64,000 nucleotides of DNA, from contig NC_020520.1 of the NCBI RefSeq assembly GCF_000348785.1, positions 2,666,001 to 2,730,000 of the forward strand. The letters run 5' to 3'. Below are positions 1 to 64,000 of this stretch, in pieces (position 1 is the first letter of the stretch; each line of letters begins with the position of its first letter). The stretch comes from Ilumatobacter coccineus YM16-304. Its GTDB lineage: Bacteria; Actinomycetota; Acidimicrobiia; Acidimicrobiales; Ilumatobacteraceae. The notes beneath the pieces are model-generated. The model saw only the letters and a program-made list of their open reading frames with translations, did no database searches and was not told where the DNA came from. A program made the translations under genes and the position numbers.

Positions 1-2118
1 GTCGCCCAGACCGATGATGGTGCGGATCAGCGAGCGGTCGTTCGACGAGTCGATGATGCCGTTGACGAAGGTGCGGTCGATCTTGATGCGCTGCAGCGGG
101 AACTGCTGCAACAGCGAGAGCGACGAGTACCCGGTGCCGAAGTCGTCGAGCGCGATGCGCACGCCGAGGGCACGGATGCGCTGCAGCGTCGTGCGGGCGA
201 GTTCGGGGTTCTCGATCATCATGCTCTCGGTGACTTCGAGCCAGAGCAGGTGCGACGGCATGCCCGCTCGACGGAGCGCTTCCTCGACGACGTCGGTGAA
301 GTGCGGGTCCTCGAGTTGGCGGGGCGAGACGTTGACCGACACGGTGGTGTGCTCGGGAACCACGCCGTCGGCGGTCCACGTGCGGAGCTGCGTCAACGCT
401 TCGAGCAGTGCCCAGCTCCCGATCGACGTGATGATGCCCGTGTCTTCGGCGATGGGGACGAACTCGGCGGGCGACACCATGGTGCCGTCGGCCTTCTGCC
501 AGCGGATGAGCGCTTCGAAACCGGACACCCGACCCGACACCGAGTCGACGATCGGCTGGTGGAAGAGTCGGAACTCGCGACGGTCGAGCGCTCCGTGGAG
601 TTCGGTCTCGACCTTCATGCGATGCGACACGCGCTCCTGCATCGTCTGGTCGTAGAGGGCCAGGCAGTTGCGTCCGGCGTCTTTGGCCCGATACATCGCG
701 ATGTCGGCCTGGCGGAACAGTTCTTCGGCTTCGAGCGGGCGCCCCTGGGGCATGGCCGCCACACCGACGCTGGCGGTGACGAAGATCGTGCCGTGGTCGA
801 GGGTCATCGGCTGATCGAACACCGACTGGAGCACCTCGGCGTGAGCGAGCGCGAGGCCTGACGACGTGGGGGTCGGGTCGAGGACCAGGAACTCGTCGCC
901 CGACGGGCGAGCGACGATCGCGCCCAACGACGACGCCGCGAGGCTGAGCCGGTCGGCGACGACCTGGAGCACCTCGTCGCCGGCCTTGTGGCCGAGCGAG
1001 TCGTTGATGTTCTTGAAGCGGTCGAGGTCGATGAGATAGAGCGACGGCTGCGTCTCGGTCTTCCAGACCGAGTCGATGATGTCTTTGGTCTGTTCGAGCA
1101 GCGCGCCCTTGTTGGGGAGGCCGGTCAACACGTCGGTGCGGGCCATCTCGAGCATGCTGTCCTGTGCGTGCAGTGTGGTGCGTGTCGACAGGAACAGTCG
1201 CGAGCCGACGAGCGCCAGCAGCACGAGGACCGACACCGATCGGACGACCTGGTCGGTGAACGAGGCGGCGGGCAGCACCGAGATCATCAACACCGGCACC
1301 ACCAGCGCCAGCACGGTGATGAACACACGGCCCGGCAGCTTGATCCGCAGGGTGCCCGTCGACTCCTCGCCGAGTTCGCGAGCGCTCGGGTGCAAGATGC
1401 CGGCTGCGGTGAAGGCGAAGGCGAAGATGTAGAGCACCGACGCCGTGGTGTAGGCCCACAGCCCCGTTCCGCGTGTCTCTTCGAGGGCGTACATCACGTC
1501 GCCGCCGAGGTTGGCGACGAACCCGAGCGAGATCCACCAGGTCGCCGCACCGGGCTTCGAGCTGCCGAACAACAGGAGGGCGACGAGGGCCAGCACGGGC
1601 ATCGACATCGGCAGGTAGAGGGCGTTGACGATGAGTCCGAGGTTGGAGTGCGTCGGATCGTCGAGGAAGGGTTGGACGAACAGGACCCAGGCGACCAGCC
1701 AGGCTCCCAACGCCACGATCACACCGTCGAAGACGTCGCCGGTCGAGAGCAGCCCGCGTCGCCGACGGACGACCGAGGCGAGCAGCACGATGATGATGGC
1801 GTTCGCGGCGACGTCGAAGATCGACAGCACGGCGAGTTCGCTCGACGGCGAGACGAGCGCGGCGACGACCTCGCCCAGCGTGTAGATCGCGCCGACGGCC
1901 ATGAGCGCCCAGATGAAGCGTGAGCTGAACTCGTGGACACGCCACGCGACGAGGCTCGCGGTGAGCAGGAGGACCATCGCGAGCACCGTGGCGATGTCTC
2001 GTACCGAGTCGTGTCCGAGGAGGTAGAAGACGGCGAGCAGCGACCCGATGGCGACGTAGACCCACGACAGCAGCGCGAGCGTCCGCTTGCTCGGATTCAG
2101 CTCGCTGAGTGGTGGCAT
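1..2118 (-). CDS. Membrane-bound GGDEF-EAL c-di-GMP signalling protein (3' end outside window)
   Basis: The minus-strand frame runs open from an ATG at 2118 to the window edge, 706 codons. An AGGAAG Shine-Dalgarno lies just before the ATG. The first ~310 residues are hydrophobic and look like about eight membrane helices. A GGDEF domain follows (~320-480) whose signature reads SGDEF at ~406-410, a variant of GGDEF that can still be active. An EAL domain starts near residue 500, with EAL inside GFEALIRW at ~533 and the metal-binding DDFGTG at ~656. The protein would make and/or break cyclic di-GMP at the membrane. The EAL motifs are intact, so phosphodiesterase activity is the safer guess; cyclase activity depends on the S-for-G change. 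It is transcribed divergently from the next gene. Confidence 0.9.
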   Translation of the reverse strand, partial: MPPLSELNPSKRTLALLSWVYVAIGSLLAVFYLLGHDSVRDIATVLAMVLLLTASLVAWRVHEFSSRFIWALMAVGAIYTLGEVVAALVSPSSELAVLSIFDVAANAIIIVLLASVVRRRRGLLSTGDVFDGVIVALGAWLVAWVLFVQPFLDDPTHSNLGLIVNALYLPMSMPVLALVALLLFGSSKPGAATWWISLGFVANLGGDVMYALEETRGTGLWAYTTASVLYIFAFAFTAAGILHPSARELGEESTGTLRIKLPGRVFITVLALVVPVLMISVLPAASFTDQVVRSVSVLVLLALVGSRLFLSTRTTLHAQDSMLEMARTDVLTGLPNKGALLEQTKDIIDSVWKTETQPSLYLIDLDRFKNINDSLGHKAGDEVLQVVADRLSLAASSLGAIVARPSGDEFLVLDPTPTSSGLALAHAEVLQSVFDQPMTLDHGTIFVTASVGVAAMPQGRPLEAEELFRQADIAMYRAKDAGRNCLALYDQTMQERVSHRMKVETELHGALDRREFRLFHQPIVDSVSGRVSGFEALIRWQKADGTMVSPAEFVPIAEDTGIITSIGSWALLEALTQLRTWTADGVVPEHTTVSVNVSPRQLEDPHFTDVVEEALRRAGMPSHLLWLEVTESMMIENPELARTTLQRIRALGVRIALDDFGTGYSSLSLLQQFPLQRIKIDRTFVNGIIDSSNDRSLIRTIIGLGD

Positions 2119-2296
2119 GGAGTGCTTCCTGGTGGGCAGAGAGTGCTGTTCGTCGTGCGTCAGCGGTCGACGACCACTCACACAAGTTCATGTATCGGTC
2201 AAGAAGTCCTGAATCCGTAGTACTTTCTAACTGGCGGGCAAAACGATCACAATGAGTAGTTGCTGACTGCCCTCGGCGGTCGTAGGAGGAGCACAC
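2119..2296. promoter_or_regulatory. Divergent promoter region, relatively AT-rich
   Basis: This 178-base gap separates the GGDEF-EAL gene from the gene at 2297. The section 2190-2265 is clearly richer in A and T than its surroundings, as expected for promoters. I cannot assign individual -10 and -35 boxes with confidence. A GGAGGA ribosome binding site sits at about 2286-2291, serving the rightward gene. Confidence 0.5.
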
Positions 2297-2899
2297 ATGT
2301 ACATCACCCGTCACAACACTGTCACCGACCGTCGTGTCGTCGACGAACTGTGGACGCTGTACGAGCTGGCCTACGTCAAGATCGCCGAGCTCGACGTGAC
2401 GCGCGAGATCCTCTACCGCACCGAGTTCGACGAGATCATGTCCGACTCCACCTACCGCACCACGGTGGTCCGCGACGACGGCGGAGCGGCGGTCGCCATG
2501 TCGGTCATCGCCACCGACATCGGCGTCACCCGGTACCTGAGCCGCCCGTACTTCCAGCGTCTGTACCCCGATCGCCTCGCTGAGGGCCGCGTCCACTACG
2601 TGATGTGGGCCGTCGTGCACCCCGATCATCAGGCGAGCCGAGCGGTGTTCGAATTGATCCGCGCCGGTCTGCAGCCCGAAGCCGAGAGCGGCACCCTCCT
2701 GGTGTTCGACCTGCCGGAGTCGAACCAGCCGAACGAGACGGGCGGTGGCGCCGAACTGCTCTACCGCGCGGCGAAGTCGTTTGCCGAGGTCGAACTGGAG
2801 TCGTTCGGGATGTCTCGGTACTACGCTCTGGACTTCGCTCATCCGGCAGCGTCGGTCACCGACGAGGTGCTCGTCGAAGCCGAGCGCATCAACACCTGA
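2297..2899 (+). CDS. Conserved hypothetical protein, possibly acyltransferase-like
   Basis: A 200-residue soluble protein with a strong GGAGGA Shine-Dalgarno before its ATG, unusual in this window. No signal peptide or membrane segment is visible. The pattern of an N-terminal helical part, a strand with VAMSVIATDI (~75), and a segment with HYVMWAVVHPDHQ (~109) resembles the strands of N-acyltransferase (GNAT or autoinducer-synthase) folds. I see no acetyl-CoA loop that would prove it. It stands alone, divergent from a c-di-GMP gene and 38 bases before phoH. Function is unknown. Confidence 0.75.
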   Translation: MYITRHNTVTDRRVVDELWTLYELAYVKIAELDVTREILYRTEFDEIMSDSTYRTTVVRDDGGAAVAMSVIATDIGVTRYLSRPYFQRLYPDRLAEGRVHYVMWAVVHPDHQASRAVFELIRAGLQPEAESGTLLVFDLPESNQPNETGGGAELLYRAAKSFAEVELESFGMSRYYALDFAHPAASVTDEVLVEAERINT

Positions 2900-2937
2900 C
2901 ACCTCACCTGAACATCATTCTCTCCACGTCACGCTGA

Positions 2938-3906
2938 ATGCCCTCCACCACCACGACGGTCGTCGTTCCCGGAACTCACGTGATGTCGGCACTGATCGGG
3001 CCGCGAGACCAGTTCTTGCGCCGGATCGAGAAGGAGTTCCCGCAGGTCCTGATCACGGCGCGCGGCAACGAGATCCGGGTCGAGGGCGACGACACGACGC
3101 GAGTCACGAGCGTGTCTCGATTGTTCGAAGAACTCGTCACGCTGATCCAGACCGGCCAGACACTCGACGATGCGCTGCTCGATCGGGTGTTCGCGATGGT
3201 GCGCGCCGACGAGCGACCGTCCGAGATCCTCTCGCACCAGATCCTCAAGGGTGCCAAGGGACGCATCATCAAGCCCAAGACGGGTGGTCAGAAGCGCTAC
3301 ATCGACGCGATCACCAACAACGTCATCACGTTCGGCATCGGCCCGGCCGGTACCGGCAAGTCGTGGCTGGCCGTGGCCATGGCGGTGCGGGCGTTGCAAG
3401 CCAAACAGGTGCAGCGGATCATCCTCACTCGGCCGGCGGTCGAGGCCGGTGAACGACTCGGGTTCCTGCCCGGCGACCTCATGGCGAAGATCGATCCGTA
3501 CCTGCGTCCGCTGTACGACGCGCTGTACGACATGCTCGACCCCGATGCGATCACCCGGATGATCGAGAAGCAGATCGTCGAGATCGCGCCGCTCGCGTTC
3601 ATGCGTGGCCGCACGCTCAACAACAGCTTCATCATTCTCGACGAAGCACAGAACACCACGCCCGAGCAGATGAAGATGTTCCTCACGCGTATCGGTTTCG
3701 GGTCACACGTGGTGGTCACGGGCGACGCCACGCAGGTCGACGTCCCCACGGGCAAGAGCGGGTTGGCGGGGCTCGAACGAACGCTGGCCGGCATCGACGA
3801 CCTCGCCTTCGTCCGGCTCACCGGGGCCGACGTCGTGCGCCACAAGATCGTTGCCGACATCGTCGCGGCGTACGAGAAGCGCGACGAGTCTCGCAACGGC
3901 TCGTGA
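2938..3906 (+). CDS. phoH: PhoH-like ATPase
   Basis: A 322-residue cytoplasmic P-loop ATPase of the PhoH family. Walker A is GPAGTGKS at 135-142 and Walker B is FIILDEAQNT at 231-240, followed by the VVTGDATQ motif typical of the family. The N-terminal ~100 residues match the small domain that precedes the ATPase core in PhoH. Its 3' end overlaps ybeY by four bases, the usual phoH-ybeY pairing, which points to a role in RNA metabolism or ribosome maturation. The start is the first ATG in frame; a second ATG at residue 16 (MSALIGPRDQ) would also fit, and neither has a good Shine-Dalgarno. Confidence 0.95.
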   Translation: MPSTTTTVVVPGTHVMSALIGPRDQFLRRIEKEFPQVLITARGNEIRVEGDDTTRVTSVSRLFEELVTLIQTGQTLDDALLDRVFAMVRADERPSEILSHQILKGAKGRIIKPKTGGQKRYIDAITNNVITFGIGPAGTGKSWLAVAMAVRALQAKQVQRIILTRPAVEAGERLGFLPGDLMAKIDPYLRPLYDALYDMLDPDAITRMIEKQIVEIAPLAFMRGRTLNNSFIILDEAQNTTPEQMKMFLTRIGFGSHVVVTGDATQVDVPTGKSGLAGLERTLAGIDDLAFVRLTGADVVRHKIVADIVAAYEKRDESRNGS

Positions 3907-4397
3907 GCGACATCACGGTCGTCGCCTCCGACGAACGGTCGGTTGCCACCGAACTCCCGGTCGACCTCGGTCGCTGGGCCGCGCTCGCCGAGGCCGCGCT
4001 CACGACCGAAGGCGCAGTGGGCGAGCTGACGCTGACCTTCGTCGACGACGACGAGATCGCCGAACTCAACGCCGAGTACATGGGCAAGGAGGGGCCGACC
4101 GACGTGCTGTCGTTCCCGATCGACGACGACGATGCGCCGTCGCTGCCCGGCGTGCCGACGCTGCTCGGCGACATCGTGATCAGCGCGTCGGCGGCCGATC
4201 GTCAGTGCGGCGAGCACGCCGGTACGTACGACGACGAACTCGCATTGCTGGTCGTGCACGGCGTGTTGCACGTGCTCGGGCACGATCACGCCGAACCCGA
4301 CGAGACGGCGCTGATGCGGTCACGCGAACGAGCGTTGCTCGAGGCGCATCACTGGAACGGTCCGGTACCTTCGGCGTTCCGCCACGATCACGACTGA
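3903..4397 (+). CDS. ybeY: Endoribonuclease YbeY (rRNA maturation factor)
   Basis: A 164-residue metal-dependent RNase for 16S rRNA 3'-end processing and ribosome quality control. The zinc-binding signature HGVLHVLGHDH is at 119-129 and is complete. The upstream part carries the family motif GKEGPTDVLSFP (~61-72). The start is a GTG whose last bases form the TGA stop of phoH (GTGA overlap), so translation is probably coupled. The C-terminus is slightly longer than usual and His-rich (RHDHD). The phoH-ybeY order matches many bacteria, with era often nearby, as here at 18 kb. Confidence 0.96.
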   Translation: MSDITVVASDERSVATELPVDLGRWAALAEAALTTEGAVGELTLTFVDDDEIAELNAEYMGKEGPTDVLSFPIDDDDAPSLPGVPTLLGDIVISASAADRQCGEHAGTYDDELALLVVHGVLHVLGHDHAEPDETALMRSRERALLEAHHWNGPVPSAFRHDHD

Positions 4398-4431
4398 CCC
4401 GTCGTTGCACCACGGGGTCGTCGGCGGCTCC

Positions 4432-4437
4432 TACAGT
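4432..4437 (+). promoter_or_regulatory. -10 hexamer TACAGT for a probable leaderless SDR transcript
   Basis: TACAGT ends six bases before the ATG at 4444, with no Shine-Dalgarno between. Transcription from this box would begin at or next to the ATG. The box decides the start at 4444 over an upstream TTG at 4405. Confidence 0.6.
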
Positions 4438-4443
4438 TCGGGC

Positions 4444-5208
4444 ATGGACGTTTCTCTCGACGGCAAGGTCGCACTGGTCACGGGTGCATCGCGCGGCATC
4501 GGCAAGGCGATGGCGGCGACACTCGCAGCATCGGGCGCGAAGGTGATGATCAACAGTCGCAAACAGGAGTCGCTCGAAGCGGCACGGGCCGAGATGGACG
4601 GCGAGGTCGAGATCTTCGCCGCCAACGCCGGCGACGACGACGCAGCCGAGCGCGGTGTGCTCGCGACGATCGAACGGTTCGGCCAGCTCGACATCTTGAT
4701 CAACAACGCGGCGACCAACCCGTACTACGGACGAACGCTCGACATCGACGACGCCCGGTACCAGAAGACGTTCCAGGTCAACCTCGATGCGCCCCTCCGC
4801 TGGACGCAGGCTGCCTGGAAGCATGCGTTCGCGGAGCGGCCGGGCACGGTGATCAACGTCGCCTCGGTCGGCGGACTCCGTGTCGAGGGCGTCGGCCTCG
4901 GTGTGTACAACGTGACCAAAGCGGCGCTCATCCATCTGACGAAGCAGTTGGCGCACGAACTCGGGCCGACGCGGGTGGTCGGCATCGCTCCCGGCCTGGT
5001 CGAGACCGACTTCGCCCAGGTGTTGGTCGACAACTTCGGCGACGCGTTGGCGGCCCGCATGCCGGTCGGTCGTCTCGGACAACCGCAGGACATCGCCAAC
5101 CTGGCGACGTTCCTCGCCAGCGATCTGGCGTCGTGGATCACCGCCGAGACGTACGTCATCGACGGCGGCGCCAGCGTCGCCGGTGGGGCGCTCGAACCCG
5201 CCGAGTGA
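4444..5208 (+). CDS. Short-chain dehydrogenase/reductase (FabG-like SDR)
   Basis: A 254-residue NAD(P)-dependent oxidoreductase of the classical SDR family. The dinucleotide motif TGASRGIG is at 13-20, the NNAA motif at 87-90, the catalytic serine at 141, and YNVTK (Tyr155, Lys159) completes the active site. The C-terminal WITAETYVIDGGASVAGG pattern is typical of FabG-like enzymes, which reduce 3-oxoacyl thioesters or related ketones. The substrate cannot be told from sequence. The start is placed at the ATG because of the -10 box just upstream. The gene ends 18 bases before the convergent menE. Confidence 0.9.
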   Translation: MDVSLDGKVALVTGASRGIGKAMAATLAASGAKVMINSRKQESLEAARAEMDGEVEIFAANAGDDDAAERGVLATIERFGQLDILINNAATNPYYGRTLDIDDARYQKTFQVNLDAPLRWTQAAWKHAFAERPGTVINVASVGGLRVEGVGLGVYNVTKAALIHLTKQLAHELGPTRVVGIAPGLVETDFAQVLVDNFGDALAARMPVGRLGQPQDIANLATFLASDLASWITAETYVIDGGASVAGGALEPAE

Positions 5209-5226
5209 ACGCCGCGTCGACGAGCG

Positions 5227-6291
<1,065 letters not shown>

Positions 6292-6347
6292 CGGTTCTCC
6301 GCTCGAAGTTGCCGTGGTGCCGCCATCGCCCCCATCATGGCGCACAG

Positions 6348-7265
6348 ATGAATCGTTGGATGATCGGAGCTCGGCTCCGCACGCTGCCCGCAGCCGTCGT
6401 ACCCGTGGCGCTCGGCGCCGCCTGTGGGCTCGGAACCCCGCGAGAGCTCGGCTGGTGGAGCGGTGACGGCGTCGTCGTGTCGGCCGATCACGTCGGGGTC
6501 GTGTGGTGGCGCGTGGCGCTGGCGCTGATCGTCAGCCTCGCCCTGCAGGTGGGGGTGAACTACGCCAACGACTACAGCGACGGCATCCGTGGCACCGACG
6601 ACGTCCGCGTGGGTCCGCAGCGTCTCGTGGCGAGCGGTCTCGCCCCGGCCAAGCAGGTCAAGATGGCGGCGATGGCCGCCTTCGGCGTGGCCGCGGTCGC
6701 CGGGCTGGCGGTGGCGGTGTCGACCTCGCTGTGGCTGCTCGCGGTCGGTGCTGCGGCGATCGCTGCCGGCTGGTTCTACACCGGCGGGCCCAAGCCGTAC
6801 GGCTACCTCGGGCTCGGCGAGATCTTCGTCTTCGTGTTCTTCGGCCTGGTCGCCACGGTCGGTACGACGTTCGCAGCGACCGAGACGATCACGTGGTTGT
6901 CGATCGCGATGGGCAGCGCGGCGGGTTCGCTCGCCTGTGCGCTGCTCGTCATCAACAACCTGCGTGACATCCCGACCGACCGCGAGGTCGGCAAGCAGAC
7001 GTTGGCGGTCCGCCTCGGCGACGCTCGAACTCGGTGGTTCTACGTGCTGCTCGTCGTCGCCTCGTTCGCGCTCCTCGCCGTCGCGGCGTTCGAGCGTCCG
7101 TGGGCGCTGCTGGGCTTCGCCGCTGCACCACTCGCGTTCGCTCCGTCGAAGGCGGTGCTCGGGGGAGCGACCGGGCCAGCGCTGATCCCGGTGCTCGGCG
7201 CCACCGGCAAGCTCCAGTTGGCGTTCGGATTCGCCGCCACGGTCGGCTTGGCCATCAGTTCCTGA
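6348..7265 (+). CDS. menA: 1,4-dihydroxy-2-naphthoate polyprenyltransferase (MenA)
   Basis: A 305-residue integral membrane UbiA-family prenyltransferase with eight to nine hydrophobic helices. The first Asp-rich motif is NDYSDGIRGTD at 74-84, and the second, NNLRDIPTDREVGK, lies near 202-215. It joins a polyprenyl chain to dihydroxynaphthoate to give demethylmenaquinone, which MenG (at 11.7-12.4 kb) would then methylate. The start is the ATG opening MNRWMIGARLRTLP, a typical MenA N-terminus. It is divergent from menE and convergent with menH 18 bases away. Confidence 0.95.
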   Translation: MNRWMIGARLRTLPAAVVPVALGAACGLGTPRELGWWSGDGVVVSADHVGVVWWRVALALIVSLALQVGVNYANDYSDGIRGTDDVRVGPQRLVASGLAPAKQVKMAAMAAFGVAAVAGLAVAVSTSLWLLAVGAAAIAAGWFYTGGPKPYGYLGLGEIFVFVFFGLVATVGTTFAATETITWLSIAMGSAAGSLACALLVINNLRDIPTDREVGKQTLAVRLGDARTRWFYVLLVVASFALLAVAAFERPWALLGFAAAPLAFAPSKAVLGGATGPALIPVLGATGKLQLAFGFAATVGLAISS

Positions 7266-7283
7266 CGCCGGGCGCCCGCCGTT

Positions 7284-8003
7284 TCAGGAGCGGCCGATGA
7301 ACCCGACGATCGCGTCGACCGTCGCCTCCGGCTGCTCGAGATGCACGCTGTGGCCGCTGCCGCCGATCACGCACAACCGGGAGTCGGCGAGGCCGTCGGC
7401 GAGGCGTTCACCGAGCGCCCGAAACTTCGCGTCGTGCTCGCCCGCGAGAACCAGCGTCGGCACCGTGATCTCGCCGAGCCGTTGCCAGAGAGGTTCCTGG
7501 GTGCCCGTCCCGCACAGCCGCAGGCTGCTGGCGAGACCTGCCGGCGTGTTGCGGAGGCGGTCGTCGCGCTGTGCGGCCTCGGCGGGGAGACCGGCGAACA
7601 GCGGATTGGTGAGCCAGGAATCGATGAAGTCACCGAGCGGCTCGGTCTCGATGCGGCGGGCCAGTTGCTCGTCGGCTGCGCGTCGAGCAGCACGCTCGGC
7701 CGGGTCGTCGATGCCGGCGGTCGCTCCGATGAGCACCAGTCGTCGTACCTTCGTCGGGTGCGCCAACGCGGCGTGGAGCGCCACCCGGCCGCCCATCGAG
7801 TACCCGACGTAGGTCGCAGTGCCGGCCGCATCGACGAGGTGGTCGGCGGCACCCCACAGATCGGTGCGCACCGCGCTCGCGGCGCCGTGTCCGGGCAGGT
7901 CGACCGCCACGGTCTCGGTGTCGACCCGGTCGGTGAGCAACTCCTCGATGCGGTGCCAACTCCGCGCGGTCTGCGTGAAGCCGTGGGCCAGCGCGACGGT
8001 CAA
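7284..8003 (-). CDS. menH: SHCHC synthase-like alpha/beta hydrolase (MenH)
   Basis: A 239-residue alpha/beta hydrolase. The nucleophile elbow GYSMGG has Ser69, the acid is probably the Asp in LAGEHD, and the histidine is His218 in GHSVHLE. MenH eliminates pyruvate from SEPHCHC in menaquinone synthesis; this role is inferred from its place among men genes, since the fold alone is not diagnostic. The start is a TTG at 8003 that overlaps the TGA of the upstream DsbA-like gene (TTGA), so the two should be translationally coupled. A much longer frame upstream is only the antisense-like reading of the DsbA gene. Confidence 0.85.
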   Translation of the reverse strand: MTVALAHGFTQTARSWHRIEELLTDRVDTETVAVDLPGHGAASAVRTDLWGAADHLVDAAGTATYVGYSMGGRVALHAALAHPTKVRRLVLIGATAGIDDPAERAARRAADEQLARRIETEPLGDFIDSWLTNPLFAGLPAEAAQRDDRLRNTPAGLASSLRLCGTGTQEPLWQRLGEITVPTLVLAGEHDAKFRALGERLADGLADSRLCVIGGSGHSVHLEQPEATVDAIVGFIGRS

Positions 8004-8722
8004 TCGGCTGCCGCTTCCAGCGCAGCATTGGCGAGCTTCTCGAGCACCTTCGCGAAGGTCTCGGGGTCCTGGGCTCCAGGAACGGCCCACGAGTCGTTGA
8101 AGACGAACGTGGGCACCGCCGTGATGCCGTTCTCGTAGCCGTGCTTCAGCTCGGCCGACACGTCGTCGGCACCGTCGTCGGTCTCGAGAAATGCGAGGGT
8201 CTCGTCCGGGTCGAGACCGAGGTCGGCGACCGTGTCGGCGAGCGCCTGTGCGTTCCCGATGTGCACGCCTTCCATGAAGTACGCACGCAGGAGTCGTTCT
8301 TTCATCGCATCCTGGGTGACGGGGGAGTCGGGGAGCCCGGCGCGCCAGATCAGGCGGTGGGCGAGCAGCGTGTTGGCGCGCTGGGCGAGGTCCATCCGGA
8401 ACTCGAGTCCGTCGCCCGCCGCGGTCTTCGTGAGATGGTCGAGGATCTCGGCGGCCTTCTCGGGTCCGCCGAACTTCTTGGCATAGGCCTCGGAGACCGG
8501 CCCGGCCACGCCCGGAGCGGCTCGCGGGTCGAGCTGGTACGGCTTGAACGTGACTGCGAAATCGACGCCGAGGTCTCCGTCGGCGCGGGCGAGTTCGAGC
8601 CCCTTCTCGAATCGCCGCTTGCCGATGTAGCACCACGGGCAGACGACATCAGAGAAGATGTCGACCGTGACGACCGGGCGGGCCGTCGCGGGCGTCGAAG
8701 AGGATGTCTCGCTCGTTGTCAT
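8000..8722 (-). CDS. DsbA/FrnE-family thiol oxidoreductase
   Basis: A 240-residue thioredoxin-fold protein of the FrnE (2-hydroxychromene isomerase-like DsbA) group. The redox motif CPWC is Cys28-Cys31 within SDVVCPWCYIGKRRFE, and the cis-proline loop GITAVPTFVF is near 205. No signal peptide is seen, so it should act in the cytoplasm. Its stop overlaps the menH start, an odd partnership for a thiol oxidoreductase, and its promoter region is shared with menD. A link to menaquinone-dependent disulfide chemistry is possible but is only inferred from position. Confidence 0.88.
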   Translation of the reverse strand: MTTSETSSSTPATARPVVTVDIFSDVVCPWCYIGKRRFEKGLELARADGDLGVDFAVTFKPYQLDPRAAPGVAGPVSEAYAKKFGGPEKAAEILDHLTKTAAGDGLEFRMDLAQRANTLLAHRLIWRAGLPDSPVTQDAMKERLLRAYFMEGVHIGNAQALADTVADLGLDPDETLAFLETDDGADDVSAELKHGYENGITAVPTFVFNDSWAVPGAQDPETFAKVLEKLANAALEAAAD

Positions 8723-8729
8723 GAAGACC

Positions 8730-8735
8730 AGGGTA
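8730..8735 (-). promoter_or_regulatory. -10 hexamer TACCCT for the DsbA-like gene
   Basis: Read on the minus strand, TACCCT ends seven bases before the ATG at 8722. No Shine-Dalgarno intervenes, so the transcript is probably leaderless. The opposing menD box lies only six bases further on. Confidence 0.6.
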
Positions 8736-8741
8736 GAGCCC

Positions 8742-8747
8742 TAGTGT
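8742..8747 (+). promoter_or_regulatory. -10 hexamer TAGTGT for menD
   Basis: TAGTGT ends six bases before a TTG at 8754 and nine before the ATG at 8757. It overlaps the divergent promoter of the DsbA-menH pair, so the two transcripts may compete. Confidence 0.55.
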
Positions 8748-8756
8748 CACCGGTTG

Positions 8757-10430
8757 ATGGTCGACCGAACACCACACACCAGTGAGGCACTGGCCTCGGC
8801 GCCCGCTCCCGACGTGCAGGCGACGTTCTGCGCCACGCTGGTCGACGAGTGGCTGCGGCTCGGCGTGCGACATGCGGTGGTCGCTCCAGGATCTCGCTCG
8901 ACACCGATGGCGTTGGCACTCGCAGCTCGTTCCGAGATCGCGATCCACGTCGTCCACGACGAGCGGGTCGCCGGTTTCGTGGCCCTCGGACTCGGCCTCG
9001 GCGGTTCACCCGCACTCCTGCTGTGCACCAGCGGAACGGCGGCGGCCAACTTCTTCCCGGCGGTGGTCGAGGCCGGGCTGTCGGCCGTACCGATGATCGT
9101 GCTCACCGCCGACCGCCCCGAGGAACTCCGCAACGTCGGCGCTCCGCAGACGATCGACCAGATCGAGTTGTACGGCTCGCACGTTCGCTGGTTCCACGAC
9201 CCCGACGTACCGGTCGCGGCGTCGTTCGACTCCTGGCGTCCGCTCGCCGGTCAGGCGTGGCTGCACGCCCAGGCGGGACCCGTGCAGCTCAACCTGCCGT
9301 TCCGCGAGCCGCTGGTCGGCACACCCTTGGCGCTGCCCGATCCGATGACCGCTCCCAGTACGCCCGAGCCGACCCTCGAATCCCACGCGGCCCCGGCCGA
9401 TTTCGATCGACAGCGTGGCGTCATCCTGGTCGGGGGAGCGAGCGGCGTCGATCCCGACGACGTCGCCAGGCTCCACCAGATGACGCAGTGGCCGATCATC
9501 GCCGATGCGATGTCGGCGATGCGCCACCTCGACGGCGCGATCAGCACGGCCGATGCGTTGCTGCGCCACGAGCGCTTCGCCGCCGACCACGCTCCCGACG
9601 TGATCGTTCGAGTCGGTCGACCAGCCAGTTCGAAGGTGCTGGCACAGTGGAGCGGTCGCGACGGCATCACCATGGTGCAGGTCGGCGGACCGGGTCGTAT
9701 CGACCCCGACCACAACGTCAGCGCGGTGTGCTCGATGGCCACGCTGCTCGATGCCGCACCCACCGGGGCCACGGGCACGACCTGGCTCACCCGCTGGCGG
9801 CGCGCCGACGAGCGAGCCGGCGCAGCGATCGCCCAGGCGCTCACGACCGAATCGACGCTCAGCGAGCCGGGGGTCGCACGGTGTGTTGCCGATCACCTTC
9901 CCGCCGACGCCGGGCTCACGGTGGCGTCGTCGATGCCGGTGCGCGACCTCGAATGGTTCGGCGGTCGGCAGGCACGTTGTCACTGCAATCGCGGGGCCAA
10001 CGGCATCGACGGTGTGATGTCGACCGCGGTCGGGCGGGCGCTCGAGTCGGGTCGGCCCGAATTCGTCCTCATCGGAGATTTCGCGTTCGTCCACGACTCG
10101 AACGCGCTGGTCGCACTCGCAACTCGCCCGGCCGATCTGCGGGTCGTCGTGGTCGACAACGACGGCGGCGGCATCTTCTCGTTTCTGCCGCAGGCCACGG
10201 CCCTCGACCACGGCCGCTTCGAGCAGTTGTTCGGCACGCCGCTCGGTAGCGACGTCCTCGCGGTCGCGGCCGCTCACGGCCTCGCGACGGTCACGGCGAC
10301 CAGCCGCGACGAACTCGCTGCGCAGATGACTCAGCGGGGCCCGTGGGTCTGCCGGGTGCCCAGCGACCGCGCCGCCAACGTCGAGGTCCACGCCGCGCTG
10401 CACGCTGCGGCGACCGCCGCCCTCGACTGA
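8757..10430 (+). CDS. menD: SEPHCHC synthase (MenD)
   Basis: A 557-residue thiamine-diphosphate enzyme that joins isochorismate and 2-oxoglutarate in the first committed step of menaquinone synthesis. The N-terminal part shows the MenD pattern VVAPGSRSTPMALA with Glu69 in VHDERVAGF, the cofactor-activating glutamate. CTSGTAAANFFPAVVEA follows. The C-terminal ThDP/metal region is GDFAFVHDSNAL followed by VVVDNDGGGIFSFLPQ. The start is ATG 8757; a TTG three bases upstream is the alternative. It ends against a nested palindrome shared with the convergent menF. Confidence 0.96.
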   Translation: MVDRTPHTSEALASAPAPDVQATFCATLVDEWLRLGVRHAVVAPGSRSTPMALALAARSEIAIHVVHDERVAGFVALGLGLGGSPALLLCTSGTAAANFFPAVVEAGLSAVPMIVLTADRPEELRNVGAPQTIDQIELYGSHVRWFHDPDVPVAASFDSWRPLAGQAWLHAQAGPVQLNLPFREPLVGTPLALPDPMTAPSTPEPTLESHAAPADFDRQRGVILVGGASGVDPDDVARLHQMTQWPIIADAMSAMRHLDGAISTADALLRHERFAADHAPDVIVRVGRPASSKVLAQWSGRDGITMVQVGGPGRIDPDHNVSAVCSMATLLDAAPTGATGTTWLTRWRRADERAGAAIAQALTTESTLSEPGVARCVADHLPADAGLTVASSMPVRDLEWFGGRQARCHCNRGANGIDGVMSTAVGRALESGRPEFVLIGDFAFVHDSNALVALATRPADLRVVVVDNDGGGIFSFLPQATALDHGRFEQLFGTPLGSDVLAVAAAHGLATVTATSRDELAAQMTQRGPWVCRVPSDRAANVEVHAALHAAATAALD

Positions 10431-10468
10431 AGTTGGTGACAACGCTCCCGGAGCGATGCCACCAACTT
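10430..10468. terminator. Nested palindrome between convergent menD and menF; member of a repeat
   Basis: AAGTTGGTG (10430-10438) pairs with CACCAACTT (10460-10468). Inside it is a second perfect palindrome, CGCTCCCGGAGCG, at 10443-10455. The position between two converging genes suggests a two-way terminator. The inner 13-mer recurs at 62865-62877 with a GTTGGTG upstream there too, so this is also a dispersed element. Confidence 0.65.
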
Positions 10469-10471
10469 GCT

Positions 10472-11662
10472 TCACGGGCGGACGATGGCGGAGAGCATCG
10501 CTTGGAACTTGGCCTGGGTCTCGGCGAGTTCGGCGAGCGGCTCCGAGTCGGCGACGATGCCGCCGCCCGCGACGAGGCGGGCCGACCGTCGGTCGTCGGA
10601 GAACTCGGCGCAGCGAATGGCGACCGCCCAGGTGCCGTCGCCGTTTGCATCGACCCACCCGACGGTGCCGCCGTAGCGACCGCGCTCGAACCCCTCGACC
10701 GATCGGATCAACTCGATCGCCGCGTCGCGAGGGTGTCCGCCGAGCGCCGGCGTCGGGCACAGGGCCCGCACGAGTTCGACGACGGTGGGGCCCGGCTGCG
10801 AGAGCATGCCTTCCATCCGGGTGCCGAGGTGTTGGACGTTGGCGACCTTGACGATCGACGGCTCCGGCTCCCAGTCGAGATAGCTGGCCCAGGGCAGCAG
10901 TCGGTCGTGCACGTCGTCGATGACGACCCGGTGCTCGATCTGGTTCTTCTCGCTGGCTTGCAATTCTTCGGCCAGTCGGCGGTCGGTGTCGACGTCGCCC
11001 GAACGACGAGTGGTGCCGGCCAGCGGGTGTGACCGGACGACCGCGCCGTCGACCTCGACGAGGAGTTCGGGCGACGCTCCCACGAACCCGTCGATCGAGT
11101 ACCGGTAGCTCGATCCGAACGACGCCTTGAGACGACGGATCACCGCGTGCACGTCGATCGGCGTCGTCGACGACACGCGAATCGGTCGGGCGATGACGGC
11201 TTTGGTCAGTTCGCCTCCGCGCACGGCGTCACGTGCCGCTGTGACGGCGCGGAGGTAGACCTCCTCGTCGACGATCGACTCGATGGCCCACGAGGCACTG
11301 CTCGGCAGCGGGTCGGGTCTGGCGGCGAGCGCTGTCGCCACGTCGGCTCCGTCGATCGCCGTGACCCACGCCTGGTCGTGGCGTTTGACGACGACCACCT
11401 CGGGAACGATCAGCGAACCGTCGGCACCGGGAATGAACGGTACGTTGCCGAGGGCCAGCGGCGCCGCGTCGTCGACCGTGGAGTCGTGGTCGATCGAGGC
11501 GAGCAGGTCGACGGCGTCGTCGATGGCGACCCGAGCAGCGACGCCACGAGCAGCGAGGCCGACGCCGTCACGCACGAAGAGCATGCCGTCGCCGCCGGCG
11601 ACGTCGTTGAGGTCGGGGAGATGGTCGACGAACGCTGAGAGGGGGCGGGTGATCGCTCGCAC
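10472..11662 (-). CDS. menF: Isochorismate synthase (MenF)
   Basis: A 396-residue chorismate-binding enzyme that converts chorismate to isochorismate, feeding MenD. The catalytic C-terminal half shows HPLAGTTRRSGD, the SEKNQIEHRVVIDD block and GGHPRDAAIELIRSVEGFERG, all hallmarks of the family. Isochorismate synthases for siderophores look alike; the men context decides this call. The start is a GTG one base after the menG stop, so menG-menF form an operon with probable coupling. A slightly longer C-terminal reading is not possible. Confidence 0.93.
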   Translation of the reverse strand: MRAITRPLSAFVDHLPDLNDVAGGDGMLFVRDGVGLAARGVAARVAIDDAVDLLASIDHDSTVDDAAPLALGNVPFIPGADGSLIVPEVVVVKRHDQAWVTAIDGADVATALAARPDPLPSSASWAIESIVDEEVYLRAVTAARDAVRGGELTKAVIARPIRVSSTTPIDVHAVIRRLKASFGSSYRYSIDGFVGASPELLVEVDGAVVRSHPLAGTTRRSGDVDTDRRLAEELQASEKNQIEHRVVIDDVHDRLLPWASYLDWEPEPSIVKVANVQHLGTRMEGMLSQPGPTVVELVRALCPTPALGGHPRDAAIELIRSVEGFERGRYGGTVGWVDANGDGTWAVAIRCAEFSDDRRSARLVAGGGIVADSEPLAELAETQAKFQAMLSAIVRP

Positions 11663-11663
11663 G

Positions 11664-12392
11664 TCAGGAGCGGGTGCCGACCATGAGTTGGGTGAGTCCG
11701 CCGGTCAGCTGTTGATGGGTGGCGTCGGCGAAGCCGGCACGGTGCAGCATCGCGACCAGTTCGGCCGGCTCGGGCAGGTAGGCCACGCTCTTGGGGAGGT
11801 AGCTGTAGGCAGCCCCGTCGGAGAGCGCGGCGCCGATCTTGGGCACGATCTTGCCGAAGTAGATGTTGTTGCCGAAGCGCAGCACACGGTTGGGCGGCGT
11901 GCTCACGTCGAGGAGTGCGATGCGTCCACCGGGCTCGACCACGCGGGCGAGCTCGTGGAAGAACACGTCGAGGTCGAGCAGGTTGCGGAGGGCGAAGCCG
12001 CAGGTGACGCCGTCGACCGAGGCGTCGGGGACCGGCAACTTCAAGATGTCGGTCTGCACCCGAGGCACGCCCGAGCGGTCGGCCGCGAGCATGCCGTAGC
12101 TGAGGTCCATCGAGAACGGGCGCAGGCCCGCTGCGGCGAGGTCGATGCAGAGGTCACCGGTGCCGCTGGCGAGGTCGAGCACGGTCGATCCGGCCGGGAG
12201 TGCGAGTTGCTTGATCGCCTTCTTGCGCCAGCGAACGTCGAGCCGGAACGAGATGATCCGGTTCAGGCGGTCGTACTTCGGCGCGATCGCGTCGAACATG
12301 TCGCGCACCGCCGCGACCTTCTCCTCGCCTTCGGGAAGTTGTTCGGTGTCCCAGCGACGGGAGGCGGGTGCGGGCGTGTCGGAAGAGGCCAC
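11664..12392 (-). CDS. menG: Demethylmenaquinone methyltransferase (MenG/UbiE)
   Basis: A 242-residue SAM-dependent methyltransferase of the UbiE/COQ5 family, acting last in menaquinone synthesis. The signature MFDAIAPKYDRLNRIISF is near 32-49, the SAM loop VLDLASGTGDL near 70-80, and the later UbiE motif GFALRNL is intact. The start is GTG 12392, supported by a TATCCT box ending six bases upstream. It leads the menG-menF operon. Confidence 0.96.
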   Translation of the reverse strand: MASSDTPAPASRRWDTEQLPEGEEKVAAVRDMFDAIAPKYDRLNRIISFRLDVRWRKKAIKQLALPAGSTVLDLASGTGDLCIDLAAAGLRPFSMDLSYGMLAADRSGVPRVQTDILKLPVPDASVDGVTCGFALRNLLDLDVFFHELARVVEPGGRIALLDVSTPPNRVLRFGNNIYFGKIVPKIGAALSDGAAYSYLPKSVAYLPEPAELVAMLHRAGFADATHQQLTGGLTQLMVGTRS

Positions 12393-12398
12393 GCGTCG

Positions 12399-12404
12399 AG
12401 GATA
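12399..12404 (-). promoter_or_regulatory. -10 hexamer TATCCT for menG-menF
   Basis: On the minus strand TATCCT ends six bases before the GTG start of menG at 12392. There is no Shine-Dalgarno, so a leaderless GTG-initiated transcript is likely. Confidence 0.62.
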
Positions 12405-12410
12405 TGCCGG

Positions 12411-12989
12411 TCAGGCGGTCGCCGTACCCGGTTGGTCGTCGGGATCGGGTGCCGGCATCGGCGGTGGGTCGACGACACCAGATGCGGCTCGATCGACCTG
12501 TTCGATCTCGGCGCGTGCCTTGGCGAGTGCTTCGAGACGGATGTCGGCGGCCGACACCGCTTGTTCGAGCAACTCTTTCGAGTCGGCGACGGTGATACCG
12601 GTGATCATCGTGGCGATGGTGGCTTCGAGTTCGTCGACGTGTGCTTCGAGCGGGTCGATCGCCGCATCGCGGTGTGCGGCGGGCAGCGAGGCGGCAGCGA
12701 CGAGTCGTTCGTCGATGGCCAGGGCTTCGGCTTCGATGGAGTTCATCTGTGCCGCCAGTCCGAGTTCGACGAAGCGAGGGTTTTGGCGGGCTCCCTTGAC
12801 CGCGTCGCCGAGCCGTCGATGCAGCTTGGCTTCACGGCTGTGAGCGCCGGCCCAACTCGCCGGCGCCGGCGACTTCCGGCCGGGGACGACTTCGTTCTGT
12901 TTCGAGAACTCCTGTTTCGACCGGACGGCGAGCGCGACGCCGAAGCCGACCACGGCCACGACGGCGATGACGAGCAGCGTGGTGATCAC
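12411..12989 (-). CDS. Small membrane protein with cytoplasmic coiled coil (third gene of SPFH operon)
   Basis: A 192-residue protein I do not recognise. Residues ~3-20 form one hydrophobic segment (TTLLVIAVVAVVGFGVALAV), followed by a basic stretch, then a long charged helical region (~60-175) rich in Ala, Glu and Leu that looks like a coiled coil, and a Pro-rich tail. Its GTG start overlaps the TGA of the zinc-ribbon gene (GTGA), so it is almost certainly made together with that protein. It may scaffold or anchor the SPFH/zinc-ribbon partners at the membrane. Function is inferred only from context. Confidence 0.8.
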   Translation of the reverse strand: MITTLLVIAVVAVVGFGVALAVRSKQEFSKQNEVVPGRKSPAPASWAGAHSREAKLHRRLGDAVKGARQNPRFVELGLAAQMNSIEAEALAIDERLVAAASLPAAHRDAAIDPLEAHVDELEATIATMITGITVADSKELLEQAVSAADIRLEALAKARAEIEQVDRAASGVVDPPPMPAPDPDDQPGTATA

Positions 12990-14263
12990 GGTGAGTCGCC
13001 TCCTCCGGCAGCACTGACGGCAACGGCGATCAGGATCACCACCAACAGTGCGAGCGCGATGGCGGTGATGATCTTGACCTTGCTGTACGGGCGAGCGCCG
13101 TGGACTTCGCCGGTGACACCGTTGATGTACACCTGGAACGGTCGGCCGTCGTAGATCACGGTGAGCAGCCAGAGCGGCAGCAGCATGTGCTTGTAGGTCA
13201 TCTCGCGCCAGTTGATGTTCATCGACGAGATGCGTTGCTGATCGCCGCCGATGTCGCGTCGCACGGTGGCGCGGATGTCGTTCTCCATGATGGAGGTTGC
13301 TTCGCCGAGGCATTCTTCGACGTCGTGGTCGTAGGTGCGGGCGAGGTGACCGGCGGCGAACTCGGCGGAGTACGGCTTGGCCGTTTCGGTCGGCCAGGGC
13401 TCGAGTTTGTCGATGCGCTTCTTCTCGAACCCCGTGTTGGCGAGGATGGGGATGTCGTCGAACACGTTGCCGACGACGCCGCTGACGTGATGCCAGGTGG
13501 TGTAGGTCTCGGTGCGGCGGTTGTCGCCGTGGCCGACCGTGCGGGTGCGGGTGATGCCGCGTTGTCCGGAGTAGTGGGTCTGGGTGTCGGCGTCGTACGT
13601 GAAGTACGCCATGTAGACGCTCTGGAACGAACCGGTGCGGTTGTAGGTCTTGAACTCCGACGGGGCGAACCAGCGGCCGTTGATCCACTTGTCGATGAGG
13701 TCTTCGGCCGACTTCTGGTCGACGGAGAAGGGGAGCACCGCGTCGACGGGGAGTCGTTCGGGAGCGGCGTGGACGTCGTCACGTTGGATCGGCGTGGCGC
13801 AGTACGGGCACTTGTTCGCCGTGAGGCTGCCGGTGAACGTGGTGTGTCCACCGCAGTTCTGGCAGACGATCTCCTTCTCGTCGGTGAGGAAGTTGGCGGA
13901 GCGCTGCATCTTGCCCTGCCGCACGAGGGCGAGCGCTTCGCGCAGGTCGCGCTCTTTGACGTCGCCGTCGACGTCGACGAGTTCGTGGGTGTTGCCGCAG
14001 TGCTGGCACTTGAGCATCTGGGTCGGGATGTCGAAGTGGAGTTCGCCGCCGCACGCTTCGCACGGATAGGTGCGCGAGGCCTGCGTCTCGTGCTTGAGCG
14101 CCATCGAGTGTTGCTCGGAGCCCTTGCGGAGCGCTTCGGCGGGGTCGAAGGCCCCGCTGGCGTCGTCGGCCGGGGGCGCCGCCTGGGCTCCGGGGTCGGG
14201 GAGCGGCGGGGGTGCCGAGGCGTTCGGGTCGGGGGGAGGTGGTGGTTGCGGTGCGTCGCTCAC
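12986..14263 (-). CDS. Double zinc-ribbon membrane protein (YdjG-like)
   Basis: A 425-residue protein. The N-terminus (1-60) is Pro-rich. Two zinc ribbons follow: CEACGG...CQHCG and CQNCGG...CPYC, in the region ~70-150, of the TFIIB type. The middle ~160-390 holds a conserved domain with many aromatic residues and a WxxxxYKHMLLPLWLL segment, and a C-terminal membrane helix lies at ~397-418. It resembles proteins such as Bacillus YdjG, which are encoded beside SPFH proteins and help hold PspA-type stress proteins at the membrane. Start GTG is four bases after the SPFH stop. The older label helicase-like for such proteins comes only from the zinc ribbons and is not supported here. Confidence 0.85.
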   Translation of the reverse strand: MSDAPQPPPPPDPNASAPPPLPDPGAQAAPPADDASGAFDPAEALRKGSEQHSMALKHETQASRTYPCEACGGELHFDIPTQMLKCQHCGNTHELVDVDGDVKERDLREALALVRQGKMQRSANFLTDEKEIVCQNCGGHTTFTGSLTANKCPYCATPIQRDDVHAAPERLPVDAVLPFSVDQKSAEDLIDKWINGRWFAPSEFKTYNRTGSFQSVYMAYFTYDADTQTHYSGQRGITRTRTVGHGDNRRTETYTTWHHVSGVVGNVFDDIPILANTGFEKKRIDKLEPWPTETAKPYSAEFAAGHLARTYDHDVEECLGEATSIMENDIRATVRRDIGGDQQRISSMNINWREMTYKHMLLPLWLLTVIYDGRPFQVYINGVTGEVHGARPYSKVKIITAIALALLVVILIAVAVSAAGGGDSP

Positions 14264-14267
14264 TGCG

Positions 14268-15461
14268 TCACTCCGTCGGCGGTGTCGGCGGCACCGGGGG
14301 CGGCGTCGGCGAGGTGGGCGGCATCGGCGGCGGGGCGGAGAACATCGCCTGGAGTTCGGGGACGGTCTGGGCCGGCGCCCATCCGGCCATGCCTTCGGCC
14401 CAGACGAGGGTCTGGCCGGTGACCTGTCCGCCCTGGATGCCGGACTGCATCTGGGCCATGTTGTACGGGCCGCCGGCGTTGCCGCCGTGGTCGACGTGGA
14501 ACATGCGCTGTCCGGGCAGCGGCGGGGGAGCGCCACCGGGTGCGGCGGCGGGTGCGGCCTGTTGCGGTGCCTGCTGTCCCATCCCGCCCATCTGGTTGGC
14601 CATCTGTCCGGCCATGGCGACGCCCATGCCCATCTGCATCATGTCGCCCATGACGGAGCCGCCTTCGTTCTCGGCGGCGGCGAGCATCGCGTCGGCGGCT
14701 TGCGCCTGCTGGTACTTGTTGAGGTCGACGTTCTCGACGAAGCCGGACGCTTCGACGCCCTTGGCGACGCCTCGTGTCATCGCCTGGGTGATCTCGTCGG
14801 GCAACGAGATGTTCATGGTGATGTCGGGGATGGCGAGTCCGAACTCGTCGTCGACGCGCTCTTCGACGAACTCGCGGAGCTTGCCCGACAGTGCGACCTG
14901 TTGGCCTTGCAGGTCGATGGCGCCGAGGCCGGTCTCCATGACCATGTCGGAGAACGCCATGGAGATGACGCGGCGGAGCAGTTCGGTGATCTCGTCGGCT
15001 TCGACGGCGGAGTCGGTGCCGATGACTTCCTTGAGGAAGATCTCGACGTCTTCGATCTTGACGACGCAGAGGCCGTTGGCGCGGACCTGGACCATCTTGA
15101 AGTCGGGGTCGCGAACGGTGACGGGTTGCGGGGTGCCCCACCGGATGTCGGTGACGGGGCGGGTGTTGATGAAGTAGACCTCGCTGCGGAACGGGCTGTC
15201 GAAGCCGTGTTTCCAGCCTTGGAGGGTCGAGAGGATGGGGAGGTTCTCGGACTTCAGCTCATAGTGACCGGGTTCGAACTGGTCGGCGAGCGCTCCGCGG
15301 TAGACGAAGACGGCTTTCTGGCCTTCGCGCACGATGAGTTGTGCGCCGTTCTTGATCTCGTTCTGGTAGCGCGGGAAGCGCCAGGCGAGGGTGGAACGCG
15401 AGTCGTCCATCCACTCGATGATGTCGACGAGTTCGCCTTTGATCTTGTCGAAGAGGCCCAT
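14268..15461 (-). CDS. SPFH-domain protein with C-terminal GYF_2 domain (YdjI-like)
   Basis: A 397-residue protein starting MGLFDKIKGELVDIIEW. Residues ~1-230 form an SPFH (flotillin/stomatin-like) domain of the YdjI or virion-core-protein-like group. A Met/Gln/Gly-rich linker (~240-305, with MMQMGMGVAMAGQMANQMGG) follows, then a GYF_2-type domain around 315-365 with GPYNMAQMQ and VWAEGMAGW, and a Pro-rich tail. It has no membrane helix, so it should associate with membranes as an oligomer. GYF domains bind proline-rich peptides, and the downstream zinc-ribbon partner begins with just such a segment. An AAAGG Shine-Dalgarno precedes the ATG. It is the first gene of a three-gene operon. Confidence 0.88.
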   Translation of the reverse strand: MGLFDKIKGELVDIIEWMDDSRSTLAWRFPRYQNEIKNGAQLIVREGQKAVFVYRGALADQFEPGHYELKSENLPILSTLQGWKHGFDSPFRSEVYFINTRPVTDIRWGTPQPVTVRDPDFKMVQVRANGLCVVKIEDVEIFLKEVIGTDSAVEADEITELLRRVISMAFSDMVMETGLGAIDLQGQQVALSGKLREFVEERVDDEFGLAIPDITMNISLPDEITQAMTRGVAKGVEASGFVENVDLNKYQQAQAADAMLAAAENEGGSVMGDMMQMGMGVAMAGQMANQMGGMGQQAPQQAAPAAAPGGAPPPLPGQRMFHVDHGGNAGGPYNMAQMQSGIQGGQVTGQTLVWAEGMAGWAPAQTVPELQAMFSAPPPMPPTSPTPPPVPPTPPTE

Positions 15462-15587
15462 GAGGTCCGCCTTTCTTGCATGTGAGGTTCACACTGCGTC
15501 GTGTTGTGCTTCGGTATCCGAAGTCCTGCTCAGACCCTAGATGACGACCCCGAACCAATGCCGCAATTTCCACCCCACCCAGCCCCC

Positions 15588-15628
15588 CGACCTGGTTATT
15601 TCCATCCCGGATGAAAATAACCAGGTCG
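15588..15628. terminator. Long AT-rich hairpin between acyl-CoA synthetase and SPFH operon
   Basis: CGACCTGGTTATTT (15588-15601) pairs perfectly with AAATAACCAGGTCG (15615-15628). The inner bases CATCC/GGATG extend the stem after one C-A mismatch, leaving almost no loop. The stem contains an AT block that stands out in this high-GC sequence. No T-run follows on either strand, so a classical intrinsic terminator is not certain; a processing site or repeat remnant is possible. Confidence 0.55.
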
Positions 15629-15680
15629 AGAAACGAGAGGGGGAAGGCCTTCGGCGAGAAGCGTCCAGCCGAGTAACGGC

Positions 15681-15764
15681 CGGCCGGCGCAGTGAGCGCC
15701 AGCGAGCAAGCCTGGCTCGCTGCTCACCGCAGTGAGGTGGCGACCGACGAGGTGGGTGCAGCGA
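15681..15764. repeat. 84-bp direct repeat, copy 1 (GAGCGCCAGCGAGCAAG family)
   Basis: This copy is matched by the one at 15781-15864 with three mismatches; the period is exactly 100 bases. The core contains GTGAGCGCCAGCGAGC ... GCTCGCTGCTCAC, which folds into a hairpin with a three-base bulge. Related cores occur at 62659-62972. Confidence 0.85.
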
Positions 15765-15780
15765 AGGATGTTGCGCCTGC

Positions 15781-15864
15781 CGGCCGGCGCCGTGAGCGCC
15801 AGCGAGCAAGCCTGGCTCGCTGCTCACCGCAGTGAGGTGGCGATCTACGAGGTGGGTGCAGCGA
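15781..15864. repeat. 84-bp direct repeat, copy 2, overlapping the acyl-CoA synthetase 3' end
   Basis: The second copy of the repeat at 15681. Its last 20 bases (15845-15864) encode the final residues and the TAG stop of the acyl-CoA synthetase. In copy 1 a change at the corresponding position removes that stop, which shows that the duplicated block includes the old gene end. Confidence 0.85.
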
Positions 15865-17494
15865 CCAGTGAGGCGGCCCAGCGGTAGTCGGCTTTGCCGC
15901 TGGGGCTGCGGACGATCTCGTCGACTCGGACGATGGATTTGGGAAGCTTGTAGCGGGCGATGTGTTCGGCGGCTTCGGTGAGGAGGTCGTCGTCGGTGAC
16001 GTCGTGGCCGTCGCGGATGCGGACGACGGCGACGACTTCCTTGCCCCAGCGTTCGCTCGGTCGTCCGGCGACGATGCAGTCGTAGATCGCGGGGTGGGCT
16101 TTGACGGCGGCTTCGACTTCTTCGGCGAAGATCTTCTCGCCGCCGGAGTTGATGGTGACGGAGTCGCGGCCGTGGAGTTCGACGATGCCGGCGCCGGTTG
16201 CGCCGCCGGGGAGGAGGCGGGCGCGGTCGCCGGGTACGGCGTAGCGAACGCCGTCGACGACGGGGTAGGTGCGGGCGGTCTTGGCTTCGTCGCCGAGGTA
16301 GCCGAGCGCGAGGCGTCCGGTCTTGGCGAGCCAGCCGAGTCCGTCGTGGCCGGGTTCGAGGGTGGCGTCGAGGTCTTCGGAGAGGATGACGTTGCCGTCG
16401 GTCATCTCGAAGGTGCCGGTCGAGGCGCCGTCGGCGGTGGAGACGTGCGAGACCTGTCCGCCCGCTTCGGACGAGCCGAGGCCGTCGATCACCATGAGGT
16501 GCGGTACGTGCGTGATGAACTCGCGTTTGAGTGGCGCCGAGAGTGCCGCTCCGCCGGAGAGGATGATGGCGAGCGACGAGAGGTCGTAGGTGGTGCGGTC
16601 GAGTTCGTCGAGCAGTGGTCGGGCGAATGCGTCGCCGACGATGAGCAGGAACGAGAGTTTCTCGCGTTCGATCGTCGACCACACGTCGGCGGGGTCGAGG
16701 TGTTCGGGCACCGAGGGGACGTGGACGGTGCCGCCGCCGAGCCAGGTGCGAAAGGCAATCCAGTGACCGGCGCCGTGCATGAAGGGCGGCCCGATGAGCG
16801 CTTTGAGTCCGGTGTTGGCTTCGGCGAGGAACTCGTCGATCGTGGTGGCGGTGGGGGAGCCGCCGAAGCAGGCGCGCATTGCGTCGCCGTTGCGCCACAT
16901 GACGCCCTTGGGCATGCCGGTGGTCCCGCCGGTGTAGAGCATGTAGAGGTCGTCGGGGCTCCACTCGACGTCGGGTCGGTCGGCCGATGCTGCGGCGAGT
17001 GCGTCTTCGTACCAGACGGCGCCGGGCAGGAGGTCGTTGCCGCTGCTGTCGGCGACCTGGAGGATGACCTTCAGGTTCGGCAGGTCGGGAAGGACTTCGG
17101 CGAGCGTCGGTGCGAACGCCGAGTGCACGATGACGGCCGCGGCGTTCGAGTCGGTGAGCAGATACCGGAGTTCTTCGGCGACGTAGCGGTAGTTGACGTT
17201 GAGCGATGCGACGCGGGCCTTGACGGTGCCGAGCATCGCTTCGAGGTACTCGTTGCCGTTGTGGAGGTAGATCGCGAGATGGTCTTGTCCCGACACGTGG
17301 CCGGGCAGTTCGGATCGCTCGGTGTGGCAGCCGAGTCCTTCACCGAGGAGGTGGTTGGCCAAGCGCCGTGTCCGTTCGGTCACCTGTGCCCAGGTGAACC
17401 GCCGATCGCCGAACACCAGGCATTCCTGGTCTGGACGGGTGTCGGAGATCGCTTCGAGTACCTCGGCGAGGCCGAGTTCGGTCGTGTCGGTCAC
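15845..17494 (-). CDS. Acyl-CoA synthetase (FadD-like, AMP-dependent)
   Basis: A 549-residue adenylate-forming ligase that activates a carboxylic acid with CoA. The P-loop-like motif YTGGTTGMPKGVMWRNGD lies near 185-202, and TGRLALGYLGDEAKT, GRDSVTINSGGEKIF and the C-terminal lysine motif SPSGKADYRW are present. It lacks the long insert of very-long-chain enzymes. Start is a GTG, 14 bases after a MaoC-like gene, so the two form an operon for acyl-CoA metabolism; the substrate is unknown. The last residues, VAAPTS and the stop, come from an intergenic repeat. Confidence 0.9.
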   Translation of the reverse strand: MTDTTELGLAEVLEAISDTRPDQECLVFGDRRFTWAQVTERTRRLANHLLGEGLGCHTERSELPGHVSGQDHLAIYLHNGNEYLEAMLGTVKARVASLNVNYRYVAEELRYLLTDSNAAAVIVHSAFAPTLAEVLPDLPNLKVILQVADSSGNDLLPGAVWYEDALAAASADRPDVEWSPDDLYMLYTGGTTGMPKGVMWRNGDAMRACFGGSPTATTIDEFLAEANTGLKALIGPPFMHGAGHWIAFRTWLGGGTVHVPSVPEHLDPADVWSTIEREKLSFLLIVGDAFARPLLDELDRTTYDLSSLAIILSGGAALSAPLKREFITHVPHLMVIDGLGSSEAGGQVSHVSTADGASTGTFEMTDGNVILSEDLDATLEPGHDGLGWLAKTGRLALGYLGDEAKTARTYPVVDGVRYAVPGDRARLLPGGATGAGIVELHGRDSVTINSGGEKIFAEEVEAAVKAHPAIYDCIVAGRPSERWGKEVVAVVRIRDGHDVTDDDLLTEAAEHIARYKLPKSIVRVDEIVRSPSGKADYRWAASLVAAPTS

Positions 17495-17508
17495 GGCGCT
17501 TCAGCCGA

Positions 17509-17964
17509 TCACTCGTAGTAGCGGAAGATGACTTCGGCGACGCACGACGGCTTCGATGCGCCTTCGACCTCGAAAACGAACTCTTGCGTCACCTGTGCGC
17601 CACCGTCGATGTCGTCGACGGCTTTGAGGGTGACGCCGAGGCGCACGTTCGAGCCGACCGGGACGGGCGACGGGAAGCGGATCTTGCCGGCGCCGTAGTT
17701 GACACCCATGGCGATACCGGTGACCGCGAAGATCTGCGGCGAGAGCATCGGGCCGAGCGAGAGCGTGAGGTAGCCGTGGGCGATCGGGCCGCCGAACGGG
17801 CCGGACTTGGCTCGCTCGACGTCGACGTGGATCCACTGCTGGTCGCCGGTGGCGTCGGCGAACAGCTGCACCTGCTCCTGGGTGACGGTGGTGTAGGGCG
17901 AGTAGCCGAGGTGCTCTCCGACGAGCTCTTTGAGTCCGGCGATTCCTTCGATCATGCGTGTCAT
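17509..17964 (-). CDS. MaoC-like (R)-specific enoyl-CoA hydratase/dehydratase
   Basis: A 151-residue hot-dog fold protein. The hydratase signature FADATGDQQWIHVD (~35-48) contains the conserved catalytic Asp and His, followed by FGGPIAHGYLTLSL. Such proteins hydrate 2-enoyl-CoA to (R)-3-hydroxyacyl-CoA or act as related dehydratases. The start is placed at ATG 17964 because a TAGTCT -10 box ends seven bases before it; a longer frame begins at 17988. It leads an operon with the acyl-CoA synthetase. Confidence 0.9.
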   Translation of the reverse strand: MTRMIEGIAGLKELVGEHLGYSPYTTVTQEQVQLFADATGDQQWIHVDVERAKSGPFGGPIAHGYLTLSLGPMLSPQIFAVTGIAMGVNYGAGKIRFPSPVPVGSNVRLGVTLKAVDDIDGGAQVTQEFVFEVEGASKPSCVAEVIFRYYE

Positions 17965-17971
17965 GAGTTGG

Positions 17972-17977
17972 AGACTA
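17972..17977 (-). promoter_or_regulatory. -10 hexamer TAGTCT for the MaoC-acyl-CoA synthetase operon
   Basis: On the minus strand TAGTCT ends seven bases before the ATG at 17964, with no Shine-Dalgarno. It supports a leaderless transcript and fixes the start. Confidence 0.58.
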
Positions 17978-18090
17978 CAAAGCAGCACACTCGCGGAACC
18001 TCATCGACAGGCGAGGTGCAGACGGGCGACGAGCGTCGGGTGCGGCGGCACTTGCGCTGCTTTGCCGCCTTCAGTTGGCAGACTCTGAGG

Positions 18091-18951
18091 ATGACCGACG
18101 ACCACGATGACCACCGTTCCGGCTTCGTCACGTTCGTCGGGCGACCCAACGTGGGCAAGTCGTCGCTCGTCAACGCGATCTGCGGACAGAAGATCAGCAT
18201 CGTGAGCGACAAACCGCAGACCACGAGGCATCGCATCATGGGCGTGTTGAGCCGGCCGGGAAGTCAGCTGGTGTTCGTCGACACGCCGGGGCTCCACAAG
18301 GCGGTCACGGCGTTGGGTGAGCGGGTCAATGCGACGGCGCTGGGGAGCATGGACGACGTCGACGTGACCGCGCTCGTGCTCGACGCGACCAAGCCGTTCG
18401 GCAAGGGCGACCGCTGGGTCGCCGGTCAGCTCGACATGGCCGAGTCGATCGTGGTCGTCAACAAGATCGACGCGGCGTCGCCCGAACAGGTGCTCAAGAT
18501 GCTCACGGCGGCGTCGGAGCTGGGAGCGCGCGAGTACTTCCCGGTGTCGGCGAAGACCGGTGATGGCGTCGGCAAGTTGGTCGAGTACCTGTCGGAAGGT
18601 CTTCCCGTCGGCCCGAAGTACTTCCCCGACGACGAGGTGAGCGACCTTCCCGAAGAACGCTGGGTTGCCGAACTCGTCCGCGAACAGTTGCTCGCCGTGA
18701 CTCGTGACGAGCTGCCCTATTCGATCGCCACGCAGGTCGTCGAGTGGGAGTGGCCGCGCATCCGGGTCGACATCATCGTCGAGCGTGACAGCCAGAAGGG
18801 CATGGTCATCGGCAAGGGTGGGTCGGTGCTCAAGCAGGTGGGCGAGCGTGCCCGCCGCCAGATGCCCGAGGGCGTCTACCTCGAGCTGCGTGTGAAGGTC
18901 GACAAGGACTGGCAGCGCAAGCCCGAGCGCGTCGAGCGCCTCGGTTACTGA
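18091..18951 (+). CDS. era: GTPase Era
   Basis: A 286-residue GTPase that binds the 3' end of 16S rRNA and helps assemble the 30S subunit. The G motifs are GRPNVGKSS (G1, ~15-23), DTPGLH (G3), NKID (G4) and SAKTGDG (G5). The C-terminal KH domain carries VIGKGGSVLKQVGERAR. The start is the ATG after CAGACTCTGAGG; CAGACT ends six bases upstream and could serve as a weak -10 for a leaderless message. Its stop is one base from the convergent lipoprotein gene, leaving no room for a separate terminator. Confidence 0.97.
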   Translation: MTDDHDDHRSGFVTFVGRPNVGKSSLVNAICGQKISIVSDKPQTTRHRIMGVLSRPGSQLVFVDTPGLHKAVTALGERVNATALGSMDDVDVTALVLDATKPFGKGDRWVAGQLDMAESIVVVNKIDAASPEQVLKMLTAASELGAREYFPVSAKTGDGVGKLVEYLSEGLPVGPKYFPDDEVSDLPEERWVAELVREQLLAVTRDELPYSIATQVVEWEWPRIRVDIIVERDSQKGMVIGKGGSVLKQVGERARRQMPEGVYLELRVKVDKDWQRKPERVERLGY

Positions 18952-18952
18952 C

Positions 18953-19771
18953 TCAACCCGGCGCGGTCGTCGGCGCCACGGTCGACTCGGTCGGCACCGT
19001 GGTCGGCGCATCGAGCTCGTCGGCTGCCACGTCGTCGTCGATCGGCGGCTCGCCCTCCGCGTCACCCTCCGCCCCGCCCTCGGGAACGGTCGTGGTCGGG
19101 GGAACGGTCGTGGTGACGGTCGGGGTGACGACGGCGTTCACGATGAGCTGGGCGTAGTTGTCGAACGTGAGGGTGCGGCGGAAGAAGTTGTTGGGGATCG
19201 GCACGTTCTCGGGCGCCCCGTCGATGGTGAACGTGACGATGCCGATACGCGGCGCGCTTTCGGTGAGAGTGAGCACGATCTGTGCGAAGAGCGCGAGCTG
19301 GTCGGAGCGCAGGACGCGCCGGAACACCGTGCTGTCGAGGTCGACCGTGGCGGTACCCGCGGTCACGTCGATCGATCGGACGAGGTCGTCGGGCACGACG
19401 GTTTCGAGCCCGGGGTTCGTCTCGGGGTCGGGTCCGGCGGTGAGCAGTTCGATGAGTTGGAACGGCACGAACCCGGTCTCGATCGACCGGCGGGTCGGGA
19501 TGAGTTCGTCGCGAGCGAGAAAGTAGAGCCTGACCGGTTCGGTCTCGGGTTCGGGCAGCGGGTCGACGGCGGTGGTCGTGGTCTCGGGTGGCTCGACGGG
19601 CACCGTGGTGGTCGTGGTGGTGGTCGTGGTCGACGGCGATGCCAGGTTGAGCGGGACGTCGGCGTCGGCGATCTGCTCGAACGTGTCGGGGCCCTCGGGC
19701 ACACCGCATGCCGCCGCGAACGTCGCGGCGACGACGAGTGCGGTCGCGAGCTTGCGTGTACGGAGAGTCAT
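18953..19771 (-). CDS. GerMN-domain lipoprotein (LpqB-like)
   Basis: A 272-residue secreted lipoprotein: basic start, hydrophobic stretch, and Cys22 after FAAA as the lipid anchor. A run of Thr and a Pro/Thr linker follow (~47-70). A GerMN domain (~75-195) has RLYFLARDELIP, LLTAGPDPETNPGLETVVPD and QIVLTLTESAPRIG. A Thr/Pro/acidic tail closes it. LpqB of mycobacteria pairs a GerMN domain with the MtrB kinase, and here the gene overlaps the upstream kinase by ATGA. It lacks the beta-propeller part of LpqB. It probably modulates the kinase from outside the membrane. Confidence 0.85.
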   Translation of the reverse strand: MTLRTRKLATALVVAATFAAACGVPEGPDTFEQIADADVPLNLASPSTTTTTTTTTVPVEPPETTTTAVDPLPEPETEPVRLYFLARDELIPTRRSIETGFVPFQLIELLTAGPDPETNPGLETVVPDDLVRSIDVTAGTATVDLDSTVFRRVLRSDQLALFAQIVLTLTESAPRIGIVTFTIDGAPENVPIPNNFFRRTLTFDNYAQLIVNAVVTPTVTTTVPPTTTVPEGGAEGDAEGEPPIDDDVAADELDAPTTVPTESTVAPTTAPG

Positions 19772-21165
19772 CGGGCGTCCTGTCTGACGGGGAGTTCGAC
19801 CACGAAGCGGGCGCCACCTTCCGCTCGATCCTCGACCCACGCATCCCCGCCCAGGGCGTTCGTGTGTTCGACGACGAGGGCGAGGCCGAGCCCGGTGCCG
19901 ATCCGGTGGCGTGCGGCGCTGCCGCGAGCGAAGCGTTCGAAGATGCGGTCGCGTTCGCTGCGGGCGACGCCCGGCCCGGCGTCTTCGACGGCGATGCGCA
20001 GGAGCCCGCTGCGCGGCTGGCCGAGTTCGATCAGCGTCGCGCCGCCGCCGTGGTTCTGAGCATTGTCGATGAGGTTGCCGACGATTCGTTCGAAACGGAC
20101 CTTGTCGACGTCGATCTCGCGAGGGGTGTCGGGCGCCATCGAGATCGGCACGTCGCTCGCTCCGAACCGGGCGGCGACCCGCCGGGTCAGATCCGACACG
20201 TCGAGCGTCTCGACGTTGAGGTCGGTGGCGCCGGCATCGATGCGTGAGAGTTCGAGCAGGTCGATCACCATGCTGTCGAACCGGCGCACCTGGCTGACGA
20301 CGATGTCGAGCGCCTGCTGCGTGCGTTCGGGGATGTCATCGCGTTTGGCGTCGAGCACTTCGACCGCCGCGGTGAGGGCGGTGATGGGCGAGCGCAACTC
20401 GTGACTGACGTCGGAGGCGAATCGGGCCTCGCGTTCGATCCTGGCCTGCACGGCGTCGGCCATCCCGTTGAACGAGCCGGCGAGGCGGTCGAGATCGGGG
20501 TCGGACTCGCTGTCGAGACGCGTGTCGAGACCACCCTCGGCGATTTCCTCGGCGGCGTCGGCGACCCGCGAGAGCGGACGGAGCAGACGGCGCGAGGTGG
20601 AGAAGCCGAACAGTGTTGCGAGGACGAGCGTGCCGATGCCTCCGAGGCCGAGTGCGGTGATCAGCGCGGTGAGGGTGGTGTCGGTGGTCTCGGCGGGGAA
20701 CGCTTCGAAGTAGCCGACGTCGTGGCGGTTGATGTGGACGCCGACGGTGACGTACGGCTTGCCGTCGATGTCGGCGAACTGGAGCCCGGAGCCTCCTGCC
20801 TGCACGTGCTCGACCAGTTGGGTGGGGAAGGCATCGAGGCTCACGTCGATGTCGACGTCGGAGTCGGTGCGTGTCTCGATGGCGTCGATGCCCGACGAGG
20901 TGAGGACCGCGAACCCGTCGGGTTCGGTCGTGAGGTCGTCGCGGAAGAAGATCCCGATCTGTTCGGTGTCGACGTCGAGGATCTCGGCGGCGGCGGCCGC
21001 GTTCTCGAAGGCCTGGGTGCGGGCGGAGTCCTGGCGCTCGTCGAGGAGGTTGCTGCGCGCGAACCCGTAGGTGACGCCGATGAGCAGGGTGCCGGCGAAC
21101 AGCGCGATCAGTGCGAAGAACAGCGTGACGCGAGTTCGGAGTCGGAGTGAACGTTCGCGGGCCAC
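19768..21165 (-). CDS. Membrane sensor histidine kinase (MtrB-like)
   Basis: A 465-residue kinase: membrane helix at ~13-34, an extracytoplasmic sensor domain of about 130 residues, a second helix at ~168-190, then HAMP (~190-243). The phospho-acceptor is His255 in ASDVSHELRSPITAL, followed by the N box GNLIDNAQNHGGG, G1 VEDAGPGV, F box and GTGLGLALV. The start is a GTG at 21165 with AACACT ending seven bases upstream; a longer frame to 21417 has no support. It is coupled to a GerMN lipoprotein and divergent from a response regulator, its likely partner. Confidence 0.92.
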   Translation of the reverse strand: MARERSLRLRTRVTLFFALIALFAGTLLIGVTYGFARSNLLDERQDSARTQAFENAAAAAEILDVDTEQIGIFFRDDLTTEPDGFAVLTSSGIDAIETRTDSDVDIDVSLDAFPTQLVEHVQAGGSGLQFADIDGKPYVTVGVHINRHDVGYFEAFPAETTDTTLTALITALGLGGIGTLVLATLFGFSTSRRLLRPLSRVADAAEEIAEGGLDTRLDSESDPDLDRLAGSFNGMADAVQARIEREARFASDVSHELRSPITALTAAVEVLDAKRDDIPERTQQALDIVVSQVRRFDSMVIDLLELSRIDAGATDLNVETLDVSDLTRRVAARFGASDVPISMAPDTPREIDVDKVRFERIVGNLIDNAQNHGGGATLIELGQPRSGLLRIAVEDAGPGVARSERDRIFERFARGSAARHRIGTGLGLALVVEHTNALGGDAWVEDRAEGGARFVVELPVRQDAR

Positions 21166-21223
21166 GGGAGACAGTGTTGCAGGGGAGTGGCTCGACGGCG
21201 TGTCGCCGGTGCCGGGGTTTCTC

Positions 21224-21270
21224 GCTGCCGGTGAGGCACCAGGGGGAGGGAGGTACCTCACCGGGGCAGC
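21224..21270. promoter_or_regulatory. Inverted repeat upstream of the two-component genes
   Basis: GCTGCCGGTGAGG (21224-21236) pairs with CCTCACCGG(GG)CAGC (21256-21270) with a two-base bulge; the loop is 19 bases and purine-rich. It could be an operator, or a stem in a longer kinase or regulator leader. Confidence 0.45.
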
Positions 21271-21487
21271 GTGAACATCACCAATACTGCGACTGGTCTG
21301 TGACAGTGCAACCGCAGCCGTGTGCGATTTCTGTAACAAACCGATCATCGTGTGTGAAAGCGCGGCCCACCTGCATCGACGCGTCGTCGTCCACAGGGCA
21401 CTCGACGACCGCCGCACACGAGATGTGACGAAGCTTCGATGGGGAGTCGAGAGTTCGCCGTCACTCGTCGGATCGTGACGCAGTGGC

Positions 21488-21493
21488 TACGGT
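21488..21493 (+). promoter_or_regulatory. -10 hexamer TACGGT for the response regulator
   Basis: TACGGT ends six bases before the ATG at 21500. No Shine-Dalgarno is present, so a leaderless message is likely. Confidence 0.58.
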
Positions 21494-21499
21494 GAGCGC

Positions 21500-22183
21500 A
21501 TGGAGTCGCTGCTGTTCATCGAAGACGACGACGGCATCCGTCTGGCACTGTCGCTGGCACTCGAGGACGAGGGCTACTCGGTTCGCGAGGCCGCCAACGG
21601 CACCGACGGCCTCGCCGCATTCGACCAGGGGGGTATCGACCTGGTGTTGCTCGACCTGCGGCTGCCCGACATGTCGGGTTTCGAGGTGTGTCGGGCGCTG
21701 CGCTCGAAGAGCATCGTGCCGATCATCATCATCACCGCGCAGACCGACACCGTCGACATGGTCGCCGGGCTCGAGGCAGGGGCCGACGACTACGTCACCA
21801 AGCCGGTGGTGCCCAAAGAGTTGGCCGCACGAATCCGCTCGTTGCTGCGACGCGTGCATCTCCACGATTCGTCGCCGACGGCACAGGCCTCGATGTTCGG
21901 CGACGTCGAACTACGTCGTCAACAAGGCATCGTCCTCAAGGCGGGCAACGAGATCAACCTCACCAAGACCGAGTTCCGCCTGCTGTGCGAGTTCGCCGAT
22001 CATGCCGGCGCCGTGCTGTCGCGCGATCAGCTCCTCGAACGCGTCTGGGGGTACGAGTACCTGGGCGACTCGCGCCTGGTCGACGCTCACGTGCGTCGGC
22101 TGCGTATGAAGATCGAAGACCACCCCGACGATCCGCAGCTGATCGTCACCGTGCGCGGGGTCGGCTACCGCCTGATCGCCTGA
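21500..22183 (+). CDS. OmpR-family response regulator (MtrA-like)
   Basis: A 227-residue DNA-binding regulator. The receiver domain (1-~118) has the acidic pocket EDD at 8-10, phosphorylation site Asp52 in LLDLRLPD, Thr in IITAQ and Lys in VTKPV. The C-terminal winged helix (~130-226) ends with DAHVRRLRMKIE and TVRGVGYRL, typical of OmpR/PhoB. It is divergent from a histidine kinase whose lipoprotein companion resembles LpqB, so an MtrAB-type cell-envelope system is suspected. In MtrAB the genes are in one operon, and the split here is unusual. Confidence 0.94.
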   Translation: MESLLFIEDDDGIRLALSLALEDEGYSVREAANGTDGLAAFDQGGIDLVLLDLRLPDMSGFEVCRALRSKSIVPIIIITAQTDTVDMVAGLEAGADDYVTKPVVPKELAARIRSLLRRVHLHDSSPTAQASMFGDVELRRQQGIVLKAGNEINLTKTEFRLLCEFADHAGAVLSRDQLLERVWGYEYLGDSRLVDAHVRRLRMKIEDHPDDPQLIVTVRGVGYRLIA

Positions 22184-22188
22184 TCGCA

Positions 22189-22225
22189 CCGGCCCCTGAT
22201 CGCGCCCGCGGACGTCGAGGGCCGG
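22189..22225. terminator. Weak hairpin between response regulator and acyl-CoA synthetase
   Basis: CCGGCCC (22189-22195) can pair with GGGCCGG (22219-22225) across a 23-base loop, in the 51-base gap between two converging genes. No T-run follows. It is the only terminator candidate there. Confidence 0.3.
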
Positions 22226-22234
22226 CGCGGCCGA

Positions 22235-24064
22235 TCAGCGGACGTAGAGCGCTTCGATCTCGTCGGCGAACGTGGCCAGGATGCCACGACGCTTGAGCTT
22301 GGAGGTCGGCGTGAGCAGCTCGGAGTCGGGCAGCCATTCCTCGCCGAGCACCTTGACCTTCTTCACCGATTCGGCGTTGTTGAAGTCGGCCATCGCGTCG
22401 GCGAGTCCGGCCTCGATCTCGGCGATCACGTCGGGATTCTTGGCCATCTCGGTCATCGTCGCGGCGTCGCCCGTGAGACCGTGCTCGGCGGCCCACGCAG
22501 CCGACGCGTCGGGATCGAGAACGACGAGTGCGGCGACGAACGGCTTCTGCTCGCCGACGGCGCACGCCTGGCCGATCAACGGGATCATCTTGAGCGCCGC
22601 TTCGAGGTTGGCCGGGCTGATGTTCTTGCCGCCGGCGGTGATGATGAGCTCCTTCTTGCGGTCGACGATCTTGAGGTAGCCCTCGTCGTCGAGCACGCCG
22701 ATGTCGCCGGTGTGGAGCCATCCGTCTTCGTCGATGGTCTCGGCCGTCTTGTCGGGAAGCCCGAGGTATCCCTCGAAGATGTTGCCGCCGCGTGCGAGCA
22801 CTTCGCCGTCGTCGGCGATCGTGATCTCGACACCGGTCGCGGCTTGCCCGACGAAGCCCGGCTTGGCCGCCGACGACCACGACAGCACGGCGACCGTCTC
22901 GCTCATGCCGTAGCCCTCGCTGAGCGGCACGCCGATCGTGCGGAACCAGTCGAGGATCTCGGCCGGGATCGGTGCGGCACCCGAGATGCCGATCTCGACG
23001 CGGTCGAGACCGATCAGTTCGCGCACGGGCTTGAAACCGACCCCGTCGAGGAAGTTCCACGTCGCGATCTCTTCGTCGGTCGCTTCGCCACGGGTCATCT
23101 TCGCCATGATCGGCGACCCGGCCGCGACCGCTTCGTTGAACTGGCGTTCCTTGTCCGGATCGGCCGAGAGCGCCGCGTTGACGCCGGCGTACAGCTTCTC
23201 CCACACACGAGGCACGCCGATGAACAGGCTCGGGCGACTCTCGCGCAGCATCGCCGGCATCTGGCTCGTCTCGGGGCAGCAGTAGACCTTCGTCCCGAAG
23301 TCGAGCATGTAGTAGTGGCCGAGCAACCGTTCCATGACGTGGGCCATCGGCAGGTACGACAGGTGGCTCTTGCCGGCGAAGTCGTCGATGTCGGTCTGAT
23401 CGCGCATCGACTGGCCGACCGATTCGAGCGTCCAGACCACGTTGCTGTGACTGAGCATGACGCCCTTCGGCGGACCGGTGGTGCCGGAGGTGTAGATGAT
23501 CGTGGCGAGATCGCTCAGGGTCGCCGTCTCGGCCTCGGCGGCGAGGTCGGCGGGTTCGAAGGCGACCATGTCGCTGTAGCGAACGATGTCGTCGCCGGTC
23601 TCGTCGTTGGTCTCGATGAGCGCGATGTGCTGAATGGTCGGGATCTTGTCGCGCACCGATTCGAATCGCTCGAGGAAACCCGAGTCCTCGAGGATGGCGA
23701 CGCTGGCGCCGCTGTCGTTGACGAGGTACTGGATCTGGTCGGGTGCCGACGAGTTGTAGATGGAGACCGGCGTGGCGCCGCAGAACAGCACGGCGAGGTC
23801 GAGCGCATGGAACTCCTGTCGGTTGCGCATCATCATCACGACCTTGTCGCCGGGCGACACGCCGAGATCCTTGAGCGCAGCGACGAGGCGGGCGGTGTGA
23901 TCGGCCACCTGGCTGAGCGTGAGCGATTCCCATCCGCCGTCGGCGGTCTGCCAGTTCAAGACCTCGATGTCACCGTTGCGTTCGAGGTTCGCCAGAAACC
24001 GTTTCGGGATGTTCTGGCCGACGATGCGGGCGTGGAGTTCTTCGCTGGTGACAGTGCTGGGCAT
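22235..24064 (-). CDS. Long-chain acyl-CoA synthetase
   Basis: A 609-residue AMP-dependent synthetase of the long-chain (FadD15/LACS) type. The AMP loop is IIYTSGTTGPPKGVMLSH, the family-specific motif EGYGMSETVAVLSW follows, then GWLHTGDIGVLDDEGYL and the hinge DRKKELIITAGGKNISP. The C-terminal lysine region TPTSKLKRR is present. It activates fatty acids to acyl-CoA for oxidation or lipid synthesis. The start is the ATG after GAGACTGAAGGC. It is followed, 76 bases upstream on the same strand, by a crotonase-family gene, consistent with fatty-acid metabolism. Confidence 0.93.
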   Translation of the reverse strand: MPSTVTSEELHARIVGQNIPKRFLANLERNGDIEVLNWQTADGGWESLTLSQVADHTARLVAALKDLGVSPGDKVVMMMRNRQEFHALDLAVLFCGATPVSIYNSSAPDQIQYLVNDSGASVAILEDSGFLERFESVRDKIPTIQHIALIETNDETGDDIVRYSDMVAFEPADLAAEAETATLSDLATIIYTSGTTGPPKGVMLSHSNVVWTLESVGQSMRDQTDIDDFAGKSHLSYLPMAHVMERLLGHYYMLDFGTKVYCCPETSQMPAMLRESRPSLFIGVPRVWEKLYAGVNAALSADPDKERQFNEAVAAGSPIMAKMTRGEATDEEIATWNFLDGVGFKPVRELIGLDRVEIGISGAAPIPAEILDWFRTIGVPLSEGYGMSETVAVLSWSSAAKPGFVGQAATGVEITIADDGEVLARGGNIFEGYLGLPDKTAETIDEDGWLHTGDIGVLDDEGYLKIVDRKKELIITAGGKNISPANLEAALKMIPLIGQACAVGEQKPFVAALVVLDPDASAAWAAEHGLTGDAATMTEMAKNPDVIAEIEAGLADAMADFNNAESVKKVKVLGEEWLPDSELLTPTSKLKRRGILATFADEIEALYVR

Positions 24065-24140
24065 GCCTTCAGTCTCGCAGGGAATCCACGATCATGGAAA
24101 CGGAGCCGACGACGATGCCGCGACGAAGTGGCCGCGCCGA

Positions 24141-24914
24141 TCAGTCGGCGTTCGACCAGTCGGGTGTCCGCTTCTCGCGGAACGCGGCCATGCCTGCTGC
24201 CGCATCGGGCCCCTCGAAGAGTTCGGTCGAGAGTGCTTCCATCTCGGCGAACGCGACCGATCGTTCGAGGGTGGGAACGTGGCGCAGCAGTCGCTTGGTC
24301 TCGCGAACGGCGCGCGGTGCACCGGCGCGGACTCCGTCACACAACGCGGCAACGGTCGCAGCCACGTCGTCGGTGACGTGGGTGACGAGTCCGATCGATC
24401 GTGCTTCTGCAGCGTCGAACGGCTCACCGGTGAGCATCGCGGCGGCGATCTTCCCGGCCGGTACTCGTCGCAGGATCGGCACCGAGATGATCGCCGGGGC
24501 CACACCGATACGCACTTCGGTGAGCGCGAACGTGGTGGCGGCGTCGACGACGACGAGGTCGCAGGCAGCCATCAGTCCGATACCGCCGGCGCGGACCGCG
24601 CCGTCGACCGCAGCGATCGTGGGTCGTTCGGTGTCCATGAGCCGTTCCAGCGCACGCACCATCGGGTTGGAATCGATGCCGGCGCCGCCCGCCGGCGCCG
24701 AGTCGCCCGCTCGTTCCTTGAGGTCGGCCCCGGCGCAGAAGGCCGGCCCCTCGTGACGCAGGACGATGGCGCGGGCGTTGGCCGCCTCTGCGTCGTCGAG
24801 ACACTCGTGCAGTTCGGCGAGCAACTGCTTCGAGAGCGCATTGCGATTGTGCTGCGAGTCGAGGGTGATCGAGGCGATGCCTTCGGTCAGTTCGATGGTG
24901 ACGACGCGGTCCAT
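24141..24914 (-). CDS. Crotonase-family protein (enoyl-CoA hydratase/isomerase)
   Basis: A 257-residue crotonase fold protein. The oxyanion-hole motifs are AFCAGADLKER and DGAVRAGGIGLMAACD. The first catalytic glutamate is present in LTEVRIGVAP, but the position of the second one, seen as MEMVLTG in rat crotonase, reads AAAMLTG here, so simple hydratase activity is doubtful; lyase or isomerase members of the family also lack it. The start ATG at 24914 is supported by a TACTGT box eight bases upstream. A longer frame across the fba promoter is not real. Confidence 0.88.
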   Translation of the reverse strand: MDRVVTIELTEGIASITLDSQHNRNALSKQLLAELHECLDDAEAANARAIVLRHEGPAFCAGADLKERAGDSAPAGGAGIDSNPMVRALERLMDTERPTIAAVDGAVRAGGIGLMAACDLVVVDAATTFALTEVRIGVAPAIISVPILRRVPAGKIAAAMLTGEPFDAAEARSIGLVTHVTDDVAATVAALCDGVRAGAPRAVRETKRLLRHVPTLERSVAFAEMEALSTELFEGPDAAAGMAAFREKRTPDWSNAD

Positions 24915-24977
24915 GGCGGTCGACAGTATCGAGCGGCGAGCCCGAGCCGGAGACGCGGCGAGCGCCGAACCGAGCGC

Positions 24978-25013
24978 CCGAGCCCGGTGCTCGCGCTCGA
25001 GCACCGGGCTCGG
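24978..25013. promoter_or_regulatory. Perfect 16-bp hairpin upstream of fba
   Basis: CCGAGCCCGGTGCTCG (24978-24993) and CGAGCACCGGGCTCGG (24998-25013) are perfect reverse complements with a four-base loop, CGCT. It ends 15 bases before the TACACT box of fba, where a repressor or activator site would be expected, and sits between two divergent genes. Confidence 0.6.
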
Positions 25014-25028
25014 TGCGGCGTCGGCATC

Positions 25029-25034
25029 TACACT
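25029..25034 (+). promoter_or_regulatory. -10 hexamer TACACT for fba
   Basis: TACACT ends seven bases before the GTG start at 25042. There is no Shine-Dalgarno, so a leaderless GTG start is likely. Confidence 0.62.
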
Positions 25035-25041
25035 GTGTGGC

Positions 25042-26124
25042 GTGACCGACATCAGCAACGAGTTCCCAGCCGGCGTCCTGACGGGCGACCACGTCAACCA
25101 ACTGTTCGCTCTGGCGAAGGCCAACCAGTTCGCACTGCCAGCGGCCAACTGCATCGGTACCAACTCGATGAATGCCGTGATGGAGACCGCCGGCAAGCTC
25201 AACAGCCCGGTGATCATCCAGTTCTCCACGAGCGGCTCGGCCTTCGTCGGCGGCAAGAACGTGCCGGTCGACGGCGATCGCGCGTCGATCCTCGGCTCGG
25301 TCGCCGGCGCCAAGCACGTCCAGACCATGGCCGAGGCCTACGACGCCCGCGTCATCCTGCACACCGATCACTGCCCGAAGAAGAAGCTGCCGTGGATCTC
25401 GGGCCTGCTCGACGAAGGCGAAGCGCATTTCGAGGCGACGGGTCGCCCGCTGTTCAGCTCGCACATGCTCGACCTCTCCGAGGAGCCGATGGAGGAGAAC
25501 ATCGACACGTGCGTCGAGTACCTCAAGCGCATGGCGCCGATGGGCATGACCCTCGAGATCGAACTCGGGATCACCGGTGGCGAGGAAGACGGCGTCGACA
25601 ACTCCGACGCCAACCCCGAAGACCTCTACTCGAAGCCCGAGGAAGTCGCCTACGCCTACGAGCGCCTCATGGAGGTCAGCCCGAACTTCACGATCGCCGC
25701 CGCGTTCGGCAACGTGCACGGTGTGTACAAGCCCGGCAACGTCAAGCTCACGCCCACCATCCTGCGTGACGCGCAGGCGCACATCGCCGAGAAGTTCTCC
25801 ACCGACTCCGACCTGCCCGTCAACTTCGTGTTCCACGGCGGCTCCGGCTCCACCGCCGAGGAGATCGCCGAGGCCATCAGCTACGGCGTGATCAAGATGA
25901 ACATCGACACCGATCTGCAGTGGGCGTTCTGGGACGGTGTGCGCGGCTACGCCGACGAGCACCGTGACTACCTCGAGAGCCAGCTCGGCAACCCGAACGG
26001 CGCCGATGCTCCGAACAAGAAGTACTACGACCCTCGCGTCTGGCTCCGTGCCGGCGAGGTGAGCTTCGTCGAGCGCCTCGAGCAGGCTTTCACCGAACTC
26101 AACAACGTCAACACCCTCGCCTGA
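25042..26124 (+). CDS. fba: Class II fructose-bisphosphate aldolase
   Basis: A 360-residue zinc-dependent aldolase, cleaving fructose 1,6-bisphosphate in glycolysis and making it in gluconeogenesis. The zinc ligands lie in ILHTDHCPKK, LEIELGITGGEEDG, AFGNVHGVYKPG and FVFHGGSGS, all intact. The KYYDPRVWLRAGE C-terminus matches the class IIA group found in actinobacteria. The start is GTG 25042, positioned by the -10 box; an open frame continues upstream without good start signals. A hairpin follows directly after the stop. Confidence 0.96.
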   Translation: MTDISNEFPAGVLTGDHVNQLFALAKANQFALPAANCIGTNSMNAVMETAGKLNSPVIIQFSTSGSAFVGGKNVPVDGDRASILGSVAGAKHVQTMAEAYDARVILHTDHCPKKKLPWISGLLDEGEAHFEATGRPLFSSHMLDLSEEPMEENIDTCVEYLKRMAPMGMTLEIELGITGGEEDGVDNSDANPEDLYSKPEEVAYAYERLMEVSPNFTIAAAFGNVHGVYKPGNVKLTPTILRDAQAHIAEKFSTDSDLPVNFVFHGGSGSTAEEIAEAISYGVIKMNIDTDLQWAFWDGVRGYADEHRDYLESQLGNPNGADAPNKKYYDPRVWLRAGEVSFVERLEQAFTELNNVNTLA

Positions 26125-26180
26125 CCCGTTTCACCCCTCCGATCCGTCACCGATGACGGATCCCAGGGGCAAAACCGGGA
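26125..26180. terminator. Hairpin after fba, member of a two-copy family
   Basis: GATCCGTCA (26141-26149) pairs perfectly with TGACGGATC (26154-26162), and the flanks CCCGTTTCACCCCT and AGGGGCAAAACCGGG extend the stem with small bulges. A related hairpin lies at 26641-26708 and shares GATGACGGATC and AGGGG(C/T)AAA. It is probably the fba terminator. Confidence 0.65.
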
Positions 26181-26244
26181 AGGGGGGCGTCATGAGCCGG
26201 GCCGGATTCGTCAAGTTCGATCGAGCGTCAGCCGACAATGAGTG

Positions 26245-26634
26245 ATGCGACTGCTGCTCATCTCCGTGATCGCGGTCGCGCTGGCGACCTCGTGTAGCGG
26301 CGGGTCCGAGACGTCGGGGTCGGCCGACGAGACGGTGCAGGGTGCACCGGACGACGACCGATCGGTGAGTGCGTTGCGCTCGACGGCCGACCTGCTTCCC
26401 GCCAGGTTGGAACCGACGCTGGTCACCTCGGAGGATGATCCGCCACTGGTCGTGATGAGCGTCGGCGTGACGTTCATGACCATGGACTCGATCACCGAAC
26501 AGATCGACACGGCAATGGCGCCCGCCGGGTTCACACGTCGTGATGACGCCGACCTCGTCTGGACGAACGCCGACGGCAGACGTATCGAAGCGCCGGGGCG
26601 TCCGACGCTGCTGAAGTTCACGTTCGCCGACTGA
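26245..26634 (+). CDS. Small lipoprotein, function unknown
   Basis: A 129-residue protein with a lipoprotein signal: hydrophobic residues 2-13 and ALATSC with Cys17. The mature part is acidic and Ser/Asp-rich at first, then holds a short region with VVMSVGVTFMTMDSITEQIDTAM. I recognise no domain. A GTG three bases upstream is the alternative start; GACAAT lies five bases before the ATG. It is bracketed by two related hairpins, at 26125-26180 and 26641-26708, which suggests a self-contained unit. Confidence 0.7.
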   Translation: MRLLLISVIAVALATSCSGGSETSGSADETVQGAPDDDRSVSALRSTADLLPARLEPTLVTSEDDPPLVVMSVGVTFMTMDSITEQIDTAMAPAGFTRRDDADLVWTNADGRRIEAPGRPTLLKFTFAD

Positions 26635-26640
26635 ACGGCG

Positions 26641-26708
26641 CCCCACCCGCTGTTCTGCCCCGTCAAAGCGTCAGCGATGACGGATCTGAGGGGTAAAGCC
26701 GGGTGGGG
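26641..26708. terminator. Large two-way hairpin between small lipoprotein and Rieske gene
   Basis: CCCCACCCG (26641-26649) pairs with CGGGTGGGG (26700-26708), and inner pairs GTCA/TGAC surround a GCGA loop. It lies between converging genes, so a two-way terminator is likely. It shares its centre and one flank with the hairpin at 26125-26180. Confidence 0.65.
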
Positions 26709-26714
26709 TGCGGG

Positions 26715-27869
26715 TCAGGTGTCGAGGAGGCTGTCGAGGTAGGTGTGGAAGAACTGGCCGCCGCCCTCGTTGCGGCCGAAGACGAACTCCGACTTGGCGC
26801 CCGACGCGATGTTCTTCCCGATGCGGATGCCGGTGTAGTAGTCCTCGTTGCGCACGACGTGATCGAAGAACTCGGCGTGCTTGGCGGCGAGAGCGATCAA
26901 CTCGTCGGTCGGCTCGTCGGTGACGATGAAGTTCTGGATGGTCTTCGACGTGTCGGGCGTGTCGCCGGGGAAGAGTTGCGACACCATGAGACCGCGCTCA
27001 CCGACCGGGAAACCGGCGATCGAGACGTGCGGGAAGATCGTCCAGACGCCGCCGTCGATCTCGCTCAGCACGACCTCGTCGTCGGGCACGTCGGCCCACT
27101 TCGCCAGCGCCTCGTACGGAGCGGTCATCCGCTGGTGAGGGCCCCACGCGTCGTAGATCGGGCGGCTCGGGTAGTCGGGTCCGAACGTGTCGCGGTGGAG
27201 GAACGGCAGGTGGTAGAAGTCGAGGTAGCCGTCGTAGGCGAGCTTCCAGTTCGGGCCGGGTACCTCTTGCTGGTGCACGACGTTCCACGAGCCGAAGTCG
27301 AAGTGGTCGAGCATCGTCGCGTAGCCACCGAGGTGAGCATCGATGTCGATCGAACCGTTGGGATCGAGGACGACCCACATCAGCCCGCACTTCTCCGCGA
27401 CGGGCAGGGACGTCAGACCGAGACAGCTCGTGTCGACCTCGCCGAAGTCCTGGCGGTTGGTCACGCCGACGAGCGCGCCGTCGTGGTCGTAGTTCCAGGC
27501 GTGGTACGGGCACGTGAAGCGACGTGACGCTCCGCTGCCTTCCTCGACGAGTTGTGCGCCGCGGTGCGAACACATGTTGACGAAGCCTCGGAGCTCACCG
27601 TCGCTGCCACGTGTGAGGATGAACTTCATCCCGCAGACGTCCATGGCCTTGTAGGCGCCGGCTTCCTTCAGCTCGGAGGAGAAGCCCATCATGAGCGGAA
27701 CGGTCTTGAAGACCTTCTCGATCTCCTCCTCCCAGCGTTCCTGGTTCTGGTAGCGATCGACGGGGATCGACATGGTGTCGTCGACCAGCGGGATCGTGCC
27801 GGCGTCGATGTGTTCGATGGTGCGGCGGAGTTGAGCGATGAGTTGCGTGCGGGCTGACTCGTTGTCCAT
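26715..27869 (-). CDS. Rieske non-haem iron oxygenase, large subunit
   Basis: A 384-residue ring-hydroxylating-type oxygenase. The Rieske 2Fe-2S ligands are Cys100-His102 (CSHRG) and Cys120-His123 (CPYHAW). The mononuclear iron site is the DFYHLPFLH motif (Asp-x2-His-x4-His) near residues 216-224. The substrate is unknown; no small subunit, ferredoxin or reductase gene is next to it, so it must borrow electron partners. The start ATG has TAACGT ending six bases before it. It lies nine bases after dinG on the same strand. Confidence 0.92.
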   Translation of the reverse strand: MDNESARTQLIAQLRRTIEHIDAGTIPLVDDTMSIPVDRYQNQERWEEEIEKVFKTVPLMMGFSSELKEAGAYKAMDVCGMKFILTRGSDGELRGFVNMCSHRGAQLVEEGSGASRRFTCPYHAWNYDHDGALVGVTNRQDFGEVDTSCLGLTSLPVAEKCGLMWVVLDPNGSIDIDAHLGGYATMLDHFDFGSWNVVHQQEVPGPNWKLAYDGYLDFYHLPFLHRDTFGPDYPSRPIYDAWGPHQRMTAPYEALAKWADVPDDEVVLSEIDGGVWTIFPHVSIAGFPVGERGLMVSQLFPGDTPDTSKTIQNFIVTDEPTDELIALAAKHAEFFDHVVRNEDYYTGIRIGKNIASGAKSEFVFGRNEGGGQFFHTYLDSLLDT

Positions 27870-27875
27870 GCCCAG

Positions 27876-27881
27876 ACGTTA
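27876..27881 (-). promoter_or_regulatory. -10 hexamer TAACGT, overlapping the dinG stop codon
   Basis: On the minus strand TAACGT ends six bases before the Rieske ATG at 27869. The TAA inside it is also the dinG stop codon, so the Rieske gene may have its own promoter within the end of dinG. Confidence 0.5.
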
Positions 27882-29777
27882 TTCGTCGGGGCTCCCCGAA
27901 ATCGTACGCAAGAACGCTTCGACCTCAGATCGGTGTCGCGTCCGCTTCATCGGGGGGAGGGCCTTGACGATGTCCCAGCGATAGTTCGCCTTGCCGAGAC
28001 GCGGGTCCATGACGGCCACGACCCCCGTGTCGGTCGCCGACCGGATCAGGCGACCCGCGGCCTGCGCGAGCATCATCGACGCTCGTGGGATGTCGATCTC
28101 GCTGAACGCACTCCGACCGAGCAGATCACGTCGGGCCGACAGCAGCGGGTCGTCGGGGCGCGGGAACGGGATGCGATCGATGACGACCAGCGACAGGGTC
28201 TTGCCGGGAACGTCGACGCCCTGGAACAGCCCGGCGGTGGCGAACAGGCACGTCGACTCGTCGTCGGCGAACGCCTTGACCAGCGCCGTCTTCGGCATGT
28301 CGCGTTGGGTCAGGATCTCGTTGTCGAGACGCGACCGCATCGCCTCGGCGGCTTCGTCCATCGCCTTGTAGCTGGTGAACAACGCGAGCGTCCGCCCACC
28401 GGCGGCGCGGATGAGCGCTTCGAGTTCGTCGTTGGCCTTCGCTCGGAAGTCGGGCGAGTTCGGGTTCGGCAGGTGGATCGCGCAGTACAGCATCGAGTTC
28501 GACTCGTAGTCGAACGGGCTGCCCACATCGACGACGTCGACGTCGCTCGCCGGCATGCCGACCCGTGTGGCCAGCGACGACGGGATCGTTGCGCTGGTGA
28601 GGATGGCGGTGCGACGCTTCCAGACGCCTTCGTCCATCGTCGGGCCGACGTCGAGCGGTGCGACCTCGAGACGCGGCGAGTCACGCGAGCCGGAGACGAA
28701 CGCGACGTAGCCTTCGCGGCCTTCGATGGCGATGTCGAGTTGCTGGATCGATCGCCCGGTCATGGTCTGAGCGCGCAACTGCCGCTGCTTGGCGTCTTCG
28801 CTCTTCGTGGTGAGCGAGACGATCACGTCGTTCGCCGCGCCGAGCTTGAGGCGGGCATCGTTGAGCGGCTCCTGGATCGAGTCGGGGAGCGGATTGGGAA
28901 GTCGCTCCCCGATGTGGCCCGACAGCGCGTCGCGGAGACCTTCGCCGAGTTCCGCGACCGAGGCGATCAGCTGCGGGTCGTCGATGATGCGGCGGATGGT
29001 GGCGGCCAGCGCGATGAACCGGCCGGGCGAGATCTCGACCCCGACGGTGTCGCTCATGACGTCTTCGAGCACGTGGGCTTCGTCGAAGATCACCACGTCG
29101 TGGTCGGGGAGCACCGCTCCCTCGGCGGCGACGTTGAGCCCGTACAGGTGGGTGTTGACGACGGTGACGTCGGCAGCCTGTGCCCGACGCCGGGCCTGCT
29201 CGGCGAAGCACGGATCGCCGAGCGGGCAGCGTTCGGCGCCGGGGCACTCGTCGCTGCCGACGCTCACGGCTCGCCAGGCGTTGTCGGATGGCGTCCAGTC
29301 GAGTTCGGCTTGGTCGCCGGTGTCGGAGTCGGCTGCCCATGCGGCGATCTTCTTGATCTCGGCCTTGGTCACCACCGCCATGTCGCCGAGGTCGAGTTCG
29401 CCCTGCGCCGGGTTCTCGACCTCGCGGAGGCGCTGGAGGCACACGTAGTTGCTGCGCCCCTTGAGCACGGCCCAATCGAAGTCGATACCGAGATGTTCGG
29501 CGAGGAACGGGAGGTCCTTGGTGGCGAGCTGGTCTTGGAGCGCCTTGGTCGCTGTGGCCACGACGACCGACGAGCCGGTCGTGATGGCCGGCACGAGATA
29601 GGCGAGCGTCTTGCCGGTGCCCGTTCCGGCCTGCACGACGAGGTGGCGTTTGCCCGCGATCGCATCTTCGACGAGACGGGCCATCCGATGTTGGCCCTCG
29701 CGAACTTCGCTTCGATCGAGTTCGGAGGTGACCGTGCTCAGCGATGTGTTCAGTTCGACCGTGGGGTCGTCGCTCAT
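27879..29777 (-). CDS. dinG: DinG-family ATP-dependent DNA helicase
   Basis: A 632-residue superfamily 2 helicase of the XPD/DinG branch. Walker A is AGTGTGKT at 50-57 and the DEAH box is VVIFDEAHVLED. Between them four cysteines (YVCLQRL, then CPGAERCPLGDPC) form the expected 4Fe-4S cluster site. C-terminal motifs include FATAGLFQGVDVPG and QAAGRLIRS. It unwinds DNA 5' to 3' and helps resolve R-loops and replication conflicts. The ATG overlaps the TGA of uppS (ATGA), so the pair is coupled; a longer upstream frame is the shadow of uppS. Confidence 0.94.
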   Translation of the reverse strand: MSDDPTVELNTSLSTVTSELDRSEVREGQHRMARLVEDAIAGKRHLVVQAGTGTGKTLAYLVPAITTGSSVVVATATKALQDQLATKDLPFLAEHLGIDFDWAVLKGRSNYVCLQRLREVENPAQGELDLGDMAVVTKAEIKKIAAWAADSDTGDQAELDWTPSDNAWRAVSVGSDECPGAERCPLGDPCFAEQARRRAQAADVTVVNTHLYGLNVAAEGAVLPDHDVVIFDEAHVLEDVMSDTVGVEISPGRFIALAATIRRIIDDPQLIASVAELGEGLRDALSGHIGERLPNPLPDSIQEPLNDARLKLGAANDVIVSLTTKSEDAKQRQLRAQTMTGRSIQQLDIAIEGREGYVAFVSGSRDSPRLEVAPLDVGPTMDEGVWKRRTAILTSATIPSSLATRVGMPASDVDVVDVGSPFDYESNSMLYCAIHLPNPNSPDFRAKANDELEALIRAAGGRTLALFTSYKAMDEAAEAMRSRLDNEILTQRDMPKTALVKAFADDESTCLFATAGLFQGVDVPGKTLSLVVIDRIPFPRPDDPLLSARRDLLGRSAFSEIDIPRASMMLAQAAGRLIRSATDTGVVAVMDPRLGKANYRWDIVKALPPMKRTRHRSEVEAFLRTISGSPDE

Positions 29778-30451
29778 GGAGCCGCGACCAGTGCGAGCGC
29801 CGCGTCGAGTTCGGTGGCATCGAAGTCCGGCCACGGAGCGTCGGTGAAGTAGATGGCGGCACCGGCTGCTTGCCAGAGCAGGAAGTTCGACACCCGCCGT
29901 TCGCCGCTCGTCCGGACGAGGACGTCGACGGGAGGGAGGTCGGGGAGATACAGGTGCTCGGAGATCGAGTCGACCGTGACGCCGCCTGGCGTGCGACGCG
30001 CCTCTTTCACGGCGGTGACCAGTTCGGTGCGGCCGCCGTAGTCGAACGCAACGGTCAGCGTCATGCCGGTGTTGCCCGCGGTGTCGTTGATCGCCTTGCG
30101 GATCGCCCGTTGCACGTAGCGCGGGGTCTTGGCCTCGCTCGAATCGAACGGACGCCCGATCCACTGGATGCGCACGTTGAGCTCGTTGAGTTCGGCGACG
30201 CGTCCGAACAGCTTCTCATGGAGGCCGAGGATGTGGCGCACCTCGGGCCGCGGTCGCCGCCAGTTCTCGGTCGAGAAGCCGAACACGGTGAGGTAGTCGA
30301 TGTTACGAGTGACCGCGATGCGCACGAGACGGGCGAGGTTCTCTTCGCCTTCGGTGTGCCCGTCGGTACGAGGCAGGCCTCGGGCGCCGGCCCATCGGCC
30401 GTTGCCGTCCATGATGCAGGCGACATGGAGCATGCCGTCGTTCTGGGACAT
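29774..30451 (-). CDS. uppS: Undecaprenyl (polyprenyl) diphosphate synthase, cis-prenyltransferase
   Basis: A 225-residue cis-prenyltransferase making the lipid carrier for peptidoglycan. The catalytic Asp15 lies in IMDGNGRWA, followed by the FGFSTENW motif and the C-terminal RTSGERRVSNFLLWQ block needed for substrate binding, all intact. The start ATG has GGTGAGC at a suitable distance. It is coupled to dinG downstream. A divergent paralogue at 30534 lacks the same key motifs. Confidence 0.96.
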   Translation of the reverse strand: MSQNDGMLHVACIMDGNGRWAGARGLPRTDGHTEGEENLARLVRIAVTRNIDYLTVFGFSTENWRRPRPEVRHILGLHEKLFGRVAELNELNVRIQWIGRPFDSSEAKTPRYVQRAIRKAINDTAGNTGMTLTVAFDYGGRTELVTAVKEARRTPGGVTVDSISEHLYLPDLPPVDVLVRTSGERRVSNFLLWQAAGAAIYFTDAPWPDFDATELDAALALVAAP

Positions 30452-30521
30452 GGATTGCTCACCGGGCACGAATGTTGAACCTATCGCGAGGGGTGGCCGT
30501 CGGATCGGGCACCGATCGTGG

Positions 30522-30527
30522 AATGAT
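30522..30527 (+). promoter_or_regulatory. -10-like AATGAT for the cis-prenyltransferase paralogue
   Basis: AATGAT ends six bases before the ATG at 30534, the same spacing as the other start-proximal boxes in this window. Confidence 0.45.
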
Positions 30528-30533
30528 GGTGTG

Positions 30534-31136
30534 ATGGCACCGACGCCCGCGACGACGCCACATCCCGATGCGATCCAGAGCATCGATCCGACGCGCCAGT
30601 TCCTCCGGCACGTGATGATCGTCGGCGGGACCCTCGGCGACTGGGATGACCTCGGCGTCAAACGGTGGGATCAGCGCGTCGACGAACTCGGCGAGGTCGC
30701 GGCCAACGCCGGCGCCACCTACCTCACGCTGCGAGCGTTCGAACCCGGAGTACGTCCGAGCGACAGCGAACGCTGGGAACGCGACGTCGGCTCGTGCCAC
30801 GTCATCATCGACCCGATCGGTGACGGGCGAGCTCGCTTTGCTCACGCGATGGCCGAGATCGCTCCCGACGAACCGATCAACGAGGCGATCATCTCCGAGG
30901 TGCTCTACGCACCGGCCGACTGTGAACCCGACCTCATCGTCGTCCTCGGCGAGCCGACCCGGCTGCCGCCGTCGATCGTGTGGGAGCTGGCGTACGGCGA
31001 GCTCGTGTTCCGTCCGATGGGGTGGGACGAGTTGACGACCGAGCATCTCGTCGAAGCGATCGCCGACTTCGCGCAACGCGAGCGTCGCTTCGGCGGCCTC
31101 GACGACGCCGACAAGACCGACGAATCGGTCGGGTGA
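30534..31136 (+). CDS. Degenerate cis-prenyltransferase-like protein (UppS paralogue lacking catalytic motif)
   Basis: A 200-residue protein whose layout follows UppS but with the active site lost. HVMIVGGTLGDW (26-37) stands where UppS has HVxxIMDGNGRW, so the catalytic Asp is replaced. YLTLRAFEPG (63-72) replaces YLTxFxFSTEN. DLIVVLGEPTRLPPSIVW (133-150) replaces DxLVRTSGERRVSNFLLW, losing the RxSGE substrate site. The C-terminal ELVFRPMGWDELTTEHLVEA and RERRFGG remain close to the family. It is shorter than usual, missing part of the middle. It may be a non-catalytic partner or regulator of the adjacent uppS, comparable in concept to the NgBR/Nus1 subunits of eukaryotes. Role inferred. Confidence 0.8.
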   Translation: MAPTPATTPHPDAIQSIDPTRQFLRHVMIVGGTLGDWDDLGVKRWDQRVDELGEVAANAGATYLTLRAFEPGVRPSDSERWERDVGSCHVIIDPIGDGRARFAHAMAEIAPDEPINEAIISEVLYAPADCEPDLIVVLGEPTRLPPSIVWELAYGELVFRPMGWDELTTEHLVEAIADFAQRERRFGGLDDADKTDESVG

Positions 31137-31167
31137 CGGTGCTGAGCGATCGCGACGGTGCCCGATC

Positions 31168-31896
31168 GTGAGTGGGCTGTATCACGACGTCGGCGTCGTG
31201 CTGCGGACGTACAAGCTGGGTGAGTCGGATCGCATCATCGTGATCCACACGCTCGAGAACGGCAAGGTCCGCGCCGTCGCCAAGGGCGTGCGCAAGACCC
31301 GCTCGAAGTTCGGTGCCCGACTCGAACCGATGAGCCACGTCAAGCTCCTGCTGTACCGCGGCCGTGAACTCGATATCGTCAGCCAGGCCGAGGCGATCGA
31401 ACCGTTGTCGCCGATGCTGTCGTCGCTCGACCGGGCGTCGCAAGGTCTCGCCGCGCTCGAGGCGGTCGATCAACTGTCGCTCGAACGTGAGCCCAACGCG
31501 GCGCTCTACAAGAGCCTCGTCGGCGTGTTGCGGACCATCGCCGACAAGCCTGCGCCGCTGAACATCCCCGCGTTCTACTGGAAGTTGCTCGCCCGCGAGG
31601 GCTTCCACCCGGAGCTGTACGGGTGCATCCGCTGTGGCGAGACCGAACCCGACACGCAGATGGTCGCCTTCGACCTCAACGAAGGTGGTGTGCTGTGTCG
31701 GTCGTGTCGGTCGGGTCAGGCGATCAGTGCCGAAGCGCTCGGCCTGCTCCGTGACATCCTCGGTGGGCGTCTCGCCGGGGCGTTGGCCCAGCCCGAGTCG
31801 CCCGCCACGCACGAGGTGGCGAGCCTGGCGACCAAGGCGCTGGAGTTCCAGCTCGAACGTCGGCTCAAGGCGACGGCGATGTTCGAGTCGCACTGA
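31168..31896 (+). CDS. recO: DNA repair protein RecO
   Basis: A 242-residue RecO, which anneals single strands and helps load RecA in the RecFOR pathway. The N-terminal OB fold begins YHDVGVVLRTYKLGESDRI and contains VRAVAKGVRKTRSKFG. The zinc finger is Cys153, Cys156, Cys177 and Cys180. The start is a GTG 31 bases after the cis-prenyltransferase-like gene. Its TGA abuts the stop of the convergent lipoprotein gene as TGATCA, leaving no spacer. Closeness to uppS and era fits actinobacterial gene order. Confidence 0.95.
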   Translation: MSGLYHDVGVVLRTYKLGESDRIIVIHTLENGKVRAVAKGVRKTRSKFGARLEPMSHVKLLLYRGRELDIVSQAEAIEPLSPMLSSLDRASQGLAALEAVDQLSLEREPNAALYKSLVGVLRTIADKPAPLNIPAFYWKLLAREGFHPELYGCIRCGETEPDTQMVAFDLNEGGVLCRSCRSGQAISAEALGLLRDILGGRLAGALAQPESPATHEVASLATKALEFQLERRLKATAMFESH

Positions 31897-32829
31897 TCAG
31901 AGCACGAGCCCGAAGCAGTCGAAGGTGATCGGCGTGAGGTCCTCGTGGGCCATGCCTTCGCTGTAGTCGTCCGAGGCGCTGATGTAGCCGAAGACGCCGA
32001 GCGACATCTCCTCGTAGGCCGCTCCGCCTGCGGAGTAGGTGCCCCACTCGTCCTGCTCGTAGCTCGTGGCGCCGATGTAGCCGTCGCCGCACCAGGTGCT
32101 GTCGCCGTGGGTGATGCCCCCGCCGACGTGGAAGGCCAGCGGTGTGGTGTCTTGCCAGGTGTACTGAGCAAGGCAGCCGTCGGCGACATCGCCGAACACG
32201 CCGATCTTGGCAGTCGACGCACCGGCACCGGTGACGGCGATGATCTCGTTGCCCGGTCGCACGATCCCGACGTCTGCGGCACCGAGCACGCGGACTGCAG
32301 CGGGGCCGACATCGTCGACGGTCACCTCGGAGGTGATGTCGTCGATGATCGTCCGCACCTTCCACGAGCCGTCGAAGTAGGTGAGCACCCGGTCGTCGGC
32401 GGTGCCGTCGGCTCGCAGGTCGAGCAGGAGGTCGGCGGTGATCGTGGCCGACCCGGAGATCGGTTCGAACGAGCCACACGGTGCCACCGGGACCGGGGGC
32501 TCGGGAACGGCCACGAGGTCGTCGATCGGCTCGGGCTCCGGCTCGGGCTCGGGCTCGGGCTCGGGCGCGATGGTGGTGGTCGGCGGGGTCGTCGTGGGAG
32601 GTGTCACGTCCTCGGCGGCGACCGTGGTGGTCGGTGCGACCGTGGTGGCGGGCGCCGCGGTGGTGACCGGCGCGTCGGTGGTGACCGGCGCCGTTGTGGT
32701 CGCCGGTGACGCGGTGGTTGTCGGCGCTGCGGTGTCGGACGTGCTCGTGGTCGACGTGGAGCCGCATGCGGTTCCGATGACGAGTGCACTGGCGGCGAGG
32801 GCGGTCTGGATGCGACGTGTCGGGTTCAT
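31897..32829 (-). CDS. Lipoprotein with Thr/Pro and Pro-Glu linkers (paralogue A of VWA island)
   Basis: A 310-residue lipoprotein: signal with Cys22 after VIGTA, then a Thr/Ala/Pro low-complexity region (~25-75) and a PEPEPEPEP linker (~85-105) that would span the cell wall. The C-terminal globular domain (~120-310) has six cysteines. It is similar to the protein at 34696-35646 in order and in short blocks (DGxWKxR, VRVLxAA, IGxFG, DGCLxxxT). No known domain is recognised. Its 5' region shares a motif with that paralogue at exactly the same distance from the ATG. It is divergent from the VWA gene. Confidence 0.8.
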   Translation of the reverse strand: MNPTRRIQTALAASALVIGTACGSTSTTSTSDTAAPTTTASPATTTAPVTTDAPVTTAAPATTVAPTTTVAAEDVTPPTTTPPTTTIAPEPEPEPEPEPEPIDDLVAVPEPPVPVAPCGSFEPISGSATITADLLLDLRADGTADDRVLTYFDGSWKVRTIIDDITSEVTVDDVGPAAVRVLGAADVGIVRPGNEIIAVTGAGASTAKIGVFGDVADGCLAQYTWQDTTPLAFHVGGGITHGDSTWCGDGYIGATSYEQDEWGTYSAGGAAYEEMSLGVFGYISASDDYSEGMAHEDLTPITFDCFGLVL

Positions 32830-32857
32830 GCCGTTCAAGAGGCGCAGCGAACCCGGA

Positions 32858-32874
32858 TCTTGCACAAATCGCGA
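32858..32874 (-). promoter_or_regulatory. Shared leader motif, copy A
   Basis: TCTTGCACAAATCGCGA on the plus strand, so its reverse complement leads into the lipoprotein gene. It begins 29 bases from the last base of that gene's ATG. A near copy lies at 35675-35692 with the same spacing. Confidence 0.5.
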
Positions 32875-32916
32875 CGGTGGGGAACATTCGGGGTCCCCGG
32901 CGGCGTCCAACCCGCC

Positions 32917-34686
32917 ATGAAACGCAGCAACGTGAACAAGCAGTTGGCCGCCCTGGTGGCCTTGGGAGTCGTCTTCACCGCATGTGGGGGTGACGACGAC
33001 GGGGGAGATGCCGAGGAGTCGGCGCCGACCGAGGAAGCGTCGGAAGACGGTCTCTTCGGTGACGGGGGAGGGGGCGAGGGCGGAGACGCGGAAGTCGACT
33101 TGGTGACCGAACCCGCACCACCGCCCGACGAGTCGATCGACGCCGAAGCGCCGATCGAGGAACCCAGCGAGGAACCCGCTGACGAACCCGCCGAGGAGCC
33201 CGCAGAAGAGCAGGCGGCGGCGGACGACGCATCGCTCGAATCGACCGACGACGGGCTCTTCGGGGAGGAAGCGCCCGCCGACGAGGAGGCACCTGACCCG
33301 GGCGACATCGACAGCGAAGCTCGGTTCGACGACAACCGGTTCGAGGACTACGGATACCGCTCGTTCATCGACACCGACGTCGACCCCTTGTCGACGTTCG
33401 CGCTCGACGTCGACACCGGCTCGTACTCGATCGCTCGACGCTGGCTCGACGAAGGGTCGCTCCCGCCTCGGGAGTCGGTCCGGCCGGAAGAGTTCATCAA
33501 CGCCTTCGACTACGACTACGACATCCCACGCTCCGGTCTCGACATCTCCGTCGATGGTGGGCCGTCACCGTTCGACGACGACAACGTGCTGGTGCGGGTC
33601 GGGGTGCAGGCCGAAGTGGTGGACGACGCGGATCGCGGCGACGCCAACCTGACCTTCGTCATCGACACCTCGGGGTCGATGAATCGTGACGACCGTCTCG
33701 GCCTGGTCAAGACATCGCTGTCGATCCTCGTCGACGAGCTCGCCGACGACGACACGGTCGCCATCGTGAGCTACGCGGGAGGCGCATCGATCGTGCTGGA
33801 GCCGACCTCGGTGTCGGACCGCGACGTCATCCTCGATGCGCTCGACGATCTCGACTCGACCGGTGGGACCAACCTCCAGGCCGGGCTGGCGCTCGGCTAC
33901 GAACTGGCTCGCGAGTCGTTCGACGACGGGGGCATCAACCGAGTCGTCATCGCGTCCGACGGTGTGGCCAACGCGGGAGTCACCGACCCCGATCAACTCG
34001 CAGCGATGATCCGCGGCGATGCCGACAACGGCATCGACCTGGTCACCGTCGGCTTCGGGATGGGCAACTTCAACGACGTGACGATGGAGCAACTCGCGGA
34101 TCAGGGCGACGGCTTCTACGCCTACGTCGACACCGAGGACGAGGCCGAGCGGCTGTTCGAAGACGAGCTGACCTCGACCCTCCTGATCGTCGCCAAAGAC
34201 GGCAAGATCCAGGTCGAGTTCGACGAGGACGTCGTCGAGGCGTACCGACTCATCGGGTTCGAGAACCGCGGCGTCCGCGACAGCGACTTCCGCAACGACG
34301 ACGTCGACGCCGGCGAGTTGGGTGCCGCACACCAGGTGACCGCGATCTACGAGATCGAGCTGGCCCGAGGCGTGTCGGTCGATGACCGGGCCGAACTCGG
34401 TGTGGTGTCGTTGCGGTGGGAGGATCCGGAGTCCGGCGACGTCGTCGAGATCGACGAGGACATCGACATGCGTGACATCGAGCCGAACTGGGCCGACACG
34501 CCGGTCGACTTCCAGTTGGCCACGGTGGTCGCGACGTTCGCCGAGAAGCTCCGTGACAATCCGTTCGCCGACGACATCGACCTCGACGACGTGGCGTCGG
34601 CGGCCGGTCGCCTCGCCGACGACATCGACACCGATGAGGTCGACGAACTCGCCGACCTCATCGAGTTGGCGGCACGGCTGAGCTGA
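32917..34686 (+). CDS. VWA-domain lipoprotein (YfbK-like)
   Basis: A 589-residue lipoprotein with signal and Cys23 (VVFTAC). Residues ~24-135 are a disordered, very acidic Pro/Glu/Asp linker. The von Willebrand factor N-terminal region (~140-225) follows, then a VWA domain from ~245 with the MIDAS motif DTSGS at 250-254 and later TGGTNLQAGL and ASDGVANAG. The C-terminal part (~420-589) matches the DUF3520-type domain of YfbK-like proteins. It probably binds a partner protein through a divalent metal at the cell surface. Two paralogous lipoproteins flank it on the opposite strand. Confidence 0.9.
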   Translation: MKRSNVNKQLAALVALGVVFTACGGDDDGGDAEESAPTEEASEDGLFGDGGGGEGGDAEVDLVTEPAPPPDESIDAEAPIEEPSEEPADEPAEEPAEEQAAADDASLESTDDGLFGEEAPADEEAPDPGDIDSEARFDDNRFEDYGYRSFIDTDVDPLSTFALDVDTGSYSIARRWLDEGSLPPRESVRPEEFINAFDYDYDIPRSGLDISVDGGPSPFDDDNVLVRVGVQAEVVDDADRGDANLTFVIDTSGSMNRDDRLGLVKTSLSILVDELADDDTVAIVSYAGGASIVLEPTSVSDRDVILDALDDLDSTGGTNLQAGLALGYELARESFDDGGINRVVIASDGVANAGVTDPDQLAAMIRGDADNGIDLVTVGFGMGNFNDVTMEQLADQGDGFYAYVDTEDEAERLFEDELTSTLLIVAKDGKIQVEFDEDVVEAYRLIGFENRGVRDSDFRNDDVDAGELGAAHQVTAIYEIELARGVSVDDRAELGVVSLRWEDPESGDVVEIDEDIDMRDIEPNWADTPVDFQLATVVATFAEKLRDNPFADDIDLDDVASAAGRLADDIDTDEVDELADLIELAARLS

Positions 34687-34695
34687 AGCCGCAGC

Positions 34696-35646
34696 TCAGA
34701 ACTGGCCGGGCAGCAGGTCGCCGCACTGGATGTCGGTGAACGACTCGAGCCTCGGGTCGCCGGTGGGAACGGCGAACTCGTGGGCGCCGTCGCCGGCCTG
34801 CAGCCTGGTCGGTGAGTCGTAGGTGTACGAGGTGCCGTAGATGTTCCAGGTGTCGTCGTCGTTCGCCGTGGCGGAGCGTGAGGTGATGAACGAACCGAAC
34901 TCGTCGGTGTGGCAGGTGATGCCGAACATGGCGCCGTCGTGCACGCCGACGGTGAGCGCCACCGGCCCGAGATCGCCGGTGGTGTGGCGGAACAGGCAGC
35001 CGTCGTGCTGTCCGAAGATGCCGATCATGCTCAGGTCGGCGATGGTGTCGAGGCGCACCAGGATCTCGTCGCCGCCGAAGTCGTTCACCGGGGCGGCGGT
35101 GAGGACCCGGACGATCCCGAAATCAGGCGCCGGCAGCGACATCTCGTCGCTCACCACCGGTCCGTCGATCCGCAGCTTCCACTCGCCGTCGTGGAGGTAG
35201 GCGGTTGCGGTGTTCGGCACGCCGTCGCCGAACTGCACGGTGGTGCTGCTGATGTACTCCGCACCGGCCGGCATCGGATCGTTCGGCCCACAGGCCCCAT
35301 CCCAGCCATCGCCGTCGTCGTCGCTGGGAACCGCGACCTCGTCGACCGGTTCGGGTTCCGGCTCGGGTTCCGGTTGCGGCTCCGGTGTGGCGATCGGCAG
35401 CGGTTCGGGTTCCGGCAACGGCTCGGGTTCGGGTTCGGGTTCCGGAACTGGCTCAGCTTCCGGATCCGAGGCCGTCGATGGGGGATCGGAGACGACGGTG
35501 CCCTCGGCACTGACGGCGGTGGCGGGAGCCACGGAGTCCGATGACGACCTCTCGGCCGACCCGCAGGCGGACCCGACGAACAGTGTCGCGATGGCGAGTG
35601 CAGCGATCGAGCGATGGCGGCGGTGGTTGATGCGTGATGTGAACAT
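34696..35646 (-). CDS. Lipoprotein with long Pro-Glu linker (paralogue B of VWA island)
   Basis: A 316-residue lipoprotein with Cys28 after LFVGSA. A Pro/Glu linker of about 60 residues (~65-125) with PEPEPEPEPLPEPEP repeats precedes a short DDDGDGWDGACGP segment and a C-terminal domain resembling that of the lipoprotein at 31897. Calcium binding by the Asp-rich segment is possible. It ends nine bases from the convergent VWA gene. Start at ATG 35646; a longer frame to 35910 crosses the glyS promoter and is rejected. Confidence 0.8.
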   Translation of the reverse strand: MFTSRINHRRHRSIAALAIATLFVGSACGSAERSSSDSVAPATAVSAEGTVVSDPPSTASDPEAEPVPEPEPEPEPLPEPEPLPIATPEPQPEPEPEPEPVDEVAVPSDDDGDGWDGACGPNDPMPAGAEYISSTTVQFGDGVPNTATAYLHDGEWKLRIDGPVVSDEMSLPAPDFGIVRVLTAAPVNDFGGDEILVRLDTIADLSMIGIFGQHDGCLFRHTTGDLGPVALTVGVHDGAMFGITCHTDEFGSFITSRSATANDDDTWNIYGTSYTYDSPTRLQAGDGAHEFAVPTGDPRLESFTDIQCGDLLPGQF

Positions 35647-35674
35647 GCACGACAAGAGCACGACGGATCGACGG

Positions 35675-35692
35675 TCTTGCAAAAATCGGCGA
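35675..35692 (-). promoter_or_regulatory. Shared leader motif, copy B
   Basis: TCTTGCAAAAATCGGCGA on the plus strand, nearly the same word as at 32858 and starting 29 bases from the ATG of the lipoprotein gene, as there. It suggests common regulation of the two paralogues or the remains of their duplication. Confidence 0.5.
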
Positions 35693-35854
35693 GAACGATG
35701 TCGGGGAACGACGACCGTCCACCCGCGTACGCATCGCACCCGCGCAGTACGTGAACGAGATCGGAGCCGAATCACCTGAGCCCGGTTTCGCTGCGCCGTC
35801 GTCCAGTCGCCAACGCCGCCTGAAATGAATCCGGGCATCGCGAGCGGCGACCCG

Positions 35855-35860
35855 TAGCCT
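35855..35860 (+). promoter_or_regulatory. -10 hexamer TAGCCT for glyS
   Basis: TAGCCT ends nine bases before the ATG at 35870. A leader of only a few bases is expected. No T-box (glycyl-tRNA-sensing) structure is seen in the 222-base gap upstream. Confidence 0.5.
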
Positions 35861-35869
35861 GTGGGCCAT

Positions 35870-37180
35870 ATGGCCGCAACCGACCTCGAACAGATCGTCA
35901 GCCTCTGCAAGCGCCGCGGATTCGTGTACCAGTCCGCCGAGATCTACGGAGGATTCCGTTCCACGTACGACTACGGACCGCTCGGATCGCTCCTGCTCAG
36001 GAACGTCAAAGAGGCGTGGATCCGCTCGATGGTGCAGCAGCGTGACGACGTCGTGCTGATCGACGCAGCGATCCTGAGCCCGCCGCAGGTGTGGCAGGCG
36101 TCGGGTCACCTCGCCAACTTCTCCGACCCCCTCGTCGACTGCACCAACTGCAAGAACCGGTTCCGTCTCGACAAGCTCGACGACCCCGACACGTGCCCAT
36201 CGTGTGGCGAGAAGAACAGCTTCACCGAAGCGCGCGAGTTCAACCTGATGTTCAAGACACAGGCCGGTCCCGTCGAGGGCACGGGTGCCGACGCGTACCT
36301 GCGTCCCGAGACCGCGCAGGGCATGTTCACCAACTTCGCTCAGGTGCTGCAGACCTCGCGCAAGAAGCCGCCGTTCGGCATCGCCCAGGTCGGCAAGTCG
36401 TTCCGCAACGAGATCACCCCGCAGAACTGGATCTTCCGCACCCGTGAATTCGAGCAGATGGAGATGGAGTTCTTCGTGCCGCCCGAAGACTCCGACAAGT
36501 GGTACGAGTACTGGTGCAACGAGCGCCTCAACTGGTACATCGAGCACGGCATCCCGGCCGAGATGGTCATGCTGCGCCCGCACGACGACGACGAACTGTC
36601 GCACTATTCGACCGGCACGTCCGACGTGGAGTTCGAGTTCCCGTGGGGCTTCGACGAACTCGAAGGCATCGCCAAACGAACCGACTTCGACCTCAAGGCG
36701 CACGCCGCCGTGTCGGGCGAGCGGCTCGACTACTTCGACCCGCAGACCAACGAGCGGTACGTCCCCTACGTGATCGAACCCGCGGCCGGAGCGACCCGCA
36801 CCATGGCCGCTTTCCTGCTCGCCGCGTACGACGAAGACGAGATCAACGGCGAGACGCGCACCGTGCTGCGTCTGCACCCGCGCCTCTCGCCCTACAAGGT
36901 CGCCGTGCTTCCGCTGAGCAAGAAAGACACGCTCACGCCGCTGGCACACGAGGTCCGCAAGCTGCTCGCCGATCGCTACATGGTCGACTACGACGAGACG
37001 CAGAACATCGGCAAGCGCTACCGCCGACAAGACGAGATCGGCACGCCGCTCGCGGTCACGGTCGACTTCGACTCGCTCGACGACAACGCGGTCACGATTC
37101 GTGACCGCGACACGACCGAGCAGGTGCGGGTGCCGATCGACGAGCTGCTCACCACGGTGTCCGAACGTCTCGGATTCTGA
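35870..37180 (+). CDS. glyS: Glycyl-tRNA synthetase (homodimeric type)
   Basis: A 436-residue class II synthetase that charges tRNA-Gly. It starts with MAATDLEQIVSLCKRRGFVYQSAEIYGG and the class II motif with YDYGPLG. A zinc-binding insert has Cys91, Cys94, Cys109 and Cys112. QVGKSFRNEITPQNWIFRTREFEQMEMEFF contains motif 2 and EPAAGATRTMAAFLLAAYDED motif 3. The anticodon-binding domain ends the protein. The compact length matches the bacterial alpha2 enzyme. An in-frame GTG nine bases upstream is the alternative start. trpC follows 16 bases later. Confidence 0.97.
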   Translation: MAATDLEQIVSLCKRRGFVYQSAEIYGGFRSTYDYGPLGSLLLRNVKEAWIRSMVQQRDDVVLIDAAILSPPQVWQASGHLANFSDPLVDCTNCKNRFRLDKLDDPDTCPSCGEKNSFTEAREFNLMFKTQAGPVEGTGADAYLRPETAQGMFTNFAQVLQTSRKKPPFGIAQVGKSFRNEITPQNWIFRTREFEQMEMEFFVPPEDSDKWYEYWCNERLNWYIEHGIPAEMVMLRPHDDDELSHYSTGTSDVEFEFPWGFDELEGIAKRTDFDLKAHAAVSGERLDYFDPQTNERYVPYVIEPAAGATRTMAAFLLAAYDEDEINGETRTVLRLHPRLSPYKVAVLPLSKKDTLTPLAHEVRKLLADRYMVDYDETQNIGKRYRRQDEIGTPLAVTVDFDSLDDNAVTIRDRDTTEQVRVPIDELLTTVSERLGF

Positions 37181-37196
37181 CCGTTCGCTCGGGCCG

Positions 37197-37973
37197 ATGG
37201 CAGCGACCTACCTCGACAAGATCCTCGACCGGCATCGTTCGATGGCTGCGGTCGACACGCGCTCGCTCGACGCGCTGCTCGACGAGGCGCACCAGCTGCC
37301 GCCGACCCGAGGCTTCGCCGACGCGCTCCGAGGGAGCGATGCGCTGGGCGTGATCTCCGAGATCAAGCGACGCTCGCCCTCGAAAGGCGACCTCAACGTC
37401 GGGCTCGACCCGGCCGAGCTGGCGGCGACGTACGAAGCGGGGGGAGCGTCGTGTCTCTCGGTGCTCACCGACGTCGAGGGATTCGGCGGCTCGGTCGCCG
37501 ACCTGCAGACGGCGCGGGCGGCCTGCTCGCTCCCGGTGCTCCGCAAGGACTTCACCGTCAGCGAACTCGACGTGATCGACGCCCGGCTGATGGGGGCCGA
37601 CTGCGTCCTGCTCATCGCCGCAGCGCTCGACACGGCGGAGCTCACAAGCTTCCACCGACTGGCCACCGAGATCGGGCTCGACGTGCTCGTCGAGATCCAC
37701 GACGAGGCCGAACTCGAACACGCGCTCGATGCCGATGCGACGCTCATCGGGGTCAACCAGCGTGATCTCGTCACGTTCCAGGTCGATCACGAACGTGCGG
37801 TTCGCATGGCCGGCGTGATCCCCGATCACGCCGTGAAGATCGCCGAGTCGGGTGTCCGTCACGCTGCCGACGCCCGCATGCTCGAAACGGCCGGTTACGA
37901 CGCCGTGCTGGTGGGCGAGACGCTCGTGACGAGCGGTGACCCCGCTGCGGCCATCCGCGAACTGATCGGTTGA
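37197..37973 (+). CDS. trpC: Indole-3-glycerol-phosphate synthase (TrpC)
   Basis: A 258-residue TIM-barrel enzyme that closes the indole ring in tryptophan synthesis. SEIKRRSPSKGDL carries the catalytic lysines, followed by LRKDFTV and VLVEIHDEAEL, and the C-terminal ESGVRHAADA and VGETLVTS phosphate-binding loops. It follows glyS by 16 bases and is probably co-transcribed with it. The rest of the trp genes lie downstream, past an inverted PPK2-SDR pair. Its stop abuts the SDR stop as TGATCA. Confidence 0.95.
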   Translation: MAATYLDKILDRHRSMAAVDTRSLDALLDEAHQLPPTRGFADALRGSDALGVISEIKRRSPSKGDLNVGLDPAELAATYEAGGASCLSVLTDVEGFGGSVADLQTARAACSLPVLRKDFTVSELDVIDARLMGADCVLLIAAALDTAELTSFHRLATEIGLDVLVEIHDEAELEHALDADATLIGVNQRDLVTFQVDHERAVRMAGVIPDHAVKIAESGVRHAADARMLETAGYDAVLVGETLVTSGDPAAAIRELIG

Positions 37974-38816
37974 TCAGCGAGACGCTCGGTCGCGGCGCGC
38001 CTGCCTGACCAGCACCCGCTGGTAGAGGCCGGCGGGGAGGCGTGACACGAGGTCGAAGACCTTGGCGTCGGGCCCGATCAGTGCCCGACGACGGTTTCGT
38101 TCGACCGCCTTGAGGATCTGTCGGGCCGCCTTGTCGGGCGTGGTCATCGCGAGCTTGTCGAAATCTGCGGCGAAGTCGGCCTGGGTCCCACCGCCGATGG
38201 CGACGCTCTCGTCGGTCCGAGCGTTGCGCGCGATGTTGGTCTTGATCCCGCCCGGGTGGATCGTCGTACACGACACCTTCGAGCCGTCGATCTCGAGTTC
38301 CATGCGCAACGCGTCGGTGAAACCGCGCACGCCGAACTTCGACGCGTTGTACGCCGACTGCGACGGGATGCTCACGAGCCCGAACACGCTCGAGATGTTG
38401 ACGATGTGGCCTCCACGGTCGGCGTGATCGAGGTGCGGCAGGAACGCCTGGGTTCCGTGGACCACGCCCCAGAAGTTGATGTTCATCAGCCACTCGAAAT
38501 CGTCGATCGACTGGGCCATGGCGCTCGCTCCGAACGCGACCCCTGCGTTGTTGACCACCAGGTCGACCGAGCCGTGCTGTTCGACGACGTAGTCGGCCCA
38601 CGCGAACACGGCGTCGCGGTCCGACACGTCGAGCGTGGCCGGTGTGACGCGCAGCCCTGGCCGCTCACACAGCGCCACCGTCTCGGCGAGGCCCGTCTCG
38701 TCGACGTCGCTCACTGCGAGGTGACAGCCTCGGCGCGCGAGTTCGATCGAGAGCGCCCGGCCGATGCCCGACCCGGCGCCGGTGATCGCCGCGACCCGGC
38801 CGGCGAAGTCCTTCAC
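37974..38816 (-). CDS. Short-chain dehydrogenase/reductase
   Basis: A 280-residue SDR with TGAGSGIG at 12-19, NNAG at 89-92, catalytic Ser142 and Tyr156-Lys160 (YNASK). The C-terminus is longer than usual and basic (~230-280), as in membrane-associated SDRs. The substrate is unknown. Its GTG start overlaps the TGA of the polyphosphate kinase gene (GTGA), so the two are one operon, inserted in reverse between trpC and trpF. Confidence 0.9.
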   Translation of the reverse strand: MKDFAGRVAAITGAGSGIGRALSIELARRGCHLAVSDVDETGLAETVALCERPGLRVTPATLDVSDRDAVFAWADYVVEQHGSVDLVVNNAGVAFGASAMAQSIDDFEWLMNINFWGVVHGTQAFLPHLDHADRGGHIVNISSVFGLVSIPSQSAYNASKFGVRGFTDALRMELEIDGSKVSCTTIHPGGIKTNIARNARTDESVAIGGGTQADFAADFDKLAMTTPDKAARQILKAVERNRRRALIGPDAKVFDLVSRLPAGLYQRVLVRQARRDRASR

Positions 38817-39565
38817 TCCAGGCCGGCTTCCCAGCGCTTGCGCCCCTCTTCGATCCGACGGTTGAGCGTTTCGAGGAAGTCGACTCGAGCCCACTTCTTC
38901 TGCTCGCCGGAGATCAGGTCCCACGGCGCGAGTTCGTGGTCGGTCTTGGCGAACATGTCTTCGATCGCCTCGACGTACTGCGGCCACTTGTCGCGGTTGC
39001 GCCAGTCTTCGTCGTTGAGTTTCCATTTGCGCAGCGGGTCGGTCTTGCGGCTCTCGAACCGACGGAGCTGTTCTTCCTGGCTCACCTGCAACCAGAACTT
39101 GACGAGGATCACGCCTTCGAGCACGAGGCTCTCCTCGAAGTGGACGATCTCGTCGTAGGCGCGCTTCCACTGAGCGTTGGTGGCGAAACCCTCGACTCGT
39201 TCGACGAGCAGTCGGCCGTACCAGCTGCGGTCGAACACGCACATCCCGCCGAGTCCGGGGATCTTCGACCAGAACCGCCAGAGGTGGTGATGGCGGAATT
39301 CGCGCGGCGTGGGCTTGGAGAACGAGTACACCTCGTAGTGCCGTGGGTCGAGCCCCTGCACCGCTCGACGGATCGCTCCACCCTTGCCGGCTGCATCGAC
39401 GCCTTCGACCACGATGAGGAGGCCGGGGCCGACGTCTTGGCCTTCGAGGTGGCCGCCCAGCCCGAGCCGAAGCTCCTGGAAGCGGTCTTGCGCCGCCTTC
39501 AAGCGTTCGAGGTACTCGTCCTTGCCGAGTCGGAGTGTCAGGTCGATGTCGTCGATGCGCCCCAT
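38813..39565 (-). CDS. ppk2: Polyphosphate kinase 2 family protein
   Basis: A 250-residue PPK2. Walker A is GVDAAGKGG at 55-63, Walker B lies in CVFDRSWYGRLLVERVEGF, and the lid residues follow in ESRKTDPLRKWKLN. PPK2 enzymes use polyphosphate to phosphorylate nucleoside mono- or diphosphates. The subclass cannot be told without alignment. TAACGT lies nine bases before the ATG. The coupled SDR downstream has no obvious link to polyphosphate. Confidence 0.93.
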   Translation of the reverse strand: MGRIDDIDLTLRLGKDEYLERLKAAQDRFQELRLGLGGHLEGQDVGPGLLIVVEGVDAAGKGGAIRRAVQGLDPRHYEVYSFSKPTPREFRHHHLWRFWSKIPGLGGMCVFDRSWYGRLLVERVEGFATNAQWKRAYDEIVHFEESLVLEGVILVKFWLQVSQEEQLRRFESRKTDPLRKWKLNDEDWRNRDKWPQYVEAIEDMFAKTDHELAPWDLISGEQKKWARVDFLETLNRRIEEGRKRWEAGLE

Positions 39566-39629
39566 GCCTGGCCGACGTTACAACTGGTACACCACCGCGG
39601 TCCCAATGCTGAGTACCGTTGCGCTCACC

Positions 39630-40283
39630 ATGTTCGTCAAGATCTGCGGCATCACCAACGAAGACGACGCGTTGCTCGCTGTCGCGATGGGCGCGGACGC
39701 CGTCGGGTTCATCTTCGCCCCGTCGCCGCGCCAGATCGCCCCGCAGCAGGCGTACGACATCACGCGGCGCCTGCCGCCGGAGATCCTGACGGTCGGCGTG
39801 TTCCGCAACGAACTGCCGTCGCGTGTCGTCGAACTCGGCCACAAGGCCGGCGTCAAGGCGGTGCAGCTCCACGGTCGCGAAACGCCCGACCAGACCAAGG
39901 AGGTCGCCGGACACTTCCGGTGGGTCATCAAGGCGTTCGCTGCCGGCGACGACAACCTCCCGCGCGCCGACCAGTACGGCACCGACATGATCCTGATGGA
40001 CGCACCAGAACCGGGGTCGGGCAAGGTGTTCGACTGGAACCTGGCGGGCGATGCCCCCTCGCAGATGAAGCTGATCCTCGCCGGCGGGCTCACGCCCGAC
40101 AACGTGGCCGCCGCGATCACCGAAGTCGAGCCGTGGGGTGTCGACGTGTCGAGCGGTGTCGAGAAGGCCCCCGGCAAGAAGGACGCGATCGCCGTGATGC
40201 GCTTCATCGAGAACGCCAAGGCCGCGGGTCCCGAGCAGTACCGCGGCGACGACGAAGGCCCGTACAACTGGGACTTCGAATGA
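39630..40283 (+). CDS. trpF: Phosphoribosylanthranilate isomerase (TrpF)
   Basis: A 217-residue TIM barrel that catalyses the Amadori rearrangement in tryptophan synthesis. It opens MFVKICGITN with the catalytic Cys6; the acid Asp is in LMDAPEPGSGKVFDW. LAGGLTPDNV and GVDVSSGVEKAPGKKD complete the phosphate site. A C-terminal extension of about 18 residues (GPEQYRGDDEGPYNWDFE) goes beyond the typical end. The start ATG follows TACCGT by ten bases. Confidence 0.95.
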   Translation: MFVKICGITNEDDALLAVAMGADAVGFIFAPSPRQIAPQQAYDITRRLPPEILTVGVFRNELPSRVVELGHKAGVKAVQLHGRETPDQTKEVAGHFRWVIKAFAAGDDNLPRADQYGTDMILMDAPEPGSGKVFDWNLAGDAPSQMKLILAGGLTPDNVAAAITEVEPWGVDVSSGVEKAPGKKDAIAVMRFIENAKAAGPEQYRGDDEGPYNWDFE

Positions 40284-40366
40284 CGTCGGGCGATCGCCGA
40301 CCGGCCGCCACGACGTCGTAAACCGGTTGAGCGTCGCTTCCGCTCGATGGGTACCCTTCGATCACG

Positions 40367-41563
40367 ATGAACCCTCCTCCCGCCACGCTGTCGGCGCCAC
40401 CTGATCAGACCGGTCGCTTCGGCGAGTTCGGTGGCCGCTTCGTTCCCGAGACGCTGGTTCCGGCGTGTCAAGAACTCGAAGCGGCGTTCAACGATGCCTG
40501 GAACGATCCGGGGTTCCGCCAGGAACTCCACGACGTGCACGTCCAGTATTCGGGTCGTCCGTCGATCCTCACCGAGTGCCACAACCTCGGCGAGCAGCTC
40601 GGCGTCCGGCTGATCCTGAAGCGTGAAGACCTCAACCACACCGGGTCGCACAAGATCAACAACGTGATCGGTCAGGCGCTGTTGGCGAAGCGGATGGGCA
40701 AGAAGCGCATCGTCGCCGACACCGGTGCCGGACAGCACGGCGTCGCCAGCGCCACCGCTGCCGCCCTGATGGGCCTCGAGTGCAAGGTCTACATGGGTGC
40801 CGTCGACGTCGAACGTCAGGCGCTCAACGTCTTCCGGATGAAGCTGCTGGGGGCCGAGGTCGAGTCGGTCGAATCGGGGAGTCGCACGCTCAAAGACGCG
40901 GTCAACGAGGCGATGCGCCACTGGGTGGCCAACGTCTCCGACACCTACTTCTGTCTCGGATCGGTCGTCGGGCCGCATCCGTACCCGTACATGGTCCGCC
41001 AGTTCCAGTCGATCATCGGCGACGAGGCACACGAACAGATCGTCGAGATGACCGGAGCGATGCCCGACGTCGTCGTGGCGTGCGTCGGCGGTGGGTCGAA
41101 CGCGATGGGCCTGTTCGCCGGATTCGTCGACGAGCCGTCGACCCGCCTGGTCGGCGTCGAGCCGGCCGGGGGAGCGGCGGTCGGTCGCGGCACCCCGGGC
41201 GTCGTCCACGGTTCGCGCTCCTATCTCATGCAGGACGAGGTCGGCCAGGTCGAAGAGGCGCTGTCGATCTCGGCAGGGCTCGACTACCCGGGTGTCGGCC
41301 CCGAGCATGCGCATCTCGCAGCGATCGGGCGCGCCGAGTACCCCAACGTCACCGACGCAGAGGTGATCGACGCGTTCCGACTCCTGTCCGAGACCGAGGG
41401 CATCATCCCGGCGCTCGAGAGCGCCCACGCCATCGCCTGGCTCAGCCGTGAGGCGCACACGATGCAGAGCCAGACGGTGCTGCTCAACCTCTCGGGCCGT
41501 GGCGACAAGGACGTGGCGCAGATGATGGACATCCTCGCCGACGAATTCGGAGTGGAGAGCTGA
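40367..41563 (+). CDS. trpB: Tryptophan synthase beta chain (TrpB)
   Basis: A 398-residue PLP enzyme that joins indole and serine. The PLP lysine is Lys96 in HTGSHKINN; the phosphate loop VGGGSNAMG and catalytic Glu in ETGAGQHG-type motif (here DTGAGQHG) are seen. The D for E change in that loop should be checked, since E109 of the enteric enzyme lies in this motif. TACCCT ends nine bases before the ATG. It overlaps trpA by one base (TGATG). Confidence 0.95.
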
Positions 41564-42333
41564 TGGGACGCATCGACGAAGAGTTCCGGGCGAAGCGAGC
41601 CGCCGGTCGCAAGCTGCTCGTGCCGTACATCACCGGTGGCTACCCGGGTTGGCAAGACGCCATCCGAGCGTGTGCTGCCAACGGTGCCGACGCGGTCGAG
41701 ATCGGCATTCCGTTCTCCGACCCCGTCATGGACGGCCCGGTGATCCAAGCGGCGTCGCAGGCGGCGCTCGAAGCCGGCGTGACACCCACGTCGGTTCTCG
41801 ACGAGGTGCCGAACCTCGACGTCGACATCCCGCTCGCCGTGATGACCTACTACAACCTCGTGCACCATCCCGGGCCGGAGCGGTTCGCCGCCAACCTCGC
41901 TCGCGCGGGGATCAGCGGGGCGATTCTGCCCGACCTCCCGCTCGAAGAGTCGGGACCGTGGTGCGAGGCCGCCGACGCCAACGGCATCGAGACGATCATG
42001 TTGGCCGCGCCGACCGCTCCCGACGAGCGACTCCCGCTGGTCGCAGCGCGTGCCCGTGGGTTCCTGTACTCGGTGGGTCTCCTCGGCGTGACCGGCGAAC
42101 GAGCCTCGCTGGCCGACACGGCGACCGCCCTCGCAGCGCGCCTGAAGGCGATCACCGACGTGCCGGTGCTCGTCGGCGTCGGCGTGTCGAACGCCGAGCA
42201 GGCCCATCAGGCGACCCGTGTCGCCGATGGCGTGATCCAAGGGGCGAGCATGGTGCGACGCCTGATGGAGTCCGGCCCCGACGCGGTCGGCGACTACGTC
42301 GCCGAGGTCCGCGCCGCCATCGACGCCGACTGA
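41563..42333 (+). CDS. trpA: Tryptophan synthase alpha chain (TrpA)
   Basis: A 256-residue TIM barrel that releases indole from indoleglycerol phosphate to TrpB. The catalytic pair is Glu46 in VEIGIPFSDP and Asp57 in MDGP. The phosphate loops VGVGVSNAEQA and VIQGASMV are intact. The ATG overlaps the trpB stop, so the two subunits are translationally coupled. Confidence 0.96.
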   Translation: MGRIDEEFRAKRAAGRKLLVPYITGGYPGWQDAIRACAANGADAVEIGIPFSDPVMDGPVIQAASQAALEAGVTPTSVLDEVPNLDVDIPLAVMTYYNLVHHPGPERFAANLARAGISGAILPDLPLEESGPWCEAADANGIETIMLAAPTAPDERLPLVAARARGFLYSVGLLGVTGERASLADTATALAARLKAITDVPVLVGVGVSNAEQAHQATRVADGVIQGASMVRRLMESGPDAVGDYVAEVRAAIDAD

Positions 42334-42408
42334 CGCGCAGCCCACCGACGAGGGCGGCCTGCAACCGGTCGAGGGTGGAGATTTCTGGTCCCCTGGCAGA
42401 CTCGGCGG

Positions 42409-44094
42409 GTGTATGACTTCGTGATCGTCGGCGGCGGCTCGGCCGGATGCGCCATGGCCAACCGGCTCAGCGCCGACCCCTCCAACCGAGTGCTCGTCAT
42501 CGAGGCGGGTCGACGCGACTGGAAGTGGGACGTCTTCATCCACATGCCGGCGGCGCTGGCCTTCCCGATCGGGAGTCGCTTCTACGACTGGAAGTACGAG
42601 AGCGAACCCGAGCCCTACATGAACGGTCGGCGGGTCTACCACGCTCGCGGCAAGGTGCTCGGCGGGTCGTCGAGCATCAACGGCATGATCTTCCAGCGGG
42701 GCAACCCGATGGACTACGACAAGTGGGGTGCCATCCCCGGCCTCGAACACTGGGACTGGGCGCACTGCCTGCCGTACTTCAAGCGGATGGAGAACTGTCT
42801 GGAGGGCCAGGAGTCCGACACGTCGGATCTGCGTGGCACCGACGGTCCGCTCACCCTCGAACGCGGACCGGCGACCAACCCACTGTTCGACGCGTGGCTG
42901 CGAGCGGGTGTCGAAGCCGGCTTCAACCGCACCGCCGACGTCAACGGCTATCGCCAGGAAGGCTTCGCAGCGTTCGACAAGAACGTGCTGCGCGGTCGTC
43001 GCCTGAGCGCCGCCCGGGCCTATCTCCACCCGGTGCTCGACCGACCGAACCTCGACCTGATGACGAGCACGCACGTCAATCGTGTGCTCTTCGACGGGAC
43101 CCGCGTGACCGGCGTCGAGATCGCGAAGGGCCGGTCGACCGAGACGATCCTCGCCGGTGAAGTGGTCCTGTGCGGCGGGGCGTTCAACAGTCCGCAGCTC
43201 CTGCAGTTGTCGGGCGTGGGCGACCCCGAGCATCTCGGCGGTCTGGGTATCGACGTCGTGGCCGACGTGCCGGGCGTCGGCGAGAACCTGCAAGATCACC
43301 TCGAGGTCTACATCCAGTACGAGTCGAAGCAGCCGGTCTCGATCCAACCTCACCTCGCTCACTGGAAGAAGCCGTGGATCGGGTTGCAATGGCTGTTCCG
43401 CAAGGGGCCGGGCGCCTCCAACCACTTCGAGGCCGGAGCGTTCGTCAAGAGCAATCCCGACGAGTCGTACCCGAACCTGATGTTCCACTTCCTCCCGATC
43501 GCAATCCGCTACGACGGGTCGTCGCCTCGCAAGCCCGACGGCTCCAACGCGAAGATCGAGCACGGCTACCAGGTGCACGTCGGGCCGATGTACTCCGACG
43601 CTCGCGGCACGGTGAAGATCACGTCGACCGACCCTCGCAAGCACCCCGCCGTGCAGTTCAACTACCTGTCGACCGAGCAGGACCGTCGTGAGTGGATCGA
43701 AGCGGTCCGCACCGCACGCAAAATCCTGACGCAGCCGGCGTTCGACGAGTTCAACGCCGGTGAGATCTCACCGGGCCCGGCGGTCGAGACCGACGAAGAG
43801 ATCATGGACTGGGTGGCCCGTGACTCCGAAACGGCGTTGCACCCGTCGTGCACGACGAAGATCGGCATCGACGACATGGCGGTGCTCGACCCCGAGACGA
43901 TGGGCGTGCGCGGCACGACGGGGCTGAGCGTCGTCGACGCCGGTTGCATGCCGAACGTGAGCAACGGCAACACCTACGCACCGACGATGATGATCGCCGA
44001 GAAGGCAGCGGATCTCATCCTCGGCAACACCCCACTCGCACCCGATCACTCCGAGGTCTACCGAGGCGATGTCACCGGTGGCGGCCGACGCTGA
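42409..44094 (+). CDS. betA: GMC-family oxidoreductase (choline dehydrogenase-like)
   Basis: A 561-residue FAD enzyme. The dinucleotide motif is [10 protein letters not shown] (~5-14), with [13 protein letters not shown] and [15 protein letters not shown] as the GMC signatures and [10 protein letters not shown] with the catalytic His. It is closest in motif pattern to choline dehydrogenase (BetA), which makes betaine aldehyde for osmoprotection, but other alcohol dehydrogenases of the family look alike and no betB or transporter is next to it. The start is a GTG with CAGACT ending six bases upstream. Confidence 0.9.
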
Positions 44095-44115
44095 GTCGGC
44101 GGCGCGACGACCACA

Positions 44116-44571
44116 TCAGAGACAGAGCAGGAAGCCCGGGGCGTCGGCTGCGATCCAGTCCGACCGGAGACCTGCACCGGTGACCGCTCGAACCTGCCAC
44201 TCGTACACGCCGAGTCCAGCACCGAGCAGCGGCGCGGCGCTGTCGTTGTAGCTGGTGCCGGGGGCCGTGACGGTCCAGGGTCCGCCCGAGACGGCGTTGG
44301 TGCCGGTGATGACCCGCCGCACCTCGTATGCGGTCACGCCAGCGGTCGTCGAGGGCTGCCAGGTGACGTTCGCACGGCACGTGAGCAGCGGGAGGACGTT
44401 GAGTCGGACGTCGGCGAACACGTCCGACGGCGGGAAGACCGCATGACTCGACGCCACGTTGGCGACGTTCGAAGTCGATTCGACGAACGCTGCCGAACCG
44501 GTGTCGAGCGTCCCGACGCCGAGGCACAGCGCGCCGACTGCGACCGCTCCGACCAGCCGCCGCAACCTCAT
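44116..44571 (-). CDS. Secreted protein with SipW-type signal and Fn3-like domain
   Basis: A 151-residue exported protein: basic start, hydrophobic stretch at ~6-26, then AAFVESTSNVANVASS. This segment matches AAFTASTSNDNNSASS of the TasA-like protein at the operon head in ten of sixteen positions. The rest (~57-150) resembles a fibronectin type III fold, with VTWQPSTTAGVTAYEVRR and YEWQVRAVTGAG. The ATG overlaps the TGA of the GGDEF gene. It is likely a second substrate of the SipW-like peptidase and part of an extracellular matrix or fibre. Confidence 0.75.
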   Translation of the reverse strand: MRLRRLVGAVAVGALCLGVGTLDTGSAAFVESTSNVANVASSHAVFPPSDVFADVRLNVLPLLTCRANVTWQPSTTAGVTAYEVRRVITGTNAVSGGPWTVTAPGTSYNDSAAPLLGAGLGVYEWQVRAVTGAGLRSDWIAADAPGFLLCL

Positions 44572-45980
44572 CGCACCGCGTCCGTCGTCGTGTCCGTCGC
44601 CGTGTCGTCGAGTTCGCTGGCAGCCGCAGCGAGGAACGCAGCGTTCTGTGCCCGCTTGTCGGCGTACATGTCCGACATCGCTCGCCGCAGTAGTTGCTCG
44701 CCCGACTCCGACCGGTCGGTTCCGGCGGCCGCGAGTCCGACGCCGCAGTAGATCCGCGTCGAGCCGGAGCGGCCGAGTGACACGTCTCCTGCGAGCGCCT
44801 CGGCGATGGTCGGCCGGTCGACGTCGAGGGTGTCGATGGCGACGACGAAGTCGCCGCCGACGAGACGTCCGACCGTTGCCGACGGGTCGATCTGCAGGAG
44901 TCGCTCGATCGTTGCCTCGATGAGGGCATCGCCGGCGTCGTGGCCGTGAAGATCGTTGAGCAGCTTCAGGTTGTCGAGGCTCACGATGCCGAGGGTGAGT
45001 TCGGCGGGGTCACGGCGGAGCCGGTCGTCGAGCCAGCTCAACGTCTCCGAGCGAGTGGAGAGATGACGCGAATGGCGCTCGGCCGTCTGCTCGGCGGGTG
45101 CTGCCCGACGGGTGGCACCCGCCTGCGCCCGGCTCATGGCGACGAGGAGTTCGAGCGCATCGACCGTGAGGTCGTCGAGCGCATGCTCTGCTCCTGTCAG
45201 CACGAGGCGACCGCCGGAGGCTTCGTCGAGGTCGAGGCGAACGATCGTCGCGTCGTCGTCCGCCGCCGTGTCGCTCTCGTCGGCTCGGTTGCCGTCGCTG
45301 TGTTCGATCGTCGCCGACACGCCGACGAACTTCTCGGCGGCGGCGACCAACAGGCGGTCGTGCTCGACCGGATCGGCGGCGAGCAGCTGCGCGCCCGCAT
45401 GCGTCACGAGTTCGAGCGCATGCGACCGGCGCTGTGCTCGTGCCCGTGTCGTTTCGGCGAGACGCAACCGCGCGGTGACGTGTTCGGCGAGACGAGCGGT
45501 GGGAACGGCGACGGCCATGAGCACGGCGGCGAGGACGAGTGGATCGTCGGCCTGACCGGGGGTGCCGTCCCAGGTGAGCGCGAGTTGTGCGAACAGCGCC
45601 AGTGCGGTGCTGATACCGGTTGCGATCGCGCCGAGCAGACCGTGCCGAATGCCGGCGAGCACGAGGGGAATTGCCAGTGCGAGCGATGTCGGGTCGCCCG
45701 GCTCCACGCCGTTCACGCCGAGTGCAGCGATCGTGACCACGAGGTCGAGGACGACCACGCCGATCGACAGCCGGACCGGATCGACACGGCGCCGCAGCCG
45801 CGGTTCGGCGAGCGCCGACACGCCGACGAGTACGGCGGCAGCGACGGCGACGCTCCCGAGTCGCTCGCCGCGGACGAGATGCACCGCGCCGAAGAGCGCG
45901 AGCGCGAGTGCGAGCACCACACGCATGTGTGAGAGCGATCGCACGACCGCGTCGTCGATCCGTTTCGTTCGTCGTGTCAT
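44568..45980 (-). CDS. Membrane protein with degenerate GGDEF domain
   Basis: A 470-residue protein with about five to six membrane helices (~18-175), then a GAF-like cytoplasmic region (~190-290) and a GGDEF-type domain (~315-445). The signature reads VGGDFVVAI, lacking the Glu of GGDEF, and DDRLRRDPAELTLGIVSLDNLKLLNDLHG retains the family pattern. It is probably inactive as a cyclase but may bind nucleotide. It sits between a SipW peptidase and a SipW-type substrate in a coupled operon, so it may sense or relay c-di-GMP for matrix secretion. Confidence 0.82.
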   Translation of the reverse strand: MTRRTKRIDDAVVRSLSHMRVVLALALALFGAVHLVRGERLGSVAVAAAVLVGVSALAEPRLRRRVDPVRLSIGVVVLDLVVTIAALGVNGVEPGDPTSLALAIPLVLAGIRHGLLGAIATGISTALALFAQLALTWDGTPGQADDPLVLAAVLMAVAVPTARLAEHVTARLRLAETTRARAQRRSHALELVTHAGAQLLAADPVEHDRLLVAAAEKFVGVSATIEHSDGNRADESDTAADDDATIVRLDLDEASGGRLVLTGAEHALDDLTVDALELLVAMSRAQAGATRRAAPAEQTAERHSRHLSTRSETLSWLDDRLRRDPAELTLGIVSLDNLKLLNDLHGHDAGDALIEATIERLLQIDPSATVGRLVGGDFVVAIDTLDVDRPTIAEALAGDVSLGRSGSTRIYCGVGLAAAGTDRSESGEQLLRRAMSDMYADKRAQNAAFLAAAASELDDTATDTTTDAVR

Positions 45981-46651
45981 GTGGTGTCACCTCCCACGAG
46001 GGTCAGGGCGGCCACGACCTCGGTCTGTTGCGGTTCGCCGAGGAGGCGGTTGTCGGCCGATTCGTCGTCGAGGTCGCCGGACCAGAGCCACGAGTGCGAG
46101 GGAGACGTCGATTCGGTGCCGTCCCACGGATCGTTCTCGCGTTCGCTGCTGAGACCTGCACCGCGAAGTGCGATGAGGAAGACCATCAACGTGGCCACCA
46201 CGAGTTCGTGGCGGCCGTCGAGCCACCAGAGGCGCACCATGCCGACCCAGGGCACGACCACACGGCCGGCACCGAAGAGTTCGGAGGCGGTGACCGGAGA
46301 GCTGTCGTTGCTCTGGTTGGCGTCGCCGCGGGTGACGAGTGTGCCGTCGGGGTTGACGTCGACGACCCGGTGGATGACCGACACGTCGTTGGAGTCGAAC
46401 ACCACCACGGTGCCCACTCCGACCTCGTCGAGGTCCTGCTCGCTGTACAGCACGGTGTCGCCGCGCTGGAGCGCGGGTTCCATCGACTCCGACGCAACGA
46501 CGGTCGAATGCCACCTCGGAACGACCATCGCCACCATCGCCAACACGGCGAGGGTGAGCGCGACAGTGCTCAAGAAGAGTCCGGTGAGCCCGAAACCGAA
46601 CCGGAACGATCGCTGGAGGCGGGGCCAGTCGATCGCTCCGGTTCGGGTCAT
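45977..46651 (-). CDS. sipW: SipW-like signal peptidase I (ER type)
   Basis: A 224-residue membrane serine peptidase. N-terminal helix ~21-43; catalytic Ser56 in SESMEPAL; His94 in SVIHRVVD replaces the Lys of ordinary bacterial signal peptidases, which marks the ER/SipW type. GDANQSND (109-116) carries the conserved Asp. A second helix follows near residue 145, and the C-terminus is acidic. The start at 46651 leaves eight bases after the TasA-like stop and has GAAG upstream; a longer frame to 46690 overlaps that gene. SipW enzymes process biofilm matrix proteins such as TasA. Confidence 0.88.
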   Translation of the reverse strand: MTRTGAIDWPRLQRSFRFGFGLTGLFLSTVALTLAVLAMVAMVVPRWHSTVVASESMEPALQRGDTVLYSEQDLDEVGVGTVVVFDSNDVSVIHRVVDVNPDGTLVTRGDANQSNDSSPVTASELFGAGRVVVPWVGMVRLWWLDGRHELVVATLMVFLIALRGAGLSSERENDPWDGTESTSPSHSWLWSGDLDDESADNRLLGEPQQTEVVAALTLVGGDTT

Positions 46652-46659
46652 CGGGTTCT

Positions 46660-47361
46660 TCAGCTCTGGGTCTCCCACACGAAGTTCCATGTGGCGTCCT
46701 TGGCGGCGGCTTCCGGATCGTCTTGGACGGCGATCGTGATGCGGAAGGTGTAGACGCCGTCGCTGCCGGGCATCGAGCTGAGGTTGTCAGCGTGAGTTGC
46801 CGGGAAGTCGGCGAGGGTGCCGTTGTAGATGTTGTCGTTGTTCGCGTTCGGCAGCGCCTCGGGCGGATCCTGCGCGTTCATGTAGGCGCAGTCGTGCAGT
46901 TGGTTGCCCGGGGTCTCCGTGAAGGCGACCGGGTCGCCGGGAGTCGCGAGGCGGTCGACCCGGACGTTCAGGTAGTCGGCGAGCGTGTCGGCGGCGTCGA
47001 TGCCCGTGACGTACATCATCACGTCGCCCGAGGTGAAGTCACCGTCGTATTGCACGCGGATGCACTGCTCGACCGGGGTCGCCGGGGTCAGGTCGGCGGC
47101 ATTGCCGCTCGCCAAGGGGTTGAGCGGGTCGACCGCGGTCGTGAAGAGCGCGAAGCCCGCGTCGTTGTCGGTCAGCGTGATGCCGGCCGCCGAGCTCGCC
47201 GAGTTGTTGTCGTTGCTCGTCGAGGCCGTGAAGGCTGCTCGAGACACCGACAGAACGAGGAACAGCACCAGCAGCAGGGCGGTACCCACCGCTGCGATCC
47301 GTCCGGTTGTTGCATGCAGACTCGATCGCTCCGTCGGGCCGCCCGCCATTGATTGATTCAT
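46660..47361 (-). CDS. TasA/CalY-like secreted matrix protein
   Basis: A 233-residue exported protein. Basic N-terminus, hydrophobic helix ~24-42 (AAVGTALLLVLFLVLSVS), then RAAFTASTSNDNNSASSAAG, the kind of N-terminus processed by SipW. The mature domain holds ITLTDNDAGFALF and conserved CIRVQY and DCAYMN cysteines, similar in style to TasA/camelysin-like fibre proteins. Assignment to this family is by layout and neighbours, not by clear sequence identity. AGGAG lies five bases before the ATG at 47361. It leads the operon. Confidence 0.78.
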   Translation of the reverse strand: MNQSMAGGPTERSSLHATTGRIAAVGTALLLVLFLVLSVSRAAFTASTSNDNNSASSAAGITLTDNDAGFALFTTAVDPLNPLASGNAADLTPATPVEQCIRVQYDGDFTSGDVMMYVTGIDAADTLADYLNVRVDRLATPGDPVAFTETPGNQLHDCAYMNAQDPPEALPNANNDNIYNGTLADFPATHADNLSSMPGSDGVYTFRITIAVQDDPEAAAKDATWNFVWETQS

Positions 47362-47380
47362 CACATCTCCTGTGCGTCAC

Positions 47381-47400
47381 GACATGTCGGTCGACATGTC
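47381..47400. promoter_or_regulatory. Perfect 20-bp operator-like palindrome before the TasA-SipW operon
   Basis: GACATGTCGGTCGACATGTC: two 9-base arms, GACATGTCG and CGACATGTC, with a GT centre, 20 bases upstream of the start codon. The position fits a repressor site in the promoter or leader. The likely binder is not encoded next to it. Confidence 0.65.
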
Positions 47401-47530
47401 CGTGCTGCGTCCATCGGGAGAGATGTGACACACCTTGAGAAGATTTGACGATGTCGGGAAGAAGCGCGCCCACGCTGAGCAGGGGTTGAACGCCGAGCGT
47501 GCGTTTTGTCGGGGGTAGTGTCGGACCGCG

Positions 47531-47956
47531 TCAGTCGCTCAGCCGGTCGACGGCGTACGCCGTCACGCGCGCTCCGAGCAGCAGTTTCGACGACGCTGCG
47601 TCGCTCAGATCGTCGTCGGCGGAGCGTCGCGGGTCGATGTCGCCGCCGGCCACGTACACGTCGACGCCGTGTGCGGTCGCCGCGTCGCGAAACGCCTCGC
47701 CGTCGTGGACGTCGGTCGCAAAGGCGACGTCGCCGAGATGCAGGTCGTACGCGAACGCATCGACCACGAGCGCGACGGCTGGTCGCGCCTCGGACAGTTC
47801 GTGTGGAAACGACGGCGACGACGCGAACCAGTTCTTCGCTGCGCCGAAGCTCAGCGCCTCGTCATCGGCGGTCTGGAATGCCTCGGCGGGGATGATCAGG
47901 CGTGCCCGGCCGTCGACGACCGAGGTGCGCGACCCCGGACGTCGACGGCGAGCCAT
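47531..47956 (-). CDS. Hypothetical protein downstream of aconitase
   Basis: A 141-residue soluble protein with no signal or domain I recognise. It begins MARRRRPGSRTSVVDGRARL and has the segments VALVVDAFAYDLHLGDVAFATD and GVDVYVAGGDIDP, suggestive of an alpha/beta fold. It begins three bases after the aconitase stop on the same strand and is probably co-transcribed with it. No more can be said from sequence. Confidence 0.7.
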   Translation of the reverse strand: MARRRRPGSRTSVVDGRARLIIPAEAFQTADDEALSFGAAKNWFASSPSFPHELSEARPAVALVVDAFAYDLHLGDVAFATDVHDGEAFRDAATAHGVDVYVAGGDIDPRRSADDDLSDAASSKLLLGARVTAYAVDRLSD

Positions 47957-47959
47957 CGA

Positions 47960-50236
47960 TCAGTTGGCCGACTTCTGGCGGATGATGTTGAGCGCCGAGC
48001 CCGCCTCGAACCATTCGACCTGTTCGGGGCTGAACGTGTGCTTGGCCTCGAAGTCGATCGTGGTGCCGCCGGGCTTGACGATCTGGCACTTCACGTTCTC
48101 TCCGGGCACCGGCGGCAGGGTGAGCACGTTGATGCGATCGTCTTCGTCGATCTTGTCGTAGTCGGCCGCGTCGGCGAACGTGAGCGGGACCATGCCCTGC
48201 TTCTTGAGGTTGGTCTCGTGGATGCGAGCGAAGCTGCGGGCGATCGCCACGAGCCCGAGGCGGAAGCGGGGCTCCATCGCGGCGTGCTCGCGGCTCGAAC
48301 CCTCACCCATGTTCTCGTCACCGATGACGACCCACGGCTGGCCTGCCTCGTGGTACTCCTTGGCGATCTCGGGGAAGGTCTGGGTCTCACCCGTGAGCTG
48401 GTTCTTGCCGTACCCGACCTCGTAGCCGGAGCCATCACCCTTCGAGAAGGCGTTGACCGCTCCGAGGTAGAGGTTGCCCGAGATGTTCTCGAGGTGACCG
48501 CGGAACTTCAGCCAGGGGCCGGCCATCGAGATGTGGTCGGTGGTGAACTTGCCCTGTGCCTTCACCAGCACCGGGAGGCCGTTGTAGGCGTCGCGCGGTG
48601 CGGGCTCGAACGGCTCGAGGAGCTGCAGGCGGTCGCTCGTGGGGCTGACCTGCACCTCGACGGTGCTGCCGTCGGCCGGGGGAGCGGTGAAGGTGTCTTC
48701 GCCCGGGTCGTAGCCGGCGTCGGGGAGGATCTGGCCGACCGGTGCGTCGAGGCTGACCTCGGTGCCGTCGGGCGCCGTGATCGTGTCGGTGGTCGGGTCG
48801 AAGTCGAGCCGGCCGGACAGTGCGATGGCCATGACCGTGTCGGGCGAGGTGACGAACGCGAGGGTGTTGGCCGAGCCGTCGTTGCGCTTGGGGAAGTTGC
48901 GGTTGTACGAGGTGACGATCGTGTTGATCTGCCCGGTGACCGCTTCGGGGCGGCTCCACTGACCGATGCACGGGCCGCACGCGTTGGCGAGCACGGTCGC
49001 ACCGATCGCTTCGAGGTCGGCGAGGAGGCCGTCTCGTTCGATCGTGGCACGGGTCTGTTCGGAACCGGGGGTGATCATCAGGTCGATCTTCGAGGTGAGG
49101 CCCTTCGCTGCGGCCTGACGCGCGATCGATGCAGCGCGGGTGATGTCTTCGTACGACGAGTTGGTGCACGAACCGATGAGCGCGGCCGACGGCACGAGCG
49201 GCCAGTCGTTGGCGCGAGCGGCTTCGCCGACGCCGGCTCCGACCTTGTGCGCGAGGTCGGGGGTGTGCGGGCCGTTGATCAGCGGTTTGAGTTCGTCGAG
49301 ATCGATCTCGATGATCTGGTCGTACATGGCGCCGTCGTCGGGGCGCAGGTGATCGGCGACCTTGTCGGCGGCGTCGGCGATGGCCTCACGGCCGGTGGCC
49401 TTGAGGTACTCGCTCATGTTGGTGTCGTAGCCGAACAGCGAGGTGGTGGCGCCGATCTCGGCACCCATGTTGCAGATCGTGCCCTTGCCGGTGGCCGAGA
49501 TCGAGTCGGCGCCGGGGCCGTAGTACTCGACGATGGCGCCGGTGCCGCCCTTGACGGTGAGCTGGCGGGCGACTTCGAGGATGACGTCTTTCGGAGCGCT
49601 CCAGTCGGAGAGTGTGCCGGTGAGCTTGACGCCGATGACCTTGGGCCACTTGACGTTCCAGGCGAAGCCGGTCATGACGTCGACGGCGTCGGCGCCGCCG
49701 ACACCGATGGCGACCATGCCGAGACCGCCGGCGTTGGGCGTGTGGCTGTCGGTGCCGATCATCATGCCGCCCGGGAACGCGTAGTTCTCCAGGACGACCT
49801 GGTGGATGATGCCCGAGCCCGGGCCCCAGAAGCCGATGCCGTACTTGGCCGACACGCTGCGCAGGAAGTCGTAGACCTCCTTGTTGGTGTCGACGGCGAC
49901 GCCGAGGTCGATCTGTGCGCCGACCTTGGCCTGGATGAGGTGGTCGCAGTGCACGGTCGACGGCACGGCGGCTTCGTCGAGCCCGGCGGTCATGAACTGC
50001 AGGAGCGCCATCTGCGCGGTGGCGTCTTGCATGGCGACGCGGTCGGGGTGGAAGTCGGCGTAGCTCTCGCCGCGTTCGAGCGATTGGTTCTCGGGGTCGC
50101 TCAGATGGTTGACGAGGATCTTCTCGGTGAGGGTGAGCGGACGCTGGAGACGGTCACGGGCGATCTGGACGTTGCCCGGGAGGTTCGCGTAGACGGCGTC
50201 GACGAGTTCGATGGGGGTGCTGGCGCTGACTGGCAT
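47960..50236 (-). CDS. acnA: Aconitate hydratase, mitochondrial-type
   Basis: A 758-residue 4Fe-4S enzyme interconverting citrate and isocitrate. The cluster cysteines lie in [11 protein letters not shown] and [31 protein letters not shown] and [19 protein letters not shown] are patterns of the eukaryote mitochondrial group rather than of the usual 890-residue bacterial AcnA. The start is ATG 50236, positioned by a TATAGT box seven bases upstream; an extra 12 residues upstream run through the promoter. It is divergent from a GntR regulator, a likely controller. Confidence 0.94.
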
Positions 50237-50241
50237 GTAGA

Positions 50242-50259
50242 CAACTATAATACAAGTTG
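50242..50259. promoter_or_regulatory. Promoter and inverted repeat between acnA and the GntR gene
   Basis: CAACT (50242-50246) and AGTTG (50255-50259) form an inverted repeat around an AT-rich centre. The minus-strand hexamer TATAGT (50244-50249) lies inside and ends seven bases before the acnA ATG. A protein bound to the repeat would block or alter the acnA promoter. Confidence 0.6.
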
Positions 50260-50297
50260 CAGCCATCTTCAAGCCAGCGTGCTAGGAAGGACAGCGA

Positions 50298-51023
50298 ATG
50301 AGACGAATCCGATACAAGGATATCGCTGACGAGCTTCGTCAGCGGTTCCGCGATGCTCCGGTCGGCTCCGTGCTGCCGTCGGAGTCCGACATGTCGGCGG
50401 AGTTCGAGGTCTCGCGTGTCACGATCCGTCGAGCGCTCGAACTCGTGCGCGAAGACGGCCTCATCGCTGCCCGCCAAGGCTTCGGCTGGTATGTCGCCGG
50501 CGAACCGGTCCGGCAGTCGCTCGAGTCGCTCGGCACGATCGAGAGTCAGGTCGAGGGCGTCGGCAAGATCTCCGAACGCAAGGTCGAAGAGTTCGCATTC
50601 GTCCAGCCGCCCGCCCGAGTACGCGCGCTGCTGCAGACCGATCAGGTGCTGCGCGTCAAGCGCGTCAACCTGGCCGACGGCGAGCCGTTCGCGGTGGTGA
50701 CCGTGTGGTGCCCGGCCGACCTGGGCGCCAACCTGTCTCGTCGCGACGTCGAGCAGTTTCCGTTCTACGAACTCATCGACGTCGAACTGCGCGGCGCGAC
50801 CCAGACCATCGGTGCCGACGCCGCCGACGCGGCGATCTCGAAACTGCTCAACATCCCCGTCGGTGCGCCGCTGCTGCGGTGCCAGCGGGTCACGACCGAT
50901 CGGGAAGGTCATCCGGTGCTGGTGAGCGAGCACCTGTTCTCGGCGCATCGCACCGAGTTCGTCGTCGAACTCCCACAGGCCGGGCCGAGCCTCACGCCGA
51001 GCGGGCTCCGGCTCGTCGACTGA
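50298..51023 (+). CDS. GntR-family regulator, HutC/UTRA type
   Basis: A 241-residue regulator. N-terminal winged helix (~5-70) with YKDIADELRQRF, SESDMSAEFEVSRVTIRRALE and the wing GLIAARQGFGWYV. The UTRA ligand domain (~85-235) follows, ending VLVSEHLFSAHRTEFVVEL. AGGAAGGA precedes the ATG at a good distance, so this gene is translated conventionally. Divergence from acnA with an inverted repeat between suggests it controls aconitase, with a citrate-like or other metabolite as effector. Effector unknown. Confidence 0.92.
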   Translation: MRRIRYKDIADELRQRFRDAPVGSVLPSESDMSAEFEVSRVTIRRALELVREDGLIAARQGFGWYVAGEPVRQSLESLGTIESQVEGVGKISERKVEEFAFVQPPARVRALLQTDQVLRVKRVNLADGEPFAVVTVWCPADLGANLSRRDVEQFPFYELIDVELRGATQTIGADAADAAISKLLNIPVGAPLLRCQRVTTDREGHPVLVSEHLFSAHRTEFVVELPQAGPSLTPSGLRLVD

Positions 51024-51072
51024 GCGAGTCGCGCCGCGCTCGTCGGTTTGCGGCGAGCGGTGGAGCCCGCCG

Positions 51073-51078
51073 TAGGGT
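51073..51078 (+). promoter_or_regulatory. -10 hexamer TAGGGT for the alpha-hydroxyacid dehydrogenase gene
   Basis: TAGGGT ends six bases before the ATG at 51085, with no Shine-Dalgarno. Confidence 0.58.
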
Positions 51079-51084
51079 CGCGGT

Positions 51085-52314
51085 ATGGGTGTCGCTCAGA
51101 TGTGGAAGACGTTTCGATCGGTCGCACAGTTCGACTCCTTCGAGTTCGATCGCACGACCCGGCGGCTGAAGCGGGTCGCTTCGGTCGACGACCTGCGGCG
51201 CCTCGCCAAGCGCAATCTCCCGGCCGGCGTGTTCGACTACATCGACGGCGGTGCCGAAGACGAACGGTCGCTCGCGACGAACTCCACGCACTTCGGTGAC
51301 CTCGAGTTCCGGCCCCGTGTGATGCGCGACGTGTCCGACCTCGACACGTCGACGACGATCTTCGGCAAACCCGCGTCGATGCCGGTGGTGCTCTCGCCCA
51401 CTGGGTTCACGCGGATCGCACACAGCCAGGGAGAACTCGCCGTCACGCGGGCGGCCGGTCGCGCCGGCGTGCCGTGGTCGCTGTCGACGATGGGGACGCG
51501 ATCGATCGAGGAATGTGCCGCCGCCAATCCCGACGGTGAGAAGTGGTTCCAGATCTACACCTGGAAAGACCGCAAGCTGGTCGAAGACCTGGTGGGTCGT
51601 GCGAAGGAGGCCGGCTACGGAGCGGTGTGGCTCACCGTCGACACCGCGGTGCTCGGCCGTCGCGAGCGCGACGTCCGTCGAGGCATGACACTGCCGCCCA
51701 AACTCGGCCCGAAGACGCTGATCGACGGAGCGATCCATCCGGCCTGGACGTGGGACTTCCTGCGCGCCGAGCCCATCACGTTCGCGAACATCGTCGGTCA
51801 GCACGCGGAAGACGGTTCGACGGCGATCACGCTCGCCGACCACGTCGCTCGCCAGTTCGATCAGGCGCTGTCGTGGGACGACATCGAGTGGCTGCGGTCG
51901 TTCTGGGACGGACCGATCGTGCTCAAGGGGATCCAGACCGTGGCCGATGCCGAGCAGGCCGTGGCGATGGGGGTCGAGGGGATCGGGCTGTCGAACCACG
52001 GCGGACGTCAACTCGACGACGCGCCCAGCCCGGTGTCGTTGATCGAGCCGGTCAAGCAGGCGGTCGGAGATCAGGCCACGGTGATCTGTGACGGTGGCAT
52101 CCGACGCGGCAGCGACATCGTGAAGGCGTTGGCGCTGGGTGCCGATGCGGTGTCGCTCGGACGGCCGTACTTCCTCGCGCTCGGCGCGGGCGGCGAAGCA
52201 GGCGTCGACTGGCTGCTCGACTTCCTCCGAACCGGGCTCGAACGCACCATGGCACTCACCGGCTGCCGGTCACTCGCCGAGATCGACCGCAGCCTCGTCG
52301 ACTGGAAGCGTTGA
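51085..52314 (+). CDS. lldD: FMN-dependent alpha-hydroxyacid dehydrogenase (lactate dehydrogenase-like)
   Basis: A 409-residue TIM-barrel flavoprotein oxidising an L-2-hydroxy acid such as lactate. Key motifs are GVFDYIDGGAEDE near the N-terminus, SPTGFTR, QIYTWKDR, the catalytic His304 in LSNHGGRQLDD, and VICDGGIRRGSDIVKALALGADAV. Members acting on lactate, mandelate or glycolate cannot be separated here, so the symbol is tentative. Its 3' end overlaps the convergent gene by 45 bases (52270-52314). Confidence 0.88.
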   Translation: MGVAQMWKTFRSVAQFDSFEFDRTTRRLKRVASVDDLRRLAKRNLPAGVFDYIDGGAEDERSLATNSTHFGDLEFRPRVMRDVSDLDTSTTIFGKPASMPVVLSPTGFTRIAHSQGELAVTRAAGRAGVPWSLSTMGTRSIEECAAANPDGEKWFQIYTWKDRKLVEDLVGRAKEAGYGAVWLTVDTAVLGRRERDVRRGMTLPPKLGPKTLIDGAIHPAWTWDFLRAEPITFANIVGQHAEDGSTAITLADHVARQFDQALSWDDIEWLRSFWDGPIVLKGIQTVADAEQAVAMGVEGIGLSNHGGRQLDDAPSPVSLIEPVKQAVGDQATVICDGGIRRGSDIVKALALGADAVSLGRPYFLALGAGGEAGVDWLLDFLRTGLERTMALTGCRSLAEIDRSLVDWKR

Positions 52315-53418
52315 CATCGGGTTCTCGATGACCGGTGCGACCTCGTAGGTCTCGGTGATCGAGAAGGCCGCGAACCCTCCGATCGCCGGCGTCTCGATGT
52401 GGGCGCCGACGACGTTGTCGCCGCTCGGATCGAACGTCAGTCGGACCACCACGCTCGACGCCGAGTCGACCGTCTCGTCGATCAGCCCCCAGGGGGCGAG
52501 CCAGGCGTTGCGAGCGTCGAGGTCGGCGGCGGCGAAGGCGGCGTCGTCGATCATGACGACTCGCGACGGGCCGTCGACGGTGTCGGACACGACGTACGGA
52601 GTCACGGCGGCAGGGACGACCTCGTCGACCGACGGGATGCCGTCGAGACCGACGACCGGGATCGCACCGAACGGGTCGCCGGCGAGTTCGTACCATTCGC
52701 CATCGTCGCCCGACTGGCCGTAGTAGGCGTCGCCGATGTGGCGGAAGCTGATGCCGTCGCTGGCGACGACCGCGTAGTCGTTCGACTCCGAATCGACGAC
52801 GATGTCGAGGTCTTGTCCCGAGGGGTCTTCCCAGGTGAAGCGATACCCGGCGTCTGCGACTTCGATCGGGTTCCCCGTGGCATCGAGTCCGAGTTCGGCG
52901 AGCAACTCCTCCTCCTGGCCGTTCGCATTGATGTCGGCGACGACGTCGTTGGCGTCGTCGAGGATCTCGCCGATGGCGGTCTCGGGTTCGGAGTCGACGT
53001 CGGCGGCGACGTTGCCGTCGGCGGCGGGCCGAGGGCGCGTGACCGGGGGAGCGTCGGCACCGTCGGACGACGAATCACCGCTGAGCACGAAGAAGCCGGC
53101 GATGCCGACGACGATGGCGGCGAACAGTGCGATGAGCAGTCCGACGGGCGGTCGGCGCTTCTCGTCGTTCGACGGCGCGTCGGGGTCGGTGTCGCCGGGA
53201 GGTGCGACCGGTGGGATCGCGGTGAGCGGTTCGGCGGAATCGGTTGCCACATCGGCGGTTGCGGGCGCGGCCTGTGGGGCACCGGGCGGCGGCAGCACGG
53301 GCAGCGACGGCGGTGTTGCGGGCGCGGCACCGGTCGGCGGGGGCAACGGAACCGACGGCGTGGCAGGGCCAGGTGCCGGCAGTGTCGAGCTGTCGAAGGA
53401 GGAGAATTCAGTTGCCAC
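52270..53418 (-). CDS. Single-span membrane protein with Pro-rich cytoplasmic head
   Basis: A 382-residue protein. The N-terminal ~95 residues are Pro/Ala-rich, then a membrane helix at ~92-113 (VGLLIALFAAIVVGIAGFFVL) and an acidic extracytoplasmic region (~115-382) with WEDPSGQDLDIVVDSESNDYAVVA and RHIGDAYYGQSGDDGEWYEL, suggesting a domain that follows a per-residue readout such as LppX/LolA-like or sensor modules; I recognise none firmly. Start is a GTG flanked by a 9-base inverted repeat. The C-terminus overlaps lldD. Function unknown. Confidence 0.78.
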   Translation of the reverse strand: MATEFSSFDSSTLPAPGPATPSVPLPPPTGAAPATPPSLPVLPPPGAPQAAPATADVATDSAEPLTAIPPVAPPGDTDPDAPSNDEKRRPPVGLLIALFAAIVVGIAGFFVLSGDSSSDGADAPPVTRPRPAADGNVAADVDSEPETAIGEILDDANDVVADINANGQEEELLAELGLDATGNPIEVADAGYRFTWEDPSGQDLDIVVDSESNDYAVVASDGISFRHIGDAYYGQSGDDGEWYELAGDPFGAIPVVGLDGIPSVDEVVPAAVTPYVVSDTVDGPSRVVMIDDAAFAAADLDARNAWLAPWGLIDETVDSASSVVVRLTFDPSGDNVVGAHIETPAIGGFAAFSITETYEVAPVIENPMSTLPVDEAAVDLGE

Positions 53419-53458
53419 GCCAATACATCGGCGTGACTTGAGACGACCTTGAATTCTC
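53402..53458. repeat. Inverted repeat around a start codon
   Basis: GAGAATTCA (53402-53410) and TGAATTCTC (53450-53458) are perfect reverse complements 39 bases apart, with the GTG start at 53418 between them. It may be an operator pair or a chance repeat. Confidence 0.4.
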
Positions 53459-53470
53459 GATCGTCACGAA

Positions 53471-53502
53471 GCAGGTGCGCTCACCGAGCAGGTGCGCTCA
53501 CC
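53471..53502. repeat. Tandem 15-bp repeat overlapping the nitroreductase stop codon
   Basis: GCAGGTGCGCTCACC occurs at 53471-53485 and 53488-53502, a period of 17 bases. The second copy contains the TGA stop of the nitroreductase gene, so the duplicate carries a spare stop beyond the end. Confidence 0.7.
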
Positions 53503-54148
53503 AGCCATCCCAGTGCATCACGTCGTCGAGCGGGAGACGCTTGGCCAGCTTGAAGTCGGTGCCGATCGTGTGGGCGATGGGGAACAGTCCGGCTTGCGTC
53601 ACCTTGTCGTGGGGGATGCCGAGCAGTTCGGCCGCTTCGGCGTCGCCGCCGTCCATCAGGTGGATCGTGGTCCACGCCGAGCCCATGCCGCGCTCGCGCA
53701 GTGCCATCATGAAGCTCCACACCGCCGGAAGCAGCGAACCCCACGCCGATGCCGCCTGGAAGCCGGGAGCCCGATCGAGTTGCCCGTCGATGCACGGAAT
53801 CAGCATCAGCGGCGAGCGGTGGAAGTTCTCGACGAGGTGCACCGCCGACGCGGTGACCTTGTCCTTCTGTTCGTAGCGGAGGTCGCCCGGCTCGTACTCG
53901 TTCGAGGCTGCCATGGCGGCGTACTTCTGGAAGTTGCGTGCGTAGATGTCGGCGAGCGCCTGCTTCTTGGCGGCGTCTTCGACGACGACGAAGTGCCAGC
54001 CCTGCTTGTTGGAGCCGGTCGGAGCCTGCAGCGCGATCTCGAGGCACCGTTCGACCTCGGCACGGTCGACCGGGCGGTCGAAGTCGAGTCGTTTGCGCAC
54101 CGATCGGGTGGTCGTGAGCACTTCGTCAGCAGTGAGTCCGAGTTCCAT
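53498..54148 (-). CDS. Nitroreductase-family flavoprotein
   Basis: A 216-residue FMN enzyme of the nitroreductase fold. TRSVRKRLDFDRPV and LQAPTGSNKQGWHFVVVED bind the flavin near the N-terminus, and GMGSAWTTIHLMDG and FPIAHTIGTDFK near the C-terminus complete the site. It would reduce nitro compounds or quinones with NAD(P)H; the natural substrate is unknown. The start ATG has CATGCT ending six bases upstream. It is divergent from an enoyl-CoA hydratase. Confidence 0.9.
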   Translation of the reverse strand: MELGLTADEVLTTTRSVRKRLDFDRPVDRAEVERCLEIALQAPTGSNKQGWHFVVVEDAAKKQALADIYARNFQKYAAMAASNEYEPGDLRYEQKDKVTASAVHLVENFHRSPLMLIPCIDGQLDRAPGFQAASAWGSLLPAVWSFMMALRERGMGSAWTTIHLMDGGDAEAAELLGIPHDKVTQAGLFPIAHTIGTDFKLAKRLPLDDVMHWDGW

Positions 54149-54198
54149 CCCGGCAGCATGGCACCTTGCCGGACGATGTTTCGAACGGGCCGACTTCC

Positions 54199-54204
54199 TA
54201 TGAT
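54199..54204 (+). promoter_or_regulatory. -10 hexamer TATGAT for the enoyl-CoA hydratase gene
   Basis: TATGAT ends seven bases before the ATG at 54212; no Shine-Dalgarno is seen. Confidence 0.6.
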
Positions 54205-54211
54205 CGGCGTC

Positions 54212-55018
54212 ATGTCCGATCGCGTCACCATCACCATCAACGACGGCATCGCCGACGTCAAGCTCACCCGCGCCGACAAGCGCAACGCGCTCGACGGGGC
54301 CATGTTCTCCGCACTCGCCGAGGCGGGGGAGCGGCTCAAGTCCGAGAGCGGCGTGCGCGTCGTGGTGCTGTCGGGCGACGGGGCGTCGTTCTGCGCCGGT
54401 CTCGACATGGCGAGCATGCAGGCGATCGGCGGTACCAAGGCGGCCGCTGACGACGAGGGCAACCCGGGGGCGATGAAGGACGGCCGCATCACCCACCTCG
54501 GTCAGCAGGTGTGCTGGGTGTGGCAGGAACTGCCCATGCCGGTGATCGCCGCCGTGCACGGCCACGCCCTCGGCGGCGGGTTGCAGATCGCGCTCGGTGC
54601 CGACATCCGCATCGTGCATCCCGACACGAAGCTGTCGGTGCGCGAGGTCTACTGGGGCCTCGTTCCCGACATGACCGGAACGTTCATGTTGTCGAAGCTC
54701 GTCCGCCCCGACATCGCCCGCGAGCTCACCTACACCGCTCGGATCTTCTCCGGAACCGAAGGCGCCGAACTCGGGTTGGTCACGCGGCTGAGCGACACGC
54801 CGTACGACGATGCGCACGAGATGGCGCGCGAGATCGCCGGTTGCAGCCCTGGGGCCGTACGCGGCGCCAAGGAACTGTTCAACGCGCTCCAGCACGACGG
54901 TGCTGCCGACGCCTTCGCGGCGGAGCGTCGGGTGATCGGTGACCAGATCGGGTCGAAGAACCAGGTCGAGGCCGTGATGGCCAGCTTCGAGAAGCGCACC
55001 CCCGAATTCGTTGACTGA
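54212..55018 (+). CDS. Enoyl-CoA hydratase (crotonase family)
   Basis: A 268-residue crotonase. The oxyanion-hole segments are SFCAGLDMASM and HGHALGGGLQIALGADIR. Both catalytic glutamates expected from rat crotonase are found, in VREVYWGLVP and ARELTYTARI, so true hydratase activity is plausible. This differs from the crotonase at 24141, which lacks the second. The substrate is unknown. The start ATG is set by a TATGAT box; a longer frame upstream has no start signal. Confidence 0.91.
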   Translation: MSDRVTITINDGIADVKLTRADKRNALDGAMFSALAEAGERLKSESGVRVVVLSGDGASFCAGLDMASMQAIGGTKAAADDEGNPGAMKDGRITHLGQQVCWVWQELPMPVIAAVHGHALGGGLQIALGADIRIVHPDTKLSVREVYWGLVPDMTGTFMLSKLVRPDIARELTYTARIFSGTEGAELGLVTRLSDTPYDDAHEMAREIAGCSPGAVRGAKELFNALQHDGAADAFAAERRVIGDQIGSKNQVEAVMASFEKRTPEFVD

Positions 55019-55048
55019 TTCGGTCGGGCCAGCCACCACACTGTCGTC

Positions 55049-55495
55049 ATGCTGATCGAGCAGATCCGAGCCGACCTGATCGCCGCCACCAAGGCGCGTG
55101 AGACCGATCGTCAGCGCACGCTGCGCTCGGTGATCGCTGCCGTCCAGGAGGCCGAAGTGTCGGGTGACGCCGCATCGACGCTCGACGACGACGGCGTGCA
55201 AGCGGTCATCAAGGCGCAGGTCAAGCGCCGCATCGACGCCGCCGAAGCGTTCGAAGCCGGCGGTGCCGACGATCGCGCCGCAGCCGAGCGCGCCGAACTC
55301 GCGATGCTCGAGGTGTACCTCCCGGCCGCCCTCACCGACGACGAGCTCGATGCCATCGTGTCGTCGGTGTTCGAGGCGAACGGCTTTGCCACCAAGGCCG
55401 ACATGGGCAAGGCGATGAAGGCGGTCAACGCCGAAGTGGCCGGTCGCGCCGACGGGCGTGTGGTGGCCGATCTCGTCAAGTCACGCCTCGCCTGA
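55049..55495 (+). CDS. GatB/YqeY-domain protein
   Basis: A 148-residue protein of the YqeY family, related to the tail domain of GatB, with helical N- and C-terminal halves ([35 protein letters not shown] and [20 protein letters not shown]). Such proteins often accompany tRNA or translation genes; the exact job is unknown. CACACT ends six bases before the ATG, the same word and spacing as at the MBL-fold gene at 63673. Confidence 0.93.
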
Positions 55496-55755
55496 GCCGG
55501 GCGCGGCGCCCGGCAGCGTCCGGGTGGCCGCCGTGTGTGACCCCGTCAACACCATCGCTTGTGATTCCTTTCACGACCGAACGAGGTGTCGCTGGCTGCG
55601 GGTTGACCACTAGGATCGGAAATCCGCTGGTCACAGAGTTGTCGCCAGCATCCTCAGCGTTGAGGTTCCGCCAGGAGATCAGTGTCGATCTTCGGTGTCG
55701 ATTGATTTCCACCGTCGGGCGTCGTCGCCCGCCCTCGACCATTTCAGGATGTGAC
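55496..55755. promoter_or_regulatory. gltB upstream region with TAGGAT box and leader hairpin
   Basis: TAGGAT at 55611-55616 could be the -10 of a promoter, giving a leader of about 130 bases, unlike the leaderless genes elsewhere. A small hairpin CGGGCG-TCGT-CGCCCG lies at 55716-55731, 24 bases before the ATG. No riboswitch class is recognised. A GTG-led frame across this region is not taken as coding. Confidence 0.45.
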
Positions 55756-60312
<4,557 letters not shown>

Positions 60313-60501
60313 ATCACGGCACTCGGCCTCACTCGCTTCGCTCCGTTCGGTCCGAACGGCTCGTTCGCTGCGCTCACTCGAATCGAGCGGCTTCGCCGCG
60401 CTCACCACATCGCCTCACGACAAGTCGACTCGGCTCGGGAGTCGGGGCAAGGCCCTCCGCTCCGCACCGTGTGGCGTGCACACTTCTGAAAGGCATTCAC
60501 C
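60313..60501. other. gltB-gltD spacer with palindromes and CTCACTCG repeats
   Basis: CCGTTCGG-T-CCGAACGG is a perfect palindrome at 60343-60359, and GAGCGGC...GCC(GC)GCTC near 60385-60403 is another with a bulge. CTCACTCG occurs on both sides of the first. The spacer could contain an attenuator or processing site that sets different levels of the two subunits. The AAGGCATTCACC before the gltD ATG gives a weak Shine-Dalgarno. Confidence 0.5.
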
Positions 60502-61956
60502 ATGGGTAAGCCGACTGGGTTCTTGGAATGGGGACGGGCGACGCCGGCGCATCGGCCGGTGCCGGTGCGATTGCGCGACTGGAACGAGGTGTACGAGCCG
60601 TTCGACCAGGACGAGCTGAACCGGCAGGCCGGGCGCTGCATGGACTGCGGCATCCCGTTCTGCAACAACGGGTGCCCGCTCGGCAACCTCATTCCCGACT
60701 GGAACGACCTCGTCTTCCGCAACCAGTGGCAGGACGCGATCGAGCGCCTGCACGCCACCAACAACTTCCCGGAGTTCACCGGGCGGCTGTGCCCGGCACC
60801 CTGTGAGTCGGCGTGCGTCGTCGGCATCAACCAGGACCCCGTGGCCATCAAGCAGGTCGAGGTCGAGATCATCGACCGCGCCTTCGACGAGGGCTGGGTC
60901 GTGCCGCAGGTGCCGTCGGTGCGAACCGGCAAGCGCATCGCCGTCATCGGGTCGGGTCCGGCCGGACTGGCCGCCGCCCAGCAGCTCACCCGCGCCGGCC
61001 ACGAAGTGGTCGTGCTCGAACGCGCCGACCGCATCGGCGGTCTGCTCCGCTACGGCATCCCCGAGTTCAAGATGGAGAAGCGCCACATCGATCGACGCCT
61101 CGAACAGATGAAGGCGGAAGGCACCGAGTTCCGCGTCAACGCCGCGGTCGGTGAGACCGTCGACATGGAAGTGCTCCGCGCCTCCCACGATGCGGTCGTG
61201 CTCGCGTGCGGAGCCACGAAGTGGCGTGACCTACCGATCCCCGGACGCGACCTCGACGGCATCCATCAGGCGATGGAGTACCTGCCGGGTTCGAACCGAG
61301 TGCAGCTCGGTGACTTCGATCAGGCCCCGATCGACGTCAACGGCAAGCACGTCGTGATCATCGGCGGCGGCGACACCGGCGCCGACTGCCTCGGCACAGC
61401 GCACCGTCAGGGCGCTGCGTCGGTGACGCAACTCGAGATCATGCCGATGCCGCCCGAGACCCGGGCCGCCGATCGCAACCCGTGGCCGCAGTTCGCCATG
61501 GTCTACAAGGTCACCTCGGCGCACGAAGAGGGCGGCGAGCGTCTGTACAGCGTCAACACCGAGGAGTTCATCGGTGGCGACGACGGCCGGGTGAAGGCGC
61601 TGCGCCTCCACGAGGTCGAGATGATCGACGGCAAATTCACCAAGATCGACGGCACCGACCGCGAGATCCCCGCCGACTACGTGTTCCTCGCGCTGGGCTT
61701 CGTCGGCCCCGAGCGCGGCTCGTGGCTCGACGAGATGTCGCTCGAATACGACGCCCGCGGCAACGTCATGCGCGACGACAACTACATGACCAACCAGCCC
61801 GGCGTGTTCGTGGCCGGCGACATGGGCCGCGGCCAGAGTCTCATCGTCTGGGCGATCGCCGAAGGCCGCGCCGCCGCGGCCGGCGTCGACGAGTACCTGA
61901 TGGGCGAGACGCTGCTCCCGGCGCCGATTCCGCCCACCGCCCGGCCACTGATGTGA
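60502..61956 (+). CDS. gltD: Glutamate synthase small subunit (NADPH-GOGAT beta)
   Basis: A 484-residue flavoprotein that passes electrons from NADPH to GltB. Two cysteine clusters near the N-terminus (CMDCGIPFCNNGCP and CPAPCESAC) bind iron-sulfur centres. The FAD motif AVIGSGPAGLAAAQ (~148-161) and the NAD(P) motif VIIGGGDTGADC (~288-299) follow, with GVFVAGDMGRGQSLIVWAI near the end. It is complete and lies just after gltB, its partner. Confidence 0.96.
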   Translation: MGKPTGFLEWGRATPAHRPVPVRLRDWNEVYEPFDQDELNRQAGRCMDCGIPFCNNGCPLGNLIPDWNDLVFRNQWQDAIERLHATNNFPEFTGRLCPAPCESACVVGINQDPVAIKQVEVEIIDRAFDEGWVVPQVPSVRTGKRIAVIGSGPAGLAAAQQLTRAGHEVVVLERADRIGGLLRYGIPEFKMEKRHIDRRLEQMKAEGTEFRVNAAVGETVDMEVLRASHDAVVLACGATKWRDLPIPGRDLDGIHQAMEYLPGSNRVQLGDFDQAPIDVNGKHVVIIGGGDTGADCLGTAHRQGAASVTQLEIMPMPPETRAADRNPWPQFAMVYKVTSAHEEGGERLYSVNTEEFIGGDDGRVKALRLHEVEMIDGKFTKIDGTDREIPADYVFLALGFVGPERGSWLDEMSLEYDARGNVMRDDNYMTNQPGVFVAGDMGRGQSLIVWAIAEGRAAAAGVDEYLMGETLLPAPIPPTARPLM

Positions 61957-61986
61957 GGGTGACACCGAGCGCGTGCAGCGAGGGAA

Positions 61987-61992
61987 TAGCCT
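61987..61992 (+). promoter_or_regulatory. -10 hexamer TAGCCT for the LysM lipoprotein
   Basis: TAGCCT ends seven bases before the ATG at 62000. No Shine-Dalgarno is present. Confidence 0.58.
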
Positions 61993-61999
61993 GGGACGC

Positions 62000-62650
62000 A
62001 TGGTTCTGAAAGATCGACGTCGTTTCGCCGTGGCCGTGTGGCCGGTCGCCCTGGCCGGACTCGTCCTCGGCGCCTGCGGAGGCAGCGACGCCGCCGGTCC
62101 GTCGGTGAGTACCGTCGATCTCAGTTCGACCGCGTTCGTCACCCGGCCTCCCGAGACCACCTCCACCACGATCGCCGGCGTCGTCGACGATTCGATCGCG
62201 GCCGGCGAACAGGAATACACGATCCAGAGCGGCGACTTCCCGCTGCGCGTCGCCGACCTGTTCGGCGTGTCCGTCGAAGACATCGGTGCCTACAACGGCT
62301 GGGCCGGCTGCACGTCGCTGAACTGCCCGCAGTTCCCTGGCATCGGCTCGATCATCAAGATCCCGCCGGGCGCCACCAACCTCAACGTCTCGACGCCCGT
62401 CGATCCCGGCGTCGAAGTCGTCACCGGCGGCGAAGCCGAACAACCGGTCGGCGACACCATCCCCGAAGCCGGCGACAACTGTGCCCCGGGCAGCTACACG
62501 ATCGAAGAAGGCGACACGACCCGCCTCGCCGTCGCGAACAAGTTCGACGTCACCGTCGAAGCCATGGACGCCGCCAACGCCCAGACCAACGGCTACAGCG
62601 CGTTCTACCCCGGCCTCCAGATCGTCATCCCCGCCAAATCCGACTGTTAA
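62000..62650 (+). CDS. Lipoprotein with two LysM-like domains
   Basis: A 216-residue lipoprotein with Cys26 after LVLGA. A Ser/Thr linker (~30-65) follows. The first LysM-like unit (~72-125) has YTIQSGDFPLRVADLFGVSVEDIGAYNGW and IGSIIKIPPG; the second (~165-212) has YTIEEGDTTRLAVANKFDVTVEAMDAANA and YPGLQIVIPAK. LysM binds peptidoglycan, so it is probably anchored in the membrane and holds the wall. A GTG-led frame at 61973 was considered but the -10 box favours 62000. Repeats follow directly after the stop. Confidence 0.9.
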   Translation: MVLKDRRRFAVAVWPVALAGLVLGACGGSDAAGPSVSTVDLSSTAFVTRPPETTSTTIAGVVDDSIAAGEQEYTIQSGDFPLRVADLFGVSVEDIGAYNGWAGCTSLNCPQFPGIGSIIKIPPGATNLNVSTPVDPGVEVVTGGEAEQPVGDTIPEAGDNCAPGSYTIEEGDTTRLAVANKFDVTVEAMDAANAQTNGYSAFYPGLQIVIPAKSDC

Positions 62651-62658
62651 CACTTGTT

Positions 62659-62743
62659 GGTGCCCGCAGGGACGTGCGACCGCATGTCTCAGGTGCGAGC
62701 ACCGACGCCAGCCTTGCTCGCTGGCGCTCGCGGCGGCGGCCGT
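62659..62743. repeat. 85-bp direct repeat, unit 1
   Basis: Starts GGTGCCCGCAGGGACGTGCG and contains the core TTGCTCGCTGGCGCTCGC, the reverse complement of the core of the repeats at 15681. It matches unit 2 with one mismatch at a period of 94 bases. Confidence 0.85.
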
Positions 62744-62752
62744 CACGATGTC

Positions 62753-62837
62753 GGTGCCCGCAGGGACGTGCGACCGCATGTCTCTGGTGCGAGCACCGAC
62801 GCCAGCCTTGCTCGCTGGCGCTCGCGGCGGCGGCCGT
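62753..62837. repeat. 85-bp direct repeat, unit 2
   Basis: Second unit, one mismatch from unit 1 (position 62785, T for A). A partial third start, TTGGTGCCCGC, follows at 62846. Confidence 0.85.
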
Positions 62838-62864
62838 TGACCATGTTGGTGCCCGCCGTTACAT

Positions 62865-62877
62865 CGCTCCCGGAGCG
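62865..62877. repeat. Palindrome CGCTCCCGGAGCG, second copy of the menD-menF element
   Basis: Same 13-mer as at 10443-10455, again with GTTGGTG a short way upstream. Here the outer arm is only partly conserved. Confidence 0.65.
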
Positions 62878-62903
62878 CTGTCATTGACTTTCTTGCCGGT
62901 GCA

Positions 62904-62972
62904 GTGAGCGCCAGCGAGCAAACCTGGCGTTTCGCTCGCACCTGAGGTCTGCTGTCGCACGTCTCGGCGGGC
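62904..62972. repeat. Inverted, diverged copy of the 85-bp repeat
   Basis: Read in reverse complement, this stretch goes GCCCGCCGAGACGTGCGAC, then CTCAGGTGCGAGC, then TTGCTCGCTGGCGCTCACTG, the same order of blocks as units 1 and 2. The cluster is therefore two direct copies plus one inverted copy around a palindrome. Confidence 0.75.
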
Positions 62973-62992
62973 GAAAAAAGGCAGAACGGCCC

Positions 62993-63673
62993 CTAGATCT
63001 GGTCGAAGACGAAGTTGATCTGCTTCACGGTCTCCATCGACGCGCTCGACGCTGCCGAATAGCGGTGTCCCGGGTACAGAATCGTGTCGTCGGGAACCTC
63101 GGCCAGACGTTGCAGGCTCTGGAGCATCTGCTGCGCGTTCGAACCGGGAAGATCGGTCCGGCCGCAGCCTTCGAGGAACAGCGTGTCGCCGGCCACGAGT
63201 CGACCATCGACCAGGAAGCACTGACTCCCCGGCGTGTGGCCCGGCGTGTGCAACAGCGTGATGTCGATCTCGCCGACGCGGAGAACGTCACCCGACGAGT
63301 GGGTGACGAGGTGATCGTCGCGGACCTCGGTGGTCTTCTGGACCCACTCGTGCTCATCGGCCTGGATGTGGATCGGACAGTCGACCCGGTCGAGGAGCGC
63401 AGCGATGCCTTCGATCGTGTGGCCCATCATCGACCCGCCGACGTGATCGGGGTGATAGTGCGTGGCGAGGACACCGGTCACCGTCATGTCGTCGACGGCG
63501 ACCGCGTCGACGAGGTCGTTCACGGCGTACGCCGGGTCGACCAGGACGCACTCGCCGGTCTGTCGATCACCGATGGCGTAGACGAAGTTGACCATCTGCT
63601 GAGCGAGCGGGTCGCCCACGGCGAAGTCCTGCCCGGAGAGCAGTTGGCGGAAGTACAGACGATCGTCGCTCAT
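62993..63673 (-). CDS. MBL-fold hydrolase (glyoxalase II-like)
   Basis: A 226-residue metallo-beta-lactamase-fold protein. The metal-binding motif THYHPDHVGG, then HTPGHTPGSQCF, GDTLFLEGCGRTDLPG and the late YPGHRY histidine are all seen. It resembles glyoxalase II and persulfide dioxygenase-like enzymes; the substrate is probably a thioester or persulfide. The ATG at 63673 has CACACT ending six bases upstream, matching the YqeY gene. A longer upstream frame is not supported. Confidence 0.9.
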   Translation of the reverse strand: MSDDRLYFRQLLSGQDFAVGDPLAQQMVNFVYAIGDRQTGECVLVDPAYAVNDLVDAVAVDDMTVTGVLATHYHPDHVGGSMMGHTIEGIAALLDRVDCPIHIQADEHEWVQKTTEVRDDHLVTHSSGDVLRVGEIDITLLHTPGHTPGSQCFLVDGRLVAGDTLFLEGCGRTDLPGSNAQQMLQSLQRLAEVPDDTILYPGHRYSAASSASMETVKQINFVFDQI

Positions 63674-63726
63674 CACGACAGTGTGGCAGCTCGGTTGCGC
63701 GATTGACGTCCTACGCTTGGCACCGT

Positions 63727-64000
63727 ATGAGTGACAACGCGACCTCCTCACCCGACACGGGTGCGCCAGTCCGGTATGGCGTGATCGGTACCGGCATGAT
63801 GGGTGTCGAGCACATCCAGAACATCCTCGCGATGGAAGGCGCGGTGGTCACCGCAGTCGCCGACCCGCACCCCGAGTCGCAGGAGTGGGCGCGAATCGCG
63901 GTACGCACGTGGTTCGACCAGAAGCCGTACCAGCACGGCCTGGTGAGCGCCGGGTCCGACGGTCCGGTCGCACCCGCCGAACTGGCCGTGTTCGACGACC
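63727..64000 (+). CDS. Gfo/Idh/MocA-family oxidoreductase (3' end outside window)
   Basis: The first 91 codons of a gene continuing past the window. The Rossmann motif VIGTGMMG is at ~20-27, followed by VEHIQNILAMEGAVVTAVADPHPESQEWA, typical of NAD(P)-dependent sugar or inositol dehydrogenases of the Gfo/Idh/MocA group. Further assignment is not possible from this fragment. TACGCT lies nine bases before the ATG. Confidence 0.85.
   Translation, partial: MSDNATSSPDTGAPVRYGVIGTGMMGVEHIQNILAMEGAVVTAVADPHPESQEWARIAVRTWFDQKPYQHGLVSAGSDGPVAPAELAVFDD

Follow-up and report, generated by a model that had tools for sequence, protein, structure and literature searches.

Layout of the operon

The window, a 64,000-nucleotide stretch of DNA from Ilumatobacter coccineus YM16-304, carries a minus-strand operon of four genes running from 47361 to 44116 (Table 1). 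It encodes, in order, an exported protein with a predicted TasA fold (P0001), a SipW peptidase (P0002), a GAF-GGDEF membrane protein (P0003), and a small exported protein (P0004). The ORF coordinates confirmed the gene order, strand, and spacings (8, -4, and -4 bases) given in a preliminary description of this DNA: the first gene stops at 46660, 8 bases from the start of the second at 46651, and 4-base overlaps join genes 2 and 3 (45977-45980) and genes 3 and 4 (44568-44571). Riboswitch control of the operon found no support, since an Rfam scan of positions 43000-50500 of the window and of nine loci returned no match at gathering scores.

Table 1. Genes and upstream stretch of the operon, by position in the window
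Feature	Positions	Strand	Remarks
P0001, TasA-like exported protein, likely fiber subunit	46660..47361	-	233 aa from ATG; 234 from GTG at 47364
P0002, predicted SipW-type (ER-type, S26B) signal peptidase	45977..46651	-	224 aa; Ser56/His94; two hydrophobic TM segments
P0003, multi-TM, GAF-like, degenerate GGDEF protein	44568..45980	-	470 aa; VGGDF; no EAL
P0004, second exported protein with SipW motif	44116..44571	-	151 aa; AAFVESTSNVANVASS, then possible Fn3-like domain
Intergenic stretch upstream of operon	47365..47530	-	gap between genes; predicted promoter location

The peptidase, its putative substrates, and the degenerate GGDEF protein

P0002 scored 82.3 bits against NCBIfam TIGR02228 (cut-off 51.85) and 39.9 bits against the Bacillus SipW equivalog NF046067, under the cut-off of 190. 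Ser56 and His94 were invariant in a six-row SipW alignment, a Ser-His pair that replaces Ser-Lys, and the ER-type dyad proposed earlier was thereby confirmed. The SipW profile A2 matched SEC11C at 2.1e-18, SEC11A at 1.2e-17, and bacterial signal peptidase IB at 0.0098. Profiles A1 and A2 both contain rows of the window and of the genomes G040, G051, G058, G001, and G003, which therefore match them by construction. We conclude that P0002 is a predicted ER-type (S26B) SipW signal peptidase, one that by these scores resembles SEC11 more than it does the LepB-type enzymes of bacteria.

What would such a peptidase cut? The signal peptide of P0001 is followed by RAAFTASTSNDNNSASS. The motif region of P0001 reads AAFTASTSNDNNSASS and its counterpart in P0004 reads AAFVESTSNVANVASS; common to both, around the likely cleavage site, is the stretch AAFxxSTSNxxNxASS. 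When the 4.83-Mb genome was scanned with a profile of this motif (A6, whose 11 rows include P0001 and P0004), only the sites in these two proteins scored at E < 1e-10, with the next at E = 0.12, in a scan that looser motif variants would escape. With the motif confined to two sites and one such peptidase found in the genome, the suggestion of two exported proteins with one motif for one peptidase was borne out. In operons whose SipW is fused to its partner (see below), the motif is looser than AAF. A6 excludes 5 of 16 exported proteins, those without AAF (L067_12027, L098_6764, and three of L106), so its invariant AAF is partly made by selection.

The fold of P0001 was approached through an AF2 model (pLDDT 68.9). 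Its best Foldseek match was TasA (5of1; E 5.8e-4, TM-scores 0.32/0.35), the sole PDB match below E 0.001. VIA likewise placed TasA on top, with Z scores of 8.7 (5of2), 8.4 (5of1), and 6.9 (fiber 8aur) and the top unrelated row at 6.7; a Z of 8.7 is modest on VIA's own scale. The earlier TasA-type reading thus agrees with the top structural match, and the model lends moderate support to a TasA jelly-roll fold. At the sequence level, P0001 had no match among Pfam/NCBIfam-type family models, including the TasA model NF046066 up to E 1, which a relative in G040 matched at 1.5e-7, below cut-off. A PDB sequence search with alignment A4 gave zero matches up to E 1. The camelysin-like family PF12389 weakly matched 6 of the 14 A4 members (best E 0.002), P0001 itself not being one of them.

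P0004 was harder to place. The Fn3-like label it had been given retains a faint PF00041 signal (E = 0.15) that lies below cut-off, which leaves the label weak. The NCBIfam scan returned no TapA model match, and phmmer over the loci examined revealed no convincing family beyond the motif (best non-self E 0.026). BLASTP (best E 2.2) did not bear out a likeness noted by eye to an RCC1-repeat protein of genome G333.

P0003 matched PF00990 at 40.4 bits (cut-off 23.8). In alignment with relatives, its signature reads VGGDF against GGDEF and its metal-Asp region reads IVSLD; several catalytic motifs have been lost, in keeping with the degeneracy already noted for this protein. Judged by its motifs, P0003 cannot act as a diguanylate cyclase. 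No RxxD, the inhibitory site motif of GGDEF proteins, was seen, and c-di-GMP binding by the degenerate GGDEF of P0003 has no sequence support. LapD-type receptors bind c-di-GMP through a degenerate EAL domain; the Pfam scan gave no EAL match in P0003. This degeneracy is peculiar to the window; G333, G511, and G293 each retain an intact GGDEF signature.

The N-terminal part of P0003 has five TM segments by hydropathy, and its first 300 residues matched a TM-GAF profile of 12 SipW fusions, built with the window excluded, at E 9.4e-9, against 0.27 for the best-scoring of 50 shuffled versions, and hhalign gave 94.7%. The GAF-like partner matched the GAF fold structurally with Z 13.9. On these comparisons, we regard the TM-GAF part of P0003 as homologous to that of the fusions. 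Perhaps P0003 is nonetheless a decaying remnant, its cyclase role lost, that survives between two needed genes? The missing catalytic motifs, the missing EAL, and a very long branch would fit such decay. However, its 470-codon frame is open with coding-type codon GC, it overlaps its neighbors by 4 bases on both sides, and its TM and GAF parts are still recognizable. We consider decay improbable.

SipW and GGDEF linkage in relatives

Unrelated neighbors in related genomes had been named beforehand as the outcome that would speak against a coupled system, and they are not what we observed. The order of TasA-like protein, SipW, and membrane GGDEF protein recurs in G333 and G293, G511 has SipW followed by GGDEF at a contig end, and other relatives carry the two as one polypeptide. 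The pairing also extends to further families of the order and beyond it, to a second order and a second class. Judging by these gene arrangements, we conclude that the coupling is more than a local accident.

SipW was fused to a multi-TM/GAF part in 12 assemblies, 11 of them titled as Acidimicrobiia groups. GGDEF lay in the same ORF in 11 of the 12 fusions and a full EAL in 9, with three loci (L099, L102, and L105) cut by contig ends. The fused polypeptides share a conserved linker, and in 9 of the 12 loci the gene for a small exported protein runs 4 bases into the start of the fusion. The fusion profile A3, built from four fusions, matched 12 of 80 loci across nearly all 540 residues, so that 4 of the 12 matched genomes are its own rows and 8 are new. 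The peptidase Ser and His were invariant in all 12 aligned fusions (alignment A5). By Pfam, the peptidase domain of the fusions was below cut-off or unmatched; TIGR02228 passed its cut-off in L106, the sole fusion scanned with NCBIfam. By eye, GGDEF motifs were intact in the aligned fusions, as were EAL motifs except in the cut L102 and in G645, where a run of N between the peptidase and partner parts leaves fused and split undecidable.

How often are the two linked? SipW and TM-GAF matches lay within 1 kb of each other in at least 12 of the 397 genomes of the order sample, which with G511 gives 13, 4 of them profile rows and 9 not. The ten best-scoring genomes of the TM-GAF search, four being profile rows, were all SipW-adjacent. 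Among the matches listed, 120 of 133 SipW-bearing genomes had no adjacent TM-GAF-GGDEF in the part of the neighborhoods examined. From the 28 GGDEF domains in the 4.83-Mb genome, our own rough arithmetic predicts fewer than one adjacent same-strand GGDEF in 133 SipW-bearing genomes, against the 13 seen. The distribution is patchy. Within the genus, nine further genomes were compared, several of them incomplete: P0002 matched 2, both carrying the fused form, and 7 had no match; conservation of the operon across the genus was accordingly rejected.

In a GGDEF tree from which 11 duplicate-locus rows had been dropped and in which P0003 was included, the split SipW and GGDEF-EAL pairs of G540 and G040 were successive sisters just outside the fused rows (82/81 and 89/94); G040 had no resolved position in the SipW tree. 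Linked GGDEFs never formed one side of a branch in 200 bootstrap trees (0/200). Neither P0002 nor P0003, which sit on a long branch, was placed with the fused rows in its tree, and the pairing in the window could therefore be an independent recruitment.

Linkage might reflect co-expression only, with the GGDEF protein tuning biofilm c-di-GMP generally and making no contact with the peptidase. Stand-alone SipW genes with an unfused GGDEF gene within 1.5 kb, which we observed in L076, L078, L081, and L088, are what this would produce. A single-polypeptide fusion with a conserved linker in 12 assemblies is not, and a cyclase without activity could not serve such tuning; we give this explanation little credence.

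Proposed coupling of a signal peptidase to c-di-GMP, and known systems

The reading that we prefer, with a probability of roughly 0.6, is that the operon makes TasA-type surface fibers via a dedicated ER-type peptidase acting as a unit with a membrane c-di-GMP module. It draws on the gene order, the fusion in relatives, the motif losses, and the confinement of the cleavage motif to the operon, all of which can be read in the sequences. SipW would remove the signal peptides of P0001, the fiber subunit, and of P0004, which we propose is a TapA-like minor component, and the shared AAFxxSTSNxxNxASS stretch would become the new N terminus of each. One account describes the N terminus of TasA as the donor strand that links subunits, along with the likeness to TapA and cleavage by SipW (PMC9674648), and another describes a Phe at P2' of TasA (PMC10269814). 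Cleavage would thus license assembly, and the motif position in P0001 is consistent with donor-strand polymerization as in TasA. In relatives the partner (multi-TM, GAF-like, GGDEF, and often EAL) forms one polypeptide with SipW, and in the window the two are translationally coupled; the partner would sit in the same membrane, contact P0002, and link c-di-GMP to the activity of the peptidase or to its engagement of substrates. With its cyclase site destroyed and EAL missing, P0003 most likely acts as a regulatory subunit without catalytic activity, by a logic like that of LapD.

Signaling could also run outside-in. The SipW domain would then be mainly a sensor, through which the status of TasA-type precursor or fiber alters GAF-GGDEF-EAL output so that c-di-GMP follows the state of the matrix; in the window that output would have been lost, and P0003 would partner another signaling protein. 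In G935, from another class, a SipW-like protein without the Ser, His, and GDAN motifs adjoins a TasA-like gene and is paired with an intact GGDEF-EAL partner. This arrangement favors sensing, as do the intact GGDEF and, with the two exceptions above, EAL motifs of the fusions. By motifs, G935 is the mirror image of the window, which pairs a live peptidase with a dead GGDEF and no EAL. However, every aligned fusion keeps both peptidase residues, Ser and His, as expected if cleavage matters, and the window GGDEF appears unable to make c-di-GMP. We rate sensing as unlikely overall, and for the coupled peptidase that we prefer an inside-out direction is slightly favored.

More broadly, there is about an even chance that these proteins represent a class of transmembrane signaling enzymes, each a single machine built from a signal peptidase domain and a module for c-di-GMP turnover (multi-TM, GAF, GGDEF, and EAL). 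Such a machine would couple TasA-type fiber export and assembly directly to the second messenger in either direction, and either half could decay to a binding-only part, as the cyclase may have in the window and the peptidase in G935. Signal peptidases are usually viewed as housekeeping enzymes, cleaving any protein that arrives through Sec, and c-di-GMP is the main biofilm second messenger. Here a signal peptidase is linked to domains for c-di-GMP synthesis and breakdown, and in relatives it shares one polypeptide with them. If the coupling is real, c-di-GMP would gate fiber export post-translationally, or export would set c-di-GMP, with no transcription in between, and the GGDEF/EAL field would gain a new kind of extracytoplasmic partner. 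The defined protein set allows a direct test for which the natural half-dead variants are built-in controls.

Among the papers listed in our literature searches on the topic, we found no SipW-GGDEF system, in line with the initial impression that no operon coupling SipW secretion to a GGDEF protein had been described. Archaeal bundling pili (Pyrobaculum, 7ueg) matched P0001 structurally with Z 5.8, at rank 27 amid unrelated rows; we know of no c-di-GMP module for these pili or for camelysin-like proteins. The closer comparison is with tapA-sipW-tasA of Bacillus subtilis, which two papers present as a three-gene operon with an ER-type peptidase beside its substrates (PMC9674648, PMC4551309). 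The window shares that arrangement, together with a TasA-fold subunit by prediction, an aromatic residue two positions past the cleavage site, and a second exported protein with the same N-terminal stretch. It differs in having a GGDEF gene, in a P0004 that lacks a TapA model match, and in a P0002 that reaches 39.9 of 190 bits on the SipW equivalog.

LapD, a membrane protein whose GGDEF/EAL domains are catalytically degenerate, is linked to an extracytoplasmic protease whose substrate is a biofilm protein. The window likewise appears to tie a degenerate GGDEF-family membrane protein to an extracytoplasmic protease of a putative biofilm protein. LapD-LapG-LapA provides c-di-GMP control of surface adhesin proteolysis (PMC3032545, PMC3032553). 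The protease in the window is an S26 signal peptidase, whereas LapG belongs to another family, and in the window and its relatives, unlike the LapD system, the protease is translated with or fused to the c-di-GMP module; in passing, no periplasmic domain of the LapD type was noted there. LapG cleavage releases its substrate; the proposed SipW cleavage would mature it.

The operon and its peptidase

The preliminary description had placed four genes in a single operon, and the coordinates agree: on the minus strand, a TasA-like exported protein (P0001), a SipW-type peptidase (P0002), a membrane GAF-GGDEF protein (P0003) and a second exported protein (P0004) follow one another with spacings of 8, -4 and -4 bases. 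A GMC oxidoreductase gene lies 3' of the operon on the opposite strand. On the 5' side is a 141-aa ORF that matches nothing in Pfam or NCBIfam, and beyond it an ORF that we take, from its sequence, to be aconitase-like.

Features of the operon region in the window
Feature	Coordinates	Strand	Place
P0001	47361-46660	minus	operon gene 1
P0002	46651-45977	minus	operon gene 2
P0003	45980-44568	minus	operon gene 3
P0004	44571-44116	minus	operon gene 4
141-aa ORF	47531-47956	minus	between operon and aconitase-like ORF

P0002 passed the cut-off of the archaeal/ER-type signal peptidase model TIGR02228 (82.3 bits; cut-off, 51.85) and did not pass that of the Bacillus SipW equivalog NF046067 (39.9 bits versus 190). 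With a profile of P0002 and five relatives, the PDB returned human SEC11C (2.1e-18) and SEC11A (1.2e-17); bacterial signal peptidase IB reached only 0.0098. Ser56 and His94, the proposed ER-type dyad, are both invariant in the six-row alignment. Searching the genome (4,830,181 bases, one contig) with P0002 revealed no second match.

A GGDEF partner, fused or adjacent

P0003 carries a GGDEF domain (PF00990, 40.4 bits), the second weakest of 28 GGDEF matches in the genome, and no EAL match. Its signature is VGGDF and its metal-Asp site IVSLD, while the aligned SipW-linked relatives retain GGDEF and Asp at these sites; the domain is indeed degenerate, as first described. Retention of a dead cyclase in so tight an operon argues for a regulatory role.

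P0002 matched in 19 of 60 relatives. Running Pfam on ten ORFs around these matches, we observed that ORFs starting with the SipW domain also carry GGDEF and EAL, their peptidase part being below the Pfam cut-off or without a match. L106, the only fusion scanned with NCBIfam, passed TIGR02228 (71.5 versus 51.85). We then searched relatives' contigs with a profile of four fusions, retaining the best 80 of 507 relatives. Nearly all 540 profile residues were matched in 12 of these 80 (L098-L109; 11 with Acidimicrobiia groups in their titles and one with Actinomycetes), four of them being the genomes that supplied the profile rows. GGDEF lies in the same ORF in 11 of the 12 and a full EAL in 9, with L099, L102 and L105 cut by contig ends. 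In 9 of the 12 loci, a gene for a small exported protein shares 4 bases with the start of the fusion (seven of the nine proteins were aligned with P0001); several loci have further exported genes after it. Seven of the 12 have a second SipW-type peptidase, of a separate group, 0.9-1.3 kb downstream of the fused one, hence two peptidases per operon. SipW-type peptidases are also fused to FG-GAP repeats (L068 9650-12451), to laminin-G (L071 8429-9934) and to DUF2341 plus laminin-G (L090 625-4143).

Residues 1-300 of P0003 matched a TM-GAF profile of twelve fusions, the window excluded, at E 9.4e-9 (best of 50 shuffles, 0.27), and hhalign of the same residues against the fusions' TM-GAF gave 94.7% and 6.1e-8. 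In a model of one fusion's first 540 residues (pLDDT 79, pTM 0.44), the final part resembles a GAF domain (Z 13.9, 149 residues, 2.7 A) and SEC11C is among the Foldseek matches (E 2.4e-5). Counts of TM segments by hydropathy vary, with 8, 4 and 7 for three fusions, 2 for P0002 and 5 for P0003; our own reading is about six in the GGDEF partner. SipW's two segments plus an even number more would leave GAF-GGDEF-EAL cytoplasmic and the peptidase outward, so that a workable topology is possible.

Spread and history of the pair

Among the matches listed for 397 genomes of the order, the TM-GAF profile matched in 52 and the SipW profile in 133; the two lay within 1 kb in 12 genomes, or 13 with G511, where a SipW gene followed by a GGDEF gene stands at a contig end. 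The operon's gene order TasA-like, SipW, GGDEF recurs in G333 (EAL absent, GGDEF intact) and in G293, of another order. Divergent from the G333 operon is a protein with repeats that look RCC1-like by eye and an N terminus of the SipW type (L248 9345-11915). In G935, of another class, a divergent TasA-like gene is accompanied by a SipW-like gene, with TM-GAF-GGDEF-EAL next in order. Its SipW-like protein (L308 12197-12730) has lost the catalytic Ser and His motifs as well as GDAN, and the adjoining GGDEF and EAL look intact. That a dead peptidase has been retained next to a live cyclase is an argument for SipW-GGDEF contact mattering in addition to catalysis. No full-length fusion was found outside the class among the matches listed for a phylum sample of 396 genomes.

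By our count, in which genomes were equated with named contigs of the same length, 21 distinct assemblies have the pair, fused or adjacent: L098-L109, G631, G040, G540, G645, G333, G511, G293, G935 and the window. The sequences of L105 and G631 break off ahead of GGDEF, and an N run masks whether G645 is fused or split. In L076, L078, L081 and L088, stand-alone SipW genes have other GGDEF genes no more than 1.5 kb away, and on a Ruminococcus flavefaciens contig (L167) 0.9 and 2.7 kb separate EAL ORFs from SipW-like genes.

In the 33-row GGDEF tree, 12 rows (11 fused plus G645) form one clade (100/100), to which the split pairs G540 and G040 are successive sisters (82/81 and 89/94; neither starred). 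This makes a single origin of the fusion, from two adjacent genes, probable. In the 139-row SipW tree, a branch (96) sets apart the 13 fused rows together with G645 and L110 (cut by a contig end), and a separate clade (97) holds the second peptidases plus two other rows; branch support does not settle G040. None of the window, G333 and the G293-G511 pair joins the fused rows; given the long branches, the pairing itself may have had one origin or more than one.

We propose that SipW would mature fibre subunits and that its membrane GGDEF partner would couple this maturation with c-di-GMP, in one direction or the other. Among the papers listed, no title or abstract opening shows a SipW-GGDEF fusion or operon, in line with the preliminary description, which knew of no such operon, and we found no paper joining signal peptidase, GGDEF and Acidimicrobi-. 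SipW is mentioned only in passing in the portion of PMC5422440 consulted, and is called bifunctional by Terra et al. 2012, as cited in the reference list of PMC4551309.

The exported proteins compared with TasA and TapA

P0001 has no sequence-family match. For its structure model (pLDDT 68.9, from a 14-row alignment), the best PDB match, and the only one below E 0.001, was Bacillus subtilis TasA (5of1, E 5.8e-4), at TM-scores of only 0.32 and 0.35. VIA likewise put TasA first (5of2, Z 8.7 over 127 residues at 2.9 A; 5of1, Z 8.4; TasA fibre 8aur, Z 6.9), on a scale where unrelated rows begin at Z 6.7 and, the tool warns, top matches often reach 7 to 8. The model thus favors the original TasA-like reading. 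C100 and C158 (233-aa numbering of P0001) are invariant across 14 aligned TasA-like proteins and may form a disulfide.

AAFxxSTSNxxNxASS is common to P0001 and P0004; in the fused operons, the exported proteins carry less strict sites, SARF and DAAL among them. We built a motif profile from 11 SipW-linked proteins with AAF, chosen from 16 examined and including P0001 and P0004. In the genome, only these two profile rows had E below 1e-10 (4.0e-12 and 9.3e-13, respectively; next, 0.12). The genome has one such peptidase and two motif proteins in one operon, in line with the suggestion of two substrates for one peptidase. P0004 had been called Fn3-like: it stands as an exported protein with the motif, but the fn3 match behind the Fn3 label reached only E = 0.15, short of the cut-off.

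According to the sections consulted, the P2' residue of the TasA cleavage site is Phe (PMC10269814), the residues after it are the donor strand linking subunits, SipW cuts TapA as well as TasA, and the N terminus of TapA is similar to the TasA donor strand (PMC9674648). By analogy, the best reading of the motif in P0001 and P0004 is a cleavage site common to both together with a donor strand, P0004 being a candidate for a minor, TapA-like role.
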